Below, in pieces: positions 1 through 61,871 of a DNA stretch of 61,871 nt. The position numbers and the translations under genes are program-made. Location: the NCBI GenBank assembly GCA_019358975.1, contig JAHHIL010000027.1:1-61871 (forward strand), read 5' to 3'. This stretch comes from Trichocoleus desertorum ATA4-8-CV12 (GTDB lineage: Bacteria > Cyanobacteriota > Cyanobacteriia > FACHB-46). Below the pieces are notes generated by a model. That model had not been told where the DNA came from and did no database searches. It saw only the letters and a list, made by a program, of their open reading frames with translations. Position 1 is the stretch's first letter; each line of letters begins with the position of its first letter.

Positions 1-128
1 ACAGAGCTACAAACTGGAAAGCATCTGTAGGTGTCATGACCCTTGAAACGTAGCCAGTGAAGGCTCAGACTGGTCAGCTATCTAAAGTCGAGGCATGAAG
101 CCCCGTTCTTTAGAGCGGGGTGCTGACG
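1..128 (+). mobile_element. Right-end relic of an IS200/IS605-type element
   Basis: The window opens with nine in-frame codons and a stop (TELQTGKHL, stop at 28-30), which may be the last residues of a TnpB-like protein. This is followed by non-coding sequence ending in a GC-rich hairpin at 101-120 (arms ccccgttct and agagcgggg) and the block tgctgacg. A short GCATGAAGCCCCG-type hairpin is typical of the right end of cyanobacterial IS200/IS605 elements, where the omega RNA (guide RNA scaffold) ends. The rest of the element would lie left of the window. The assignment rests on pattern recognition, not on an alignment. Confidence 0.5.
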
Positions 129-459
129 ATACATCCAGTTGATTGACGCTGGCCTACCGAATATTAGGTCAATCTTGGTCAGATCTGGGTTGATTCGGGC
201 GGGTAAAGTCTTGAATAAACGTTAAAAATTAGCGAATCCTAGCTTTTTACGTCTTAATTCTCCATATAGATAGATGTAAAACCCAGAATTCGAGCTTACG
301 TTATCAATGTTTAGTTCTACGTCGCCATGTCTTGTGCTTTGCAAACAGGATGACAGTAGAGATGTGGGGTGCTAGGTAAGCTATTTCTCACAAATCAATC
401 TATCTCAAGCAAAAGTCGTGTTCTTACGGGACTGAGGGGCTAAAGCTAGCTCAGGAATT
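129..459. other. Intergenic stretch without a recognisable gene
   Basis: These roughly 330 bases lie between the IS end relic and the first gene. No convincing ORF, tRNA or terminator was seen. The last 100 bases should hold the promoter of the following gene, but no clear -35/-10 pair stands out. Confidence 0.5.
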
Positions 460-2238
460 ATGGATAGAACTTGGCAAGAAATTACACAAATCGTCAGTGC
501 GTCTGTGCCCATACCGCAACTCAACTCGCTGTTGGCACAGGCTCCAGCAAATTCTCCTACAACTACAGCACCACAAGCAGCCCCTGGGGCTTATCCGACA
601 GGGGCAGATGGTTTTCTGCAAGGAATCGGCCTAAGTTTGGGCACTGCGATTCCCAGTTTAATTAAAGCCCTGATTATTTTGGTGGTGGGGCTACTCATTG
701 CGGCATTGGTCGCAGCGGTAGTCCGAGGGATATTGAACCGGACAGATATAGACAATAAGCTAGCCGAGCGCATAACCCGTCACCAAGCGGGAACGCGGCC
801 ACCGAGGGTGGAAAAATGGGTGGGAGATGCCGTTTTTTGGCTAATTACCATTTTCACGGTGGTGGCTTTTTTACAGGCGCTCAACCTAACTGCGGTTTCT
901 CAACCCCTCAACACTTTCCTTGACCAAATTCTGCGCTTCTTGCCTAAACTGGCGGGAGCTGGCATTTTGTTGGCGATCGCTTGGGCAATTGCCACAGTAG
1001 TCAAGCTGATTGTGACGCAGGGACTCCGCACCTTCGGCTTAGATGAACGGCTCGGTGAGCACATTAATGAACCGCCGAATGACCCTGATCCCCTAGAAGC
1101 ATCTAGTACAACTCGACCCATTGCACCGCCACCGAGAGACCCGCCCTTTTCGTTAAGTGAAACGATTGGCAATGCGTTGTATTGGTTTATTTTCCTGCTG
1201 TTTTTACCAGCAATTTTAAACACGCTGGAGTTACAGGGGACGCTGCAACCCGTACAACAGCTGCTGAATGCGATTTTGGCAGTTCTGCCGAATATTTTGG
1301 CGGCAGTGTTGATTGGAGCGGCAGGTTGGCTGATTGCTCAAGTGGTGCGTCGCATCGTGACCAACTTGTTAGCCGCCGCAGGGACCGATCGCATTGGTAC
1401 TCGCTTTGGGCTGAGGGGTACAGCAGGTGGCCAATCCCTCTCTTGGATTATTGGCACAATTGTCTATGTTTTAATTCTGATTCCAACGGCGATCGCGGCT
1501 TTGAATGCGCTGCGGATTGATGCGATTTCTCAGCCAGCAATTTCGATGCTGACTCAGATCCTCAATGCGATTCCACAGATTTTTACGGCAGCCTTGATTC
1601 TGGCGATCGCTTATGCGATTGGAAAGTTTGTAGCTGATCTGGTTACGAATATTCTGACCAGCCTGGGCTTCAACAATATCTTCTACTGGTTGGGTCTACA
1701 ATCAACTCCCTACTCGGCTCCTCCTGCGCCTCTAGCAGGTGAGCCTCCTGTGATTCAGGAACTGGGTCAGGTTAGCCCCACGACTCCCAGAACTCGCACT
1801 CCTTCCGAGGTGGCTGGCATCATCACCTTGATTGGGATTCTCCTATTTGCGACCGTAGCCGCTACGAATGTGCTGAATTTCGTAGCTCTAACTGCGATCG
1901 TGGCTGGGTTACTGTTGGTATTTGGGCGAATTCTGTCTGGTTTGGTGGTGTTTGCGATCGGTTTGTATTTGGCAAATCTCGCTTTCAATCTCATTACCAG
2001 CTCTGGCAACTCCCAAGCTAGAGTTTTGGGCCAAACGGCACGAATTGCCATTATTGCTTTCGTTTCAGCGATGGCACTTCAGCAAATGGGCATTGCGCCG
2101 AATATTGTCAATTTGGCGTTTGGTCTGCTGCTAGGAGCGATTGCTGTAGCGATCGCCCTGGCTTTTGGCTTAGGTGGTCGAGAAATCGCGGCCCAACAAA
2201 CCAGAGAGTGGTTAGATTCGTTCAAGTCAAAACGCTAA
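460..2238 (+). CDS. Mechanosensitive-channel-like membrane protein with conserved TM-helix repeats
   Basis: This 592-residue inner-membrane protein has at least eight strongly hydrophobic segments. Several follow a repeated pattern in which a Leu/Ile/Ala-rich helix with internal glycines (for example LIKALIILVVGLLIAALVAA near residue 70) is followed by a soluble stretch with RxxxNxL or TDRIG-like motifs. This is the arrangement of the 'conserved TM helix' family (PF05552-like) related to small mechanosensitive channels, common in cyanobacteria. The start is supported by an AGGA six bases upstream of ATG. Acidic and Pro-rich linkers near residues 205-230 and 420-450 separate the repeats. A role in osmotic or ion homeostasis is inferred from the family; no true MscS beta-domain was identified. 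Confidence 0.75.
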   Translation: MDRTWQEITQIVSASVPIPQLNSLLAQAPANSPTTTAPQAAPGAYPTGADGFLQGIGLSLGTAIPSLIKALIILVVGLLIAALVAAVVRGILNRTDIDNKLAERITRHQAGTRPPRVEKWVGDAVFWLITIFTVVAFLQALNLTAVSQPLNTFLDQILRFLPKLAGAGILLAIAWAIATVVKLIVTQGLRTFGLDERLGEHINEPPNDPDPLEASSTTRPIAPPPRDPPFSLSETIGNALYWFIFLLFLPAILNTLELQGTLQPVQQLLNAILAVLPNILAAVLIGAAGWLIAQVVRRIVTNLLAAAGTDRIGTRFGLRGTAGGQSLSWIIGTIVYVLILIPTAIAALNALRIDAISQPAISMLTQILNAIPQIFTAALILAIAYAIGKFVADLVTNILTSLGFNNIFYWLGLQSTPYSAPPAPLAGEPPVIQELGQVSPTTPRTRTPSEVAGIITLIGILLFATVAATNVLNFVALTAIVAGLLLVFGRILSGLVVFAIGLYLANLAFNLITSSGNSQARVLGQTARIAIIAFVSAMALQQMGIAPNIVNLAFGLLLGAIAVAIALAFGLGGREIAAQQTREWLDSFKSKR

Positions 2239-2262
2239 CTGGCTGTGGGCCAATAGCATTGA

Positions 2263-2340
2263 GACCTTACCCCCAACCCCTTCCCTACAGGGAAGGGGAG
2301 ATAGACCACAACCCTTCTTCGTTTTGGAGAGGGGTTTGTT
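2263..2340. repeat. Dispersed repeat family B, copy 1
   Basis: The stretch holds ccccaaccccttccct followed by agggaagggg, an inverted repeat with a very short loop, then a second G-rich part (gagaggggtttg). It lies between the convergent ends of the channel gene and pfkA, so it could also act as a bidirectional terminator-like hairpin. Similar copies lie near 6023, 7231, 42605 and 53421. Confidence 0.75.
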
Positions 2341-2342
2341 AT

Positions 2343-3422
2343 TTAATCGCCTAGATAAATGCCTAAGCCACGAGCGGTTTTGACTAAGGTGCCGCTAGGG
2401 TTTACGGCTTGATAATGCGCGATCGCGTCAGCAATGGGAACACTAACAACCTGACGGTTTTGCCAAGTGACCATGTGGTCATATTTCTCCTCAGCAATCA
2501 GATCGACTGCAGCTACGCCAAAGGCTGATGCGACCAGGCGATCGAGTGGCGAAGGCGTTCCTCCCCGCTGCACATGACCCAGCACTGTCACACGAGTTTC
2601 AGCCCCACTACAGTCACAAATGCGATCGGCTAAGTAGTCACCGATGCCACCATAGCGACATTGCCCTAAACGATTGGTGATCACAACTGGGTCTCCTGCT
2701 TCCGTCCGCACCGCTTCCGATACGATCACCAGCGAATAGTTTTTACCTTGCTCTTGGCGCTCCTTAATTTTGTGACAGATGTTAGCGATGGTGTAGGGAA
2801 TTTCGGGAATCAAGATCACATCGGCACCACCCGCAATGCCTGCGGTAATGGCAATATGGCCTGCATCACGACCCATTACTTCTAAAATCATGACGCGGCT
2901 GTGGCTAGCGGCTGTAAAGTGGAGGCGATCGAGGGCTTCGGTCGCGGTATTGACGGCAGTGTCAAAGCCAATTGAGTGCTCGGTCACACCCACATCGTTG
3001 TCAATAGTTTTGGGGATCGCCACCAGGTTCAGGTTGCCTTGTTCGGCAATGCGCCGCAGAATTGCCATGCTGCCATCTCCACCAATACCAATGATGGCAT
3101 CTAGACCGAGCTGGTGATAGCCAGCAATAATGTCTTGTGAGCGATCGCAAAGGGTGCCGTCGGGCATGGGAAAGGCAAAGGGATCGCCTTTATTGGTGGT
3201 GCCGAGCATCGTGCCGCCTGCAACCCGCAACGGATCTACATTTTCTAGGTCTAAGCAAATTGCCTGGGGTGCGCTGTGCATGAGCCCTTGGGTCGCTTGC
3301 CGAATTCCTAGCACCTCCCAACCGTAGGTACCCGCCGCCCGACATACCACCGCTCGAATGGCAGCATTGAGTCCAGCACAATCGCCTCCACTCGTCAGAA
3401 TCCCAATCCGCTTTTGTCCCAT
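2343..3422 (-). CDS. pfkA: 6-phosphofructokinase
   Basis: PfkA phosphorylates fructose 6-phosphate to fructose 1,6-bisphosphate in glycolysis. The 359-residue protein opens with the nucleotide loop GILTSGGDCAGLNAAIR. It carries GGDGS at residues 114-118, PKTIDND with the catalytic Asp at 137-143, and MGRDAGH at 183-189. Gly in GGDGS is the feature of nucleotide-dependent enzymes, whereas Lys in PKTIDND is more usual in pyrophosphate-dependent ones. The protein therefore belongs to the mixed Gly/Lys group, and its phosphoryl donor cannot be fixed from motifs alone. The upstream region carries IS relics, and the neighbours suggest no operon. Confidence 0.93.
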   Translation of the reverse strand: MGQKRIGILTSGGDCAGLNAAIRAVVCRAAGTYGWEVLGIRQATQGLMHSAPQAICLDLENVDPLRVAGGTMLGTTNKGDPFAFPMPDGTLCDRSQDIIAGYHQLGLDAIIGIGGDGSMAILRRIAEQGNLNLVAIPKTIDNDVGVTEHSIGFDTAVNTATEALDRLHFTAASHSRVMILEVMGRDAGHIAITAGIAGGADVILIPEIPYTIANICHKIKERQEQGKNYSLVIVSEAVRTEAGDPVVITNRLGQCRYGGIGDYLADRICDCSGAETRVTVLGHVQRGGTPSPLDRLVASAFGVAAVDLIAEEKYDHMVTWQNRQVVSVPIADAIAHYQAVNPSGTLVKTARGLGIYLGD

Positions 3423-3461
3423 ATGGTTCGCCGTCGCCTAAACGACAAATAAGGTCAGGCT

Positions 3462-3660
3462 GTACAGTACTGGTGAAGTACCCGACGCTGATTGTAAGCA
3501 ATACAGCACGGGCTTCCTGTTTCAACAGCCACTGCCTCCACCTTGCAAGCAAAGTATTGGTCTGACGCAGCTTCTGGAGGTTTTGGTAATGTCTGCATTC
3601 GCAGCACATCCCACTGACTCCCGTGATAGTTGCCTACCACCCAGGCAGCAACCCGCCTTC
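3462..3660 (-). mobile_element. Degenerate 3' end of an IS200/IS605-type element with omega-RNA-like hairpin
   Basis: On the minus strand the sequence contains ggaagcccgtgctgt, a small hairpin (ATTG-TAAG-CAAT, plus coordinates 3491-3502), then cagcgtcggg. The same layout with different stem bases occurs at 3965-4001 and at 61723-61760, next to a real tnpB end. Minus-strand reading upstream gives fragments such as VEAVAVETGSP that resemble the low-complexity C-terminal tails of cyanobacterial TnpB proteins, but no intact transposase remains. It sits directly upstream of pfkA. Confidence 0.5.
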
Positions 3661-3964
3661 CGCAGGTTGATAACTTTTGCTTTTGCTTCTCTTGGATTTA
3701 CGCAATGGCGACCAGTTGGAGAAAACAGCTTCCCTGAACTACCGATCTGTCTGCGGCAAGAGTCGAACCTCTACTTTGAAGTTTGCCTGTCTGTTCGATG
3801 CGGTCAGGTGGGTTATTAAACCATCTAAATTATACCTTGAAACCCTTGCCATGAATAGACTTCAAGCCTTTTATTTGCTCGATAGGTTGGCGATTCGTCA
3901 CTCACCCACTCCACCCGCCTGTGGCATCGTTCGGGGTGAGACTCCTCAGCGCCGGACTCCCTAT
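3661..3964. other. Intergenic stretch without a recognisable gene
   Basis: About 300 bases between two IS end relics. The short ORFs here do not resemble known proteins. On the minus strand, 3757-3775 contains gaggttcgactc, a tRNA T-arm-like string, but no matching acceptor strand or other tRNA arms are present. The stretch is most simply decayed mobile-element DNA. Confidence 0.45.
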
Positions 3965-4001
3965 CCCGACGCTGACTTTTCAAGTACAGCGCGGGGCTTC
4001 C
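3965..4001 (-). repeat. Solo omega-RNA-like IS200/IS605 right-end hairpin
   Basis: On the plus strand: cccgacgctg, then the hairpin ACTT-TTC-AAGT, then acagcgcggggcttcc. The outer segments (cccg.cgctg and cagcg.cggg) can pair, extending the inner stem. The inner stem differs from the matching blocks at 3481-3517 and 61723-61760 while its pairing is kept. No tnpB coding sequence accompanies it. Confidence 0.5.
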
Positions 4002-4135
4002 GTCGCTAGCTAAGCGGTAGCGTTTCTACAGAATTGCAGGTTGGCTTTAGGTTTGCTGGCAACGCTACTATGGCAATATTGCGCTTTTTGACAAATCAGC
4101 AAACGATGAACAGGCGCAGGCAAGAACGATAACCT

Positions 4136-5071
4136 ATGTCAGACCTATCAGATCAGTGGAGCATTCCAGTTGCGCCAGAAGGCTTTAAATCAGGCTTTGT
4201 GGGCATCATTGGCCGTCCCAACGTCGGCAAGTCAACCTTGATGAATTATTTAGTGGGACAAAAGATTGCCATTACGTCGCCTGTAGCCCAAACTACCCGC
4301 AATCGGCTTTTAGGAATTTTGACCACGCCAGATAGTCAGTTTATTTTTGTGGATACTCCCGGCATTCACAAACCCCACCACCAGCTAGGGGAAGTTTTGG
4401 TCAAGAATGCTCAGATTGCCATTCACTCGGTCGATGTGGTGCTGTTTGTGGTTGATAGCTCCGTCGATGCAGGTGGAGGCGATCGCTACATCGTCGAGTT
4501 GCTCAGTAAAACCACAACCCCAGTGATTTTGGGCCTGAATAAAAGCGACCAGCAACCGGGTGAAACAGCAGCATTAGATGCCAGCTATCACGCATTGGCA
4601 GAACCCTACGATTGGCCGATCGCTAAATTCTCGGCTTTGACTGGAGAAGGCTTAGAACCCCTACAAACTCTACTAGGCGATCGCTTAGAACTTGGCCCCT
4701 ACTATTACCCACCCGATCTCGTCACTGATCAGCCAGAGCGCTTTATCATGGGCGAACTGATCCGGGAGCAAATTTTGCTGCTGACTCGTGAGGAAGTACC
4801 CCATTCAGTGGCGATCGCGATCGATCGGGTGGAGGAAGAACCGACCATTACTCGCATCCTCGCCACCATCCACGTAGAGCGGCAATCCCAAAAAGGCATC
4901 ATCATTGGCAAAGGTGGCAGCATGCTGAAGGCGATCGGCAGTGCGGCCCGTGAGCAAATGCAGAAATTAATTGCGGGTAAGGTGTACCTAGAGTTGTTTG
5001 TCAAAGTGCAACCGAAATGGCGGCAATCGCGCACTCGCCTCGCAGAATTAGGCTATCGGGTGGAGGAATAG
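4136..5071 (+). CDS. era: GTPase Era
   Basis: Era is a GTP-binding protein that helps 30S ribosome assembly by binding the 3' end of 16S rRNA. The 311-residue protein has GRPNVGKS (G1) at residues 26-33, DTPG (G3) at 73-76, NKSD (G4) at 135-138 and a C-terminal KH domain with GKGG at 258-261. These are all hallmarks of Era, and the length is normal. Its stop codon overlaps the GTG start of the following ADP-ribosylglycohydrolase by one base, so the two are probably co-transcribed and translationally coupled. Confidence 0.96.
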
Positions 5072-6003
5072 TGGAGTTAATTGAGCGTTATCGAGGAGCC
5101 TTGTTAGGGCTAGCCACGGGTGATGCGGTTGGCACTACGCTAGAGTTTGAGCCGCCAGGGTCATTTACGCCCATCACAGATATGGTCGGTGGTGGCCCCT
5201 TTAACCTCCAGCCCGGACAGTGGACCGATGACACCTCAATGGCGTTGTGTCTAGCGGAAAGTTTGATCGAGTGCCAAGGTTTTGACCCGAAACATCAATT
5301 GGAAAAATATGACCGTTGGTATCGTCAAGGCTACCTCAGCAGCACCGGACGCTGTTTTGACATTGGCAACGCCACTCGCACAGCCCTATTAAAGTTTGAG
5401 GCCACCGGAGAGCCATACTGCGGATCTCCTGATCCGCGTGCTGCGGGCAATGGCTCGATTATGCGCTTAGCTCCGGTGCCGTTGTTTTATGCGACTCGAC
5501 CAGAGGAAGCGATCGCCAAGTCCGCTGAGAGTTCTCGCACCACTCATGCAGCTCCCACAACGATTGATGCCTGCCGTTATCTGGGTGCCTTGATGCTTGG
5601 TGCTTTGCAGGGAGCTAGCAAAGAAGAATTGCTTGCAGACCACTACAGCCCCGTTCCTGACTACTGGAATCAGCATCCCTTAGTGCCAGAAATTGCTGAG
5701 ATTGCCCAAGGCTCTTTCAAGCAGCGCCAACCACCTGAAATTCAAGGCTCTGGTTATGTGGTGCGCTCCCTGGAAGCAGCGCTGTGGGCCTTCTACCATA
5801 GCGATTCTTTTCCAGCAGGTTGTTTGCTGGCAGTCAACTTAGGCAACGATGCCGATACTACGGGAGCTGTTTATGGGCAGCTTGCAGGGGCGTTCTATGG
5901 AGAGACAGGAATTCCGGCGGAGTGGCGATCGCGCTTGGCATACCGAGAATTGATTGAGTCTTTGGCTGAGAAGTTGCTGGCTCTCTCGCGATCGCTTCTA
6001 TGA
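5071..6003 (+). CDS. ADP-ribosylglycohydrolase family protein
   Basis: Members of this family (DraG/ARH-like) remove ADP-ribose from proteins or small molecules using a two-metal centre. The 310-residue protein has the metal-binding motifs WTDDTSM near the N-terminus and GNDADTTGA near the C-terminus, plus GNGSIMR in the middle. The reading frame is open from 5017, but the GTG at 5071 is preferred: it has GGAGGA four bases upstream and overlaps the era stop as TAGTG. The target of hydrolysis is unknown, and coupling to era is not proof of a ribosomal role. Confidence 0.88.
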
Positions 6004-6022
6004 GTGCTGCGTAATGAAAGTA

Positions 6023-6137
6023 GACCTCTCCCCAAACCCCTCTCCGACGCGGAGAGAGACTTTGAATTTGGCTCCCCTTCCCACCCCTGCGGGGAAGCAA
6101 GCTACAGCAGGGAAGGGGCTGGGGGTTAGGTTCCTAA
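6023..6137. repeat. Dispersed repeat family B, copy 2 (double hairpin)
   Basis: Two C-rich/G-rich hairpin units lie in the gap between the convergent ADP-ribosylglycohydrolase and hisC genes: cccctctccgacgcggagag and then ccccttcccacccctgcgg with a later gggaaggggctgggggtt. The repeat ends at the hisC stop codon. It resembles the copies at 2263, 7231, 42605 and 53421. Confidence 0.75.
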
Positions 6138-7180
6138 TCCAACAATTCGGTGAGAGCAGAAATGAGGGCTTGGTTTTGTTCTTCAGTACCAACGGTGATC
6201 CGTAGTTTGTCGTCGAGGCGAGGTTGATTGAAGTAGCGCACCAGAATACCCCGTTCTTTCAGAGCTTGGTAGAGAGCGCCTGTGTTGTCGGGAGCCTGGG
6301 CCAGAACAAAATTAGCTTGGGAAGGCCCGACTTTAAAGCCTAGTTGAGTGAGGTCAGTGGTGAGCTTAGCGCGAGAGGCTTTCACCCGTTCAGCACTGGC
6401 GTTTTTGTGCGCTTGGTCGGCGATCGCTGCTGCTCCCACTGCACAAGCCAGCGCATCGACGTTGTAGCTATCTTTAACTTTAATCAGCCCCGATAGTAAT
6501 GCTGGATTGGCAACTCCAAAACCTAGCCGCAAACCTGCCAAGGAATAGCCCTTAGAGAAGGTTCGTAGCACAATCACGTTGTCGTGCTCTTTCACCAGCT
6601 CTAAAGCGCTGTAGTCGGCAAAATCGACATAAGCTTCATCGATCGCCAGCACTCCAGACAGGTGGCTAGCTAACTTGTTGAGCAAATCCAAAGGAACCAA
6701 TGTTCCAGAGGGGCTATTGGGCGAAGCGATAAACGTGATCGCCCCGTTTGCCTCAATCAGCTGTTCGACGGGTAGGTTGTAGTCGTCATCGTAGGGAATC
6801 TCAAGCACTTTTGTGTCTTGAATTTCCGCTAACGTTTCGTAGAGAACATAAGTGGGAGTGGGGTAGACAATTTTGCGATCGCCTTCGGTACAAGCCCGCA
6901 CCAGTAAATTCAGAATGTCATCACTGCCATTACCTGCCAAAATCCAATCGTAGGGAACGCCTAAAACTTGGCTAGCCGCATGACGGAACGAATCAGCCAT
7001 CGGATCAGGGTAGCGCCGCAACAACTCACCATCAAAACCACGCAGAACTTGCAGGGCAGCCTCAGAGGGAGGATAGGGATTTTCGTTGGTGTTGAGCTTA
7101 ATAACTTTGATGCCTGGGGCTGGCTGCTCCCCAGGTTGATAGCCAGTCATCGCATCAACGCTAGGACGGAAGTAACTCAT
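6134..7180 (-). CDS. hisC: Histidinol-phosphate aminotransferase
   Basis: HisC is a PLP enzyme that converts imidazole-acetol phosphate and glutamate to histidinol phosphate in histidine biosynthesis. The 348-residue protein has LNTNENPYPPS (29-39), GNGSDD for phosphate binding (84-88), SPNSPSGT, DEAY (181-184) and the Schiff-base lysine in TFSKGYSLAGLRLG (Lys 210). This is a class I fold aminotransferase of normal length. Some cyanobacterial HisC-like enzymes also act on aromatic substrates, and this cannot be excluded. It lies upstream of no other his gene here; aroB follows on the same strand upstream. Confidence 0.92.
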   Translation of the reverse strand: MSYFRPSVDAMTGYQPGEQPAPGIKVIKLNTNENPYPPSEAALQVLRGFDGELLRRYPDPMADSFRHAASQVLGVPYDWILAGNGSDDILNLLVRACTEGDRKIVYPTPTYVLYETLAEIQDTKVLEIPYDDDYNLPVEQLIEANGAITFIASPNSPSGTLVPLDLLNKLASHLSGVLAIDEAYVDFADYSALELVKEHDNVIVLRTFSKGYSLAGLRLGFGVANPALLSGLIKVKDSYNVDALACAVGAAAIADQAHKNASAERVKASRAKLTTDLTQLGFKVGPSQANFVLAQAPDNTGALYQALKERGILVRYFNQPRLDDKLRITVGTEEQNQALISALTELLD

Positions 7181-7230
7181 TGTTCTTTTTGAGAAACGAA
7201 ATTTTGCGATTGGTGAGTAGTTGACGTTCT

Positions 7231-7348
7231 TACCGACCCCTCCCCAACCCCTCCCCGATGCGGAGAGGGGCCTTTAAGTTAACTGTCGCGTACAAGAATT
7301 TCTTGCTCTCCCTTCCCTCACAGGGAAGGGGGTTGGGGGGTTAGGTCT
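7231..7348. repeat. Dispersed repeat family B, copy 3, entering the aroB 3' end
   Basis: Two units, cccctccccgatgcggagagggg and cccttccctcacagggaaggg, fill most of the hisC-aroB gap. The second unit overlaps the last codons and the stop of aroB, so the final residues of AroB (LTPQPPSL) are encoded by repeat sequence. Confidence 0.75.
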
Positions 7349-8457
7349 ATATTCATGCCATAAAGAACTTGCTGAATCACGTTAGCAGGAACTTGATCAG
7401 TAATGGTGACAGCGCCGATTTGGGTGGGCAAAATGAACCGCACCCGACCGTCTTGGACTTTCTTGTCGCTTTGCAAACTATCCGCGATCGCCTCAATATC
7501 CAAGCCTTCTGGCAGTTTGGTGGGGAGGCCAGTTTTCTCAATTAAGGCGAGTTGGCGATCGCTAGCAGCTTGATCCCACAACCCTAGATCTACAGCGATT
7601 TGACCTGCTGCCACCATGCCGATCGCGACCGCTTCGCCGTGATTGACCACTTTGTATCCGGTTAAGCTCTCGACTGCATGGCCGATGGTGTGACCATAGT
7701 TGAGGATGGCGCGTAAGCCTGCTTCTTTTTCGTCTTTGCTGACAACGTGGGCTTTGGCTTGACAGGAGCGAGTCAAGATTTCTTGCAGTAGTTCGTCGCT
7801 GATGTAGCGTAGTTGATCCAGCCGTGGGCTTTGTTCTAGTTTTTCAAACAGTTCGGCATCCCAAATAATGCCGTACTTGATTACCTCAGCCATCCCTGCT
7901 CGGAATTCTCTGGCTGGCAGAGTTTTGAGCACTTGAGGATCGATTAAAACTAATTTGGGTTGATGGAACGCGCCGATTAGGTTTTTACCACGGGGATGGT
8001 TGACGCCAGTTTTACCACCAATGGAGGCATCGACCATCGCCAGCAAGGTTGTGGGTACTTGCACGAAGTTAATGCCTCGGAGCCAGGTGGCGGCGGCAAA
8101 CCCTGCCATATCACCAATCACACCACCGCCTAAAGCCAAAATTGTGGAGGAGCGTTCTAGACGGTTTTCTAGGGCTACGTCGTAGATTTTTTGTAGAGAA
8201 GCAGGAGTTTTGTAGCGTTCTCCGGCGGGCAAGATGCACTGAGCCACGGTAAAGCCTGCTTGCTCTAAGGAGGCGATCGCTTGGGTTCCGTAATGCTTAA
8301 AAATCGGGGGACTAGAAACGAGGAGAATTTTTTTGCCGAGTTTGAGTGGCTGTGCGCCATGTCCGATCAGCCAGTTTCCTAGCTGCTCCAGACCACCGGA
8401 GGCGATCGCGATATCATAAGACTGTTGTGGTAATTCAACAGGAATTACAGACTTCAT
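7318..8457 (-). CDS. aroB: 3-dehydroquinate synthase
   Basis: AroB cyclises DAHP to 3-dehydroquinate, the second step of the shikimate pathway, using NAD and a divalent metal. The 379-residue protein has the NAD-binding [15 protein letters not shown], the substrate loop [15 protein letters not shown], and the metal region containing [11 protein letters not shown] with two histidines, plus HGEAVAIGM. The enzyme normally ends soon after the helix ending here in QVLYG. The last dozen residues come from the family B repeat and look like a read-through tail. The start ATG is followed by the usual [13 protein letters not shown] strand. Confidence 0.95.
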
Positions 8458-8650
8458 TGGTTTCGTTCTGCCCCGACTAACAAATGCCCGTGGGCTGTAT
8501 TCTACTCCACTAAATGATTCAATGGTTTTGTTGGGCTTTTGTGGAGAATTGTCAATGTCTGGTGCTTTTTCTTATCTGTTGGTGCTCGGTTTGTTTTATG
8601 GTGCGGCGCTTGGGTTGTTTTTTGGCTTGAAGGCTGTCAAGTTGATCTAG

Positions 8651-8748
8651 AACCGAGCCTTGGGGGCACCTGCCCCCAAACCCCCGCTGAGGGACGGCTG
8701 CGTCCCCCAGACCCCCTCCAGACGAAGCTGAGTGTAGGTGTTTCGATA
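8651..8748 (-). repeat. Dispersed repeat family A, copy 1
   Basis: The block runs from ttgggggcacctgccccc through ccgctgagggacggctgcg to ccccctccagacgaa and gtgtttcg. It contains two hairpins: TTGGGGGC-ACCT-GCCCCCAA, and GGGACG-GCTG-CGTCCC. The same block occurs inverted at 12484, 26361 and 40272, and in this orientation at 48681. Confidence 0.85.
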
Positions 8749-8792
8749 CATTTGATTCTTCTATCCCTTGCTCCTCTCTCCCCACCCCCTAC

Positions 8793-8838
8793 CTTTTATC
8801 CTTCATCCCTACCTTTCATCCCTCATCCCTCATCCTTC
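8793..8838. repeat. C-rich heptamer tract (catccct-type)
   Basis: Degenerate tandem heptamers of the form catccct/catcctt, the complement of the gatgagg unit that forms the long tract at 45521. Short tandem heptamers of this kind (STRR) are a known feature of filamentous cyanobacterial genomes. Confidence 0.6.
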
Positions 8839-8844
8839 CAGCTT

Positions 8845-10431
8845 CTAGCCAGCGATCGCGTTGACTTTGGGTACGACAGTTTGTGCCGTTTTTTGTGTCT
8901 CTGCTTTAGTAGCTAAATATTCGGTGAGTTGGGCTTCGATTTCGTCGCAAACAATTTGGCGATATTCGCTGAAGTGTTCGTTGTGGGCGCAGACGGTGAG
9001 GTAGCGATCCCAAACTTTGGGGTTGTGTTTGAAGATGTTCCAGAGGTTGCGCCAGAACTGGAAGCGGGTACTCCGGACAACGCCTTGTTGCCAGCAGACG
9101 GTGAGTAAGGCGCGAACATCTACCCAACTTGGAATTTTGCTGGGAGCCTTGAATTTGGGCGATCCCATGATCAGGTGGTGACGATACACGCGATCGAGGA
9201 ATTTATGGGGTTCGTAAAGCTCGGAAAAGGCGTGCATGTATTCGCGAGCAATGTCTTCTAAGGGGCGAGTAGGAACGAAGTTCATCAACGTGGTTTGGTT
9301 GATGTTGCCTGTCTCATCCCCTAAACGCCCTTCTTTTTTCAAGCGATGCCACAGGGCAGTGTCGGGTAGGACTTGCAACATGCTGAATAGAGCGGTGGGG
9401 ATGGCGGTTTTTTCCACGAACTGGACGATGCGATCGCCTGCACCCGGTTTTTCGTTGTCAAAGCCGATGATGAATCCAGCCATGACGCGTAGACCCACTC
9501 TGGTGATAGATTCAACTGCCTCGCTGAGGGAGTCACGGGTGTTTTGAAATTTCTGGGTCAGGGCTAGGCTGTCTTCGTCTGGGGTCTCGATGCCGAGGAA
9601 GACGGCGGTGAAGTTGCACTCCACCATCAACTCCATCATTTCTGGGTCTTGGGCCAAGTCTACCGAAGCTTCAGTAAAGAAGGAGAAGGGATACTGGTGC
9701 TCCTCCATCCAGGTTTTTAAGTCTTTGAGGAACAACTTTACGTTGCGCTTGTTACCAATAAAGTTGTCATCCACCATGAAGATGCTACGATCCCAGCCGA
9801 GTTCGTAGAGGTAGTTCAGCTCGGCTAGGAGTTGTTGCGGAGCCTTGGTGCGCGGTTTACGACCGTAGAGAACAATAATGTCGCAAAATTCGCACTGGAA
9901 CGGGCACCCGCGCGAGAACTGCACCGCCATGCTGTCGTAAGCGCTGAAGTCGAGCAGTTCGAATCGGGGAATGGGTGTGGTGGTAACGTCTGGCTTCACG
10001 CCATTGGAGCGGAAGACTCCCTGGGTTTCACCACGCTCAATTGCTTCAATAAAGAGCGGCAAAGTAATTTCGCCCTCATCCAAGATCAGGTAATCAGCCG
10101 CTTGGGCCTCTTCCGGTAAGGCAGTTGGGTAAGGGCCACCCACAGCCACTGGTTTGCCTCGGCGTTTGGCTTCTTGAATTTGGGCCAAGAAATCATCTTT
10201 TTGCACAATCATGGCGGAGAGCATTACCAGATCAGCCCAAGCCCATTCGTCTTCTGTGACAGCGCGGACATTGCGATCGACCAGCTTATATTCCCACTCC
10301 TGAGGCAGAATGGCCGCAACAGTAACTAAGCCTAAAGGTGGCAGCAAGACTTTGCGGTCGACGAGTTCTAAAGTTTTTTCAAACGACCAAAAGCTTTTGG
10401 GAAACAGCGGATAGAGGAGTAAAACTCGCAT
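8845..10431 (-). CDS. B12-binding radical SAM protein (HpnP-like family), paralogue 1
   Basis: The 528-residue protein has an N-terminal cobalamin-binding-like Rossmann domain (about 1-140), a radical SAM domain with the cluster motif C-x3-C-x2-C at Cys 176, 180 and 183 (SRGCPFQCEFCD), and a C-terminal DUF4070-like region. This layout is shared with HpnP, the hopanoid C-2 methylase, and related class B radical SAM methylases. The residues after the cluster (IIVLYGRKPRTK) differ from what I recall of HpnP, so the substrate is left open. A very similar gene lies 139 bases upstream on the same strand. Both share the opening MRVLLLYPLFP and a C-terminal NAIA tail, showing a tandem duplication. 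There is no squalene-hopene cyclase in the window. Confidence 0.85.
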   Translation of the reverse strand: MRVLLLYPLFPKSFWSFEKTLELVDRKVLLPPLGLVTVAAILPQEWEYKLVDRNVRAVTEDEWAWADLVMLSAMIVQKDDFLAQIQEAKRRGKPVAVGGPYPTALPEEAQAADYLILDEGEITLPLFIEAIERGETQGVFRSNGVKPDVTTTPIPRFELLDFSAYDSMAVQFSRGCPFQCEFCDIIVLYGRKPRTKAPQQLLAELNYLYELGWDRSIFMVDDNFIGNKRNVKLFLKDLKTWMEEHQYPFSFFTEASVDLAQDPEMMELMVECNFTAVFLGIETPDEDSLALTQKFQNTRDSLSEAVESITRVGLRVMAGFIIGFDNEKPGAGDRIVQFVEKTAIPTALFSMLQVLPDTALWHRLKKEGRLGDETGNINQTTLMNFVPTRPLEDIAREYMHAFSELYEPHKFLDRVYRHHLIMGSPKFKAPSKIPSWVDVRALLTVCWQQGVVRSTRFQFWRNLWNIFKHNPKVWDRYLTVCAHNEHFSEYRQIVCDEIEAQLTEYLATKAETQKTAQTVVPKVNAIAG

Positions 10432-10570
10432 TTAAATTTAGCCTCACAGGTTAAATGCCCGGTCGGACAGCTTACACAGATTCTGGATGGTTAATCACAT
10501 TTTCTAAGGAAGCTTCCAGAAACCGGGCAAAAGTAATCAGTCGATTTAGCGGGTGTATTTAACTGGCGAT

Positions 10571-12175
10571 TTAACTGGCGATCGCATTGATGTTAGCTGT
10601 GACGGTTGCCTTCGCAGTTTGAGCCTGGAAGTTCGCCTCAGCGGCTAAGTACTCCGCTAGCTGAGCTTCGATTTCGTCCCGCACCGTTTGACGGTACTCC
10701 AGGAAATGCTCGCTCAAAGCACAATTGCTCATATAGGGGACAAAGACGCTGGGATTGTGCCGCAGAATCGCAAAGAGTTGCCGCCAAAACTGCCAACGCG
10801 TACTGCGTTTGATGCCCTGCCGCCAGAAAATGGTGAACACAGCCCGGAGTTCCACCAGTTCTAGCATGCGAAATGGCACTTTGTGAGGCGATGGCTTTTG
10901 CTGGATGAAGTTGCGATAGACCCGTGACAAATAACGGCTAGGTTCGTACAGCTCCCAAAAACAACTCAGGTACTCACGAGCCAATTCTTCTACCGGACGG
11001 GTAGGGATAAAGTTGGTCAGCGCCATTTGGTGGCCCTGGGTTTCTTTGTTGGCCTCTAGCATCCGACCTTCTTTTTCTAGTCGGTTCCAGAGTGCTGTGT
11101 TAGGAAGTGCCTGGAGCAGCCCAAACATCGCTTTAGGAATCGCGGTAGCCTCGACAAAATCGATAATCCGTTGCCCCGCCCCTGGCTTCTCACCGTCAAA
11201 GCCGAGGATAAAGCCAGCCATCACATTCAAACCTGCCCGATTAATCGTTTGTACAGACTCCACTAACGAGTTGCGGGTATTTTGAAATTTGTGAGTCAGC
11301 GCCAAACTATCTGTATCTGGAGTTTCGATGCCGATAAATACAGAACCAAAATTGGCATCAATCATCAAATCCAGTAGCTCTTGGTCTTGAGCTAGATCGA
11401 TCGAGGCTTCGGTGGCAAGGCGGAACGGATAGTTGTGGGCTGCCATCCAGGAGCCAAGTTCACGTAGCAACAGCTTGACATTGCGCTTGTTGCCAATGAA
11501 GTTGTCATCGACCATAAAGATCGCTCGCCGCCAACCGAGGTCGTACAGGGTTTGTACTTCAGCAATGAGCTGGGCCGGGGTTTTGGTACGAGGCTTGCGT
11601 CCATACAGCACAATGATGTCGCAAAACTCGCACTGGAACGGACACCCACGCGAGAATTGCACCGACATCTCGTTATAAGCCTTGAAATCCAGCAGGTCAT
11701 AACGCGGAATGGGCGAAGTGCTGACATCTGGCTTTTCTTCTCCAGCGCGGAAAACACCAGAAGTTTTACCTTGGGCGATCGCCTCAACCAACATGGGAAG
11801 CGTAATTTCACCTTCATCCAACACCAGGAAATCAGCTCCTGCTGCCTGAGCTGCATCTGGAACCGAGGTGACATAAGGGCCACCCACGGCAACTAATTTG
11901 CCTCGTTGCTTAGCCTGCTGAATCAAATGCAACATATCTGGCTTTTGGACAATCATGCCAGAGATAATCACCAGCTCTGCCCAATTCCAGTCAGCTTCTG
12001 TCTCCAGCCGCACATTGCGGTCTACCAGGCGAAACTCCCACGTTTGAGGCAAAATTGCGGCAACCGTAATCAGTCCTAAGGGAGGAAGCGAAACCTTACG
12101 CCCAATCAGTTCTAGAGCCTTATCAAAAGACCAGAACGACCGAGGAAAAAGGGGATAGAGGAGTAAAACTCGCAT
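10571..12175 (-). CDS. B12-binding radical SAM protein (HpnP-like family), paralogue 2
   Basis: At 534 residues it is co-linear with the downstream paralogue over its whole length, including the cluster cysteines 178, 182 and 185, the VDDNFIGNKRNVKL loop, and the GFI(I/L)GFD motif. Even the leader is shared: both genes have gaggctaa a dozen bases before ATG. The duplicate therefore arose by tandem copying of gene plus ribosome-binding region, and the copies have since diverged. Either methylation of two related lipids or a chain of two modifications could explain keeping both. The assignment to the cobalamin-dependent methylase class is by family; the substrate is unknown. Confidence 0.85.
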   Translation of the reverse strand: MRVLLLYPLFPRSFWSFDKALELIGRKVSLPPLGLITVAAILPQTWEFRLVDRNVRLETEADWNWAELVIISGMIVQKPDMLHLIQQAKQRGKLVAVGGPYVTSVPDAAQAAGADFLVLDEGEITLPMLVEAIAQGKTSGVFRAGEEKPDVSTSPIPRYDLLDFKAYNEMSVQFSRGCPFQCEFCDIIVLYGRKPRTKTPAQLIAEVQTLYDLGWRRAIFMVDDNFIGNKRNVKLLLRELGSWMAAHNYPFRLATEASIDLAQDQELLDLMIDANFGSVFIGIETPDTDSLALTHKFQNTRNSLVESVQTINRAGLNVMAGFILGFDGEKPGAGQRIIDFVEATAIPKAMFGLLQALPNTALWNRLEKEGRMLEANKETQGHQMALTNFIPTRPVEELAREYLSCFWELYEPSRYLSRVYRNFIQQKPSPHKVPFRMLELVELRAVFTIFWRQGIKRSTRWQFWRQLFAILRHNPSVFVPYMSNCALSEHFLEYRQTVRDEIEAQLAEYLAAEANFQAQTAKATVTANINAIAS

Positions 12176-12611
12176 TAATTGTTAGCCTCTTATCTAAAAT
12201 AACGGCCCGTTTTCAGATATATTGATGTGCCTGTCTATCCTGAAAACTCTCACGATAAAAGTTTTCAGTCAATGCATAAAGCGCAACTGAATCAACGGAT
12301 GCGAAGGGGGCCAATCCTCGCCATTAAAAGTGTATTTCCTCAAGCAAGGATTAAGGAACTTCCAGTATCACTTGTACTGGAGTTTAACAGACGCAACCCA
12401 AAAACGTATGCCTTGAGTGTTTTCAAGAGCGAAAGGTAGCGTTGAAGGAAAAGGAAGCAGCAGTAGAACGCAGAACTCAAAGCACCGAAACACCCACCCG
12501 CAAACTCGTCTGGAGGGAGTCTGAGGGACGCAGCCGTCCCTTAGCGGGGGTTTGGGGGCGAGTGCCCCCAATGGCTTGGTTCTTACCAAGAATGTGGATG
12601 CAGCAAAAGAC
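12176..12611. other. Intergenic stretch with a family A repeat
   Basis: The 436 bases lie between the second radical SAM gene and the epimerase gene. A 70-codon ORF at 12227-12439 on the plus strand has no recognisable relative and I do not call it a gene. The right half holds repeat family A copy 2. Confidence 0.5.
12484..12572 (+). repeat. Dispersed repeat family A, copy 2
   Basis: The block runs from cgaaacacccacccgcaaac through tctggagggagtctgaggg and acgcagccgtccc to gggggcgagtgcccccaa. It is inverted relative to copy 1 and has the same two hairpins. Confidence 0.85.
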
Positions 12612-13610
12612 TTATTCTGCGATCGCCCGCTCTTTAGCCTCAGCAGCCCTCACACCCTGCCCAGGTACCCCACTAACCTTCAACACATCCCGAAACGTGG
12701 CGCAATAAGTCGGCAAATTGAACGTCGCTGGATTCACCACATTCTCGTAAGTAAAATGTCGATACTTGACACAGAAACGATCCCAAGCCGCCATCTGAAT
12801 CCGAAATACTGCAATCAGCACATCAGCTAGCACAGGCGATAGAGGAATCCGAAACTGAATTTTCTTCCCCAGATAATCGCAAAGCGTCTCTACTGCTTCA
12901 TCCACCGTAATTCGCTGATTTCCTAGCACTAACTGCCGTGGCTGCCCCGGTTCCGGTGGGTGCTCTACCAAATGTTGCACTACCTGGGCAATATCGCGGC
13001 CATGAATGAAATGAAAACTTCCATCCGCCTTCAAGAAGCGAATCAGGTCAACCCATTTCACCACCTCTGAAATCCCAGAAGACAAGTGAGAGTAAGGTTT
13101 ATGCTCATCCCCACCCAACACCAAAGTAGGGAACAAGGTAGTAACTTTAGGAGCGATCGCCAGCTTCGGTAACTGTTGAAAACAAGAGTACTTCGAGCTG
13201 ATGTAATCAGTCCCCAGTTGCCCTGCTTCTTTGAGCAAGTGGTTTTTGCGATCGAGAATACTGGCGGTTGAGAAGTAAATTACTTGTTCGCAGCGTTCTG
13301 GATCGAGCAAACTCATCAACCGCAACGTCTTTAAAACGTTCACATCATAGGTTTCTTGAGCATTCCCCCAAGCAGTAGCCACCAAAATCGCCACATCCAT
13401 TGATGCCAATAAGTCTTCCATGCGGTCAACATCCCGCATATTAGCCTTAATGATGTGAATCCCAGGACGAGCTTGGTAGTCAAACTTCAGCTTTGCGGGG
13501 TCTCTAACCAGCAGATGTAATTCATGCTCAGTGGACTGAATCAAAGCTTCCGCGATGTAGTGACCGATGCAGCCACTCGAACCCGTCATGAAAATCCGCT
13601 TGGGGGGCAT
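12612..13610 (-). CDS. NAD-dependent epimerase/dehydratase (extended SDR) family protein
   Basis: This protein of about 332 residues has the Rossmann motif GSSGCIGHYIAE at its N-terminus and a catalytic Ser (FSTAS) followed by YxxxK (YISSK). These are the features of extended short-chain dehydrogenases acting on nucleotide sugars or other NAD(P)-linked substrates. The frame is open 16 codons further upstream, but the ATG at 13610 (MPPKRIFMTG) is preferred because the fold begins there. No substrate can be assigned. hemE lies upstream on the same strand, separated by a long inverted repeat. Confidence 0.75.
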   Translation of the reverse strand: MPPKRIFMTGSSGCIGHYIAEALIQSTEHELHLLVRDPAKLKFDYQARPGIHIIKANMRDVDRMEDLLASMDVAILVATAWGNAQETYDVNVLKTLRLMSLLDPERCEQVIYFSTASILDRKNHLLKEAGQLGTDYISSKYSCFQQLPKLAIAPKVTTLFPTLVLGGDEHKPYSHLSSGISEVVKWVDLIRFLKADGSFHFIHGRDIAQVVQHLVEHPPEPGQPRQLVLGNQRITVDEAVETLCDYLGKKIQFRIPLSPVLADVLIAVFRIQMAAWDRFCVKYRHFTYENVVNPATFNLPTYCATFRDVLKVSGVPGQGVRAAEAKERAIAE

Positions 13611-13688
13611 GGAGGTATGAATAAATAGAGAGCTGAGGGAGCGGGGCCGTAACCCCAAACCCCATTACGCATGGGTGGTTTTAGATTT

Positions 13689-13733
13689 GTAGTGATTTTG
13701 AGTGGGGTGCGAAACACCAGTCAAAATCACTAC
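13689..13733. repeat. Perfect 13-bp inverted repeat between epimerase gene and hemE
   Basis: The arms gtagtgattttga (13689-13701) and tcaaaatcactac (13721-13733) are perfectly complementary around a 19-base loop that itself contains GGTG/CACC. There is no T-run on the minus strand, so it is not a classic intrinsic terminator. It may be an mRNA processing or stabilising hairpin downstream of hemE. Confidence 0.7.
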
Positions 13734-13747
13734 CTCCATATCACCAC

Positions 13748-14812
13748 CTACGCATGAACTGCCAAGAGTTTGTCAACTTGCTTTGCAGTTTCAAAGAAAT
13801 GAGCCACATTTTCCTCAGGAGTGCCTTGCAGAACTCCGTGGCCGAGGTTGAGGATGTGGCGACGATTGCCTGCTTTTCGCACGGTATCCAGAATGCGATC
13901 GCGGATGAAGTCTTTGGAACCAAACAAAGCGCAGGGGTCAATATTGCCTTGTACGCCCATGTTAGCGCCCAGACGCTGACGCGCTTCGGCCATATCTACG
14001 GTCCAGTCCACACTGACGAGATCACATCCAGATTGTGCCATCCGCTCCAGAACACCCGCACTACCGTTGATGTAGAGGATCAGAGGCGCGTCAGGATGCG
14101 CCGCTTTAATCTTGGCAAAGACTTGCTTTTGGTAAGGCTGAGCAAAGGTTTCAAAATCTTGGGGGCTAAGCTGTCCTGCCCAAGAATCGAACATTTGGAT
14201 CACCTGAGCGCCAGAATCAATCTGATAGCAGGCATAGGCGGCGATTGCGTCTGCTATCTTACCCAAGAACTTGTGGAGCATTTCTGGCTCACTGAACGCC
14301 ATGCCCTTGATGATCGTGTAGTCTTTAGAACTCTTACCTTCAATCGCATAAGCTGCGAGTGTCCAAGGCGCACCGATAAAACCAAGCACTGCTGCTTCGT
14401 TGCCAACTTCTTGGCGCAACGTTTGCAGAATCGTGCGAATGAAGGGCATTGAGCCTTCGGGGTCAATGGGATGCAAGTTATTGATCTGCTCTAAGGTGCG
14501 AATGGGAGGATCAATAATGGGGCCTCGGCTTTCCACAATATCGAAAGGAATCCCAATTCCGGGTAGCGGCGTCAGAATATCGGAAAACAGGATGACACCA
14601 TCGGGACGAAACGCCCGGAAGGGTTGCAAGGAGATCTCAATTGCTAGCTCAGGGTTTTCGGAGCGCTCCCGGAAAGAGGGATATTTGTCGCGCAAATCCC
14701 GATAGACTTTCATGTATCGACCCGCCTGCCGCATCATCCACACGGGTGGTCGATCAACAGCTTCACCCCGAGCAGCCCGTAACAGATAAGGAATTTGGGT
14801 CGATCCGGCCAT
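13748..14812 (-). CDS. hemE: Uroporphyrinogen decarboxylase
   Basis: HemE decarboxylates the four acetate side chains of uroporphyrinogen III to give coproporphyrinogen III, on the shared path to haem, chlorophyll and phycobilins. The 354-residue protein has the signature [18 protein letters not shown] near residues 21-38, the substrate-binding FSDILTP, and [11 protein letters not shown]. Length and motifs are complete. A hairpin at 14880-14921 lies in its upstream region. Confidence 0.96.
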
Positions 14813-14879
14813 TGAAGATTCACCAATTATTTCTTAAATGCATTTGCTAGCTTACCATTCCGTGTTGCCCTTGTTTCTC

Positions 14880-14928
14880 GATCGCCGATCAAGAAATCAG
14901 ATTTGTTGATGAAGGGCGATCGCTTTTT
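14880..14928 (+). terminator. Long nested hairpin followed by a T-run upstream of hemE
   Basis: The outer arms gatcgcc (14880-14886) and ggcgatc (14915-14921) enclose inner arms atcaa-g-aaatc and gattt-g-ttgat. On the plus strand the structure is followed by gcttttt, so it has the form of an intrinsic terminator for plus-strand transcription. It lies between the divergent hemE and the membrane-protein gene, where a plus-strand terminator is unexpected. It may end a short leader or antisense transcript. Confidence 0.45.
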
Positions 14929-14969
14929 ATTTTCTCTGAATAGCCAATTTTCTCTATTGCCTCAAGCTC

Positions 14970-15968
14970 ATGCCATCTGACCTATCCCCCGATCCGCTCG
15001 CCTTTATTGCATCACCCCCAAAACCTTTTTTGATCGAGCCTCCTCAGCGACTACGGTTTGCCTTGCTGTTTACTTTTTTGACGCTGCTGAGCGGATTGAT
15101 GGCTGTGGCGCTGTCATGGGGGCTAGCCTTAGGGCTTTATGGCCGCTTGCCAGAGGCGATCGTTGGCATTGGACGACAATGGCTGGAATGGATTTTGGTG
15201 GGGGGAGCGGTTGGCAGTGGACAGTGGTTAATTTTGCGGCGCTACATTCCGAGTCAGTTCTGGATTGGGGCGACAGCTCTGGGTTGGATTGTGGCCAATG
15301 CCGTAGCTGCCTCCTCGCTGGACAACTCAGGTGAATTTCTTAGTCATCTCGCTTTTGTGTGGCTAGGTTTCGCTCAGTGGTTGGTGCTGCGACAATTTGC
15401 TAAGCCTGCCTGGTTTTGGATCTTGCTGCCTTGCGTAGCCAGTTTTGGCAGTTTTGTTGTGTCGCTCCTATTACAGGCAGCGGCAAGCACAGCCGGAGAA
15501 CTAGGCGCACTTCTCCTACCCATTGCCAGTCAGTTCACCGTTTTGGGAGCTGTGCAAGCGATCGCTCTCTGCACCCTGCGTCAACAAGGTAGAAGCCATT
15601 CTCGGCGCGGCTCTAAGCCAGACTCCTCCTCTATCACTCCTGAAATCACCAACTTAGAGCAATTGCGATCGCTGGCTCAACAGTTACAAGCCCAGTTGAA
15701 TCAAACAACTATTGCTAAGATTGCGGCAGACCCAGATCTGATTTACCTAGTAGATGTGACCGAGGATGGGGCGATCGCGATGTATCAGCCTGTGAATCAA
15801 GCCGCCTTTGACTACGCTGACCAAACTCCTCTTCCCACTCTGTTGGCGGTGTCTGAATCACCTCAGACAGAAGCTTCTCAACAAAAATCCTTGGCGCGGT
15901 TACAAGTGATTTTTCAGGCTGGTGGCACTCTAGCAATCCGATCTGCGGACGGTGAAATGCTCATCTAA
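14970..15968 (+). CDS. Conserved membrane protein of unknown function
   Basis: At 332 residues, it has a hydrophilic Pro-rich N-terminus, about six predicted membrane helices between residues 28 and 205 (for example LMAVALSWGLALGLYG and PAWFWILLPCVASFGS), and a soluble C-terminal tail of about 120 residues. The tail contains a Gln/Leu-rich helix that may be a short coiled coil (LEQLRSLAQQLQAQL). I do not recognise a catalytic motif. It precedes cpcS by about 100 bases on the same strand, without obvious functional linkage. Confidence 0.65.
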   Translation: MPSDLSPDPLAFIASPPKPFLIEPPQRLRFALLFTFLTLLSGLMAVALSWGLALGLYGRLPEAIVGIGRQWLEWILVGGAVGSGQWLILRRYIPSQFWIGATALGWIVANAVAASSLDNSGEFLSHLAFVWLGFAQWLVLRQFAKPAWFWILLPCVASFGSFVVSLLLQAAASTAGELGALLLPIASQFTVLGAVQAIALCTLRQQGRSHSRRGSKPDSSSITPEITNLEQLRSLAQQLQAQLNQTTIAKIAADPDLIYLVDVTEDGAIAMYQPVNQAAFDYADQTPLPTLLAVSESPQTEASQQKSLARLQVIFQAGGTLAIRSADGEMLI

Positions 15969-16074
15969 GCGGAGATCATTTTGCAGCGCTGTAGTTCATA
16001 AAATTTCTGCGTTTTGCGTCTTAAACTTAGTAAAGATTACGATTAAAAATTGTGGGCATAGGATCGTTTAATTC

Positions 16075-16635
16075 ATGAATATTGCGGATTTTTTCCAGCA
16101 GAGTGCTGGCAAATGGTTTTCCCAGCGCACCAGTCACCACTTGGCATTCAAGCAATCCGAAAGCGGTAAATCAGATATTGTGATTGAAATGCTGCCCAGC
16201 AACAATCCAGAAGTGGTGAAGCTGTGCGAACAGTATGAGATTGACCCAGGGTTGGCTCTTTGTGGAGCGCGTGTCACCTGGAACGGCACGATGGAATGGG
16301 ACGAAGAAAAACATACTGGCTCCACGGTGCTAGTTCCGATTGCTGATCTAGAAAACCCTAAGGAAGGTAAATTGCTGCGCGAAATGGGCTATGCCGAAAA
16401 GGCTCCCGTTGCGGGACGCTACAGAATGGGGGACGACGAAGCCCTGACGCTAATTACTGAGTATGAATCCATGTACTCCGAGGAGCGCTTATGGTTTGCC
16501 AGCCCCAATTTACGATTACGGACTAGCATCTTGAAACGCTTCGGTGGCTTCAGTATGGCTACGTTCTGCTCAGAAATTCGTATGGGCGGAACCCAACCCC
16601 AAGCTCAAACAGCCGACAGCACGGCTAATGCCTAG
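16075..16635 (+). CDS. cpcS: Phycobilin chromophore lyase, CpcS/CpeS type
   Basis: CpcS/CpeS lyases attach phycocyanobilin (or phycoerythrobilin) to the conserved cysteine 84-type site of phycobiliproteins. The 186-residue protein begins [19 protein letters not shown] and has [15 protein letters not shown] and [10 protein letters not shown], the conserved strands of this lipocalin-like barrel. It most resembles the group often called CpcS-III/CpeS. The last 15 residues form a Gln/Ala-rich tail that is likely disordered. The specific bilin and acceptor are not certain from sequence. Confidence 0.92.
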
Positions 16636-16689
16636 GCAAGGGCCACCGAGTAAAGGAGCTCGAGGAGAAGCCCATACCCGTTGCTGTCG

Positions 16690-17772
16690 CTAGGCCCGCT
16701 GGCTATTAGACTCGCTAGGGCTCAGGGTTTCGGATACAGCCAGTTCATCTTCTGGGGTTTGAGCTACTGCCTTGAGCTTAGTGTAAAACTCAGAGGATTC
16801 TGGGATGGGTACAAACTGGTGAATGGGTTCTGTCTTTGCTTGGTTGGCTAGAGCGAATTCTGTGCTGACGGGTTCACTGTCCATTGGAGTTAAACCTGCT
16901 AGCAGGCGATCGGCTTCTGCCAGTACAGATTCTAAAGAGACATCTCCTAGAGAAACATCGGCAGCAGTGTCTGGTTCAGATGGAACCAGGTTACCGTTAA
17001 GGGAACGAGGCGTTTGAGGCAGGATTGGTTCGGTTGCTGGGGGAAACTCAGCCACCACTTCAGAAGTAATGGTTTCTGGAGCTGTATCCACTATGACTGA
17101 CTCTGGGACTGGCTCTGGCACTGACTCTGGGACTGGCTCTGGCACTAGCTCCGGATTGGAGTCTGGTAATAATTGAGCTAGATTTGATGCCGTAGTCAGT
17201 TGGGCTGATGTGGAAGAGGGAGTGGTTTCTGGGCGCGATTCTGGGCGCGATTCTGGGCGCGATCGCTCATCCCTAGGATGCTCATCCATAGGATAAGAGG
17301 GGATGCTCGATTCCTCAGCTCTGGCAAAGAGCGAAGTAGCAGGGGAAGCAGAGCCCGTTACAGGGGCAACCGGAGGGCTATCAGTCCTAGCCGCTGCTGG
17401 CAACAGGTAGCGCCAGTGAGACTGGGGTGGAAACTTAGGAGGCGGTAAAGGAACAGCTTCCCCAACAGCAGGAGCCTTAGGGACAAACACCTGAGGAAAC
17501 TTGCTGCACACAATTCGCTCAAATTCGTGGTTGAAGTGATACAGCGGTTGCCCCCGCCGTCGCCATAGCGCCAAAATTTGCTCAACAGAAATAGCCTTGT
17601 AACGTCCTTGATACAAAGCTTCAATTACAGCTGAGCGCACCCAAAGCGGTTGGTAGGTACTCGACCAAGAGGTTACTAATTCATCAACAGTGCAGCCATT
17701 GAGGTCAAAGCTGTAGTGAATCAGCAGAGCCGCTGCATTAGCGCTCACAGAGTCTTTTACTGATTCTGTCAT
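16690..17772 (-). CDS. Conserved cyanobacterial protein with Pro/Glu/Ser-rich repeats
   Basis: The frame is open to 17802, but the ATG at 17772 (MTESVKDSV) is chosen because the extra ten residues add nothing recognisable. A folded N-terminal domain of about 90 residues (DLNGCTVDELVTSW, VRSAVIEALYQGRYKAIS, ILALWRRRG) precedes a long disordered region. That region contains tandem repeats of PE(S/P)VPE and a threefold RPES encoded by repeated gggcgcgattct units. The protein ends with a short charged segment. The N-terminal domain is familiar from cyanobacterial hypothetical proteins, but no function is known to me. Confidence 0.6.
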   Translation of the reverse strand: MTESVKDSVSANAAALLIHYSFDLNGCTVDELVTSWSSTYQPLWVRSAVIEALYQGRYKAISVEQILALWRRRGQPLYHFNHEFERIVCSKFPQVFVPKAPAVGEAVPLPPPKFPPQSHWRYLLPAAARTDSPPVAPVTGSASPATSLFARAEESSIPSYPMDEHPRDERSRPESRPESRPETTPSSTSAQLTTASNLAQLLPDSNPELVPEPVPESVPEPVPESVIVDTAPETITSEVVAEFPPATEPILPQTPRSLNGNLVPSEPDTAADVSLGDVSLESVLAEADRLLAGLTPMDSEPVSTEFALANQAKTEPIHQFVPIPESSEFYTKLKAVAQTPEDELAVSETLSPSESNSQRA

Positions 17773-17974
17773 GCTCAACTGTTTACTGCATCTCCCTTTC
17801 AAGTTAGCTTAGGTGAGCCGCGAAAAGCGAGAGCAGGAGAGTGTGACCGATTCCTAAGCTGATTGACACCAGATCTCGATCCATCTCTGTGGCCTACAAA
17901 AAGCAGACTGAAACAGCGACGGATTTTGACATTAAAGCGCAAATCGCCCGTGGATTCAAACAGCCTCAGGATGA

Positions 17975-20704
17975 TTAGTCATTGGTGGGCCGAACTACAC
18001 CCCCCTCAACTGGACGAATACCAGAGCCCCCGAACGGTTCTGCTCCTCCACTCCAGTTGAAGTCGCTGATGCGTAAACCAAGGGAACCGATCGCCAAAAC
18101 TGGGTTGTAGCGCAAGGTCACACCATAAGTTCGGCGGCTGTACTCCAAAATGTAGTCTGTACTAATTTCATTCCCCGTATCTATGTTGATCGCGGTTTGA
18201 AACCCGAAGCGGAATGGGCCGTAAATTTGCTGCAAAATTCCACCGGAGAGAACTTTGTCATCCACAACCCGATCGAACAGAAATGGGGATTGCCCCCCGA
18301 TCGCGCTTTGAGAATAGCTGAGGTTGTAACCTGTGTAGTCAAAAAAGCGCCGTGAAAAATGACCGACTTGCCCTTGTATCCCCACCGTCCCTGTGAGGGT
18401 GGTTTGGCTGTCACCGTTGGTATAGCCATTCGCTACACCTCTGACTCCCGTAAACAGCTGTAAATAAGGAACGACCGGAGCGGGGGTATAGCGCAAGCCT
18501 TCAGTTGCAGTGGGCGGTAAAGGCTTGCCTTGCCAAAGGGTAAAGCCCTTATTGAGGGCGGCACTCGCTTCAGCGCGACCTAAACTGATGCGATTGTTAG
18601 TGCGGTTGGCATCGAGTAAATCTAGGCGATCGCTGTCAGCTGTGACAAATTGGGCCCCTGCTTGGTAGCTCAAGCTGATACCTGTATCTCCTAATGGCAC
18701 CACTGGAGAAATCAAGAAGGCACCCAAACTGCTCTGCACATCTTGATAACCCAAAGAGCCATTGAACAGGCGATCGCGATAGCTATAGTCAACCGCCAAG
18801 GTATGAGTGCCTACTAACTGCCGTAAGCGGACATTGGCCCGGGCTTCCTCCTCAAAATCGCTGGGATCTAGGCTATTGAGTGTTACCGAGCTAGTCAGCG
18901 TGGTGCGGGGGCTGAGGGTAGCTGTCAACTTAGTTTTTAAGCCGTATACAGAAGGGTCAAAGATGGCCCCATTACTGTCCGTCAGGGCTTTTTGAATCAA
19001 GAACTGGGGCGTGACACTAAAGCGAATCTTCTCGTTGGAAATCGGCTCAAACGTGCTCTGCACAAACAAGCCACCCCGATCTTCTTGGTCAAAGCCAAAC
19101 TGCAATAAAGCAGGGTCACGTTCCCGGCGGTCGAGAATCACCCGCGATCGCAGCAGAGGGAGAGAGAACCGTTGGTCAAAGACGAGGCGGGGGCGCTTAG
19201 CTCTGACTTCATCCCGGAGCGGTGAAAGGTTGGTGAGCGTGGCTTCGTCCGCACGTAATTCTAGTTCTGGAGGTGAGAACGGGTCATTAGTAATGCGAAT
19301 ATTCTGAGCTTGCCAACCCCTAGGATTGAACGCGATCTGACCTGCCTCAAATCGCAAGCGTCGTACAGAGCCACCTTGCGTCGAGGAAGGAGCATCTTGT
19401 CCTGCCCCCACACCAATATTGACCCCACCAGGACTAGCAACATTTTGAGTGGGCTGCGTTGCCGTAATGCGATCGCTTAAGGGGCGGTCGTAAGTGACGC
19501 CAGCACTGACATCAGTTGGCAAGGTAGGGGTGAAATCGGTGCTAGCGGTCGGCAAGAAAATCTCACCTCTTGCCCCTGCGATCGTGCCTGTGTTTTGCAC
19601 AAAATTGTACTCGAAGCGATCGCCCCGCAGCACCTGCTCACCACGGGTCAGCGCCACGTTACCTTCTGCGACTGCAAAGCGATTGGGAATATTGACTTGC
19701 AAGCGCTCTGTATCGAGAACTGCACCCCGAAAGCGCATCAAGACATTACCTTCCGCCGTAAAGACCCGCCGTTGTTCGTCGTACTCCTGGCGATCAGCAC
19801 TAAGTTCAATCACCCCACTGCTTGCAGGGTCATTACTCGGCAGGGTCACAGGGCTGGTCGGCGCGACAACTGGCGCTGAATTTGAGGGCGGTGCGGCTGG
19901 AGCAGGTGCCTCTGGAATCACCAGAGTAGGTGCTGCTTGCGGAGAAGAAGTTGTTTGAGGATTAGGGTTGGCTTCTGGGGTGCTTGGAGGGCGAGCAGGA
20001 GCCGTTTCTAAGATTGGCTGGGGAATCGGCTGCGCTTCGTCTGGGGAAGCGATAGGCTGTCTAGCGGGAGGCGGTGAGGAAGCAGGGGGTGGCGTCGCCG
20101 GACGCAAGGAGGGCAAGTTTGGGCCAGAAGTAGAATTGTTAGTGCCAGCAGGAGGTGTCGCTACAATGGACCAACCAGAGGGAGCGGGTGGGGCGATCGC
20201 AGGTTGAACTTGACTTGCAACCGGATAATTTTTAGTAGAAGTGCTGGGGCTGGCTATGACGCTGGAAACGTAGCGAGGTGGCAGCGCTGGAGCCGTAGCA
20301 TTGATATGAACGTCGGATTGACGATGCCTGGGGATAACTTCTGTCTCTGAAGCATCCACAACCAACGGTGAACCCAAGGCCGTAGCAGACTCAGCGTTAC
20401 TTTCTATGGCCTGATTTTCTATTCCAGAAGGAGACAATCCTTGGGGACTGCCTGCCAGTTGAGGCTCCTCCGAGGCAACAGGTAAAGCTGGCTCAGCTGG
20501 CTGATCAGAGAACGAGTTCTCTGGGGCGAAGGCTTCAGGGGGGGTAGGGGTTGTGAGTGTTCCTACTACGACAGACTGAGAAATATCTGGGTTAGATACG
20601 GGCTCAATTGTCGTTGCTGCAACCGCAACTGAGGAGTGGTGCTCCTCAGGCGGCAAGGAATTGATAATCGCAGGCGGTTCAGGTGGTAGGACCGGGTAGG
20701 GCAT
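17975..20704 (-). CDS. lptD: LptD-like outer-membrane LPS-assembly protein (DUF3769)
   Basis: LptD inserts lipopolysaccharide into the outer leaflet of the outer membrane. The 909-residue protein has a Pro/Ser/Ala-rich, probably disordered region up to about residue 300. An OstA/LptA-like domain follows (IELSADRQEYDEQRRV, AEGNVLMRF, AEGNVALTRGEQVL, about 300-385), then a long region rich in alternating beta-strand patterns typical of a 20-plus-strand barrel (DUF3769). No classical signal peptide is visible at the start MPYPVLPPEPP, so export may use an unrecognised signal or a different start. psbI lies 94 bases upstream on the same strand. Confidence 0.8.
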   Translation of the reverse strand: MPYPVLPPEPPAIINSLPPEEHHSSVAVAATTIEPVSNPDISQSVVVGTLTTPTPPEAFAPENSFSDQPAEPALPVASEEPQLAGSPQGLSPSGIENQAIESNAESATALGSPLVVDASETEVIPRHRQSDVHINATAPALPPRYVSSVIASPSTSTKNYPVASQVQPAIAPPAPSGWSIVATPPAGTNNSTSGPNLPSLRPATPPPASSPPPARQPIASPDEAQPIPQPILETAPARPPSTPEANPNPQTTSSPQAAPTLVIPEAPAPAAPPSNSAPVVAPTSPVTLPSNDPASSGVIELSADRQEYDEQRRVFTAEGNVLMRFRGAVLDTERLQVNIPNRFAVAEGNVALTRGEQVLRGDRFEYNFVQNTGTIAGARGEIFLPTASTDFTPTLPTDVSAGVTYDRPLSDRITATQPTQNVASPGGVNIGVGAGQDAPSSTQGGSVRRLRFEAGQIAFNPRGWQAQNIRITNDPFSPPELELRADEATLTNLSPLRDEVRAKRPRLVFDQRFSLPLLRSRVILDRRERDPALLQFGFDQEDRGGLFVQSTFEPISNEKIRFSVTPQFLIQKALTDSNGAIFDPSVYGLKTKLTATLSPRTTLTSSVTLNSLDPSDFEEEARANVRLRQLVGTHTLAVDYSYRDRLFNGSLGYQDVQSSLGAFLISPVVPLGDTGISLSYQAGAQFVTADSDRLDLLDANRTNNRISLGRAEASAALNKGFTLWQGKPLPPTATEGLRYTPAPVVPYLQLFTGVRGVANGYTNGDSQTTLTGTVGIQGQVGHFSRRFFDYTGYNLSYSQSAIGGQSPFLFDRVVDDKVLSGGILQQIYGPFRFGFQTAINIDTGNEISTDYILEYSRRTYGVTLRYNPVLAIGSLGLRISDFNWSGGAEPFGGSGIRPVEGGVVRPTND

Positions 20705-20798
20705 ACTTTAGCAGAATGGTTCCGACAAACAGCCCGGACACGTTACCTCAACCGTCTCAGAGGCAATTCTACGGCCTGAGGAATAGCTCAATAACTGC

Positions 20799-20915
20799 TT
20801 ATTCCAAATCCCGCCGACCAGGGTTGCGAGTAGGATCGTTGGATAGAAATCCAAACACGAATAAGCTGATAAAGAGTGCAACGACAATGTAGACCGCAAT
20901 TTTGAGGGTTACCAT
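20799..20915 (-). CDS. psbI: Photosystem II reaction centre protein PsbI
   Basis: This 38-codon gene is too short for usual ORF cut-offs. It reads [18 protein letters not shown], continues through a single membrane helix, and ends [16 protein letters not shown], an almost exact match to the PsbI consensus. PsbI is a one-helix subunit at the edge of the photosystem II core near D1 and CP43, important for assembly and stability. The start ATG is at 20913-20915 and the TAA stop at 20799-20801. It precedes the lptD-like gene on the same strand. Confidence 0.96.
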
Positions 20916-21128
20916 ACCAGGATCTCAAGAGATAAGTCTCTCTAATCATATCGGAATGCCGCCTCAATTTTGAGTCTCACCTAGCCGTCTTATATAATCC
21001 TCAGTCTGGCTCCAGGCTTCAGTCAGCTTTGACGCCATTCCTGATGAGACGTTCCCAGCGGTTGAGGCCAACCGATTTACAGCAGGGGCTGCTTGGTTAC
21101 ATTAAGTCTTTTTGGGGTTTCTCTACAA

Positions 21129-22898
21129 CTACTTTCCCCACAATCGCTGTAACCATTGCCCTGCCGAGACAATCACTTCTTCTAGCCACAGCATGGCGCG
21201 ATCGAGCCAACCGAGAACTCGCTCCAAGGGGTGCTTCACATAACCCAAACTAGTTGCTTCAGCTTCAATCCAAGTATTGCTGAGATCGCCATAGTTCTCG
21301 GAGGTTGCAGCCAAGTTTGCACCTGACATCGCTACGTTGGCTGTAACGAGGGGATCACCGCCATTTACGACAGCAGATTGTGAACGCGATCGCTTAGATA
21401 GGGAGGTGGTGCGAGTGGCGTTGGCGTTGGCACTGGGAGATGAAGCGATCGCAGAGGACTGGGCCTGCTGAGTCGCAAGATCAGCAGTAGTTTCAGGAGT
21501 AGAAACGATCGCGCCTGTTTTGGCACTCGCATCTCGCTGCCAGAATCGTCCGACTAATCGTGCCCACCAATTCTTAGCGGTAGAAATAGGTACTTGTAGC
21601 GCCGGGGGCAAAGCTGTAGGGGAAGTGACGGTTGGTTCTGATAGCGCTGGGATAGAGGTGGAAGTGCGATCGCCACTAATACTTCCGGCACTTCCGGTTT
21701 GAGCGAAAACATCTTCATAACTCAACCAAGGATCGGGATGCCAGTCATAATCCCCGGTTAACAGGCGATCGCTGGCCACATGATCCCCAGCAATTTGAGT
21801 GAGTTCAGGCTGATTTGCTTTCCCGGTTAAACCTAGACGGCGATCGCCAAAGAAGTAGTCAACTGCTGCCCGCAACAAGCTGACCAGTGATTGTCCTCGC
21901 TGCTCTAATGCCGTGGAAAGCTCTGTGAGAGCTAGCGATGAGGGATAAGCTTCTATCTGAGCAATCGCGCGATCGAGAGGGGCTAGCGCTTCGTAGGGAA
22001 TGGGCGGAATGGGCAAAATCCCAACTGCTAAAGTGGAGTGACTGGTGAAGTAAAGTTCTTCTACCTGAGATGCCGAATTGCTGGATAGTTGAGCCGCCAC
22101 CCTGGATTCTTGAAACCAGTTAAGCGCGATCGCCACTGGGCCAGTTTGTACCCAAGCCATGATCTGCCGCACGAAACGAATAGGGGGTAAGAGGTTGGGG
22201 GTGTCGCTGGGCAACTGGAGCGGAGCCTGCGATCGCTGCCGAGCCAGAATATGCAAATAGCGCTGATAGTGGCTGACCTCCCAAACAATGCGCTGATAAA
22301 GCTGCTGTTGTTGGGCTGGCGCTAAGATGGCCAGAATCTGATTTTGAACTGTGACTAGAACGAGCGTCCGAGTTTCTAGCGCAGTTGCCACCCCTTGAAT
22401 CGCGATCGCTGACGTTTTTTCTGCTGCAACTCCAGTTGACGCTTGTGCTGCGACGGTAGTTTTCAGAAACCGTGAGAGGAAGGAGGGGTGAGAGGCAGCG
22501 GTAACCTCACTTGGCGCGGCGATCGCTAAACTGCCACTGCCTGCCAGGGCTGGAACTGCAACCCCTTCTGGGAGTGCCAACGTTTCAACTGCCTGTAAAA
22601 CGTTGTGCACCACTTGATCAGCTTTAGAAAGAGGTTCTGAACTTGGCTCACTAGTCGGCTCCTGAGCTGTATGCAGAGAGGGTCGCCCAGTCTCAATCGT
22701 GGTTTGAATTTGCCTGCCCACCAAGCGCGTGGTTTGAAATATGGCGTAGAAGGGGTAGAGCAAAACCTGCGCTCCCCAAACCGTCGCCACTTTGGCATGG
22801 CGGAGAGCGCGATCGCACTGGTCTACAAACTCACGCGATCGCCGAGAGAAAAAGTTGAACAACCGACTTTGATAGCGACCAGAAGAAGCAGAAGACAT
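21129..22898 (-). CDS. Conserved cyanobacterial protein of unknown function
   Basis: The 589-residue protein starts with a basic amphipathic region (SRLFNFFSRRSREFVDQCD) and a moderately hydrophobic segment (WGAQVLLYPFYAIFQTTRLVG). The middle is Ala/Gln-rich and alpha-helical (LAPAQQQQLYQRIVWEVSH), followed by a low-complexity Ser/Thr/Ala stretch. It ends with a conserved motif (DLSNTWIEAEATSLGYVKHP, then a Trp-rich amphipathic helix). The Trp-rich tail suggests membrane contact. I recognise the general type from cyanobacterial genomes but not a function. Confidence 0.6.
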   Translation of the reverse strand: MSSASSGRYQSRLFNFFSRRSREFVDQCDRALRHAKVATVWGAQVLLYPFYAIFQTTRLVGRQIQTTIETGRPSLHTAQEPTSEPSSEPLSKADQVVHNVLQAVETLALPEGVAVPALAGSGSLAIAAPSEVTAASHPSFLSRFLKTTVAAQASTGVAAEKTSAIAIQGVATALETRTLVLVTVQNQILAILAPAQQQQLYQRIVWEVSHYQRYLHILARQRSQAPLQLPSDTPNLLPPIRFVRQIMAWVQTGPVAIALNWFQESRVAAQLSSNSASQVEELYFTSHSTLAVGILPIPPIPYEALAPLDRAIAQIEAYPSSLALTELSTALEQRGQSLVSLLRAAVDYFFGDRRLGLTGKANQPELTQIAGDHVASDRLLTGDYDWHPDPWLSYEDVFAQTGSAGSISGDRTSTSIPALSEPTVTSPTALPPALQVPISTAKNWWARLVGRFWQRDASAKTGAIVSTPETTADLATQQAQSSAIASSPSANANATRTTSLSKRSRSQSAVVNGGDPLVTANVAMSGANLAATSENYGDLSNTWIEAEATSLGYVKHPLERVLGWLDRAMLWLEEVIVSAGQWLQRLWGK

Positions 22899-23012
22899 GG
22901 CAGTTGTCAGCGGGGCGGCTGCTGTAAAGTGAGGATGGTGTACAGCCTGCCACGGCGTAGCGACTTCAGCGTGACTCAGGCGGTACAGCTAGTGACCTGA
23001 TTCTATCTAAAG

Positions 23013-26000
23013 ATGGCTGACCCAGCGAAACTCCAGGCTCAAATTTCTGAAGCAATTTCTCAGCTACGGCAACTGACGCAGCTCAATGTGCAAACTCGCT
23101 GGCAGATGTACCTAGGAGACCTGCCCATCGTTGCAGCAACCCAACCGCAGCAATGGCAGACCTGGTCCACCGTACAGCTAAATGCCAGAGAACATATTGC
23201 CTGGGTTAAGGGACAGCAGGTGTTGTGGCTGGGGCAGCAGTTGGTGATCCCCAACGATTTGCAAGGCTACCCGCTAGAGGGGTTGATTCTGCGCTTAGCT
23301 CTAACTTGGTGGGCCGAATCCGCTCAAATTTTTGTCAACGGGCAATTGGTGCAGGAAGGCGATTTGTTCGACTGCTCCACCCGTATTTTGCTCAGTCCAT
23401 CCGCCCAACCTGGAGCAACGATCGCCGTAGCTGTGCGCCTCGTGAGTCCAGGACATGATGATGGAGCCCTAGTGCGATCGCTGTCTCTCTACGAAGTTGC
23501 CTCTAACACGGCAAACTTAGACAATCGCGTCGAGCCAGGATTTGTCGCCGATGAGCTAGCCGTACTCCAGCAATATCTCGGTACTTTTGCCCCAGAAAAA
23601 TTAGCAGAATTGGCAGCCGCGATCGCTCGTCTTGATTGGAGCGCGCTGAACGCAGGCGATCGCTCCCCCCTCAAGTTTGATCAGTCCTTGCAGCAACTAC
23701 GCCAAACCCTCCAACCTTATAGTGATTGGATCAAGCAGCGCCAAATTTATTTGTTAGGCCATGCTCACCTGGATTTAGCTTGGTTGTGGCCTGTGAGCGA
23801 AACCTGGGAAGCCGCTGAGCGTACCTTCCAATCTGTGCTGCAACTCCAGCAAAACTTTCCAGAACTGATTTTTTGTCACTCCACTCCTGCCCTCTACGCT
23901 TGGATTGAAACCAACCGTCCCGCCTTGTTTGCCGCCATTCAAGCCCAAGTAGCAGCAGGATGTTGGGAGGTGATCGGGGGCTTGTGGGTAGAGCCAGAAC
24001 TCAATGTAGTCAGCGGCGAGTCTATTGTGCGCCAAGTGCTGTACGGGCAACGCTACACCCAGACCAAGTTTGGCCAGACTAGCCCAGTTGCTTGGCTCCC
24101 CGATACCTTTGGTCTCTGTTGGCAGTTGCCCCAAATCCTCAAGCAAGGCGGCATTGAGTATTTCGTCACCCAAAAGCTGCGCTGGAACGACACCACCCAG
24201 TTTCCCTACGAAGCCTTTTGGTGGCGATCGCCAGACGGCAGCGAAATCTTTAGCGTCATGTCCGCTCCCATTGGCGAAGGCATTGACCCGCTCAAAATGA
24301 CCCAGCACGCCTCAATGTGGGAAACCAAAACAGGCAACCTCGAAACCCTTTGGCTACCCGGTGTTGGAGATCATGGCGGTGGCCCTACAAGAGACATGCT
24401 GGAAATGGCTCGCCGTTGGCAAACCTCGCCTTTCTTCCCACGATTGAGCTTTACGACAGCGGAAGAATATTTGGAGGGGGTGAGGAGTGAGGAGAGAGGG
24501 GAGAGGAGTCAGGAGTCAGAAGCCAGGAGCCAGGAGTCTTCTTCATCCCTTGCTTTGCAAACAGCAAAGTTGAACATCTCATCCTCCGAAAACGTTCTCA
24601 CCTCTCACTCCTCACCCCTCACCCCTCACTCCTCACTCCTTCCCACCTGGAACAACGAACTTTACCTGGAATTCCACCGAGGCTGTTACACAACGCACGC
24701 CGAGCAAAAGCGCTGGAATCGTCGATGTGAGCAGTTGCTTTACCAAGCGGAATTATTTGCCTCATTTGCCACATTAACGACGGGTGCTGCATACCCCAAA
24801 GCAGAGCTAGAAGCAGCGTGGAAGAAAATGCTGTTTAACCAATTCCACGACATTCTGCCAGGGTCATCGATTCCAGAAGTATTTGTCGATGCCAACCAGC
24901 TTTGGCAGCAAGCCGAGCAAACTGGGCAAGTACTACTACAGACAAGCTTGCAAGCGATCGCCTCTCATATTCAACTGCCTGAATCCCCCCATCCCGATGC
25001 CCAGCCGATTGTGGTGTTTAATCCGTTGAATTGGGCGCGATCGCAAGTTGTTTCAATTCCTTTGCCAGCCGACACTACCTGGCAGGTTTATAACTCAGTG
25101 GGTGAGCCAGTTCCTAGCCAAACCACAAACTACGATGAGCAAGGCCAACTCGTTCCAACCCTGCTATTTTGGGCAGAGCAAATTCCAGGTGTGGGCTACA
25201 GCGTTTTCTGGCTGAGTCCGCCAGTCCTAGAAGATTCTGATTTCCCCCAATACCGGGGAGCTAGGGGAGCCACAACCGCTAAAGGCGATCGCGAATGGAT
25301 TTTAGAAAATGCGGCCTTACAGGTAACCATCGATCCTCAAACAGGTGATTTAAACCGTGTTTGGGACAAGACTCAACAGCGAGAAGTGTTGAGCAGTGCA
25401 GGCAATCAAATCCAAGCCTTTCAAGACCAAGGACAGTATTGGGACGCTTGGAACATTGACCCCAACTACGCCCAGCACCCTTTACTTCCAACCAAATTGA
25501 AATCAATTGAATGGCGCGATCGCGGCGAACTGTTGCAGCGAGTGCGCGTCGTGCGGCAACTGGGCCAATCAGAATTTTGCCAAGATTATGCGCTGCAAGC
25601 TGATGATCCAGTACTCAAAATTGTCACTCAAGTCAATTGGCAAGAACGGCATGTGATGGTGAAAACTGCCTTTCCGTTAACCGTAGAAGCAGAGCAAGCC
25701 ACTTATGAAATCCCCTACGGCGCGATCGCTCGCCCCACAAATCCCACAGAACCGAGAGAGCAAGCCAAATGGGAAGTCCCCGCTCTCCATTGGGCTGATT
25801 TAAGCAGTGAAGACTACGGCGTGAGCCTGCTGAATGATTGTAAATATGGCTATGATGCTCAACCCAACCAACTTCGACTCACCTTGCTCCGAGGCACAAC
25901 TTGGCCCGATCCAGAAGCCGATCGCGGCCAGCATCAGTTCACCTACGCCCTCTACCCTCATGTAGGCAACTGGCAAACCGCCCAAACCGTCCGTAAAGGC

Positions 26001-26354
26001 TACGAACTCAACTTTCCCTTACAAACATTTCTGTTAGATACACAGCGATCGCCCGCCTATCCACCAGCCACTCTCCCCCCTCAAAGCCAACTCCTCAACC
26101 TCCCAGCCGAAAACCTCATCCTCAGCGCCTTCAAACAATCCGAAGACGACCCCCAACAGTGGATCTTGCGGTGCTATGAGTGCCACGGTCAACCCACCGA
26201 ATTAACCCTACACAGCGACTTAGGCTTAGCGATCGCCCAGCCAGTCAACCTCCTAGAACAAGCAACTGCTTCTCTCGATCAAGATACTTCCGCAGTAGTG
26301 CAAATCGCCCCTTGGAAGATCGCCACCCTCCAAATTTCCACCACCAGTCAATAA
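23013..26354 (+). CDS. Alpha-mannosidase, glycoside hydrolase family 38
   Basis: GH38 enzymes are zinc-dependent retaining alpha-mannosidases. The 1113-residue protein has the zinc/active-site motif LGHAHLDLAWLWP near residue 250, the nucleophile motif WLPDTFG near 365, a third metal-ligand region (GVGDHGGGP), a middle helical domain (YLEFHRGCYTTHAEQKRWNR) and a long C-terminal beta-sandwich region (GH38C). An insertion of about 55 residues between EEYLE and TWNNELYLEF is encoded by heptamer repeat DNA and is Ser/Glu-rich; it keeps the frame. The physiological role could be turnover of mannose-containing exopolysaccharide or glycogen-like glycans, but this is inference. Confidence 0.93.
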   Translation: MADPAKLQAQISEAISQLRQLTQLNVQTRWQMYLGDLPIVAATQPQQWQTWSTVQLNAREHIAWVKGQQVLWLGQQLVIPNDLQGYPLEGLILRLALTWWAESAQIFVNGQLVQEGDLFDCSTRILLSPSAQPGATIAVAVRLVSPGHDDGALVRSLSLYEVASNTANLDNRVEPGFVADELAVLQQYLGTFAPEKLAELAAAIARLDWSALNAGDRSPLKFDQSLQQLRQTLQPYSDWIKQRQIYLLGHAHLDLAWLWPVSETWEAAERTFQSVLQLQQNFPELIFCHSTPALYAWIETNRPALFAAIQAQVAAGCWEVIGGLWVEPELNVVSGESIVRQVLYGQRYTQTKFGQTSPVAWLPDTFGLCWQLPQILKQGGIEYFVTQKLRWNDTTQFPYEAFWWRSPDGSEIFSVMSAPIGEGIDPLKMTQHASMWETKTGNLETLWLPGVGDHGGGPTRDMLEMARRWQTSPFFPRLSFTTAEEYLEGVRSEERGERSQESEARSQESSSSLALQTAKLNISSSENVLTSHSSPLTPHSSLLPTWNNELYLEFHRGCYTTHAEQKRWNRRCEQLLYQAELFASFATLTTGAAYPKAELEAAWKKMLFNQFHDILPGSSIPEVFVDANQLWQQAEQTGQVLLQTSLQAIASHIQLPESPHPDAQPIVVFNPLNWARSQVVSIPLPADTTWQVYNSVGEPVPSQTTNYDEQGQLVPTLLFWAEQIPGVGYSVFWLSPPVLEDSDFPQYRGARGATTAKGDREWILENAALQVTIDPQTGDLNRVWDKTQQREVLSSAGNQIQAFQDQGQYWDAWNIDPNYAQHPLLPTKLKSIEWRDRGELLQRVRVVRQLGQSEFCQDYALQADDPVLKIVTQVNWQERHVMVKTAFPLTVEAEQATYEIPYGAIARPTNPTEPREQAKWEVPALHWADLSSEDYGVSLLNDCKYGYDAQPNQLRLTLLRGTTWPDPEADRGQHQFTYALYPHVGNWQTAQTVRKGYELNFPLQTFLLDTQRSPAYPPATLPPQSQLLNLPAENLILSAFKQSEDDPQQWILRCYECHGQPTELTLHSDLGLAIAQPVNLLEQATASLDQDTSAVVQIAPWKIATLQISTTSQ
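24473..24639. repeat. Heptamer repeats inserted in frame within the GH38 gene
   Basis: A G-rich tract of heptamers (tgaggag, tcaggag, ccaggag; 24473-24537) is followed by a roughly 60-base core and a C-rich tract of the complementary type (ctcctca, cccctca; 24600-24639). The two tracts are partly inverted repeats of each other. The insert lies at a surface-loop position of the encoded enzyme. Confidence 0.75.
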
Positions 26355-26360
26355 AACCAC

Positions 26361-26428
26361 TTTTGGAGGGAGTCTGAGGGACGCAGCCGTCCCTCAGCGG
26401 GAGTTTGAGGGCAGGTGCCCTCAAGTTC
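26361..26428 (+). repeat. Dispersed repeat family A, copy 3 (shortened)
   Basis: It contains tggagggagtctgagggacg, cagccgtccctcagcggg and gagggcaggtgccctcaa but lacks the cgaaacaccc part at the left. It fills the gap between the convergent GH38 and thrS genes. Confidence 0.8.
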
Positions 26429-26434
26429 TTGGTT

Positions 26435-28270
26435 TTAGAAGTTATCGTGATTCGCCAAAGCCACCTTCAACTTATCCAACACCTCAGCCACCGGAATCGC
26501 CCCCAACTCTCCACTCGCCCGCGTCCGAATACTAAGACTATTCGCCTCCACTTCCTTAGCCCCCACAACCGCCATCACCGGAATCTTCTCCTTCTCAGCA
26601 TTGCGAATCAGCTTACCAAGGCGCTCACCGCTCAGATCAACCTCTGCCCGAATACCGAGCGATCGCATCTGATTGACTACATTCTGAGAAAACTCCACTT
26701 GATCTTGGCTCACAGGCAACAAGCGCACCTGCTCCGGTGCTAGCCACAGCGGGAAATCCCCAGCGTATTCCTCAATCAAAATCCCGATCAACCGCTCCAA
26801 AGAACCAAACGGAGCCCGGTGGATCATCACAGGACGCTGGCGAGTGCCGTCTTCTGCCACATATTCCAGGTCAAAGCGCTCTGGCAGGTTGTAGTCTACC
26901 TGAACCGTTCCGAGTTGCCATTCGCGATCGAGCGCATCTTGAAAAATGAAGTCGAGCTTCGGCCCATAGAACGCCGCTTCCCCAATGCCCTCGAAGTAGT
27001 TCATCCCCAAGGTTTCGACTGCTCGCCGAATCGCCCCTTCTGCTTTATCCCACACTTCATCCGAACCCATGTACTTATCTGAAGCAGGGTCACGGAAACT
27101 GAGCCGAGCCTTAAAGTTTTGTAGTTGCAAACTCTTGAACACAGACAGAATCAAATCCACCACGCTCAAGAATTCCGCATCCAGTTGTTCCGGGGTGACG
27201 AACAGGTGCGAGTCATCTACCGTAAAGCCGCGCACGCGAGTTAAGCCGCCCAACTCACCCGATTGCTCATAGCGGTAGACTGTGCCAAACTCTGCCAACC
27301 GCATGGGCAAGGTGCGGTAGGAGCGCAATTCGCTCTTATAAATCTGGATGTGAAAGGGGCAGTTCATTGGCTTGAGCACAAAGCCTTGCTCCTCCGCTTC
27401 AGCTTGCTCATCCTCCGACATCATGGGGAACATGTCTTCCTTGTACTTCTGCCAGTGCCCTGAAGTTTTGAACAAATCCACTCTGGCAATATGCGGCGTC
27501 ACCACAGAAAGATAGCCCCGCTTCAGTTGCTCCTGCTTCAGGAAATCTTCTAAGGTAGAGCGCAAGAGTGTGCCTTTAGGAGTCCACAAAGGTAAGCCAG
27601 GACCGACAATATCAGAAAAGATAAATAGGCCGAGTTCTTTACCCAGTTTGCGGTGGTCGCGTCTCAGGGCTTCTTCTTTCCGGCGCTTGTACTCGGTTAA
27701 CTGCTCCGGAGATTCCCAAGCCGTCCCATAAATTCGTTGCAGTTGAGCCTTAGTTTCATCGCCTCTCCAGTAAGCCCCCGCCACGCTTTCTAGCTCGATC
27801 GCGTCTGGCTTCAGTTCACTGGTGTTGTCAACGTGGGGCCCCGCGCACAGATCCCACCAATGATCACCTAGGTGGTAGATCGTGATCGGCTCTTCCAAAC
27901 CTGCCAAAACTTCTAATTTGTAGGGTTCATTAACCGCTTTAATGCGCCGCTCTGCTTCTTCGCGACTGACTTCTTCGCGCATCACAGGCAATTTGCGATT
28001 AATGATTTTCACCATCTCTTTTTTGATGGCTTTGAGGTCTTTTTCGGTAAAGGGTTCTGGGCTGTCAAAGTCGTAGTAGAACCCGTTGTCAATCCAGGGG
28101 CCAATCGTCACTTGCGCCTTGGGAAACAGCTTCTGCACCGCCATCGCCATCACATGAGACGTGGTGTGACGAATCTTCTTCAATGCTTCAGATTCGCTGG
28201 TGCGAGGTAAATGTATTTTTTCGGCTAGTCCTGAAGAAGGAGATTCTGAAGAAGGCATCTGCTGCATCAT
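26435..28270 (-). CDS. thrS: Threonine--tRNA ligase
   Basis: ThrRS charges tRNA-Thr. The 611-residue protein begins directly with the editing domain (HTTSHVMAMAV with HxxxH; CAGPHV) and lacks the N-terminal TGS domain, as do many short cyanobacterial ThrRS forms. The class II core follows: motif 2 region FRYEQSGE-like (VYRYEQSGELGGLTRVRGF), PMNCPFH with the zinc Cys, FYGPKLDF, and motif 3 (HRAPFGSLERLIGILIE). The C-terminal anticodon-binding domain is complete (QVRLLPVSQDQ to the end). Start choice between the two adjacent ATG codons and the one three codons later is uncertain. Confidence 0.95.
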   Translation of the reverse strand: MMQQMPSSESPSSGLAEKIHLPRTSESEALKKIRHTTSHVMAMAVQKLFPKAQVTIGPWIDNGFYYDFDSPEPFTEKDLKAIKKEMVKIINRKLPVMREEVSREEAERRIKAVNEPYKLEVLAGLEEPITIYHLGDHWWDLCAGPHVDNTSELKPDAIELESVAGAYWRGDETKAQLQRIYGTAWESPEQLTEYKRRKEEALRRDHRKLGKELGLFIFSDIVGPGLPLWTPKGTLLRSTLEDFLKQEQLKRGYLSVVTPHIARVDLFKTSGHWQKYKEDMFPMMSEDEQAEAEEQGFVLKPMNCPFHIQIYKSELRSYRTLPMRLAEFGTVYRYEQSGELGGLTRVRGFTVDDSHLFVTPEQLDAEFLSVVDLILSVFKSLQLQNFKARLSFRDPASDKYMGSDEVWDKAEGAIRRAVETLGMNYFEGIGEAAFYGPKLDFIFQDALDREWQLGTVQVDYNLPERFDLEYVAEDGTRQRPVMIHRAPFGSLERLIGILIEEYAGDFPLWLAPEQVRLLPVSQDQVEFSQNVVNQMRSLGIRAEVDLSGERLGKLIRNAEKEKIPVMAVVGAKEVEANSLSIRTRASGELGAIPVAEVLDKLKVALANHDNF

Positions 28271-28460
28271 TCGAGAAATATCTTGACTTGCAAGGGTTCG
28301 ATTGGGATCAGAGGGAAATCATCCCCTATAGCCTCTATCTTACCGATCGCCCTTACCTCCTCGTCACCCAAGCAAATGAAAAGAAATTCCAGAAAATGTT
28401 ACAAAACGTAAATGAAATTAAGATTATTATGGTTAGTAAGATAGAAACTCATTTTGATGC

Positions 28461-28781
28461 ATGTTTAGTTCCAACTTGCCTGAGCCGAATTTATTAAAAA
28501 CTGTTTTGCAACCGCTATTGGAAGACTTTCAATACTGGTTTGAGCGATCGCAAGTTTTGCTCGAAACAGAAGAGATTCGATTTTTAGGCACAGAGAAGCA
28601 AGCTGATTTGCTGGCACGAGTAAAACAGGCGCAACAGGAAGTTCGCACCACTCAAATGTTGCTTGAGGCGACAGGTGGGCAGGTGGGCGTAGAAACAACG
28701 GTCTTGATGCCGTGGCATCAGCTTGTCACTGAATGTTGGCAAACAACCATTCGTTTCCGCCTGGAACGCTCTGCTAGCTAA
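28461..28781 (+). CDS. DUF2605 family protein
   Basis: At 106 residues, it matches the pattern of DUF2605 (LLKTVLQPLLEDFQYWFERS, LLETEEIRFL, PWHQLVTECW). It is a soluble, helical cyanobacterial protein of unknown function. It is followed 155 bases later by a DUF2973 gene, a pairing that is common in cyanobacteria and suggests a shared task. In some annotations the pair sits near thylakoid genes, but there is no functional evidence here. Confidence 0.82.
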   Translation: MFSSNLPEPNLLKTVLQPLLEDFQYWFERSQVLLETEEIRFLGTEKQADLLARVKQAQQEVRTTQMLLEATGGQVGVETTVLMPWHQLVTECWQTTIRFRLERSAS

Positions 28782-28936
28782 GAGAGTAGATTAAGTCACA
28801 ACAAATCTGAGAAACTATGGCAATGAAGCTCAACACTGCCTGGAACCAGTTGCTGCCTGCTCCAGTTTTAAGCTTGGTTCCATTTCGAGCACAATTGCGA
28901 ACTTGCTGGTGAGCTATTCGGCTGGGAGAAAAAATT

Positions 28937-29260
28937 ATGTTGCACCTGCTTTACGTTCTGGCTTTTACCATTCTGGCGTTTTTGGCGATCGCGAATCTGA
29001 TTCGCAACATGCTGACCCTAGGAATGGAATCTCAACGGAGTTATGCCCCCGCCGGATGGTCTGCTGGCAATGGTGCAGCGACTTCGCGGCCCCGACCTGT
29101 GCCCCATCCAGAGTTCTTGGATGATGCTGGCAACGTGATCAACGAGCCTCTACTGGTCATGCGTTCTATGTCTGTGGAAGACGCTCGTGAGCACTTAGAT
29201 GCGCTTTACGATTCTTCTCCTGGTAGCGGCAATAGTGGCGATTCTCGTGAAGAGGGTTAG
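28937..29260 (+). CDS. DUF2973 family membrane protein
   Basis: The 107-residue protein has one N-terminal membrane helix (LLYVLAFTILAFLAIANLI) and a soluble tail with HPEFLDDAGNVINEPLLVMR, the DUF2973 signature. GGGAG lies nine bases upstream of the start. It forms a conserved pair with the preceding DUF2605 gene. The C-terminus is Ser/Gly/Glu-rich and probably disordered. Function is unknown. Confidence 0.85.
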   Translation: MLHLLYVLAFTILAFLAIANLIRNMLTLGMESQRSYAPAGWSAGNGAATSRPRPVPHPEFLDDAGNVINEPLLVMRSMSVEDAREHLDALYDSSPGSGNSGDSREEG

Positions 29261-29269
29261 AAGCTAGAA

Positions 29270-29316
29270 GGCAGAAGTCAAGAGAATTAGACAAATCCTA
29301 ACTTTTGACTCCTGCC
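29270..29316. repeat. Inverted repeat after the DUF2973 gene
   Basis: Arms ggcagaagtcaagag (29270-29284) and cttttgactcctgcc (29302-29316) are complementary at all but two positions. There is no clear T-run after it. It starts nine bases after the DUF2973 stop, and may act as a 3' stabilising or terminating hairpin. The sequence resembles the heptamer-type repeats elsewhere in the window. Confidence 0.6.
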
Positions 29317-29354
29317 GATTCAGCTTGAACTAAACTCATTGGCCTGCTAACGCT

Positions 29355-29762
29355 TTAAGCTACTCGAAAGCGAGGATGAGTCTTCAAAACAGTCGGCTCA
29401 AATCGCTGCACCCACTGGACAAAGGCTTCTGTCATGACACTGGTGGGCTCAGTTTGCTGAATCAACAAAGCCATGTAGCGAGCTGGTTGCTTCACGACCA
29501 CAGCACAACAGTCTGGCCCTTGAATGACTGCGTGGTGAAAGCCCTCTAGTTGCAGCGAAGACATGAGGAGCGATCGCAAACCTAGTGCCTGAAAAATTGT
29601 TTGCACCCAGCTCATATTGCTGCCCTCGCCAGCGGTGAAGTACTCCTTCGGAAGACCATTCAAATCAAAAATTGCGGCCCCAACAATGCTGTTACTGTAG
29701 GCTGCATGTTCATCTTGGTCAGGCGGGGGGGGCTTGGCCCCAGAAGCAGAATTGAAAGACAT
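29355..29762 (-). CDS. Roadblock/LC7-like protein
   Basis: The 135-residue protein has a short disordered N-terminus followed by a fold with the pattern of Roadblock/LC7 domains: SIVGAAIFDLNGLPKEYF, then LRSLLMSSLQLEGFHHAVIQ, and YMALLIQ. Such small domains often bind small GTPases or act in signalling. The assignment is by pattern only. It is convergent with the DUF2973 gene and divergent from txlA. Confidence 0.55.
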   Translation of the reverse strand: MSFNSASGAKPPPPDQDEHAAYSNSIVGAAIFDLNGLPKEYFTAGEGSNMSWVQTIFQALGLRSLLMSSLQLEGFHHAVIQGPDCCAVVVKQPARYMALLIQQTEPTSVMTEAFVQWVQRFEPTVLKTHPRFRVA

Positions 29763-30072
29763 AAAAAACTCACTTGGGCAATCGGTGGCTGAAACTGAAA
29801 GACACCATTAGCAGTAACAATTCCAGGATGCCCCTTAATTGAGCCGTACGGTTGGGCTGGTCAGGGAAGCAGGGTTGAGTTATCTCTACACTTAACAACT
29901 AAGCCTAGGTTACAAAATTTAGCGCTCTCTAGACGACCGTACAATTGCTCACTCTCAAGGGCTACTACGGTAAAAGCTCGGTAAGCCTGCCCAGAATTTA
30001 GTGGCCCAATTGCTTCTCCCAGTTCAGTTACACTAAAAACGTCTAGTAATCCTTAACTATAAATATCTTGCA
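29763..30072. other. Divergent intergenic region upstream of txlA
   Basis: These 310 bases between the divergent Roadblock-like gene and txlA hold no convincing ORF, RNA gene or repeat. They should contain both promoters, but no -35/-10 pair is clear enough to mark. Confidence 0.5.
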
Positions 30073-30675
30073 ATGGCGGCGAATTTACCTGATCCAACTG
30101 GTACTTCCCCAGCAAAGCCGAACTCCACAGTCGGTACTCGCATGCGGAACCTACTCATCGTTTTAGTAGCGATCGCCCTTAGCGTTGCTGTGTTCTTCGG
30201 TCTACAAACCCAAACGAATTCAGTCTCGCTCAACACTCTGGCCGAAGAAGCAACCCCACTAGAAGTAGCCCTCAAAAACGGCAAGCCAACCCTAATGGAG
30301 TTTTATGCCAATTGGTGCACGAGTTGTCAGGCAATGGCACCAGAAATGGATGCCTTAGAGCAGCAATATCAGGACCAAATTAACTTCGTCATGCTCAATG
30401 TCGATAACACTAAGTGGTTGCCAGAAGTTTTGCACTACCGAGTTGATGGCATTCCCCATTTCGTGTTTCTCAATCAGCAAGGCGAAGCCATTGCCAACAC
30501 CATTGGCGAGCAGCCCAAAACTATTATGGCAGGCAACTTAGAAGCGTTAGTTGCAGGCTCTTCACTGCCTTATGCTCAAGCAACGGGTCAAGTTTCAGCT
30601 TTTAACACAGCGGTTAAACCAACCAAACCTGCCAACGATGATCCTCGCAGTCATAGCAGTCAGGTAGTGAACTAA
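30073..30675 (+). CDS. txlA: Thioredoxin-like membrane protein (TxlA/HCF164-like)
   Basis: The 200-residue protein has a membrane anchor near residues 25-45 (LLIVLVAIALSVAVFFGLQ) and a thioredoxin domain with the active site NWCTSCQAM near residue 85 and cis-Pro in VDGIPHFVFL. HCF164 and its cyanobacterial counterpart TxlA are thylakoid-anchored thioredoxins on the lumenal side, needed for cytochrome b6f biogenesis by passing reducing power to apocytochromes. The C-terminal tail is low-complexity. It is the membrane partner one would expect for CcdA, which is not in the window. Confidence 0.88.
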   Translation: MAANLPDPTGTSPAKPNSTVGTRMRNLLIVLVAIALSVAVFFGLQTQTNSVSLNTLAEEATPLEVALKNGKPTLMEFYANWCTSCQAMAPEMDALEQQYQDQINFVMLNVDNTKWLPEVLHYRVDGIPHFVFLNQQGEAIANTIGEQPKTIMAGNLEALVAGSSLPYAQATGQVSAFNTAVKPTKPANDDPRSHSSQVVN

Positions 30676-30716
30676 ATAGCTAGAGTCCACGCCTAAAGCG
30701 ATTTGCGCTTGCTCCT

Positions 30717-31532
30717 CTAGTTACAGTCGCTGAGCTTTTGCTTTTGGCTCAGCAACTGCTCTAATAGGCTCGAAGGCAGTGGGGGAGTCCGTAAAGGTTC
30801 TGGGTCCATTTGTGTCGGCTCGTACTCAGACAGATGGGATTGCAGAAATCCTGAGGTTTCACGCGCTTCTGGGGGTAAAGGTTTATCCCACGGATTGGAG
30901 GCACCTTCTGCTTCTGATTCGGTATCAATTGTCCCACAAGCGTCAGAACCATCGTAGGCACAGCTTGCACCCAGCTGCTCCAGAACTGAGGGTGGTACAG
31001 CTCCTACGGTCTGATACGTGTGGCAGATAAAAAATGTAAAGGTCAAACTGCCTAAACGGACGCGATCGCCTTCTTTGAGGAGAGCACAGCGCCACACCCG
31101 CTCACCATTAATAAAAGACCCATTCGTGCTGTCGAGGTCAACAAGATAAAACCCTTGATCGGCTACATACCGAATGGCTGCATGACGCCGAGACAAACGC
31201 TCATCTCGAATTGAAATGGCGGCTTGGCGATCGCGGCCAAACACCCAAATCTGCTGTGGTTGCAATAAAGTTTGAGTATTTCCTTCAATTAGATTAGTTG
31301 ATAAGTGAATTTGCTCTCCACTCACCACACCCTGAACATAGGGCAATGCTACTTTGTAGGGATAGCTCTTGCCAGAGTCCTCCAGCTCTAAAATCTCATC
31401 AAGCAAATCGCGATGATGCTCATAAAGTCGTAGAAAAACGCGGTATAGGCCCAAGCGTTGTTCTACCTCTGCCTCCGTAAAGGGAGTCATCATTCCTAAA
31501 GATTGTGCAGCCCAAGAGCGTGGATCAATCAT
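30717..31532 (-). CDS. FHA domain protein
   Basis: The 271-residue protein has a helical N-terminal region of about 75 residues and an FHA domain (about 90-160) with GRDRQAAISI, LSRRHAAIRY, and DLDSTNGSFING, which are the phosphothreonine-binding loop signatures. A Pro/Glu/Ser-rich C-terminal region follows. FHA domains read phosphothreonine, so the protein is likely a partner of a Ser/Thr kinase; none is in the window. It is convergent with txlA. Confidence 0.88.
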   Translation of the reverse strand: MIDPRSWAAQSLGMMTPFTEAEVEQRLGLYRVFLRLYEHHRDLLDEILELEDSGKSYPYKVALPYVQGVVSGEQIHLSTNLIEGNTQTLLQPQQIWVFGRDRQAAISIRDERLSRRHAAIRYVADQGFYLVDLDSTNGSFINGERVWRCALLKEGDRVRLGSLTFTFFICHTYQTVGAVPPSVLEQLGASCAYDGSDACGTIDTESEAEGASNPWDKPLPPEARETSGFLQSHLSEYEPTQMDPEPLRTPPLPSSLLEQLLSQKQKLSDCN

Positions 31533-32019
31533 AATTTAGCCGTGGAAATTTAGACAGCACACAACGTAGCCTGCTAACCTATAGATTCGCAGTGTTGTAT
31601 TCGAAATGTGACCCATCAAAATGCGGCTCGGCTGAAAAGTTATAGCAGATCTGTCTAACCGTTTGATATAGCAGTACTGATAAAGGTTAAGACGGGGCGC
31701 AGGGGTGAAACCCCTAGCTGGGGGCGAAGCCCCCACACCCCCTTTGCCCTAAACTTGATGCGTAGCACTATACCAATACTGGTAAGTAAAATTTCGAATC
31801 AGAGATGCGCTTTATAAAACTGTCCTCGCGGCTGAATCAGCCCCTGCCAAGAATCACACTTCAGACTCTAGAGTAGAACGCTTGCAGATAGCAGATAACC
31901 GCAGTATTACTTAGTTTTTGTCTTTGGAAGTTTGAAAGATGACTTGTGCAGGAGCGCTTTTACGGCGGAGCACTGCCCCAACAAGGAGTTATCAAGACCT
32001 GTTGCGATCTGTCAGGGGT
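31533..32019. other. Intergenic stretch with a double GC hairpin
   Basis: No gene is supported in these 487 bases. The only clear structure is the REP-like double hairpin at 31701-31735. Flanking gatatagcagtactg and agcactataccaatac are weak inverted matches, so the stretch could be an old miniature element. Confidence 0.5.
31701..31735. repeat. REP-like double hairpin
   Basis: Two adjacent short-loop hairpins: AGGGG-TGAAA-CCCCT and TGGGGGC-GAA-GCCCCCA. This is a common type of dispersed cyanobacterial intergenic repeat. It is distinct from families A and B. Confidence 0.7.
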
Positions 32020-32895
32020 CTACTGCTGGAGAAAGTTTAACAGTTCACGATTGACAGTTTGAGGCGCTTCTTGCTGAGTCCAATGACCACAATGAGGCAC
32101 AAACTTCAGCTTAAACGGCGCTGCCATAAACTGTTCGAGTCCTTCAGTGAGCTTTGGGCTTAACAGTGCATCCTCTTCGCCCCAAAGAACTAGGGTAGGC
32201 ACCGTAATCGGTTCTGGCGATCGCTGCCACTGGCGAAGCAAGCTCTGGAGCGAAAACAGTTGCCGATGGTAGTTTATAGCAGCCGACAACACACCAGGCT
32301 TTCTCAATGCCGCTTCATACATTTGGGCATCCTCAGCCGTAAAGGCTCCTTTGCGGATTGCCTGCCCCCGAAAAAAGTCTTGCACAAAACTTTTCAAATT
32401 CTGCTGAATTAGCCACTCTGGCAAGCCCGGTACCTGAAACGCGAGAAAATACCAGCTGCGCCGAATCTGATCCCAATTACTGACTAACTCTTGAACAAAT
32501 CGTTGCGGATGCGGAGCATTCAAAATTGCTAAACGATTGAGATAGTGAGGAAATTTTTGCGCTAAATGCCAAGCAATTACTCCTCCCCAATCATGGCCCA
32601 CTACATGCGCTCGGGCGTAACCCAAACCTTCTATTAGACCCCGAATATCGGCACTTAGGGTATTTAGGTCATAGCCATGCTCTGGCTTGTCCGAATCGTT
32701 ATAGCCCCTCAGGTCAGGCACCACGACTTTGAAATGACGGGCTAACACTGGAATTTGGTAGCGCCAAGAATACCAGAATTCAGGAAAACCATGTAGTAAC
32801 ACTACTAGGTCGCCTTCTCCTTGCATCACACAGTGTAATCGAATGTGGTTTGTCTCCACAAAACGGTGATGCCAACCAGAATTCCCAATTGTCAT
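32020..32895 (-). CDS. Alpha/beta hydrolase, epoxide-hydrolase-like
   Basis: The 291-residue protein has the oxyanion region HGFPEFWYSWRYQI, the nucleophile elbow GHDWGG (Asp nucleophile, as in epoxide hydrolases and haloalkane dehalogenases), a helical cap, and the acid/histidine regions LWGEEDALL and PHCGHWTQQEAP. An Asp rather than Ser nucleophile favours an epoxide hydrolase or dehalogenase. The real substrate is unknown. Confidence 0.88.
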   Translation of the reverse strand: MTIGNSGWHHRFVETNHIRLHCVMQGEGDLVVLLHGFPEFWYSWRYQIPVLARHFKVVVPDLRGYNDSDKPEHGYDLNTLSADIRGLIEGLGYARAHVVGHDWGGVIAWHLAQKFPHYLNRLAILNAPHPQRFVQELVSNWDQIRRSWYFLAFQVPGLPEWLIQQNLKSFVQDFFRGQAIRKGAFTAEDAQMYEAALRKPGVLSAAINYHRQLFSLQSLLRQWQRSPEPITVPTLVLWGEEDALLSPKLTEGLEQFMAAPFKLKFVPHCGHWTQQEAPQTVNRELLNFLQQ

Positions 32896-33038
32896 GTCAA
32901 GCCAGTGCCTTTTTCACATGCCTCTAGGCTAACCCTAGAGTGAGGAGCCACTCTGAATTATCCCTCTAATTAGGCTTGGTAGTTCACTGACGGCTACAAG
33001 GTTCCTGACAGAATTTAGGTTTGAGCGATCGCGGAGCA

Positions 33039-33383
33039 TTAAGCTGGGTGAGCTACGGCAGGGCGATATTCTGCGGGTTTGATCTGGTACTTGACCAAAT
33101 TTGCTAGCTCTTGCAACTGACTAATTGCTTCAGCGCCCTCTAGCTTCATCAGTTCACGGTCATCCCGCATCTCAGTCCAGGTAATCCCGTAATCAGAGAC
33201 TAAAAACCGGATTAGGTGGTTGTCTCCCAAGCTCACCATAAAAGAGGCACTATTCATTTGACCACCGCAGGTATAGCAAGAAGCTAAATACCCTCGGTTT
33301 TCTAATACAGTAGCCAGGGCTTGTAGGCTCATAACCAAGTCCTGGACAAATTGACGGTGCTGTTCTGCAAGTCTTAAAAACAC
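33039..33383 (-). CDS. DUF1815 family protein
   Basis: Cyanobacterial DUF1815 protein of 114 residues (FLRLAEQHRQFVQDLVMSLQ, YLASCYTCGGQMNSASF, ITWTEMRD). The frame is open to an ATG at 33410, but the GTG at 33381-33383 is preferred: it has GGAGGA seven bases upstream, and family members begin with this FxRLAEQH segment. The protein has a conserved CYTCGG pair of cysteines. Function is unknown. Two palindromic sites lie about 45-75 bases upstream. Confidence 0.83.
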   Translation of the reverse strand: MFLRLAEQHRQFVQDLVMSLQALATVLENRGYLASCYTCGGQMNSASFMVSLGDNHLIRFLVSDYGITWTEMRDDRELMKLEGAEAISQLQELANLVKYQIKPAEYRPAVAHPA

Positions 33384-33802
33384 GTTCGTCCTCCAATCAC
33401 CACACCTCATTCTAGACCTTTCTATACTTTCTTAAGAATTTTCCTTCTCTTAAGAAATCAGCCTTCAGGGGTTGGGATTTTTACTATTCAGAATGCCCAG
33501 TTCTTTTGCTAAAGTTCACTCCCAACATCACCTGCTCAGGTTAATGGACAGCTTCATTTGAGGAAGTATCCAGTACAACAGTTCAATGAGCTTCTTAATA
33601 TTGAATCAACTGCACATAATAAGGTTCCGCCTTTAGACTGACTTGAATCACAAGTAGTTTTAAGACGGAACGTATACAAAGCTTGCGATTTGAAGAGAAT
33701 CTCAACTACTAATTTGAGATTCATATGAGTCTGATTTGCAATCTGTATCAATGGGAAAAATTGTGCTTAGCAACACATTAACTCAAGCGCTATTAGCGTT
33801 TT
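33384..33802. other. Intergenic stretch upstream of the DUF1815 gene
   Basis: No gene is supported in these 419 bases. The side near the DUF1815 gene carries two TCTTAAGAA palindromes. The far side ends with cgctattagcg followed by tttttt at about 33789-33806, a weak plus-strand terminator-like hairpin touching the end of the DUF2839 gene. Confidence 0.5.
33429..33456. promoter_or_regulatory. Paired TTCTTAAGAA palindromes upstream of the DUF1815 gene
   Basis: A perfect ten-base palindrome ttcttaagaa (33429-33438) is followed by a second copy, tcttaagaa (33448-33456), with centres 18 bases apart. The pair lies 45-75 bases upstream of the DUF1815 start, a usual position for an operator. No regulator is assigned. 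Confidence 0.4.
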
Positions 33803-34015
33803 TTAGTTAACTTGCCACCAGCCCAAACTAGGGCCAACGAAACGGACGGTTACCCAGTAAGCCACAAGCAGCCCAATACCAATCCAGGCTCCTTGAATAC
33901 TCCATTTGACAAATTGCCCTGACTGCTTCTTGGTAAGGGTTAGTTTGGAGAGAATACTGGGTTCTTGACCGTATTTTTCTCCTAATGCCTCTTTACGACG
34001 TTTTGCTTCACCCAT
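33803..34015 (-). CDS. DUF2839 family small membrane protein
   Basis: The 70-residue protein starts MGEAKRRKEALGEKYG, the signature of DUF2839, and has one membrane helix (IGIGLLVAYWVTVRFVGP) near the C-terminus. It is a widespread cyanobacterial small protein of unknown role. The start is well supported by the conserved first residues. Confidence 0.85.
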   Translation of the reverse strand: MGEAKRRKEALGEKYGQEPSILSKLTLTKKQSGQFVKWSIQGAWIGIGLLVAYWVTVRFVGPSLGWWQVN

Positions 34016-34127
34016 GACTCTAGTAAATATTGACGAGTAATTTGCTCGTAGTCTTTACATTTAGGATACGACTGGCTGAGGGCTGTCAGTTTAGCAGAGC
34101 TACAAATCTTCTTATGGGTTTTTGGCT

Positions 34128-35729
34128 TCAGTCTAAAACCGAATAGTCAGACTGGTTGAATAAGGTTGGATCGAGATAGTTTATTCGGGCTAAGGGGCTT
34201 AAGGCTGCTAACACTTGATGTCCGTAGCTGCGATGTAAAACTCGGTTATCTAGTAGTGCCACAACTCCTTGACGCTCTCTGGCTGGGGCGATCGCACGTT
34301 GCAACTCACTCAATGCAGTGGGCAATAGGTAGAGTCGAAACCAATCTTGGCGCAGTCGTTTATAGTAAGCCACTCGGCCTGCTACGAGGGGATGCTCTAG
34401 AGAAGGGATGGGTAGGGTAGCGATCGCTAATAAATGGGGTGCAGGTAAAACATGCTGGTACTGCCGCCAAAACTCCCATCCGGTGACGAGAATGCCGTTG
34501 TCGTCCAGGCAAGTTTTTTCGACCTGGACTCTAGAGCCAAACTCACCTGCCAGAATGGAACCAATCTGAGCCTTTAGCGGCACATCTCCCACCAACAATA
34601 CGGCTAACCCTGGAGCAGTGAGACTAACATTTAACAAAGCCCGTACTTCTTGTACCAAAGCGGCCTGGAACTGGGGTGTGTTGGGCATGGGTAGCCCATC
34701 GGGTAAGTACAGTTGAATGAGTTCGCTTTGGCGATCGGGCGCAAATTTGAGGCAAGTCAAATCTTTGAGCCCCAACCGCTGCCGATAGATTGGAGCTTCT
34801 GGCGCTAAATCCAGCGCCCCACCAATTAGGACTACAGGCTGCTGCGGCCAGATCTTCTCTAGCGCAGGCGCAACATCAATGGGGCCACAGTATAAAGAGA
34901 ATTGACCATGCTGGCGATCGATCGTCGTCCAGACCAGTTGATCGGGGTTCTGCAAGCGCTCCCAGAAGTAGTTCCAAGCGTCCGGCAAGCCAGGTAAAGG
35001 GGGTGTAGTGTTTGACTCATCTGGGGCTGGCAGTGGCTGAGAGAATGCGTCGGGATCTGTTAGTTGACCTGCGCTCAACTGCTGAAACAAAGTCTCTAAG
35101 ATTTCTCGTTCTTCAGGCTCAATTAAGTAACACTCGTAAGGATTGGCGGGATGCTGAAAGATGGCTCGCGTGAGTTGCACTCGCACATCTCGAATGGTTT
35201 CGGTTAAGTCAGGGCGAGCCAGCATCAAGTCATTCCAATGACTCGGCGCTAACTGAGCTGTAAGTTGGTGCTGTGCCCAAGCTTCTAGGTCATCCACCCC
35301 ATCCAAAATGGTCGGAATTCCTTCAGGAAAGCGGCTTTGATCACCCAAGCGATCGCTCAGCCATTGTTCAGGTGTGGTTAAGAGCAATCCTTCAAAATCT
35401 GGCCCAGGCCAGCGATCGCCCGTTCGAATCGGTTTATGGGTTTGAATCCACTGGCGGAGTCTAGGAATCTCGACCATAAGAAGGCGCTGCTGCACTTCTT
35501 CGGGTACCGCCAATACGGCTGCACCGGGCCAAATCAGCAACGGTACTAAGTAGCTCAGACGATAGCGAGCGTGGCTACCCGAAGGAGCACCCGCTTGAAT
35601 CAAGGCACTACGGCCTAGCCTTAAAGCTCGCGCCACCAAGCGTCCCATCGTTAAGTGATGGGGCCAGTAGGGCTCACCCTGTTCTCGTAGGAAAGCACGG
35701 AGTTGCTGGTGGACTTCTACTTCAATCAC
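34128..35729 (-). CDS. DinG/XPD-like helicase homologue with degenerate ATPase motifs
   Basis: The 533-residue protein has the outline of a superfamily 2 DinG-type helicase: an N-terminal region ending in a Walker A position (QAGAPSGSHARYRLSYL, residues 45-61), a DEAH-box position (TILDGVDDLE, about 140), and a C-terminal domain with VLHRSYGHQVLAAL and a final strand. However, the P-loop lacks the GKT/GKS lysine and the DEAH box reads DGVD. It is therefore probably not an ATPase. It may be a structural or DNA-binding paralogue that is kept in cyanobacteria. The degenerate motifs are read directly; the family call is moderately certain. Confidence 0.65.
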   Translation of the reverse strand: MIEVEVHQQLRAFLREQGEPYWPHHLTMGRLVARALRLGRSALIQAGAPSGSHARYRLSYLVPLLIWPGAAVLAVPEEVQQRLLMVEIPRLRQWIQTHKPIRTGDRWPGPDFEGLLLTTPEQWLSDRLGDQSRFPEGIPTILDGVDDLEAWAQHQLTAQLAPSHWNDLMLARPDLTETIRDVRVQLTRAIFQHPANPYECYLIEPEEREILETLFQQLSAGQLTDPDAFSQPLPAPDESNTTPPLPGLPDAWNYFWERLQNPDQLVWTTIDRQHGQFSLYCGPIDVAPALEKIWPQQPVVLIGGALDLAPEAPIYRQRLGLKDLTCLKFAPDRQSELIQLYLPDGLPMPNTPQFQAALVQEVRALLNVSLTAPGLAVLLVGDVPLKAQIGSILAGEFGSRVQVEKTCLDDNGILVTGWEFWRQYQHVLPAPHLLAIATLPIPSLEHPLVAGRVAYYKRLRQDWFRLYLLPTALSELQRAIAPARERQGVVALLDNRVLHRSYGHQVLAALSPLARINYLDPTLFNQSDYSVLD

Positions 35730-35779
35730 AGGCGAGGAGCGTTTGATTACCGCGTGACCTTTATTCTGACACAGGCGTT

Positions 35780-35819
35780 AAAAATCCCTGCTGGCTTTAA
35801 ATTTACCGCAGGGATTTTT
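35780..35819 (-). terminator. Symmetric intrinsic terminator
   Basis: Arms aaaaatccctgc (35780-35791) and gcagggattttt (35808-35819) form a 12-bp stem flanked by A and T runs on the two sides, so it can work in either direction. It lies between the helicase-like gene's 5' end and the 3' end of the lipoprotein gene's upstream neighbour region. Plus-strand transcripts from the left, or minus-strand readthrough, could end here. Confidence 0.65.
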
Positions 35820-35890
35820 GCAACTGATTCTTGATCAATTATGACAACTGTCAGACGAGACAGGGGCTTTCAATCGGCTTTGGAGCTAAA

Positions 35891-36766
35891 TTAGCGCCGT
35901 CGGCTGCGAGAAGGCGATCGCCGGACTCCACCAGAGCGGCTGCTGCCAAAACCACCAGAACTCCGATTGACTCTGCTAGGCTGCGATCGCCCAGATTGGC
36001 GGAGAGTACTGGAGCCAAACCCAGAACCAGTAGAACGATTGCCAGAGGTAGAAGGTCGTTGCACAGTGGTGGGGCGGCTGCTAGACGTGGGTGTTCTTAA
36101 ACGACCCGTGGTACGCAGAGTTTGGCGATTGCGAACCGCTGCAGGTGGGGCTTGATAACGAGATTGGTAGCGGTTCACAGCTTGGCCGTAAGTATCACCA
36201 TAACCACCAAACCCTCTTAGACCCCCTGGTTGATAGACAGGTGGTACATAATAGCGTGGCGTAAACAAGAGATTGCCTACTACTTGGCCTGCGATCGCTC
36301 CTGCAAAAGGAGTCCAGAAGCTGGATTGCTGGCGCACAACGACCGTTTCTTGGCGACCCGTTTGAGGATCAGCTTGGGTTTCAACGACGTTGTGAACGTA
36401 CTCAATTTTGAAATCTTCCGCCACATGGAGAGAGGCTTTCCCGCCATCGACTTTTAGATAGTTTTGCTGTTTGGCAGCCACTTCATCATCGGTAAGGCGA
36501 GCCATTTGCAAATCAGAAGTCCGAAACACAGCTGGCACTCCGGGCGGTGTGTTCAACAACATCAAGCTATATTCGCCATTACCGTCGTTGTAAGTGGCCT
36601 GCTGTACGGGGTACTGGCCGCTTGGTATGTTCTGCTGGGTGGGGGCTGTTGAGACCCTGGCATTAGCATTAGGAGCTTGAGACTGGACTGATGGAGCCTC
36701 ACCACAAGCCAACGTAGTCCAACATAATGCTAGAGCCGTGACTAATATTACAAATCGACGAAACAT
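35891..36766 (-). CDS. Putative lipoprotein with basic Ser/Arg/Gly-rich tail
   Basis: Using the ATG at 36766 gives MFRRFVILVTALALCWTTLACGE, a signal peptide with a lipobox (LTL-A-C type). The frame is open further upstream but that would bury the signal. The mature protein has a folded part (about 40-140), a Gly-rich hydrophobic segment (FWTPFAGAIAGQVVGNLLF) and an Arg/Ser/Gly-rich tail of over 100 residues ending SRSRRR. The tail is highly basic and probably disordered, suited to binding an acidic polymer or membrane surface. No function is known. Confidence 0.65.
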   Translation of the reverse strand: MFRRFVILVTALALCWTTLACGEAPSVQSQAPNANARVSTAPTQQNIPSGQYPVQQATYNDGNGEYSLMLLNTPPGVPAVFRTSDLQMARLTDDEVAAKQQNYLKVDGGKASLHVAEDFKIEYVHNVVETQADPQTGRQETVVVRQQSSFWTPFAGAIAGQVVGNLLFTPRYYVPPVYQPGGLRGFGGYGDTYGQAVNRYQSRYQAPPAAVRNRQTLRTTGRLRTPTSSSRPTTVQRPSTSGNRSTGSGFGSSTLRQSGRSQPSRVNRSSGGFGSSRSGGVRRSPSRSRRR

Positions 36767-36862
36767 AGGTGGGTGAATTATTGTATTCATTTCAAGACTG
36801 ATTTTATGAACCATTCGGCATGGTTTCTCAAGATTGGGAAGTCAAGAACCAGCTTGACGCCT

Positions 36863-37462
36863 CTACAGCGGTACTAACTCTGCAAAGTTGAGTAATAGCT
36901 GATCCGAGGTTAATTCGTCACCCAACTGAGCGGGAGAGAAATGAACCTGAACGGCCCGTAGGTTGTCCTGGTAGTGCAGATTGATCAATGCTCTTAAACC
37001 TGCCGCCATTGCTTCCATACTAGCGAGATCCGTTTCCAATTCAGGAACCTCTCCTTCAAACGCTACTGTCAGCATGACTACCAAGTTGTGCGTGACAGGC
37101 AGGGACAATGGTTCGTTTTCTGGCGATTGACTAAAATCTGGTTCACTCAGATAACGCTGAGCGGAGTCTGTAAACAAGTCGGTCACAAAGTCTCCCGCTT
37201 CGCCTTCATTCCAAAACACATCACCTTCGTTGGCGGCAGACTGCCAGTAAAGGTCGTTTTGCAATAGGGTTTGGCAGATTTCGACCAATCCTTCTCCCAA
37301 AACCTTTAAATCACCATCTGAGTCAACGGCCTGTCGGCCCGCCCGATTTAGCACGCCTAAAATAGGGGCAACTTCTTGCCCTGCCAGATGCAACATCAGG
37401 CGACAAACGACAAATCGGGTGCGCCCACTCATTTGGTTAAAGCGATCGCGCCAAGAATTCAT
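36863..37462 (-). CDS. DUF1517-like protein
   Basis: The 199-residue protein ends in a pattern like the C-terminal half of DUF1517 (VTHNLVVMLTVAFEGEVPEL, LRALINL, VQVHFSPAQLGDELTSDQLL). The first 100 residues are helical and acidic. DUF1517 proteins of plants and cyanobacteria are usually membrane-anchored, but this one has no membrane segment. It lies between a lipoprotein gene and the pentapeptide gene on the same strand. Confidence 0.7.
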   Translation of the reverse strand: MNSWRDRFNQMSGRTRFVVCRLMLHLAGQEVAPILGVLNRAGRQAVDSDGDLKVLGEGLVEICQTLLQNDLYWQSAANEGDVFWNEGEAGDFVTDLFTDSAQRYLSEPDFSQSPENEPLSLPVTHNLVVMLTVAFEGEVPELETDLASMEAMAAGLRALINLHYQDNLRAVQVHFSPAQLGDELTSDQLLLNFAELVPL

Positions 37463-37615
37463 TATTGACCTCGCTGCTCAATACAACTAGTAGTACAGGT
37501 TACAGTGTGTCTACCGCCTACTGTAGTAGTCTTCGGTTTCTGAACGCTCTATCTTAAGGTCAACGTAAATAGAATCCCTATTTTCTAGGACCTAGGTGCA
37601 TTGAGCGATCGCGTT

Positions 37616-39205
37616 TTAGAGGTCTAAGTAGTAAAATCCTCGAACAAAATCAATCACCAGACTGACGGGTAGTAGCACGGGCTTGGCTGAAGTAGCACTA
37701 TCTAAGCCAGCTTTAGCAAAGCTCGAAGCACTCATAAAGCGTTTGCCAAACATGGGATGGTAATAAACCGTCAGGGTGCGATCGCTGGAATTAGTCAGAA
37801 TCGTTTGGGTGGGGGCGACAAAAAAGTTGGTTTCTTTGACTTGAACTGGCTTTTCTGGGTTGGCAGGTTCCACCGGAGTCGGTGGGAGAGAAAGGCGGAT
37901 TTTTGTAACTTGTTGGCTAATTTGAGTTAAAGCTGCGCTCAGTTTATCCAAGCGCTCTAGTTCTCTGACACTAAGTTCTTGCGTACCCTGCGATCGCACC
38001 ATATGCAGCAATCCCATCATTTGCTGCTGCACCGTTTTTGCATCCTGAAACGGCAAAATTGCTACATAGGCGATCGCAAACAACTGCTCATCACCATTCA
38101 GGCCAAAGGTGAGGGTCGTGCGCCGCCGACCGACTTCAATACTGGGTGGATAACTCAGGGTTGGGCATTGCCGAGCAATTTGGTGGTAGGCAGCCGCGAT
38201 CGCTGAGTGGGATGCAGGTTCCAATGGCGCATCGATAATAATCTGAACTGTCGGTGGTGTGGATTTGAAAAATTTCTTATGCTCTTCCGCTGCAAAGCGA
38301 TGAATCTGGCTTTGATCGCCGCTAGGACTGAGGTCAATCCAGTCGCAGGTAATGCCTTCCGTCTTAATTCCAAAGCGAGATACTGCATGTACCTTCGCTC
38401 CCGTCAAAGTCGCTCCCGTTAAGTCTGCTCCGACCCAATCCGCTCGAATTAAGTTCACTTGGCTCAGGTCAGCGTAGACCAAGCTGGTGTTCATCAAATT
38501 GGTGTTGCTCAAGTCCGCACGGCTGAGGTCAGCCCCACTCAACTTAGCGCCGCTCAAGTCTGCGCCATGCAACTTAGCGCCGCTTAAATCAGCCCAGCGC
38601 AAATTGGCTCCACTCAGATCAGCCCCACTCAGGTTGGCTTGGTTGAGGTTGGCTTGCCTCAGCTCAGCCCCACTCAAATTAGCCCCACTTAAGTCAGCCT
38701 TACTCAAATCTGCACCTTGCAAATTTGCCTGCTCTAGCGTGGCACCCGTGAGCGAAGCCCCCCTTAGATCAGCGGCACTCAGATTAGCCCGCATCAAGTT
38801 CGCTTGCCGCAGCTTGGCTTCACGGAGATTGGCTTCACTTAGATTAGCGCGACTAAAGTTGACCCCGCTTAAATCAGCCAACACCAGTTCTGCCCGCACC
38901 AGCGCCGCTTGTGTTAAGTTAGCACCGCTCAAGTCAGCCCGAATCAAGTTAGCAACGTTAAGATTAGCGCCACTGAGATTGGCTTTGCTCAAATTAGCGC
39001 CGCTCAACCTAGCAACATTCAGTTTGGTGCGACTCAAATCAGCTTCGCTCAAATTAGCGCCACTGAGATTTGATACACTCAAGTTCGCTTGACTCAAGTT
39101 TGCTTTGCTCAGGTTGACGCCACTGAGATTAGCCTCGCGCAAGTCAGCCGCTATAAATTCTCTAGTCCCCGCTCCGTATTTTTTTAGGAGTTCCTCAGCG
39201 TTCAT
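37616..39205 (-). CDS. Pentapeptide-repeat protein with C-terminal domain
   Basis: The 529-residue protein has about 50 tandem A(D/N)LSx-type pentapeptides from residue 20 to about 280, which would form a right-handed quadrilateral beta helix. A separate C-terminal domain of about 230 residues (TVQIIIDAPLEPASHSAIAA, TLTFGLNGDEQLFAIAYVAI) follows. The start ATG at 39205 is one codon after a TTG in the same frame. Such proteins are abundant in cyanobacteria; most have unknown roles. The plus strand carries a long mirrored ORF because the repeat codons are also open in reverse, which is a shadow. Confidence 0.9.
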   Translation of the reverse strand: MNAEELLKKYGAGTREFIAADLREANLSGVNLSKANLSQANLSVSNLSGANLSEADLSRTKLNVARLSGANLSKANLSGANLNVANLIRADLSGANLTQAALVRAELVLADLSGVNFSRANLSEANLREAKLRQANLMRANLSAADLRGASLTGATLEQANLQGADLSKADLSGANLSGAELRQANLNQANLSGADLSGANLRWADLSGAKLHGADLSGAKLSGADLSRADLSNTNLMNTSLVYADLSQVNLIRADWVGADLTGATLTGAKVHAVSRFGIKTEGITCDWIDLSPSGDQSQIHRFAAEEHKKFFKSTPPTVQIIIDAPLEPASHSAIAAAYHQIARQCPTLSYPPSIEVGRRRTTLTFGLNGDEQLFAIAYVAILPFQDAKTVQQQMMGLLHMVRSQGTQELSVRELERLDKLSAALTQISQQVTKIRLSLPPTPVEPANPEKPVQVKETNFFVAPTQTILTNSSDRTLTVYYHPMFGKRFMSASSFAKAGLDSATSAKPVLLPVSLVIDFVRGFYYLDL

Positions 39206-39335
39206 CAAGATTTCCCTTTAGAGATCCAAAAATGATGGAGATAGGCGGCATCTAGTCATGGTCGAGCTACGTAAGCCTGAGTAGCTAGTTGAGTCAGTCA
39301 ACAATGAATATTGGCAGAATAACGCAGAATAACAA

Positions 39336-40175
39336 ATGAATATTGGGATTGTTGGACTGGGCTTAATCGGTGGCTCATTGGGGCTGGATCTGCGATCGCG
39401 CGGGTACCAAGTTTTAGGAGTGAGTCGTCAGGAGCACACTTGTCAGCGGGCCATTGCTAGAGGAGCCGTCGATGATGCCAGTGTCAACTTAACCCTCTTG
39501 GCTGCTGCCGATGTGGTCTTTATTTGTACCCCTCTCTCTGCGATTGAATCAACCGTCATCCAGCTGATCCCACACCTTGCTGCGACCACGATTTTAACGG
39601 ATGTTGGCTCAGTCAAGACTTCCGTAGTAGATAGCATCACTCCACTCTGGCCCAACTTTGTCGGTGGGCATCCGATGGCAGGAACCGAAGAAAATGGCAT
39701 TGAGGCCGCCCAAGCCAATCTGTTTGCCAGTAAGCCTTACGTCCTCACCCCTACCACAACAACCCCTCCTGTCTGCATCGAAACAGTAGAAACCTTGGTG
39801 CGATCGCTGGACGCTCACCTTTACCACTGCCGTCCTGAAGATCATGACCGAGCTGTAGCTTGGATCTCTCATTTACCTGTCATGGCTAGTTCCAGCCTAA
39901 TTGCAGCTTGCATGAGCGAGACAGACCCTACCACCCTAGAACTCGCTCAAGCTTTAGCAAGCTCTGGATTTAAGGATACGAGTCGCGTAGGCGGAGGGAA
40001 TCCAGAATTGGGGTTGATGATGGCACGATACAACCGCTCCGCTCTGTTGCGATCGCTTGCTGCTTACCGCAACCAACTCGATCAAATCATCGCCAATATT
40101 GAGCAAGAAAACTGGGAAGGCGTAGCAGACCAATTGCAACAGACGCAGCAAGCGCGATCGCACTTTGTTAAATAA
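39336..40175 (+). CDS. tyrA: Arogenate/prephenate dehydrogenase
   Basis: TyrA oxidises arogenate (or prephenate) on the tyrosine branch. The 279-residue protein has the NAD(P)-binding MNIGIVGLGLIGGSLGLDLR at its start, the GGHPMAGTEENGIEAA motif with the catalytic His, and the C-terminal dimerisation helices. Cyanobacterial TyrA proteins of this size mostly use arogenate and NADP, so arogenate is more likely, though this is inference. A family A repeat follows downstream. Confidence 0.93.
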   Translation: MNIGIVGLGLIGGSLGLDLRSRGYQVLGVSRQEHTCQRAIARGAVDDASVNLTLLAAADVVFICTPLSAIESTVIQLIPHLAATTILTDVGSVKTSVVDSITPLWPNFVGGHPMAGTEENGIEAAQANLFASKPYVLTPTTTTPPVCIETVETLVRSLDAHLYHCRPEDHDRAVAWISHLPVMASSSLIAACMSETDPTTLELAQALASSGFKDTSRVGGGNPELGLMMARYNRSALLRSLAAYRNQLDQIIANIEQENWEGVADQLQQTQQARSHFVK

Positions 40176-40271
40176 CCCTTTGCTAACCCAACGATGCCAG
40201 GAATTGCAACTTGGCAGCGTGAATCACTACAAAGTGCTAAACACAATATTGAACAAAGTGCTAAACACAGT

Positions 40272-40366
40272 ACCGAAACACCCACCGTCCAATTCGTCTG
40301 GAGGAGGTCTGGAGGACGCAGCCGTCCTTCAGCGGGGGTTTGGGGGCGAGTGCCCCCAAGGTTCGG
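40272..40366 (+). repeat. Dispersed repeat family A, copy 4
   Basis: It runs from accgaaacacccaccgtcc through tctggaggaggtctggagg, acgcagccgtcc and agcgggggtttgggggcg to agtgcccccaa. It lies between tyrA and the FAD-SLH gene and creates a false in-frame N-terminal extension of the latter. Confidence 0.85.
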
Positions 40367-40480
40367 ATTTGCCCAGAGCTTAAATCAAGCTGTACGAACC
40401 CAGCCAAACCTCTGACCCTGCCTAAAATCCATAAATCAGGCTTTTCCGCATCCAACCATTCTCAACCACCAACTCAAGCC

Positions 40481-42604
40481 ATGCAGACACCACAGCCGAT
40501 TCGCCAGCAAGGAGGAGTGTTTGATGACAACGCCTTCGTTCGACCTGAGAATGGGCGATCGCTGGATTACCCCATCCTGATCGTAGGCGGCTCGACTGCT
40601 GCCTATGCTGCCACCTTAGCGGCCTTAAGGAGTGGCGTCACGGTTTGCTTAGTCCAACCCCAAGCGGTAGTGGGTGGGCAATTTACCGCTCAAGCCCTTC
40701 CCGCTTCTGACGATGGTGATCTTTTGCGGCAACCAGCCACCCCCTTTCAAGTTGAAGGTGAGCGGTTTGCCATTTCTAAAAGCCAACGCACCTTCCGCGA
40801 TCGCCAACGGGAGTTACAAAAGCTCAACGGCAGAAAGGTCGCTAATCCGGGAGGAGGTTGGGTTAGCCCCCTCGCCACCACCCCTATCGTGGCTGCAACG
40901 GCGATGAATGAAGCGATCGCACCTTACATTGCTCAAGGCAAGCTGATTCTGATTCCTTTCGCCGAACCCATTAGCGTCATCGCCACCGAAAATCCAGGTC
41001 AGCGGCGGCGCATCACCGGGGTAGTCTTCCAAAACCGTCAGAACAATCACACCTTTACGATTAACAGCAGAGTCATTCTGGAAGCGACGGATTTGGGGGA
41101 CTTGCTAGAACTAGGCAATATCGAATCTCGCGTTGGTCAAGAAGCCCGCAGTGAGACCGGAGAGCAAGCTTTACCCGAACGAGCCTTGCCCCAATGTCAG
41201 CAATCTTTTACCTTTGGCGATGTGATAGAGCGAACGGCTCCGGGTCGTGGCGTTGCTATTGGGGCTCCACCCGGATATAACAGCACTTCCTGGTTAAACA
41301 GCAAGGAATTTCGGAGTTCTTTCTGGCACAAAAGCCGAGGGCAGTGGGAACCCCAACCCCGTGAGTTTTTTAATCCCTTCGGTATTTTTCGTTATCGACG
41401 AATTCTGCGGGTGGCCGAAGAGGAGAAAACGATTAGCCCTGGTGATGTCACCGTCATCAATTGGGGGCAGCATCAACATGGAGAAAACGGCCCTTGGTGC
41501 TGTGGTAATGACTATCGAGTCGGAGTTTTAGTGGGCGTGAGCCGGGAAGATCGGCAGCGTCACACTCAACAAGCCCGCGATCGCGCCCGTGCCTATGTCC
41601 ACTTTTTGCAAACCAACGGTGTCCCGGACTTAAAGCCGCGCGGTGACCTAACGTGGACTCGCGATGGCATTGCCCTAGAGCCTTACATTCGCGAAGCGAG
41701 ACGGGGCATCGCGGTTACTACCATTCGCCATGAAGATGTCGCCAAACCCTTTTTCCCTGGGCAAGCGCGAGCCAAAAGCTTTGACGATAGTGTGGGTATT
41801 GGGCAGTACCACTATCTTGATCTGCACGGCAACGACGAGCCAGGACATGCCAGTTTGCCGGGGGAAAACGTGATCGCCTTGCCCTTCACCTTGCCGCTCG
41901 GCGCTTTGATTCCCATCAACACTGATGGATTAGTACTCTCAGCCAAAAGTATTGGCACCACCCACATCACCAATGCGGCCTACCGGATGCACCCCGTAGA
42001 ATGGGCGATCGGAGAAGCGGGAGGTTATCTAGCAGCCCTAGCCGCGAATGCAGGCGTGGATGTTCGCGATGTCGCTACTAACGAAAGTCTAAAACGTAAG
42101 CTGCAAGGCACGCTGACCCGCAACGGCATCCCAATTTTTTGGTTTGATGACATTGCTCACGACGATCCAGACTTTGAAGCGATTCAAGTTCTGGCAGCCG
42201 CCGGAATTATTCGCAGCGAGAGCCACACCGATCTGCGATTTCGGCCCTCAGCTAGCGTCAATCGAGCAGTTGTAGCAACCGCACTGGTAAAACTACTGGG
42301 TTTTGAGCTGATCTCACCCGCCACACCAACTTTCGTGGATGTGCTGCCAAACTACCGCTGGGCTTACCCCATGATTGAAACTTTGGTAGCCAAGCAAATC
42401 GTGGCGGGTGTGGGCGATCGCCGTTTTGCTCCAGAACGCCCCATCACCCGTGAGCACCTATCTTTCTTGGTCAAAAAAGCTCTGCCTGCTGCGTACGATC
42501 GCGCTTTTGCTAGAACTCCGATCGACAAGCAAGTTGTGCAACGACGAGAGCTATCGCGGGTTTTGTATGAGGTGATGCGGGTGAAGTTGGGAATTGTGAA
42601 TTAA
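40481..42604 (+). CDS. FAD-dependent oxidoreductase with C-terminal SLH domains
   Basis: The 707-residue protein has a dinucleotide-binding motif (PILIVGGSTAAYAATLAAL) and a typical FAD-dependent oxidoreductase body (VVGGQFTAQALPASDDG, DLGDLLELG, a C-terminal GTTHITNAAYRMHP for FAD binding; PF12831-like). Residues from about 575 to 690 form two SLH (S-layer homology) domains, with FVDVLPNYRWAYPMIETL and ITREHLSFLVKK. ATG at 40481 is chosen; the frame extends upstream only through repeat DNA. There is no clear signal peptide. An SLH domain suggests binding to the peptidoglycan-linked wall polymer, so an envelope location is inferred and the substrate is unknown. Confidence 0.82.
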   Translation: MQTPQPIRQQGGVFDDNAFVRPENGRSLDYPILIVGGSTAAYAATLAALRSGVTVCLVQPQAVVGGQFTAQALPASDDGDLLRQPATPFQVEGERFAISKSQRTFRDRQRELQKLNGRKVANPGGGWVSPLATTPIVAATAMNEAIAPYIAQGKLILIPFAEPISVIATENPGQRRRITGVVFQNRQNNHTFTINSRVILEATDLGDLLELGNIESRVGQEARSETGEQALPERALPQCQQSFTFGDVIERTAPGRGVAIGAPPGYNSTSWLNSKEFRSSFWHKSRGQWEPQPREFFNPFGIFRYRRILRVAEEEKTISPGDVTVINWGQHQHGENGPWCCGNDYRVGVLVGVSREDRQRHTQQARDRARAYVHFLQTNGVPDLKPRGDLTWTRDGIALEPYIREARRGIAVTTIRHEDVAKPFFPGQARAKSFDDSVGIGQYHYLDLHGNDEPGHASLPGENVIALPFTLPLGALIPINTDGLVLSAKSIGTTHITNAAYRMHPVEWAIGEAGGYLAALAANAGVDVRDVATNESLKRKLQGTLTRNGIPIFWFDDIAHDDPDFEAIQVLAAAGIIRSESHTDLRFRPSASVNRAVVATALVKLLGFELISPATPTFVDVLPNYRWAYPMIETLVAKQIVAGVGDRRFAPERPITREHLSFLVKKALPAAYDRAFARTPIDKQVVQRRELSRVLYEVMRVKLGIVN

Positions 42605-42652
42605 CCTAACCCCCAGCCCCTTCCCTACTAGGGAAGGGGAGCCAGACTCAAA
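42605..42652. repeat. Dispersed repeat family B, copy 4
   Basis: The sequence aacccccagccccttccct-actagggaaggggagcc follows directly on the FAD-SLH stop codon. The inverted part (ccccttccct/agggaagggg) has a very short loop and may act as the gene's terminator-like hairpin. Confidence 0.75.
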
Positions 42653-42706
42653 GGTCTAGGCGATCGCGCTACCGTGGAGATAAAATTCGCACGTTCAATC
42701 CTCACT

Positions 42707-43084
42707 ATGCTGCAACAAATACTGGCTCGTCCTCTAGGATGGCTTTTGGTTTTAGGAACTTTGACTGGAAGCGCGATAAGGGCTACGCCCTCGCAAGCGA
42801 TCGCCATTCAGCCTGCTCAAGCTCAAACTCCTGATCTCGCGCCTACTGACTCCACGGCTCAACCAACGCCCACTGATCCTGCACTAAACCAGGGTTATCC
42901 CATTCGCCGCCAAGATGCTCCGCTACCGCTGCCTCAGGTTTACGAAACCCCAATTGAGCAATTTGAGCCACCCTTCTCCGATGTCTCCAGAGATCACTGG
43001 GCCTATGAAGCGGTGACCCGGTTGTTTTACATTGGGGGAGTGAAAGGGGAACCCAGCACCTCCACGAATTCAACTCAGCAATAA
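42707..43084 (+). CDS. Secreted protein with a partial SLH-type motif
   Basis: The 125-residue protein has a signal peptide (MLQQILARPLGWLLVLGTLT then AQAQTP), a Pro/Thr-rich linker and a C-terminal FSDVSRDHWAYEAVTRL, the opening of an SLH domain. The open frame also begins at a GTG at 42674, but the ATG at 42707 gives a normal signal peptide. The SLH domain is truncated compared with full SLH proteins. It neighbours two other SLH genes. Confidence 0.7.
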   Translation: MLQQILARPLGWLLVLGTLTGSAIRATPSQAIAIQPAQAQTPDLAPTDSTAQPTPTDPALNQGYPIRRQDAPLPLPQVYETPIEQFEPPFSDVSRDHWAYEAVTRLFYIGGVKGEPSTSTNSTQQ

Positions 43085-43097
43085 ACAAGTTCTGACT

Positions 43098-43460
43098 ATG
43101 GCTTCTTCTAAGCGCAAGCCGACCGATAAAAGCGATCGCATGGTCTACTCCGAGTTTGGTAACTCTGCTAATCCTGATGCGTTGGCGCGCGGAGTACCCG
43201 ATTTACCACCGAATCAACAAAACTTGAAGGTGCAGGCGACCCGGAAAGGCAAGGGTGGCAAAACGGTGACTGAAATTACTGGATTTCAAGCCAAGGCAGA
43301 AACTTTGGCCGATTTGCTGAAAAAACTGAAAGCCCAGTGCGGAGCGGGTGGCACTGTGAAAGAAAACGCGATTGAAATTCAGGGTGATCACACACAGAAG
43401 CTCGTAGAAATTTTGACCAAGCTGGGCTACAAAGCCAAGGCGAGTGGTAAATCAGGGTGA
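43098..43460 (+). CDS. SUI1/YciH-type translation factor
   Basis: The 120-residue protein carries the SUI1 (eIF1-like) fold with VQATRKGKGGKTVTEITGF, LKAQCGAGGTVKENAIEIQG and a C-terminal LTKLGYKAK. Bacterial YciH/SUI1 proteins are thought to affect start-codon fidelity on the small ribosomal subunit. It is 13 bases downstream of the preceding SLH-type gene and ends before a strong terminator, so the pair may be co-transcribed. Confidence 0.92.
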   Translation: MASSKRKPTDKSDRMVYSEFGNSANPDALARGVPDLPPNQQNLKVQATRKGKGGKTVTEITGFQAKAETLADLLKKLKAQCGAGGTVKENAIEIQGDHTQKLVEILTKLGYKAKASGKSG

Positions 43461-43544
43461 GATGACGAGCGATCGCTAGATTTTCTTGTAACATTCCATC
43501 TCGCGATCGGCACCCTGGCTGCATTTCCATAGTCTTTGACACTT

Positions 43545-43571
43545 GTGGGCTAAATGAGCCCACTTTTTTTT
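43545..43571 (+). terminator. Rho-independent terminator after the SUI1 gene
   Basis: A perfect seven-base stem gtgggct/agcccac with the loop aaatg is followed by eight T residues. It lies about 85 bases after the SUI1 stop codon and before the next promoter region. Confidence 0.88.
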
Positions 43572-43677
43572 GGCGGAATCATGGGCAGTCTAATTGGATG
43601 ATCCAAATAAGGCTGTAATCCCAATTCCCTAAATACTTAATTTTTGCCTGCCATTCTTTGCCCTATGGAATCTCTGC

Positions 43678-45525
43678 ATGCGTAACTTCTACCAACGCCG
43701 CTCTCAGTTTTCTTTTATCGTCACTTTTATCGCCACGATCGCGATGGTGGTTCTGGCTGGCATGATGACTCCAGCCTCTGCCCAAACCAAGTTTAAAGAT
43801 GTGCAAGGTTATTGGGCACAGAACTGTATTGAAAACTTGGCTGACCAGAAAATCATTAGTGGCTATCCCGATGGTAGCTTCCGCCCCAGTGCCCCCGTCA
43901 CTCGCGCCGAATTTGCCGCAATGGTGGCCAAAAACTTTGCTGGCACCATTAATGTGACTCAGCCTCCATCTGGGCTTGGGGTTCAATTTATTGACGTTCC
44001 TACTAACTACTGGGCGCGTACATCAATTAACCAAGCTTCTGAGGCTGGGTTTTTGTCAGGTTATCCAGGTCGCATCTTTAAGCCCAGTCAGAACATTCCA
44101 CGAGCGCAAGTGTTGGTAGCGTTGGCCAATGGTTTAGGTTACAAACCTGCTCAACCCGTTGCGACAACTCTGAGCGCTACCTTTAATGATGCTCAAGCGA
44201 TTCCTGACTATGCCCGTAACGCGATCGCGGCAGCCACCGAAAAACAACTTGTTGTCAACTATCCCAACATCAAATCCCTCAACCCAAATCAACTGGCGAC
44301 TCGCGCAGATGTGGCAGCAGCCCTTTGCCAGAGCACAGCATACACTGGACAACTTCAGTTGATTCCTGCTCAATACATCGCTGGCAACAAACCCCAGTCC
44401 CAGCCTCAAAGCACCAATAAAACGAGCGAAATTCGGGGTGTCTGGCTTACGAATGTCGATAGCGAGATCTTGTTTAGCCGCGATCGCCTCAAGAATGACT
44501 TGCAAGACCTGGCGAATCTCAAATTCAACACTGTGTACCCAACCGTCTGGAACTGGGGCCACACCCTCTACCCCAGCCAAGTGGCCAAAAAAGTGATTGG
44601 TACAGAAGTAGACCCGACTCCAGGCTTACAAGGGCGAGATATGCTGGCGGAAGCTGTGGCGGAAGGCCATCGGAACAACCTCGCTGTCATTCCTTGGTTT
44701 GAGTTTGGCTTCATGGCTCCTGCTGAGTCAGATCTAGTGGCACGTCATCCTGACTGGCTCACCACTCGACAAGACGGTTCCACAATTTGGGCAGAGGGCA
44801 AGCACAGTCGCGTTTGGCTCAATCCTTTCCAGCCAGAAGTGCAGCAATTCATGATCGATTTGGTCACAGAAATTGTCTCCAAATACGACATTGATGGCCT
44901 TCAGTTTGATGACCACTTTGGGCTACCCGCTCAGTTTGGCTATGATCCTCTCACCGTCAAGCTTTATCAGCAAGAACATCAAGGACAAAGCCCGCCTAGC
45001 GATCCCAAAGATGCCGAATGGACTCGTTGGCGTGCCGACAAAATTACCGCTGTTTTTGCCCGTACTTTTGAAGCGATTAAAGCTCGCAAACCCAAGGCGA
45101 TCGTCTCGTTATCTCCCAATCCCCAAAAGTTTTCTTATGAGGAATTCTTGGCCGATTGGGTCACGTGGGAACGACGCGGCTTAGTCGAGGAACTGTTACT
45201 CCAGATTTATCGCACTGACTTAAACACCTTTATTTCGGAACTCGATCAGCCTGAAGTTCGAGCTGCAAAACAACACATTCCTGTCGCGATCGGCATTTTG
45301 GCTGGCTTGAAAGACCGTTTGATGCCAACTCCCCAAATTCAAGCCCAAGTGCAAGCAGTACGCGATCGCGACTTTAAAGGGGTGTCGTTCTTCTACTACG
45401 AAACCATGTGGAACTTTGACACCAACAACGTCGCCCGCCGCAAAACCGCCTTCCAGAATCTCTTTACCTCGAATGTGACTCGCCCCAACCTGGTGCAGGA
45501 GCAAGCGGTGAGGACGGAAGGATGA
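43678..45525 (+). CDS. SLH-domain glycoside hydrolase (DUF187/GH10-like)
   Basis: The 615-residue secreted protein has a signal peptide ending ASAQT, three SLH domains (about 30-220; FKDVQGYWAQNCIENL, YPDGSFRPSAPVTRAEFAAM and counterparts), and a family PF02638 catalytic domain (about 245-590; EIRGVWLTNVDSEIL, DGLQFDDHFGLP, VAIGILAGLKDR). This family resembles GH10/GHL10 hydrolases and is thought to cut cell-wall or sheath glycans. The enzyme is anchored to the wall by its SLH part. Its stop codon lies in the following heptamer repeat (GAAGGATGA). Confidence 0.9.
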   Translation: MRNFYQRRSQFSFIVTFIATIAMVVLAGMMTPASAQTKFKDVQGYWAQNCIENLADQKIISGYPDGSFRPSAPVTRAEFAAMVAKNFAGTINVTQPPSGLGVQFIDVPTNYWARTSINQASEAGFLSGYPGRIFKPSQNIPRAQVLVALANGLGYKPAQPVATTLSATFNDAQAIPDYARNAIAAATEKQLVVNYPNIKSLNPNQLATRADVAAALCQSTAYTGQLQLIPAQYIAGNKPQSQPQSTNKTSEIRGVWLTNVDSEILFSRDRLKNDLQDLANLKFNTVYPTVWNWGHTLYPSQVAKKVIGTEVDPTPGLQGRDMLAEAVAEGHRNNLAVIPWFEFGFMAPAESDLVARHPDWLTTRQDGSTIWAEGKHSRVWLNPFQPEVQQFMIDLVTEIVSKYDIDGLQFDDHFGLPAQFGYDPLTVKLYQQEHQGQSPPSDPKDAEWTRWRADKITAVFARTFEAIKARKPKAIVSLSPNPQKFSYEEFLADWVTWERRGLVEELLLQIYRTDLNTFISELDQPEVRAAKQHIPVAIGILAGLKDRLMPTPQIQAQVQAVRDRDFKGVSFFYYETMWNFDTNNVARRKTAFQNLFTSNVTRPNLVQEQAVRTEG

Positions 45526-45677
45526 GGGATGAGGGATGAGGGATGAGGGATGAGGGATGAGGGATGAGGGATGAGGGATGAGGGATGAGGGATGAGGGAT
45601 GAGGGATGAGGGATGAGGGAGGAGGGATGAGGGATGAGGGATGAGGGATGAGGGATGAGGGATGAGGGATGAGGGAG
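45521..45677. repeat. Heptamer minisatellite (GATGAGG), about 22 copies
   Basis: The unit gatgagg is repeated about 22 times over 157 bases with two single-base variants (ggaggga) at about 45620 and at the end. It starts at the stop codon of the SLH hydrolase gene. A complementary C-rich tract (catccct-type) lies at about 45774-45803, so the two tracts bracket a core of roughly 95 bases. Such heptamer tracts are typical STRR sequences of filamentous cyanobacteria and will vary in length among strains. Confidence 0.95.
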
Positions 45678-45804
45678 GAAAGGAACACCAGAGGTATTTT
45701 CGACTTTCTGTGAGAGGCGATCGCTAAGAAGTTGGGAGAACTAAAACCCTTCTGGCTCCTGGCTTCTCACTTTTTCATCCTTCCTCCTTCATCCCTCATC
45801 CTTC

Positions 45805-46596
45805 CTATCTCCTAAAGATCTCCGCGAAAAATTGTTTCATGTCTTCCCAAGAACGGCGATCGGCAGTGCGATTGTAAGCCACCCCTGTAGAGGTATCATT
45901 GCCTGCTTCTGCATTGGTGAAACTATGGACGGCACCGCCATAACTCACTAGTTCCCAGTTGACTTTGCCCTGGCGCATCTCCTGCTTAAAAGACTGCACC
46001 TGTTCATCGGGTACTAGCGGATCGTCACCGCCATGCAATACCAAAACTTGGGCTTTGATGTTTTTGGCATCAGCTGGATTGGGGGTATCTAGGTTGCCAT
46101 GAAAGCTAACCACACCTGCAAGATCAGCGCCGCTCCGCGCTAGTTCCAAAACGGTACCCCCACCAAAGCAATATCCGATCGCAGCTAGTCGCTTGGAGTC
46201 AACTAAGGGTTGTCGGCGCAAAACATCTAGGCCAGCTTGAGCGCGATCGCGTAGCAATGCCCGATTTGAGCGATACTTAGTCGCTTCAGCCCCTGCTTCT
46301 TTCGGGTTTTTAGGCCGAATGCCCTTGCCATAAATATCAGGAGCAAAGGCGACATAGCCCATTTTCGCCAGTTGATTGGTGCGTCGCTTCACATAAGGCC
46401 CAATGCCTGTCCATTCGTGCACGACCAATACACCAGGGCGCTTACCAGTCACCGCATCATCGTAGGCCAAGTATCCTTCGAGTACAGTGCTCCCTTGCTT
46501 ATATTCCACAACCTTGGTGCGGAGAGCCGCCTCAGCAGTGGCTGACCACACCAAAGCCACGACAGGAGCCAGCAGCGCAGAAGTCCAAACTTTCAT
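45805..46596 (-). CDS. Secreted dienelactone hydrolase family protein
   Basis: The 263-residue protein, taken from the ATG at 46596, has a signal peptide (MKVWTSALLAPVVALVWSA) and an alpha/beta hydrolase fold with the DLH triad: Cys nucleophile in GYCFGGG, Asp in HGGDDPLV, and His in GAVHSFTN. The VVHEWTGIG glutamate is also present. DLH-type enzymes hydrolyse lactones and small esters; the real substrate in the periplasm is unknown. The open frame extends eight codons upstream. Confidence 0.88.
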   Translation of the reverse strand: MKVWTSALLAPVVALVWSATAEAALRTKVVEYKQGSTVLEGYLAYDDAVTGKRPGVLVVHEWTGIGPYVKRRTNQLAKMGYVAFAPDIYGKGIRPKNPKEAGAEATKYRSNRALLRDRAQAGLDVLRRQPLVDSKRLAAIGYCFGGGTVLELARSGADLAGVVSFHGNLDTPNPADAKNIKAQVLVLHGGDDPLVPDEQVQSFKQEMRQGKVNWELVSYGGAVHSFTNAEAGNDTSTGVAYNRTADRRSWEDMKQFFAEIFRR

Positions 46597-46616
46597 AGTC
46601 TCAATCCTTGCAATCA

Positions 46617-46653
46617 ACAAAAACCCCTGAAATCATACTGCTGACTTCAGGGG
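46617..46653 (-). terminator. Rho-independent terminator downstream of ndhD
   Basis: On the minus strand the arms CCCCTGAA and TTCAGGGG (plus coordinates 46646-46653 and 46624-46631) are followed by TTTTTG. It lies between the ndhD stop and the start of the DLH gene, so it should end the ndhD transcript. Confidence 0.85.
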
Positions 46654-46696
46654 ACTGGGCACCTTAAATGCTGCCCTTAATGTAGAAGTTAGGAAC

Positions 46697-48304
46697 TTAC
46701 TTCAGCACACCTAGCAATTCGCCCGTCTGAGGAGTCGGCAGTTGGGGTGCCGTTAAGATCCGGGAGAACAAACGAGAGGGAGATTGCTCTGCTACGAGAG
46801 GGAGAGAGTTTTTGGCTTGAGCTGCGATCGCCACCGTCTTGACATCGTAGGTTTGGGTCGCCAGTTTGGGATACAAACCGATGCCAATGATGGGCACAAT
46901 CAGGCAAGCCGTGATAAACACTTCTCTTGGCTTCGCATCCCAGAATTTAATCTGCGCCATTTCAGGGCTAGCTGTACCGTAGAACACTTCCCGCAGCATC
47001 GAGAGCAGGTAGATGGGAGTGACAATTAATCCCACCGCCGACAGTAACACCACAACCACTTTGAAGGGGCCGCTGTAAGCTTCACTGCTGGTAAAGCCGA
47101 GGAATACGCTCAACTCGCTGACGAAGCCACTCATTCCGGGTAGCGCCAGAGATGCCATTGAGCCAGCAGTAAACAAAGCGAACACAATTGGCATTTGCTT
47201 CGCCATACCACCCATCTTGTCCATCATCAGGGTATGAGTCCGCTCGTAAGCCACCCCAGACAAGAAGAACAGAGCCGCTGCAATTAAGCCGTGAGAAATC
47301 ATTTGCAGGATCGCTCCACTCAAGCCTACCTCTGTGAAGGAGGCAATCCCAATCAGGACAAAGCCCATGTGGGAGATAGAAGAGTAGGCCATGCGGCGCT
47401 TCAGGTTGGTCTGGGCGAAGGCAGTCAAACCCGCGTAGATGATGTTGACTACACCGAGCAGAGCCAATACAGGCGCAAAGTAAACGTGAGCATTGGGTAG
47501 CATTTCCACGTTCATGCGGATCAGGGCATAGCCGCCCATCTTCAGCATCACACCTGCCAACAGCATGGACACAGGCGCAGGCGCTTCACTGTGAGCATCC
47601 GGTAGCCAAGTGTGTAGGGGAAACATGGGGAGCTTGACCCCATAGGCAACCAGAAAGGCCGCGTAGACAATCAGCTCGAAAGTTAACGAGTAGTCCTTCA
47701 GGGCTAGTTCGCGCATGTCGAAGGTGACATTGTCACCATAGAAGGCCATTGCAAAAGCCGCGACCAAAATAAACAGCGAACCAACTGCGGTGTAGAGAAT
47801 GAACTTGGTTGCTGCGTAGAGACGGTTTTTCCCACCCCAGACCGAGATGAGCAGATAGATGGGGACGAGTTCCAACTCCCACATCAAGAAGAACATCAGC
47901 AGGTCTTGAGCGGCGAATACTCCGATCTGGGCACTGTACATCGCCAGCATCAGGAAGTAAAACAGGCGAGGCTTGTGGGTAATGGGCCAAGCTGCCATGA
48001 TGCCGAGGGTCGTGACCAAGGCAGTCAGAATTATCAGAGGCATCGATAAACCATCCACGCCAACCGACCAGTTAAGACCTAGCTGGGAAACCCAGGTATA
48101 GCTTTCAACGAGTTGTAGCTCAGGATTTTGGAAATCGTAGTGCTGCCAGAAGGTGTAGAAAGTCAGGGCTAGATCCACTAGACCAACCCCTAGGGCGTAC
48201 CAGCGGACAACTTTGTTGCCTTTACCAGGTAGAAGGGGGATCGGCAGGGATGCTACGAGGGGCAGCAGGATGATGGTAGTGAGCCAAGGAAAATCAGTAC
48301 TCAT
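46697..48304 (-). CDS. ndhD: NAD(P)H-quinone oxidoreductase subunit 4 (NdhD)
   Basis: NdhD is an antiporter-like proton-pumping subunit of the thylakoid NDH-1 complex, used in respiration, cyclic electron flow and, with some paralogues, CO2 uptake. The 535-residue protein has about 14 membrane helices and the conserved proton-channel residues in [18 protein letters not shown], and the lysine/histidine helix [19 protein letters not shown]. It resembles the NdhD1/NdhD2 group rather than the CO2-uptake NdhD3/D4 type, but this is uncertain. No ndhF neighbour is present, and a long leader region precedes it. Confidence 0.93.
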
Positions 48305-48680
48305 TAGTCAAGACCTATAAATCGGTCGTTTCGTTGCGAAGGGCATTCAGGGTGCTGAATCAATCCGTCTCGATTTGATAGGAGGTCTACCGATTGAAGG
48401 GAGGTCAGACCAGATGGTGCTAGGCGCTCTCGAAATCGATGATTGAACAATTGGGATAGCAGCTTAACCAGTAGCCCAGGCTAGAGGGAATTTGCTTCTC
48501 CCACCGCTCCTGTAAAACGTTTCCTTGACAGACTGAGTCAACACGATTGGGACAAATAAGAATATATACTCAACTGAGGATATATACCTAAATACATAGT
48601 ATTGCACTTTGTTAAAAAATGTAAACTGCTTTGTTTAAATTTGTGGTGAAGATTGGGTTGTTTAGTTTGGCATTACAAAT
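48305..48680. other. Long upstream region of ndhD
   Basis: These 376 bases are free of genes. They carry an AT-rich inverted repeat at 48563-48584 and a taggaggtc-gggaggtc pair at about 48380-48410. The ndhD promoter must lie here. Confidence 0.5.
48563..48584. promoter_or_regulatory. AT-rich inverted repeat upstream of ndhD
   Basis: Arms tatatactca (48563-48572) and tgaggatata (48575-48584) are complementary at nine of ten positions around a two-base centre. It is about 260 bases upstream of ndhD on the minus strand and could be an operator or part of a promoter. The regulator is unknown. Confidence 0.35.
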
Positions 48681-48776
48681 CCGAGCCTTGAGGGCACCTG
48701 CCCTCAAACTCCCGCTGAGGGACGGTTGCGTCCCCCAGACCCCCTCCAAACGAATTTAACGGTGGGTGTTTCGGTG
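48681..48776 (-). repeat. Dispersed repeat family A, copy 5
   Basis: It runs from ccgagccttgagggcacc through tgccctcaaactcccgctg and agggacggttgcgtccccc to ccccctccaaacgaa and gtgggtgtttcgg. It is in the same orientation as copy 1 and abuts the Uma2 pseudogene. Confidence 0.85.
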
Positions 48777-48786
48777 CTTATTTTTT

Positions 48787-48977
48787 ATTTGACAACAGTG
48801 AAGGATGTTGGTGATGACGCGAGTTACGGATTGATCAGGCTGAGAATTTCCATTGTCCAGTCAGGATAGGCGGCAAACATGCTCGCGATCGCGCTGTCTG
48901 CGTTGGTGGGAATACGCTCTCAGGTGAATACAGCAATGTCAGGAACAATGGAGCGATCGCTAATTACATCTCGTAGG
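48787..48977 (-). pseudogene. Uma2 (DUF820) endonuclease-family gene remnant
   Basis: Minus-strand translation gives LRDVISDRSIVPDIAVFT, a stop, then ERIPTNADSAIASMFAAYPDW and TMEILS, the core of a Uma2/DUF820 protein. The stop is TGA where the family has Trp (TGG), a nonsense change. Just after EILS a single missing C shifts the frame; adding it back restores PDQSVTRVITNILHC. The N-terminal half is gone, replaced by a repeat (gtgtgtgagcgcagcacac). It is therefore a decayed gene. Uma2 families are highly expanded in cyanobacteria. Confidence 0.8.
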
Positions 48978-49102
48978 GTGTGTGAGCGCAGCACACGCAC
49001 TAAATTTGTCGCGTCCCTGCGTTACGGCTTGTCTTAAATCTAGGGAATCATAGTTAGTAGAGAATTGTTACCGTCGCATACGCAGCGGCATCAAAAAGCA
49101 AA

Positions 49103-49873
49103 ATGGAATTTCAATATGGTGTGATTAGGCAGCTGAACGAACTTAGCTATCATCCAGATGTAGAGTCCAAACCTGGAGTTTATTTATTTTTTCATGCTAC
49201 GGATGGCCCTGTTGCTTACGTAGGAAGATCTGGGAATTTAAGAGAGCGGATTCGTAATCGAGGCTATGCCTATTACACCTTTATGCACTGCAATACTCTT
49301 CATGAGGCTTATTGGTATGAGTGCACCTTGTTCCATACATATCGGCCAACATTGGACAATAAAATTCATCCTGGAAGGCTAGAGAGCGGTGAAAATGACT
49401 GTCCTGTGTGCAGACCCAAAAACCTTCTTCGGCAAGGATTGAAAAGGATTGACAAGGCAAATTATATGAAAGCCATTGAAGAGTTCAGCCAAATTATTCA
49501 AATAAGTGCTGATGCTTATTTCAAGCGCGGCCTTGCTCGATACAAATTGGGGGATAATCACGGTTCTATTCAAGACTTCACTCAAGCAATTCGGATTGAT
49601 CCCGGATTTAGTAGAGCATATAAAGGCCGAGGTAATAGCCACTATAAAATGGGTAATCACAGACAAGCAGCTAGAGACTATACTCAAGCTACGCGAATCA
49701 ATCCTACAGATGCCTCACTCTATTACAACAAAGCTAAGGCTCATCAGCTACTTCAAGAAAACGATATAGCTCTAGAAAACTTTAAAAAAGCCTCCAACCT
49801 TTTTCTTCAGCAGAATGATTTGAGCAAGTATAAGCAAACACTCGATCAATTAGAGAAGCTACAAGGTTTTTAA
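49103..49873 (+). CDS. GIY-YIG domain fused to TPR repeats
   Basis: The 256-residue protein has a GIY-YIG nuclease-like domain (about 20-100): PGVYLF matches GIY, YVGRSGNLRERI matches YIG with the catalytic Arg, and YECTLFHTYRPTLDN carries the metal-binding Glu and the final Asn pattern seen in UvrC. CPVC follows at about 98-101. Residues about 110-250 form three to four TPR units (AYFKRGLARYKLGDNHGSIQ, AYKGRGNSHYKMGNHRQAA). No gcgatcgc octamer is seen within the gene, unlike most genes of comparable length here, and it looks AT-richer than its neighbours, which suggests transfer. Function is unknown; it may be a DNA- or RNA-cutting protein with a protein-docking arm. Confidence 0.78.
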   Translation: MEFQYGVIRQLNELSYHPDVESKPGVYLFFHATDGPVAYVGRSGNLRERIRNRGYAYYTFMHCNTLHEAYWYECTLFHTYRPTLDNKIHPGRLESGENDCPVCRPKNLLRQGLKRIDKANYMKAIEEFSQIIQISADAYFKRGLARYKLGDNHGSIQDFTQAIRIDPGFSRAYKGRGNSHYKMGNHRQAARDYTQATRINPTDASLYYNKAKAHQLLQENDIALENFKKASNLFLQQNDLSKYKQTLDQLEKLQGF

Positions 49874-49933
49874 GGCATAAAAATAAGGTGAGCTACTGCC
49901 CACCCTACTTACAAGAAAAGTTGTTAGTAACGA

Positions 49934-51196
49934 TTAACCAAAGATACTGCCGAAGAACTCGATCGCTTCTTTGAGGGATTCGATGAAGACATCAATTTCT
50001 TCGCGGGTGTTGTAGAAATACAAGCTCGCCCGTGCCGTAGACTGTGCTCCTAAATGGCGGTGCAGCGGTTGGGTGCAGTGGTGTCCCGCCCGGATGGCGA
50101 TTCCTGCTTGATCCAAAATGGTTGAGAGGTCGTGGGGGTGAACTGCGCCTACCGTGAAAGCAGCGAGAGCCGCGCGGCCTTTGCCATCTTCCGTGGGTTT
50201 GGGGCCATAGGTACGAACTTCGGGTAGCTCAGCTAAGCGCTGATACAGGTACGCCGTCAGTTCTTCCTCGTAGGTGTGGATTTTGTCTATCCCAATGCCC
50301 ATGAGGTAATCCACCGCAGCACCGAGTGCGATCGCTTCGGCAATGGCAGGGGTGCCCGCTTCAAACTTGTGGGGCAGGTCGGCGTAGGTGGAGTGATCGA
50401 GAAACACATCCGCGATCATCTCACCACCACCCAAGAATGGGGGCATGGAGCGCAGCAGAGCCAGCTTGCCGTAGAGGAAACCGATTCCAGTCGCCGCGCA
50501 CATTTTGTGACCAGAGCCGACGAGCCAATCGCAGTCAATATCCTGCACGTCCACTGGCATGTGGGGCAGACTTTGGCAGGCATCGATCAGCACTCTTGCG
50601 CCATGTTGGTGAGCGATCGCGCAAATCTCCTTAACGGGGTTGATGCAGCCCAAAGTATTGGAGACATGCACGACGGAGACGAGTTTGGTTTTCTCAGAGA
50701 TCAGCGATTTGAATTGCTCTAAGTTGAATTCTTCGGTTTCGGTTAACTCGACGAATTTCAGCACCGCACCCGTTTTCTGCGCCACCAACTGCCAGGGAAT
50801 CAGGTTGCTGTGGTGCTCCATCACCGTCAGGATGATCTCGTCGCCTTGCTTCAGCGTGCTCAGACCCCAAGCGTTCGACACCAAGTTGATCGCTTCACTG
50901 GCGTTGCGGGTGTAGATGATTTCTTGCCGAGAGGCCGCATTGACAAACTTAGCGACCTTATCTCTTGCGCCTTCGTAAGCATCTGTCGCCCTCGAACTGA
51001 GCGTATGCACTCCTCGGTGGACGTTGGCGTTGTCGTGCTCGTAGTAGTGCTGCAAAGCTTGCAACACCGCTTGGGGTTTTTGCGAAGTAGCCGCGTTGTC
51101 CAGATAAACCAGAGGCTTGCCATTGATTTCCTGATCCAAAATGGGGAAATCAGCACGGACTTTGGCGGCGAGAGTTCTTTCCTGAGCGATGGTCAT
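49934..51196 (-). CDS. sufS: Cysteine desulfurase SufS
   Basis: SufS takes sulfur from cysteine and passes it to the SufBCD scaffold for Fe-S assembly. The 420-residue PLP enzyme has the Schiff-base Lys in [12 protein letters not shown] and the active-site Cys in [10 protein letters not shown], followed by the short group II loop. It is the last gene of the suf run and starts four bases after the sufD stop, so it is co-transcribed with sufCD. The SufE-type sulfur carrier is not in the window. Confidence 0.96.
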
Positions 51197-51200
51197 GGTT

Positions 51201-52537
51201 CTAAAAAGCTCGTTGTTTCACTAGCTGAGACAGGTGATCGCGCACAGAGGCAACGGGAATTTGGTCAATAATCTCGATCGCGAAGGCGTAAACCAAAAGC
51301 TGACGGGCACTGGTCTGATCCAGACCACGACTTTGCAGATAGAAGATTTCATCTGGGTCAATCTGCCCCACTGTCGCGCCGTGGCTACACTTAACGTTAT
51401 CCGCTGTAATTTCTAGCTGCGGCTTCGTATCTACACGGGCTTTGGGGGAAAGGAGCAAGTTACGGTTGAGCTGACCTGCATCGGTGAGTTGCGCCAATTT
51501 GGGCACGAACACTTTACCGTTGAACACAGCCCGCGCCTGGTCATCCACAATGGTTTTGTGGAGCTGACGACTAGTGCCGTGAGGTTGCGTGTAGGCGATC
51601 GTGCTGTGGGTATCGCCGAGTTGGTCTCCACCCATTAGAGTCAAGCCATTGAGGTTGGTTTCAGTCTGTTCCCCAATTTGGAACACTTCCAAGTTGTGCC
51701 GCGAAAGTTTAGCGCCAAAGCCGACGGCATTGCAGGTATAGCGGCTGTCTCGTGCTTGGCTGACCGCAGTTTTGCCAATGTGGAAAGCGGTTTGGCTGTC
51801 CCTCTGCATTCTAGTGTGACTCACCTGAGCATTTTGTTCGACCCAGATTTCCGTCACTGGATTGGTGAGATATACACCCTCGCCCACCGTGACATAATCT
51901 TCCACCAGCGTTACGCTGCTGCCCGTTTCTGCCACGACTAAGCAGCGAGGCTGGGAGAGGATGGGGCGATCGCTAGCCGTAGAGACAAACAGCAGATGAA
52001 TCGGAGCCGCAACTTCCTGATTTCTGGGAATCCAGACTACAGCGGCATCATTCAGACCTGCTGTGTTCAGTGCCGTAAAAACTTCTTCAGCCCCAGGTTG
52101 CTTCGCCAGGTAGTTTTGCGATCGCGCTTTCAGCTCCTCTGGTAAAGCAGCCAAGTTGCCAACAAAAAGATTGGTAGGGAGATTGGCGATCGCCGACAGT
52201 TCCGGTGCATACACACCATTCACAAACACCAACCGACTCTCAGCCGCTTCTGGGAAAGCGAATGATTGAACGGCTTCAGGGCTAATCGCTGAGGAGCGAT
52301 CGCCAAATGTCAACTCTACCTGCAACAGCGCTGACAAATCAGTCACTCGCCATTCCTCGTTTCGAGTCGTGGGGAAGGTTTGCTCTTGCACTAGTGCCGC
52401 AGCTTGCGATCTTAGTTCCGAAAAACCCTGACCCGTTGGTAGTTCAGCACTTTGAGCCAACTTTAGCAACTTGGCTAAGTAAGCTTCCCGATTAGCCGCA
52501 ACGCTAGAACTCGTAATTTGTTCGGGGGATTGAATGG

Positions 52538-52541
<4 letters not shown>
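51201..52541 (-). CDS. sufD: Fe-S cluster assembly protein SufD
   Basis: SufD is a beta-helix scaffold subunit that pairs with SufB and SufC. The 446-residue protein has the family core with [13 protein letters not shown], the beta-helix segments ([12 protein letters not shown]), and [25 protein letters not shown] near the C-terminus, which carries conserved residues at the cluster-forming interface. Its start overlaps the sufC stop by four bases (ATGA), which indicates translational coupling. Confidence 0.95.
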
Positions 52542-53329
<788 letters not shown>

Positions 53330-53420
53330 TGCAACTGATTAAAACTTTGGAATGCTTGAGAGTTGAGGAATTCGAGCGAGTTGAAGAGGAGGGGTGCGAT
53401 CGCGACTTTTACTTTTCTTT

Positions 53421-53466
53421 GCTTCTCCCCTCTCCTCGCAGGAGAGGGGCTGGGGGAGAGGTCTTA
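53421..53466. repeat. Dispersed repeat family B, copy 5
   Basis: The sequence cccctctcctcgcaggagagggg, then ctgggggagagg, lies between sufB and sufC and reaches the sufB stop codon. Its hairpin could cause partial transcription termination or mRNA processing inside the suf run. Confidence 0.7.
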
Positions 53467-54900
53467 GCCCACGCTACCTTCTAGTTTCAGGGCTAACAGG
53501 CGATCGGCTTCGACTGCAAACTCCATTGGCAACTGGCTAAACACGTCCTTACAGAAACCGCTGATCATCATCGAGATCGCATCTTCCATCGAGATCCCGC
53601 GTTGGGTGAAGAAGAAAAGCTGATCTTCCCCAATCTTGGAAGTTGAGGCTTCGTGCTCTACCTTGCCCGTGTTGTTCTGCACTTGAATGTAAGGGAAGGT
53701 ATTGGCTTGAGCATTGTCACCAATTAGCATCGAGTCGCACTGCGAGTAGTTGCGTGCGCCTTCCGCCTTGGGGCCAATCTTCACCAAACCGCGATAGCTG
53801 TTCTTGGAGTTGCCCGCCGAAATCCCCTTAGAGATAATCGTGCTGCGGGTGTTCTTGCCGATGTGGATCATCTTGGTGCCCGTGTCGGCTTGCTGCATGT
53901 GGTTGGTCAGCGCCACCGAGTAGAACTCACCCACAGAGTTGTCACCGACCAGCACGCAACTGGGGTACTTCCAAGTGATCGCCGAACCTGTTTCTACCTG
54001 GGTCCAAGAAATCTTAGAGTTCACACCCTGGCAGAGACCGCGCTTGGTCACGAAGTTGTAAATACCGCCTTTACCTTTTTCGTCGCCTGCGTACCAGTTT
54101 TGGACAGTAGAGTACTTAATTTCGGCGTTATCGAGGGCGACCAATTCCACAACTGCCGCATGGAGTTGGTTGGTGTCGTACATGGGGGCGGTGCAGCCTT
54201 CTAGATAGCTGACCGAGCTGCCTTCTTCGGCTACAATCAGCGTCCGCTCAAACTGCCCTGTGTCGCCACTGTTGATCCGGAAGTAGGTGGACAACTCCAT
54301 TGGGCACTTGGTGCCTTTGGGGATATAGACAAAGGAGCCATCGCTAAACACCGCTGCGTTCAGAGCGGCAAAATAGTTATCGGCAACTGGAACTACGCTA
54401 CCGAGATACTTCTGCACTAATTCTGGATGCTCTCGTAGCGCCTCAGAAATGGAGCAGAAAATCACGCCCTTCTCAGCCAGCTTCTCGCGGAAGGTGGTGG
54501 CGACGGAAACGCTATCGAAAATGGCATCCACCGCCACGTTAGCGAGGCGCTTCTGCTCAGTCAGCGGAATGCCCAGCTTCTCGAAGGTTTCCAGCAGAAT
54601 TGGGTCTACTTCGTCCAGGCTTTGCTTCTTCTGTTTCTGCTTGGGAGCGGAATAGTAAATGATGTCTTGGTAGTTAATCGGTGGGTAGGTGACGTGAGGC
54701 CAGGTAGGCTCAGTCATCTTCAACCACTGGCGATACGCTTTGAGGCGAAATTCCAGCATGAATTCCGGCTCTTCCTTTTTGGCCGAAATTAGGCGAACGG
54801 TTTCTTCGCTTAACCCACGGGGTAGGGTTTCTGACTCGATTTCCGTCACAAACCCGTACTTGTAGGGCTGATTGACGAGGGTCTTAACGCTTGCAGTCAT
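53464..54900 (-). CDS. sufB: Fe-S cluster assembly protein SufB
   Basis: SufB is the scaffold subunit on which Fe-S clusters are built. The 478-residue protein has the conserved [31 protein letters not shown] (with the conserved Cys) and the C-terminal [13 protein letters not shown] region. Length is normal for cyanobacteria. It lies between ftrC upstream (gap of 160 bases) and sufC downstream, all on the minus strand. Confidence 0.96.
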
Positions 54901-55060
54901 CGGTAGTGTTCTCTTGAGACTCTAAGGATCGGAGGGGATCGGAGGCGGCTGAACAGCAAACCCGGAGCGAAGATTAGACGCTAGGTCAGCAAACGAGCAA
55001 TGAGTGTTCTGAAGTAAGAAACGGAATCGAGTCAGCCGCAGGCAAACAAAAGGCTAGAAA

Positions 55061-55426
55061 TTAATATTGACTGGTCACAGATCTGACTTCTTCAAAGCTG
55101 ATTTCCTGCTTGTCCCCCCTAAATTCGTTGTCTTCGGTGAGGAAGAGCATGCAGTGACATTCTTTGCGCTCGCGCATGGGGACGCAAGGGCAGTTCCAGA
55201 AAGCAGCGGCTACTTCTGCTTCTTTGTCTTCATAGTGACGGCAAGGGCAGAGGGGAGCACCCAGTTCGTCCTTGTGTTTGGCTAGCCCTTCAATCACCAC
55301 AGCGGTGACACCAGGGTCTACACAGAAGTAGGTTCCTGTCCGTTTGGCATAGGTTTCTGAAAAGTGCCTCATGGCTTCGAGGCTTTTTTCTGTTGCTTGC
55401 TGGCTTTCAGGGGTCGTTGAATTCAT
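55061..55426 (-). CDS. ftrC: Ferredoxin-thioredoxin reductase, catalytic (beta) chain
   Basis: FTR passes electrons from ferredoxin to thioredoxins through a [4Fe-4S] cluster and a redox disulfide. The 121-residue protein has the cysteine motifs CPCRHY, CPC and CHC, plus the catalytic Cys in the YFCVDPG segment. All the cluster and disulfide cysteines expected for the family are present. It sits between sufR and sufB on the strand of sufBCDS. This position next to a SufR-type site suggests control with the Fe-S assembly genes. Confidence 0.96.
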   Translation of the reverse strand: MNSTTPESQQATEKSLEAMRHFSETYAKRTGTYFCVDPGVTAVVIEGLAKHKDELGAPLCPCRHYEDKEAEVAAAFWNCPCVPMRERKECHCMLFLTEDNEFRGDKQEISFEEVRSVTSQY

Positions 55427-55479
55427 GAGGCAGGATGGCAGGACAAACTGAACTACAATCTATAATTAAATAATTAAAA

Positions 55480-55493
55480 CAACACTTTCGTTG
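55480..55493. promoter_or_regulatory. SufR-type operator CAAC-N6-GTTG
   Basis: The sequence caac-actttc-gttg is the exact inverted repeat described for SufR in cyanobacteria. It lies 53 bases upstream of the ftrC start and about 100 bases upstream of the sufR ATG, between the divergent genes. A second, looser dyad acaa-tttag-ttgt lies at about 55524-55536. A match to the eight fixed bases is expected about once by chance in a window this size, so its position is the main support. Confidence 0.72.
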
Positions 55494-55518
55494 CTTAATT
55501 TCTATTTTAGGGTACTTT
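55491..55518 (+). promoter_or_regulatory. Candidate sufR promoter
   Basis: A -35-like ttgctt (55491-55496) and a -10-like tactt(t) (55513-55518) are separated by 16 bases. The -35 box overlaps the right half of the CAAC-N6-GTTG site, consistent with autoregulation by SufR. This is inference from position and sequence only. Confidence 0.45.
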
Positions 55519-55589
55519 AGAAACAATTTAGTTGTCAAAGTCTACTAGTGCAACTTTTGCCGTTCGCTTTAACTGGTTTTGAGACAAGG

Positions 55590-56276
55590 ATGGCAACGAC
55601 ACAGCAACCTTCTACGAAACAGGACATCCTGCATCATTTACTGAAGCAGGGGCAAGCGACTGCCCAAGAACTGGCTGAACATCTAAAAGTGACTCCCCAA
55701 GCGGTTCGTCGCCATCTAAAAGATTTAGAAGCTGAGGGGTTGATTTTGCATGAAGTGGTGCCTGCCAGTATGGGTCGCCCCAACCACGTCTATAAACTCA
55801 GTCGCCAAGGTCGCGATCGCTTTCCTGACCGTTACGAAGAATTTGCCATTTCGCTTTTAGATACGTTGACTGCAACGGTGGGCCGTGAGCAGGTGGGGGT
55901 GCTGCTGCAAAAGCAGTGGGAGCGCAAGGCGGCAGAATATCGCGATCGCGTGGGTTCCGGGTCGTTGCAAGAGCGGGTCGCTAATTTAGTCGAGCTGCGA
56001 CGGGCCGAAGGCTATATGGCTGAATGGCACTCGGTGGCTGGCACTGAGGACCAACCTGTGGCAACTCAGGCAGATCAGGCCGAGCGTTATGTGGTGACTG
56101 AGTATAACTGCGCCATTTCTCACATTGCGGAGTCATTCCCTAGTGTGTGCGGTCATGAGTTAGAAATGTTTGCAGCGGCCCTGCCTGGTTGTACCGTGGA
56201 GCGAACCCACTGGATTGTGAATGGCGAACATCGCTGTGGGTACTTGATTCAGGCTAAAGCAGGAGTTGGCGATTAG
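55590..56276 (+). CDS. sufR: Fe-S assembly transcriptional repressor SufR
   Basis: SufR is a DeoR/ArsR-like winged-helix repressor of suf genes that senses Fe-S status through its own cluster. The 228-residue protein (ATG at 55590; the frame is open from 55548) has an N-terminal HTH (ATAQELAEHLKVTPQAVRRH) and the C-terminal cluster signature C-x12-C-x13-C-x14-C, with exactly the expected spacing. It is transcribed away from ftrC and sufBCDS. The usual cyanobacterial order is sufR directly next to sufB; here ftrC lies between them. Confidence 0.95.
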   Translation: MATTQQPSTKQDILHHLLKQGQATAQELAEHLKVTPQAVRRHLKDLEAEGLILHEVVPASMGRPNHVYKLSRQGRDRFPDRYEEFAISLLDTLTATVGREQVGVLLQKQWERKAAEYRDRVGSGSLQERVANLVELRRAEGYMAEWHSVAGTEDQPVATQADQAERYVVTEYNCAISHIAESFPSVCGHELEMFAAALPGCTVERTHWIVNGEHRCGYLIQAKAGVGD

Positions 56277-56397
56277 CCGGAAACTTAGGCAGAATAATTC
56301 TTTGGAAAGGTTTAGTTTCAAATAATCGTCAATAAGCTAGTAGCGATCGCCGCTCAGCCTAATCATCCATTAATTGCTAACTCCTAACCGCCCCCCT

Positions 56398-56655
56398 ATG
56401 ACTCAAGCCCAACAACCCTCCACCCAGTTCCTCAGCTTAGAAGAAGCGGCTGCTGTAGATGCGGCGTTGTTGTCGTCTCACGAGAAATTCTTAACTCGCC
56501 TGACGATTTCTTCTCTAAAGTTGCTGAAGCAGATTGCTCAAGATGCAGGTGTGGCGATCGAAGAATTAACGCCAGAACAAGTGATTGCTTGGTTTGAGGA
56601 GGATGGTAGAGTTCGCCGCGAACAGGGGTCAGAAGCTGCGTTCCTCAAGTGGTAA
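56398..56655 (+). CDS. Small conserved protein of unknown function
   Basis: Using the ATG at 56398, the protein has 85 residues: an N-terminal polar stretch, then helices (SLEEAAAVDAALLSSHEKFL, LTISSLKLLKQIAQDAG) and a C-terminal IAWFEEDGRVRREQG. It is soluble and helical. It resembles small cyanobacterial proteins of unknown role. It follows sufR by about 120 bases on the same strand but is unlikely to be part of the suf system. Confidence 0.6.
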   Translation: MTQAQQPSTQFLSLEEAAAVDAALLSSHEKFLTRLTISSLKLLKQIAQDAGVAIEELTPEQVIAWFEEDGRVRREQGSEAAFLKW

Positions 56656-56759
56656 TAGATTGAGCCGAAAAATTAAGCCAGAAAAAAGCGATCGCTTCTT
56701 TACGTTGCAGAGAGCGATCGCAATGGGGAGAACAGAGGAAATCGATAGAAATCAGCAGA

Positions 56760-56954
56760 TCAGCTCGAATATAGCAACTCGCGAGATTCTTGCTTAACCA
56801 AACCCGACATGGTTGCCTGTTGCAACTTCATGAAAGCCTGCAAGTCTTGGATATCATACTTTTTAGCCAGTAGCTGCCTAAGTTGCTCTTCCGCTTCAAC
56901 TGTCAAACAACCGGATGCGAGCGCTTGTTGGACAATTTCACGAATCAGCAGCAT
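56760..56954 (-). CDS. Small conserved helical protein
   Basis: The ATG at 56954 gives 64 residues beginning MLLIREIVQQALASGCLTVE and continuing AEEQLRQLLAKKYDIQDLQA. This type of short, helical protein is common in cyanobacteria. Its function is unknown. The frame also opens nine codons upstream. It is divergent from the histidine phosphatase gene, with a CRP-type box in between. Confidence 0.6.
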   Translation of the reverse strand: MLLIREIVQQALASGCLTVEAEEQLRQLLAKKYDIQDLQAFMKLQQATMSGLVKQESRELLYSS

Positions 56955-57089
56955 GACGGCACCCAGTAAATTTGCTGGCAAAAAATTAGGGTTGAAATGA
57001 ATCCTTGATCCAAGGACGGTGTCATTACCCAGATGTTCCTATCGTTAAGGATTTTTCTGGCCTGATATGTGACGAGTGCCGAATTCACC

Positions 57090-57105
57090 TGTGATCCTAG
57101 TCACA
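57090..57105. promoter_or_regulatory. Perfect CRP-type box TGTGA-N6-TCACA
   Basis: The sequence tgtga-tcctag-tcaca is a perfect match to the consensus of the cAMP receptor protein and of cyanobacterial SyCRP1. Ten fixed bases would occur by chance in only about 6 percent of windows this size. It lies 130 bases upstream of the likely phosphatase start and about 135 bases upstream of the divergent small gene. Confidence 0.65.
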
Positions 57106-57219
57106 AAATCGGATGTAACTCAGTAAATTTACGGCTGATGGCCTAAAACAAGGGCTAGCAAGTCAGGATTGTCTACACTGGCAGTGGTGATTTGCCCCCC
57201 TGTATTGGAGCTGACAACC

Positions 57220-57858
57220 TTGAGCCTCACGCTTTACTTCCTCCGCCACGGCCAAACAACTTGTAGTCGCGGAAATCTCTTTTGTGGCGCGATCGATCCT
57301 GAACTGACGCCCGATGGTGTGGCAATGGCTCAGGGATTTGCTGCCGCCTATAGAGCTGTACCTTGGACGGCAATTTTTTCCAGCCCCATGAAGCGGACGA
57401 TCGCCACAGTGCAACCGCTTTGTGAGGCAACAGGCTTGCAACCGGAGCTGCGGGACGGCTTAAAGGAAATTAACTATGGCAAGTGGGAAGGCAATACAGT
57501 AGCGACAGTGAGCCAAGAATTTCATGATGATTATTTGCGCTGGTCTGCTGATCCTGCTTGGTACCCACCTACCGGGGGAGAGCCCGCAGTGGCGATCGCG
57601 ACTCGGTCGTTACAAGTGATCGAAGAAATCAAAGAACGCTTTAGCGACGGCAATGTGTTAGTCGTAGCGCACAAAGCTACCATTCGGATTACCCTTTGTG
57701 CCCTCCTAGGGATTGACGTAGGCCGCTTCCGCTACCGCTTGGGCTGTCCAGTGGGTTCTGTGAGCATCGTCGAGTTTGGCGCACATGGCCCGCTACTCAC
57801 GGCTTTAGCCGATCGCACCCACTTAAGTGAAGAATTGCGATCGCTACCAGGCACCTAA
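57220..57858 (+). CDS. Histidine phosphatase superfamily protein
   Basis: The protein belongs to the phosphoglycerate-mutase-like branch, with LRHGQT (catalytic His) near the N-terminus, LSPMKR-like SSPMKRTIATV, and a second His in VLVVAHKATIRI. An in-frame TTG at 57169 would extend it, but the TTG at 57220 is preferred: ttggag lies nine bases upstream, and the protein then starts MSLTLYFLRHGQ as its relatives do. This gives 212 residues. The substrate is unknown; candidates include phosphosugars. Its end overlaps the convergent GTPase gene by four bases. Confidence 0.82.
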   Translation: MSLTLYFLRHGQTTCSRGNLFCGAIDPELTPDGVAMAQGFAAAYRAVPWTAIFSSPMKRTIATVQPLCEATGLQPELRDGLKEINYGKWEGNTVATVSQEFHDDYLRWSADPAWYPPTGGEPAVAIATRSLQVIEEIKERFSDGNVLVVAHKATIRITLCALLGIDVGRFRYRLGCPVGSVSIVEFGAHGPLLTALADRTHLSEELRSLPGT

Positions 57859-59387
57859 TCTTCTAAGGGCTTAGCCTTTGCTTGTGCCCGTTTAGTAGAC
57901 AAATCCAACTTGGCCCGCAGCTCATCTTTAATGCGGTTCAGAATTGATTCTTCATCCAGGGAAGCCAAAATTTTAGTTACGACGGCTTTTGGTCCTTCTG
58001 GCCCCCAGGTGGCTCCATTGGCGAGATAGGCTTTGGTGATGTGACCGATCCCGTAAGTAGAAACACCTGCTACCCCCGCCTGAGTGATGGCAACGGATAT
58101 ATAGGGTGCGATCGCGAGTCCTCCCGTGGCCGTAGCTGAAACCCCCAGAAGTCCCTTTAGAGAACTCAAACCAAACGTTACTAGAAGCTCGCTGGCACTA
58201 ATGCCACCCATCGTTAGCGCAATTTTTTGCAACAGATTAATAGCGCTTTTTTGGGTCATGGAGATGCCGTAAAGCTTCGATAGCGTCAGAATCAGGGCCA
58301 CATCAATCGCGGCGCTTCCTAAAACATCAATCACGGTAATGGGGTTAAGGGCGATCGCCACGGCTTTGGTCATGACCGCATTCCAAATAATCTGGTTAGC
58401 ACTGCGATCGCGAATTTCCATCTTCCGCTGCACCAGTTGCTCGTTAACATCATCGGCGTAGAGCATCGTATTCAGGGCCACCAGAGATTTGCCTTCTCGG
58501 TGCAGAATCTCCAAAATTTTCAGTTTCAACTCTCCGACTTCCGGGATTCCTCGGCTCAACTGGGCCGTCATTTTGCCATCTGGATGACGTACAGCCTTGG
58601 CAATTAGGGGAGAAGCCGCTGCCATAACAATCTCTTCAGGAGAGAGCAATTCCTTCACTCGCTCATCCCGAATTTTCTGATAGATTGCTGTGCGATCGGC
58701 ATCGGGATATTGATCAATCTTGTTAAATACCAACAGAATTGGCTTGCTAGCTTCTCGCAATTCGGACAGCGCCTCGTACTCGACCTTGGTCATGTCACCC
58801 GCAACCAGAAACAGAATCAAATCTGCCTGTTTCGCCACCTGCCGTGCCAAGGCTTCGCGTTTTTCACCATCCACTTCATCAATCCCAGGCGTATCAATCA
58901 GCTCAATCCGAGAATCCCCCGTTCCTGGCAACGCCACTCGGATAATGTCGCGATCGCTGCCTGCTACAGCCTCCCGCCGCAAGCTCCAGTCTGCGCTCTG
59001 AATCACCTGCGTCACCCCGTGGATCGGGCCAACTTCAAACAGGTCTTGCCCAAGCAGCGCATTCAGCAAAGAAGACTTCCCCCGCCCCACCATGCCAAAC
59101 ACCGCAATATGCACCACAGAACGATCTAGCTTGTCCAGCATCCGTTCTAGACCTTGGATTTCTGGCTCCAGTCCAGCACGTTCCTGCGGCGTTAAATCTA
59201 GATGACCTACCAACTCACGCAGGGCATCTTGAGCTTGCTTGTAATTCAGTTCTGCCTGGATGTCCTCAAAGCTAAAAATGGCGTTCTCCAGTTCTACGTC
59301 CAGGTTGGTCTGCTGCCAATCCCCACTCGTTTGGTCAGCGGCAATGGAATTGACATCATGATCAAATTGAGGCCGAGAACTATCCAA
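57855..59387 (-). CDS. Era/Der-like GTPase with DUF697 membrane domain
   Basis: The 510-residue protein has a GTPase domain with Walker A (GMVGRGKSS), switch region (DTPGIDE), G4 NKID, and an N-terminal helical region. The C-terminal half (about 340-480) is a DUF697-type domain with hydrophobic helices (AIALNPITVIDVLGSAAIDV, GGLAIAPYISVAITQAGVAG). Such GTPases associate with membranes, and DUF697 proteins of cyanobacteria and chloroplasts are thought to act at the inner or thylakoid membrane. The specific role is unknown. It converges with the phosphatase gene. Confidence 0.85.
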   Translation of the reverse strand: MDSSRPQFDHDVNSIAADQTSGDWQQTNLDVELENAIFSFEDIQAELNYKQAQDALRELVGHLDLTPQERAGLEPEIQGLERMLDKLDRSVVHIAVFGMVGRGKSSLLNALLGQDLFEVGPIHGVTQVIQSADWSLRREAVAGSDRDIIRVALPGTGDSRIELIDTPGIDEVDGEKREALARQVAKQADLILFLVAGDMTKVEYEALSELREASKPILLVFNKIDQYPDADRTAIYQKIRDERVKELLSPEEIVMAAASPLIAKAVRHPDGKMTAQLSRGIPEVGELKLKILEILHREGKSLVALNTMLYADDVNEQLVQRKMEIRDRSANQIIWNAVMTKAVAIALNPITVIDVLGSAAIDVALILTLSKLYGISMTQKSAINLLQKIALTMGGISASELLVTFGLSSLKGLLGVSATATGGLAIAPYISVAITQAGVAGVSTYGIGHITKAYLANGATWGPEGPKAVVTKILASLDEESILNRIKDELRAKLDLSTKRAQAKAKPLED

Positions 59388-59660
59388 AGTGAACCTCCAG
59401 GGAAATCAGCGCTGCTTAAAAGAGAATAAACGCCTAATTTCATCGTAGCTAGTTCTGCTTAAGGTCGAGCAGGGAGAACAAGAGCTGATTTGAATGAACC
59501 ATGAGGCGGGCATCTTAGAGCGTGATTTAGCGAGAGTGATTTAGCCGTGAGGGGGCGATCGCGAACTTTTTATGAAGATTCTGTGGCTATAGCTCAACAG
59601 AGACTAAGATATCTGAGAAGAATGTAAACTTGTGTTAAGTACAGCCCTACCCCTTGACAC

Positions 59661-60230
59661 ATGATCTCTCGTCGTACGCTGCTCGGTGCTTTATTCGCTT
59701 ACGTTCTCGTTTTATTGGCGGTATTCAACCTAGTGCCCGCAGCCCATGCGCTTGGCGGCAAGTTACCAGATCTCAACCGACCCGCGCCAGAATTCACTCT
59801 ACCCACAAATACGGGGGATGGAGCAATCTCACTCGCCGATTACCGGGGTAAGTGGTTAGTGGTCTACTTTTATCCCAAGGACTTTACCTCTGGCTGCACT
59901 TTAGAAGCTCGCCGCTTCCAACAAGACCTACCAAAATATTCAGAGAAAAACACCCAAATTTTGGGAGTGAGTGCTGATTCTGTCGATTCCCACGCCGAGT
60001 TCTGTGACTCTGAGGGTTTGAAGTTTCCGCTTCTAGCTGACCCTGATGGCACTGTGAGCAAAGCTTATGGTTCTTGGTTAGGGTTCCTCTCGGCACGGCA
60101 TACCTTCATCATTGACTCTGAAGGCATCTTACGGGAGCGCTTTACAGGGGTAAATCCTGCAGTTCATAGCTCAGAAGTGTTAGCTCGACTGAATGAACTG
60201 CAAACCACAACGATTTCATCAGCAGCTTAG
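59661..60230 (+). CDS. PrxQ/BCP-type peroxiredoxin with N-terminal targeting segment
   Basis: Peroxiredoxins reduce hydroperoxides using thioredoxin. The 189-residue protein has a hydrophobic leader (RTLLGALFAYVLVLLAVFNL, ending AAHA) and the AhpC/TSA fold with YFYPKDFTSGCTLEARRF: the peroxidatic Cys is in TSGC. The resolving Cys usually found five residues later (TEAC) is replaced by Arg; another Cys is present in AEFCDSEG. The leader is likely a signal peptide or anchor, placing it in the periplasm or thylakoid lumen. Confidence 0.88.
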   Translation: MISRRTLLGALFAYVLVLLAVFNLVPAAHALGGKLPDLNRPAPEFTLPTNTGDGAISLADYRGKWLVVYFYPKDFTSGCTLEARRFQQDLPKYSEKNTQILGVSADSVDSHAEFCDSEGLKFPLLADPDGTVSKAYGSWLGFLSARHTFIIDSEGILRERFTGVNPAVHSSEVLARLNELQTTTISSAA

Positions 60231-60299
60231 GTTAAGGCAGGAAAGTAGGTTGAGTGTCCTAGGATAGAAGCAACCTTGTTTTATGCAGGAAGCTGCTCA

Positions 60300-60740
60300 A
60301 TGAGCTTGGAACCTCAACCTGCCCCCGCTCCAACACCAAAATCTTGGGATGCTGAACCCTTCGAGTTTGCTGAGCCACCACTTCCGCAAACGATCGATCT
60401 GTTGCCACCCCTAGAACTAGCCGCTGATTTACCTGCCTCCCTAGAAATTGCAGTTGAGCCGATAGCCGCGATCGCTACTGAATCAGCCAATCAATCGTGG
60501 CGCTTGCCAACCACAATGGAACTGCAACCTGCTCGTCTCCGGGTAGGACTATTTTTTGTCGGCTCCGGCGCAATATCCCTAACTCTGCTGTGGCTATACA
60601 TCAAGTGGGTCTGTCCAGAGTTTGGTCCTGCTGAGCAGATGACCTACTATTGGCAACCTTACCTCTGGTTTGTGGGCCTGGGAGTGGCAGGGCTGTTTAT
60701 GCTGGGACGGGAAGTGATGCGGGGGAAGGATGAACAGTGA
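60300..60740 (+). CDS. Conserved small membrane protein of unknown function
   Basis: Using the ATG at 60300 (AGGA nine bases upstream), the protein has 146 residues: a Pro/Ala/Glu-rich N-terminal half and two membrane helices (RVGLFFVGSGAISLTLLWLY and PYLWFVGLGVAGLFMLGREV). It is a typical cyanobacterial hypothetical protein. It lies about 70 bases after the peroxiredoxin gene on the same strand. Confidence 0.6.
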   Translation: MSLEPQPAPAPTPKSWDAEPFEFAEPPLPQTIDLLPPLELAADLPASLEIAVEPIAAIATESANQSWRLPTTMELQPARLRVGLFFVGSGAISLTLLWLYIKWVCPEFGPAEQMTYYWQPYLWFVGLGVAGLFMLGREVMRGKDEQ

Positions 60741-60843
60741 GGAGTGAGAGAAGTGAGCGCAAATCTCTCAGCGAGAGTGCGAACCCACAAACCTCTGCCT
60801 CACCGTCTAGCCTAGAAGTAACTCGATCTGTTGAGGTGCCCTT

Positions 60844-61716
60844 ATGGCTCATTTGCAGCAGCGCCACCCGCAAAACATCAATGGTGATTTTTATGTGGAT
60901 ACCACTTGTATTGATTGCGATACCTGTCGTTGGATGACCCCAGAAGTGTTTCATCGTGAAGCTGAGCAGTCAGTGGTTTATCACCAGCCTGCCGATGAAA
61001 CTGAGCGGCTCCGGGCCATGCAGGCACTATTGTCTTGTCCCACTGCATCGATTGGCACGGTCGAAAAGCCTATCGATATTAAAACAGCTCAAAGCAGCCT
61101 ACCGATTTTGCTGGCGGATAACGTTTACCACTGTGGCTACCACGCTGAAAGCTCCTACGGGGCGGCCAGCTATCTGATTCAGCGACCTGAAGGCAATGTG
61201 CTGGTGGATTCTCCCCGATTTGCACCACCCTTAGTGAAGCTCTTGGAAGAGCTGGGTGGTGTGCGTTATCTATACCTAACCCATCGAGACGACGTGGCTG
61301 ATCATCGCAAGTTTCATGACCACTTTGGCTGCGATCGCATTTTGCACCACGATGAAATTAATCACGGAACCCAAGATGTAGAAATTCAGCTCAAAGGTGC
61401 GGAGTCAGTGCAATTAGCGCCCGATTTGCTGATTATCCCGGTACCAGGACATACGAAAGGTCACACCGTTTTGCTCTACAAGAATAAGTTCTTGTTTACG
61501 GGTGATCATCTAGCTTGGTCGGAGTCACAGCATCATTTGGTGGCTTTTAGAGAGGTTTGTTGGTACTCCTGGCCAGAACTAGTCAAGTCGATGCACAGGT
61601 TAGCCAAATATGACTTTGAATGGGTGCTGCCTGGGCATGGTCGTCGCTACCATAGCGATCGCGCCACCATGCAGCAGCAGATGCAGCAATGCTTAGCATG
61701 GATGGACGCAGCGTGA
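60844..61716 (+). CDS. Ferredoxin-fused metallo-beta-lactamase fold protein
   Basis: The 290-residue protein has an N-terminal [4Fe-4S] ferredoxin-like segment (CIDCDTC near residues 22-28 and a later SCPTASIG) and a metallo-beta-lactamase fold domain (about 90-285). The metal motif reads THRDDVADH rather than the usual THxHxDH. Further ligands lie in PVPGHTKGHTV, FTGDHLAW and LPGHGRRYH. Fd-MBL fusions occur in cyanobacteria and plants; the role is uncertain, perhaps a redox-sensitive hydrolase. The start ATG at 60844 follows a heptamer-like segment. Confidence 0.85.
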   Translation: MAHLQQRHPQNINGDFYVDTTCIDCDTCRWMTPEVFHREAEQSVVYHQPADETERLRAMQALLSCPTASIGTVEKPIDIKTAQSSLPILLADNVYHCGYHAESSYGAASYLIQRPEGNVLVDSPRFAPPLVKLLEELGGVRYLYLTHRDDVADHRKFHDHFGCDRILHHDEINHGTQDVEIQLKGAESVQLAPDLLIIPVPGHTKGHTVLLYKNKFLFTGDHLAWSESQHHLVAFREVCWYSWPELVKSMHRLAKYDFEWVLPGHGRRYHSDRATMQQQMQQCLAWMDAA

Positions 61717-61722
61717 CATACT

Positions 61723-61760
61723 CCCGACACTGACCGCTTAGGCGGTACAGCGCGGGCTTC
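61723..61760 (-). ncRNA. Omega-RNA-like 3' end of the IS200/IS605 element
   Basis: On the plus strand: cccgacactg, then the hairpin ACCGC-TTAG-GCGGT, then acagcgcgggcttc. On the minus strand this is the end of the transcript past tnpB. The outer segments can pair to extend the stem. The tnpB stop codon lies inside the loop of the hairpin, as expected if the guide-RNA scaffold overlaps the coding end. The matching blocks at 3481-3517 and 3965-4001 have different stems with pairing kept. Confidence 0.6.
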
Positions 61761-61871
61761 TCTTCCGAACCGTTGGCGCAGCCTGTGCTTTGCACTTATT
61801 GGGTTGAGCGTTTTTGAGTAAGGCGATGTCCAACCCTACTTTTTTAATGAGAATTGCCGCATTCGTATCTC
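61738..61871 (-). CDS. tnpB: TnpB (IS200/IS605 RNA-guided nuclease), C-terminal fragment cut by the window edge
   Basis: The minus-strand frame open to the window edge reads DTNAAILIKKVGLDIALLKN, continues with 23 more residues and stops at 61738-61740. The D-x-NAA block is the third RuvC catalytic Asp motif of TnpB, and the basic tail ending VRKRSPRCTA is typical. The rest of the gene lies beyond the right edge. TnpB is the RNA-guided DNA nuclease of these elements and the ancestor of Cas12. The guide scaffold lies at the 3' end of its transcript. Confidence 0.72.
   Translation of the reverse strand, partial: DTNAAILIKKVGLDIALLKNAQPNKCKAQAAPTVRKRSPRCTA

Follow-up and report, generated by a model that had tools for sequence, protein, structure and literature searches.

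A GIY-YIG/TPR fusion gene at a variable site

We analyzed a 61,871-nucleotide stretch of the Trichocoleus desertorum ATA4-8-CV12 genome (here called the window), which is one contig of a 6.06-Mb assembly comprised of 90 contigs. One open reading frame on its forward strand is a real ORF of 256 amino acids that couples a GIY-YIG domain to TPRs (Table 1). The gene had been described as AT-rich in the original prediction, and this is what was observed: its GC content of 40.5% (GC3, 35%) is the lowest among the 39 non-overlapping window ORFs of at least 150 amino acids, with the remaining 38 ranging from 48 to 55%. The GIY-YIG part has a GC content of 42.5% and the TPR part 39.1%. The lack of a HIP1 octamer, which had been offered as a further argument, carries less weight; 237 of 1222 sampled 771-bp window stretches also are without HIP1, so its absence from the fusion gene says little.

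Pfam analysis of the flanks revealed an NADH-dehydrogenase antiporter-type subunit gene on one side and a class-V aminotransferase gene on the other, which we take to be ndhD and sufS. The gap between the same two genes in a congener (G001, locus L058) is occupied by a different frame of 119 amino acids that has no Pfam match; in a second congener (G002), the two flanking genes lie on separate contigs. The gap is a variable cargo or insertion site, and this, together with the foreign composition of the gene, upholds the earlier view of the locus as accessory. The repeat noted beside the gene is present also. It has dozens of dispersed copies in two congeners (81 to 97% identity), and its core has three matches within the window. 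No decayed Uma2 gene could be confirmed, as the 30-amino-acid minus-strand piece at 48830 to 48919 has no Uma2 match in Pfam.

Table 1. Positions of features of the fusion gene and its upstream flank in the window
Feature	Position	Strand	Basis
Dispersed repeat upstream of fusion gene, ~97 bp	48677..48773	+	Genome and window matches
GIY-YIG/TPR fusion gene, 256 aa	49103..49873	+	Open frame; GC outlier
GIY-YIG core, residues 20-91	49160..49375	+	Family alignment, UvrC match, two-sequence AlphaFold model
Y27 of GVY, aligned with UvrC Y19	49181..49183	+	Invariant, 14/14
Y39 of YVG, aligned with UvrC Y29	49217..49219	+	Invariant, 14/14
R49, predicted catalytic, aligned with UvrC R39	49247..49249	+	Invariant, 14/14
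E73, predicted metal binding, aligned with UvrC E76	49319..49321	+	Invariant, 14/14
H78, N86, H89-P90, C100-P-x-C103 signature, probable metal site	49334..49411	+	Invariant, 14/14
Degenerate first TPR, residues 105-135	49415..49507	+	By eye; no separate Pfam stretch
Three TPRs, residues ~136-168, 170-203, 204-237	49508..49813	+	Pfam TPR_1/TPR_2/TPR_8
C-terminal capping helix, residues 238-253	49814..49861	+	Helix 240-253 in low-confidence model

The GIY-YIG domain and its active site

Searched alone, the window protein matched PF01541 with an E value of 0.0045 and 17.7 bits, below the cut-off of 22.6, which indicates a divergent GIY-YIG domain. A profile of 14 family members was more informative. 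Its best match to Thermotoga maritima UvrC had an E value of 2.7e-4, with both tyrosines, the arginine and the glutamate in register, and its PDB matches below an E value of 0.001 were UvrC N-domains only (1ycz and 1yd2 to 1yd6). This alignment places R49 and E73 on R39 and E76 of UvrC, in agreement with the original prediction of a UvrC-like module with intact Arg and Glu. The GxY and YxG tyrosines of the GIY-YIG superfamily also are present, along with Arg and Glu at the catalytic positions.

Inspection of the 14 distinct aligned sequences (window numbering) showed that G25, Y27, Y39, G41, R49 and E73 are invariant, as are H78, N86, H89, P90, C100, P101 and C103. The latter group includes a tail after the catalytic Glu, N-x(2)-H-P-x(8-11)-C-P-x-C, that is found throughout the subfamily and in the window protein. 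Judged from its sequence, this HP...CPxC tail is probably a structural metal site. The only doubt about the active site concerns position 53 (R49 + 4), which is Arg in the window protein and in the protein of a Leptolyngbya MAG (G308), His in most others and Y43 in UvrC; we count it against the explanation favored below.

The full-length AlphaFold model, built from a two-sequence input, is of low confidence (mean pLDDT, 51). The GIY-YIG domain modeled alone reached a pLDDT of 65, with the order strand, strand, helix, strand, helix. Foldseek found no match to either model at an E value of 0.001. VIA-align 2 aligned the domain model with T. maritima UvrC entries (Z, 4.8 to 5.3 over 75 residues; 2.5 to 2.9 A), level with an unrelated ligase in the same ranking (Z, 5.4 over 61 residues). 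The modeled resemblance to the UvrC N-domain is modest, and supportive rather than decisive. The low model confidence and the lack of a significant Foldseek match weigh against the explanation favored below.

The TPR arm

Pfam TPR_1 matched the window protein with an E value of 1.9e-20 (72.2 bits versus a cut-off of 27.8), and three stretches passed. A degenerate fourth repeat precedes them and can be seen by eye, so the C terminus is predicted to be made up of about four TPRs, consistent with the three or four originally proposed. No close donor for this arm was found in the same genome; the best-scoring other matches were generic TPRs of 33 to 39% identity. The repeats are too generic to name a binding partner, and this also counts against the favored explanation.

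Distribution of the GIY-YIG subfamily

A tblastn search with the first 111 residues returned four plasmid records and one phage record. Genome samples were drawn at several levels, and these draws overlap. Among 388 genomes of the class, 12 had a match at an E value of 1e-3, mostly to partial GIY-YIG or UvrC sequences; a six-sequence profile matched 17 of the 388, four of which (including the source genome) had a full-length match above 100 bits. No full-length member was found in the two congeners. Full-length matches occurred in 2 of 42 genomes of the family of G308, and matches above 90 bits in 8 of 217 genomes of the family of G374. In the phylum sample, 2 of 386 genomes matched. A widespread housekeeping family, which the original prediction had named as a finding that would count against it, is rejected on the grounds of this patchiness. 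A viral origin was rejected as well: two scans of viral contigs, with the window protein or A2 as the query, found no relative. In tblastn searches of phages, the GIY-YIG domain gave one partial match and a cassette relative none.

In all, 15 loci were collected; a Nocardiopsis plasmid contributed two and a Salinigranum plasmid one, and the others came from the genome samples. All subfamily members other than that of the window are stand-alone GIY-YIG proteins; the TPR fusion is found at the window locus only (0 of the 14 others). The claim that the combination was unfamiliar therefore stood as far as the fusion itself is concerned, but the gene is not an isolated oddity, because its subfamily is mostly paired with a GHKL ATPase (see below). 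The only near relative is the Leptolyngbya MAG protein (46 to 47% identity), from an organism of a different family, and the two form a clade of their own on a long branch (support, 99/100). Given this separateness, a cassette role does not follow for the window protein by descent, and we count this against the favored explanation. A conserved genomic position in the MAG was considered and rejected, since the neighbors differ.

On the plasmid of the haloarchaeon Salinigranum (L018, 3935 to 4282), the subfamily member is unannotated. It is probably the A1 member that matches Pfam DUF7508.

A GHKL ATPase accompanies the nuclease gene in most relatives

A gene for a GHKL ATPase adjoins the nuclease gene at 11 of the 15 loci (G148, G374 twice, G404, G559, G489, G402, G573, G485 and two in Nocardiopsis), although one Nocardiopsis locus was found via its ATPase and cannot be counted as independent evidence of pairing. 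Eight loci, covering two cyanobacterial families and the actinomycete plasmid, showed the order HTH, GIY-YIG, ATPase; at the second of the Nocardiopsis loci, the match to HTH is weak (E value, 1.4e-5). In G402, G573 and G485, the ATPase gene comes first and no HTH gene was found. In G573 the ATPase gene is interrupted by a transposase; that of G485 is truncated, and that of G399 is a fragment. The four loci without an adjoining ATPase gene are those of the window, the Leptolyngbya MAG, G496 and Salinigranum; the G496 locus has flanks resembling those of G485 (recA and exonuclease VII), for which alone the flanking genes were assigned by Pfam. One of the two Nocardiopsis nuclease genes (plasmid CP054934; L070, 3519 to 3980) is unannotated and lies between genes for a hypothetical protein and an ATP-binding protein.

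The three cassette ATPases that were scanned contain HATPase_c_3 (E values, 1.5e-19 to 1.4e-17). The cassette ATPases match MzaB best, over the ATPase half (E values, 3.5e-12 to 3.5e-20), and one also resembles the BbrUII/HgiDII restriction enzymes, far below the family cut-offs. The G148 cassette has a type II restriction endonuclease gene in its vicinity, and that of G374 is situated between the HmaA and HmaC genes. Inside this Hma-type region, the G374 cassette is carried by two identical inverted copies (L062/L063), each 11,970 bp or longer (about 12 kb) and lying some 5.5 Mb apart on one contig; the second copy is near the contig end, and so an assembly effect is possible.

At an E value of 1e-10, the ATPase was detected in 36 of the 217 genomes of the G374 family and in seven of its eight nuclease-bearing genomes. 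Three genomes (G505, G520 and G471) have kept the HTH gene and a closely similar ATPase gene with no nuclease match. Compared with G404, they are missing approximately 390 to 410 bases, which correspond to most of the nuclease gene. In G471, the only one read base by base, remnants of both ends of the nuclease gene remain, indicating that the gene was lost rather than gained. The nuclease is a separable part of the cassette, and three sister cassettes have lost its gene alone. No GIY-YIG gene was found beside the more distant ATPases on plasmids of Photobacterium, Vibrio (two) and Rhodobacteraceae SC52 or beside one viral-contig ATPase; a Treponema locus was judged by annotation only.

The ATPase has no match in the window or in genomes G000, G001, G002 and G308. 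A search for an ATPase remnant beside the fusion gene (48301 to 49950) found none, nor was there an HTH gene or HTH remnant. With no ATPase in its genome and no HTH neighbor, the window protein is a member of the domain subfamily but not of the cassette, which again counts against the favored explanation. The neighborhood comparison that had been suggested along with the domain-pair search gave an ATPase partner in most of the relatives and none at the window locus.

Comparison with known systems

No naming match for the window protein was found in NCBIfam or PADLOC; PADLOC PDC-S14 matches the GIY part weakly (E value, 1.4e-4), but that entry describes no function. The protein shares with the UvrC N-terminal domain the two aligned tyrosines, the arginine and the glutamate and perhaps, going by the modest model, a similar fold, but in place of the remainder of UvrC it has the HP...CPxC tail and the TPR arm. 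It does not have the architecture of full-length UvrC (TIGR00194, 14.1 bits versus 285), and TPRs follow the domain. The CMoRE/PD-T4-3 proteins likewise carry an N-terminal GIY-YIG domain and a C-terminal second module in one polypeptide (PMC12923530). Unlike these, the window protein reads GVYLF at residues 25 to 29, without the third tyrosine of GIYxY, and has TPRs rather than a recognized modification-sensing domain.

The pairing of the relatives with a GHKL ATPase recalls the MORC/paraMORC ATPases of restriction systems (PMC2292703) and VcSduA (PMC12137116), but other nucleases are employed there, and an ATPase is missing from the window locus. The terms GIY and URI occur at 0 places in PMC2292703. 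The cassette ATPases score only 64 to 72 bits against an NCBIfam cut-off of 850 for the MzaB that they match best, and no other Mza gene was found among the neighbors scanned. A URI/GIY-YIG nuclease beside Dnd genes is mentioned in PMC10853773. Neither the GIY-YIG/TPR fusion nor the GIY-YIG/GHKL pairing was found in the family libraries and the available parts of the open-licence literature searched. GHKL ATPases with other nucleases in restriction systems are already known; what is new here is a subfamily with an HP...CPxC tail that is mostly GHKL paired, and the odd fusion is tied through it to a recurring, apparently unnamed GIY-YIG/GHKL ATPase/HTH cassette of cyanobacteria and actinomycetes.

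Proposed role of the fusion protein

Our tentative explanation is that the window gene encodes an acquired orphan nuclease in which the TPR arm takes the place of control by an ATPase and which probably acts against invaders. Most relatives have a GHKL ATPase of the MutL/MORC type as a neighbor, often together with an HTH protein, and presumably act with it as an anti-invader cassette. There the ATPase would clamp DNA and license cutting by the small nuclease, a scheme proposed for GHKL and nuclease restriction proteins (PMC2292703 and PMC12137116). The window lineage lacks the ATPase, and its nuclease carries a TPR array fused to the C terminus. As the only control module available, this arm most likely has a protein partner, which would bring or license the nuclease. 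GIY-YIG nuclease activity and horizontal acquisition of the compositionally foreign gene belong to this same explanation and are put forward just as tentatively; DNA is assumed to be the target because of the kinship with UvrC, and the anti-invader role is suggested by the setting of the relatives together with the gene's patchy occurrence and foreign composition. The defence role raised in the original prediction accordingly draws on the relatives, most of which are paired with the ATPase, and not on the window gene's own surroundings. That prediction was confirmed as an observation and partly supported as an interpretation.

Other explanations were weighed against the same data. An acquired nuclease without its ATPase could simply have been retained by chance as a drifting remnant, perhaps inactive. 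Orphan or decayed cassettes are common (in G573, G485, G496 and G399), Arg occupies position 53 and the gene is not at the same site in congeners, but the frame of 256 amino acids is open, every subfamily-invariant residue is kept, and the two orphan-clade members have retained all of these residues at 46 to 47% identity in different families. We regard such a remnant as unlikely. A little less likely still is a self-standing type IV-like restriction nuclease that cuts modified phage DNA alone, its TPRs serving to oligomerize the protein or sense a phage protein. Single-gene GIY-YIG defence proteins of the CMoRE/PD-T4-3 kind are known (PMC12923530), and PD-T4-3 and PD-lambda-1 are listed with PF01541. 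The window gene also is single and of foreign composition, but it lacks the third tyrosine and has TPRs where CMoRE has its C-terminal domain. TPRs are not known to read DNA marks. A DNA repair or regulatory protein acting on the cell's own chromosome, and drawn by its TPR arm into a complex for repair or transcription, would fit with UvrC N-domains being the nearest solved relatives. We consider it improbable given the full-length family in just four of the 388 class genomes, the lack of a full-length member in two congeners and the foreign composition.

Within the explanation of an acquired orphan nuclease under TPR control, a bolder and rather doubtful proposal is that the gene is a streamlined, one-gene form of an undescribed GIY-YIG/GHKL anti-invader system, its fused TPR switch replacing the ATPase switch. 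The natural nuclease-only deletions and the TPR-fused orphan are ready variants with which the control of a small nuclease can be tested.
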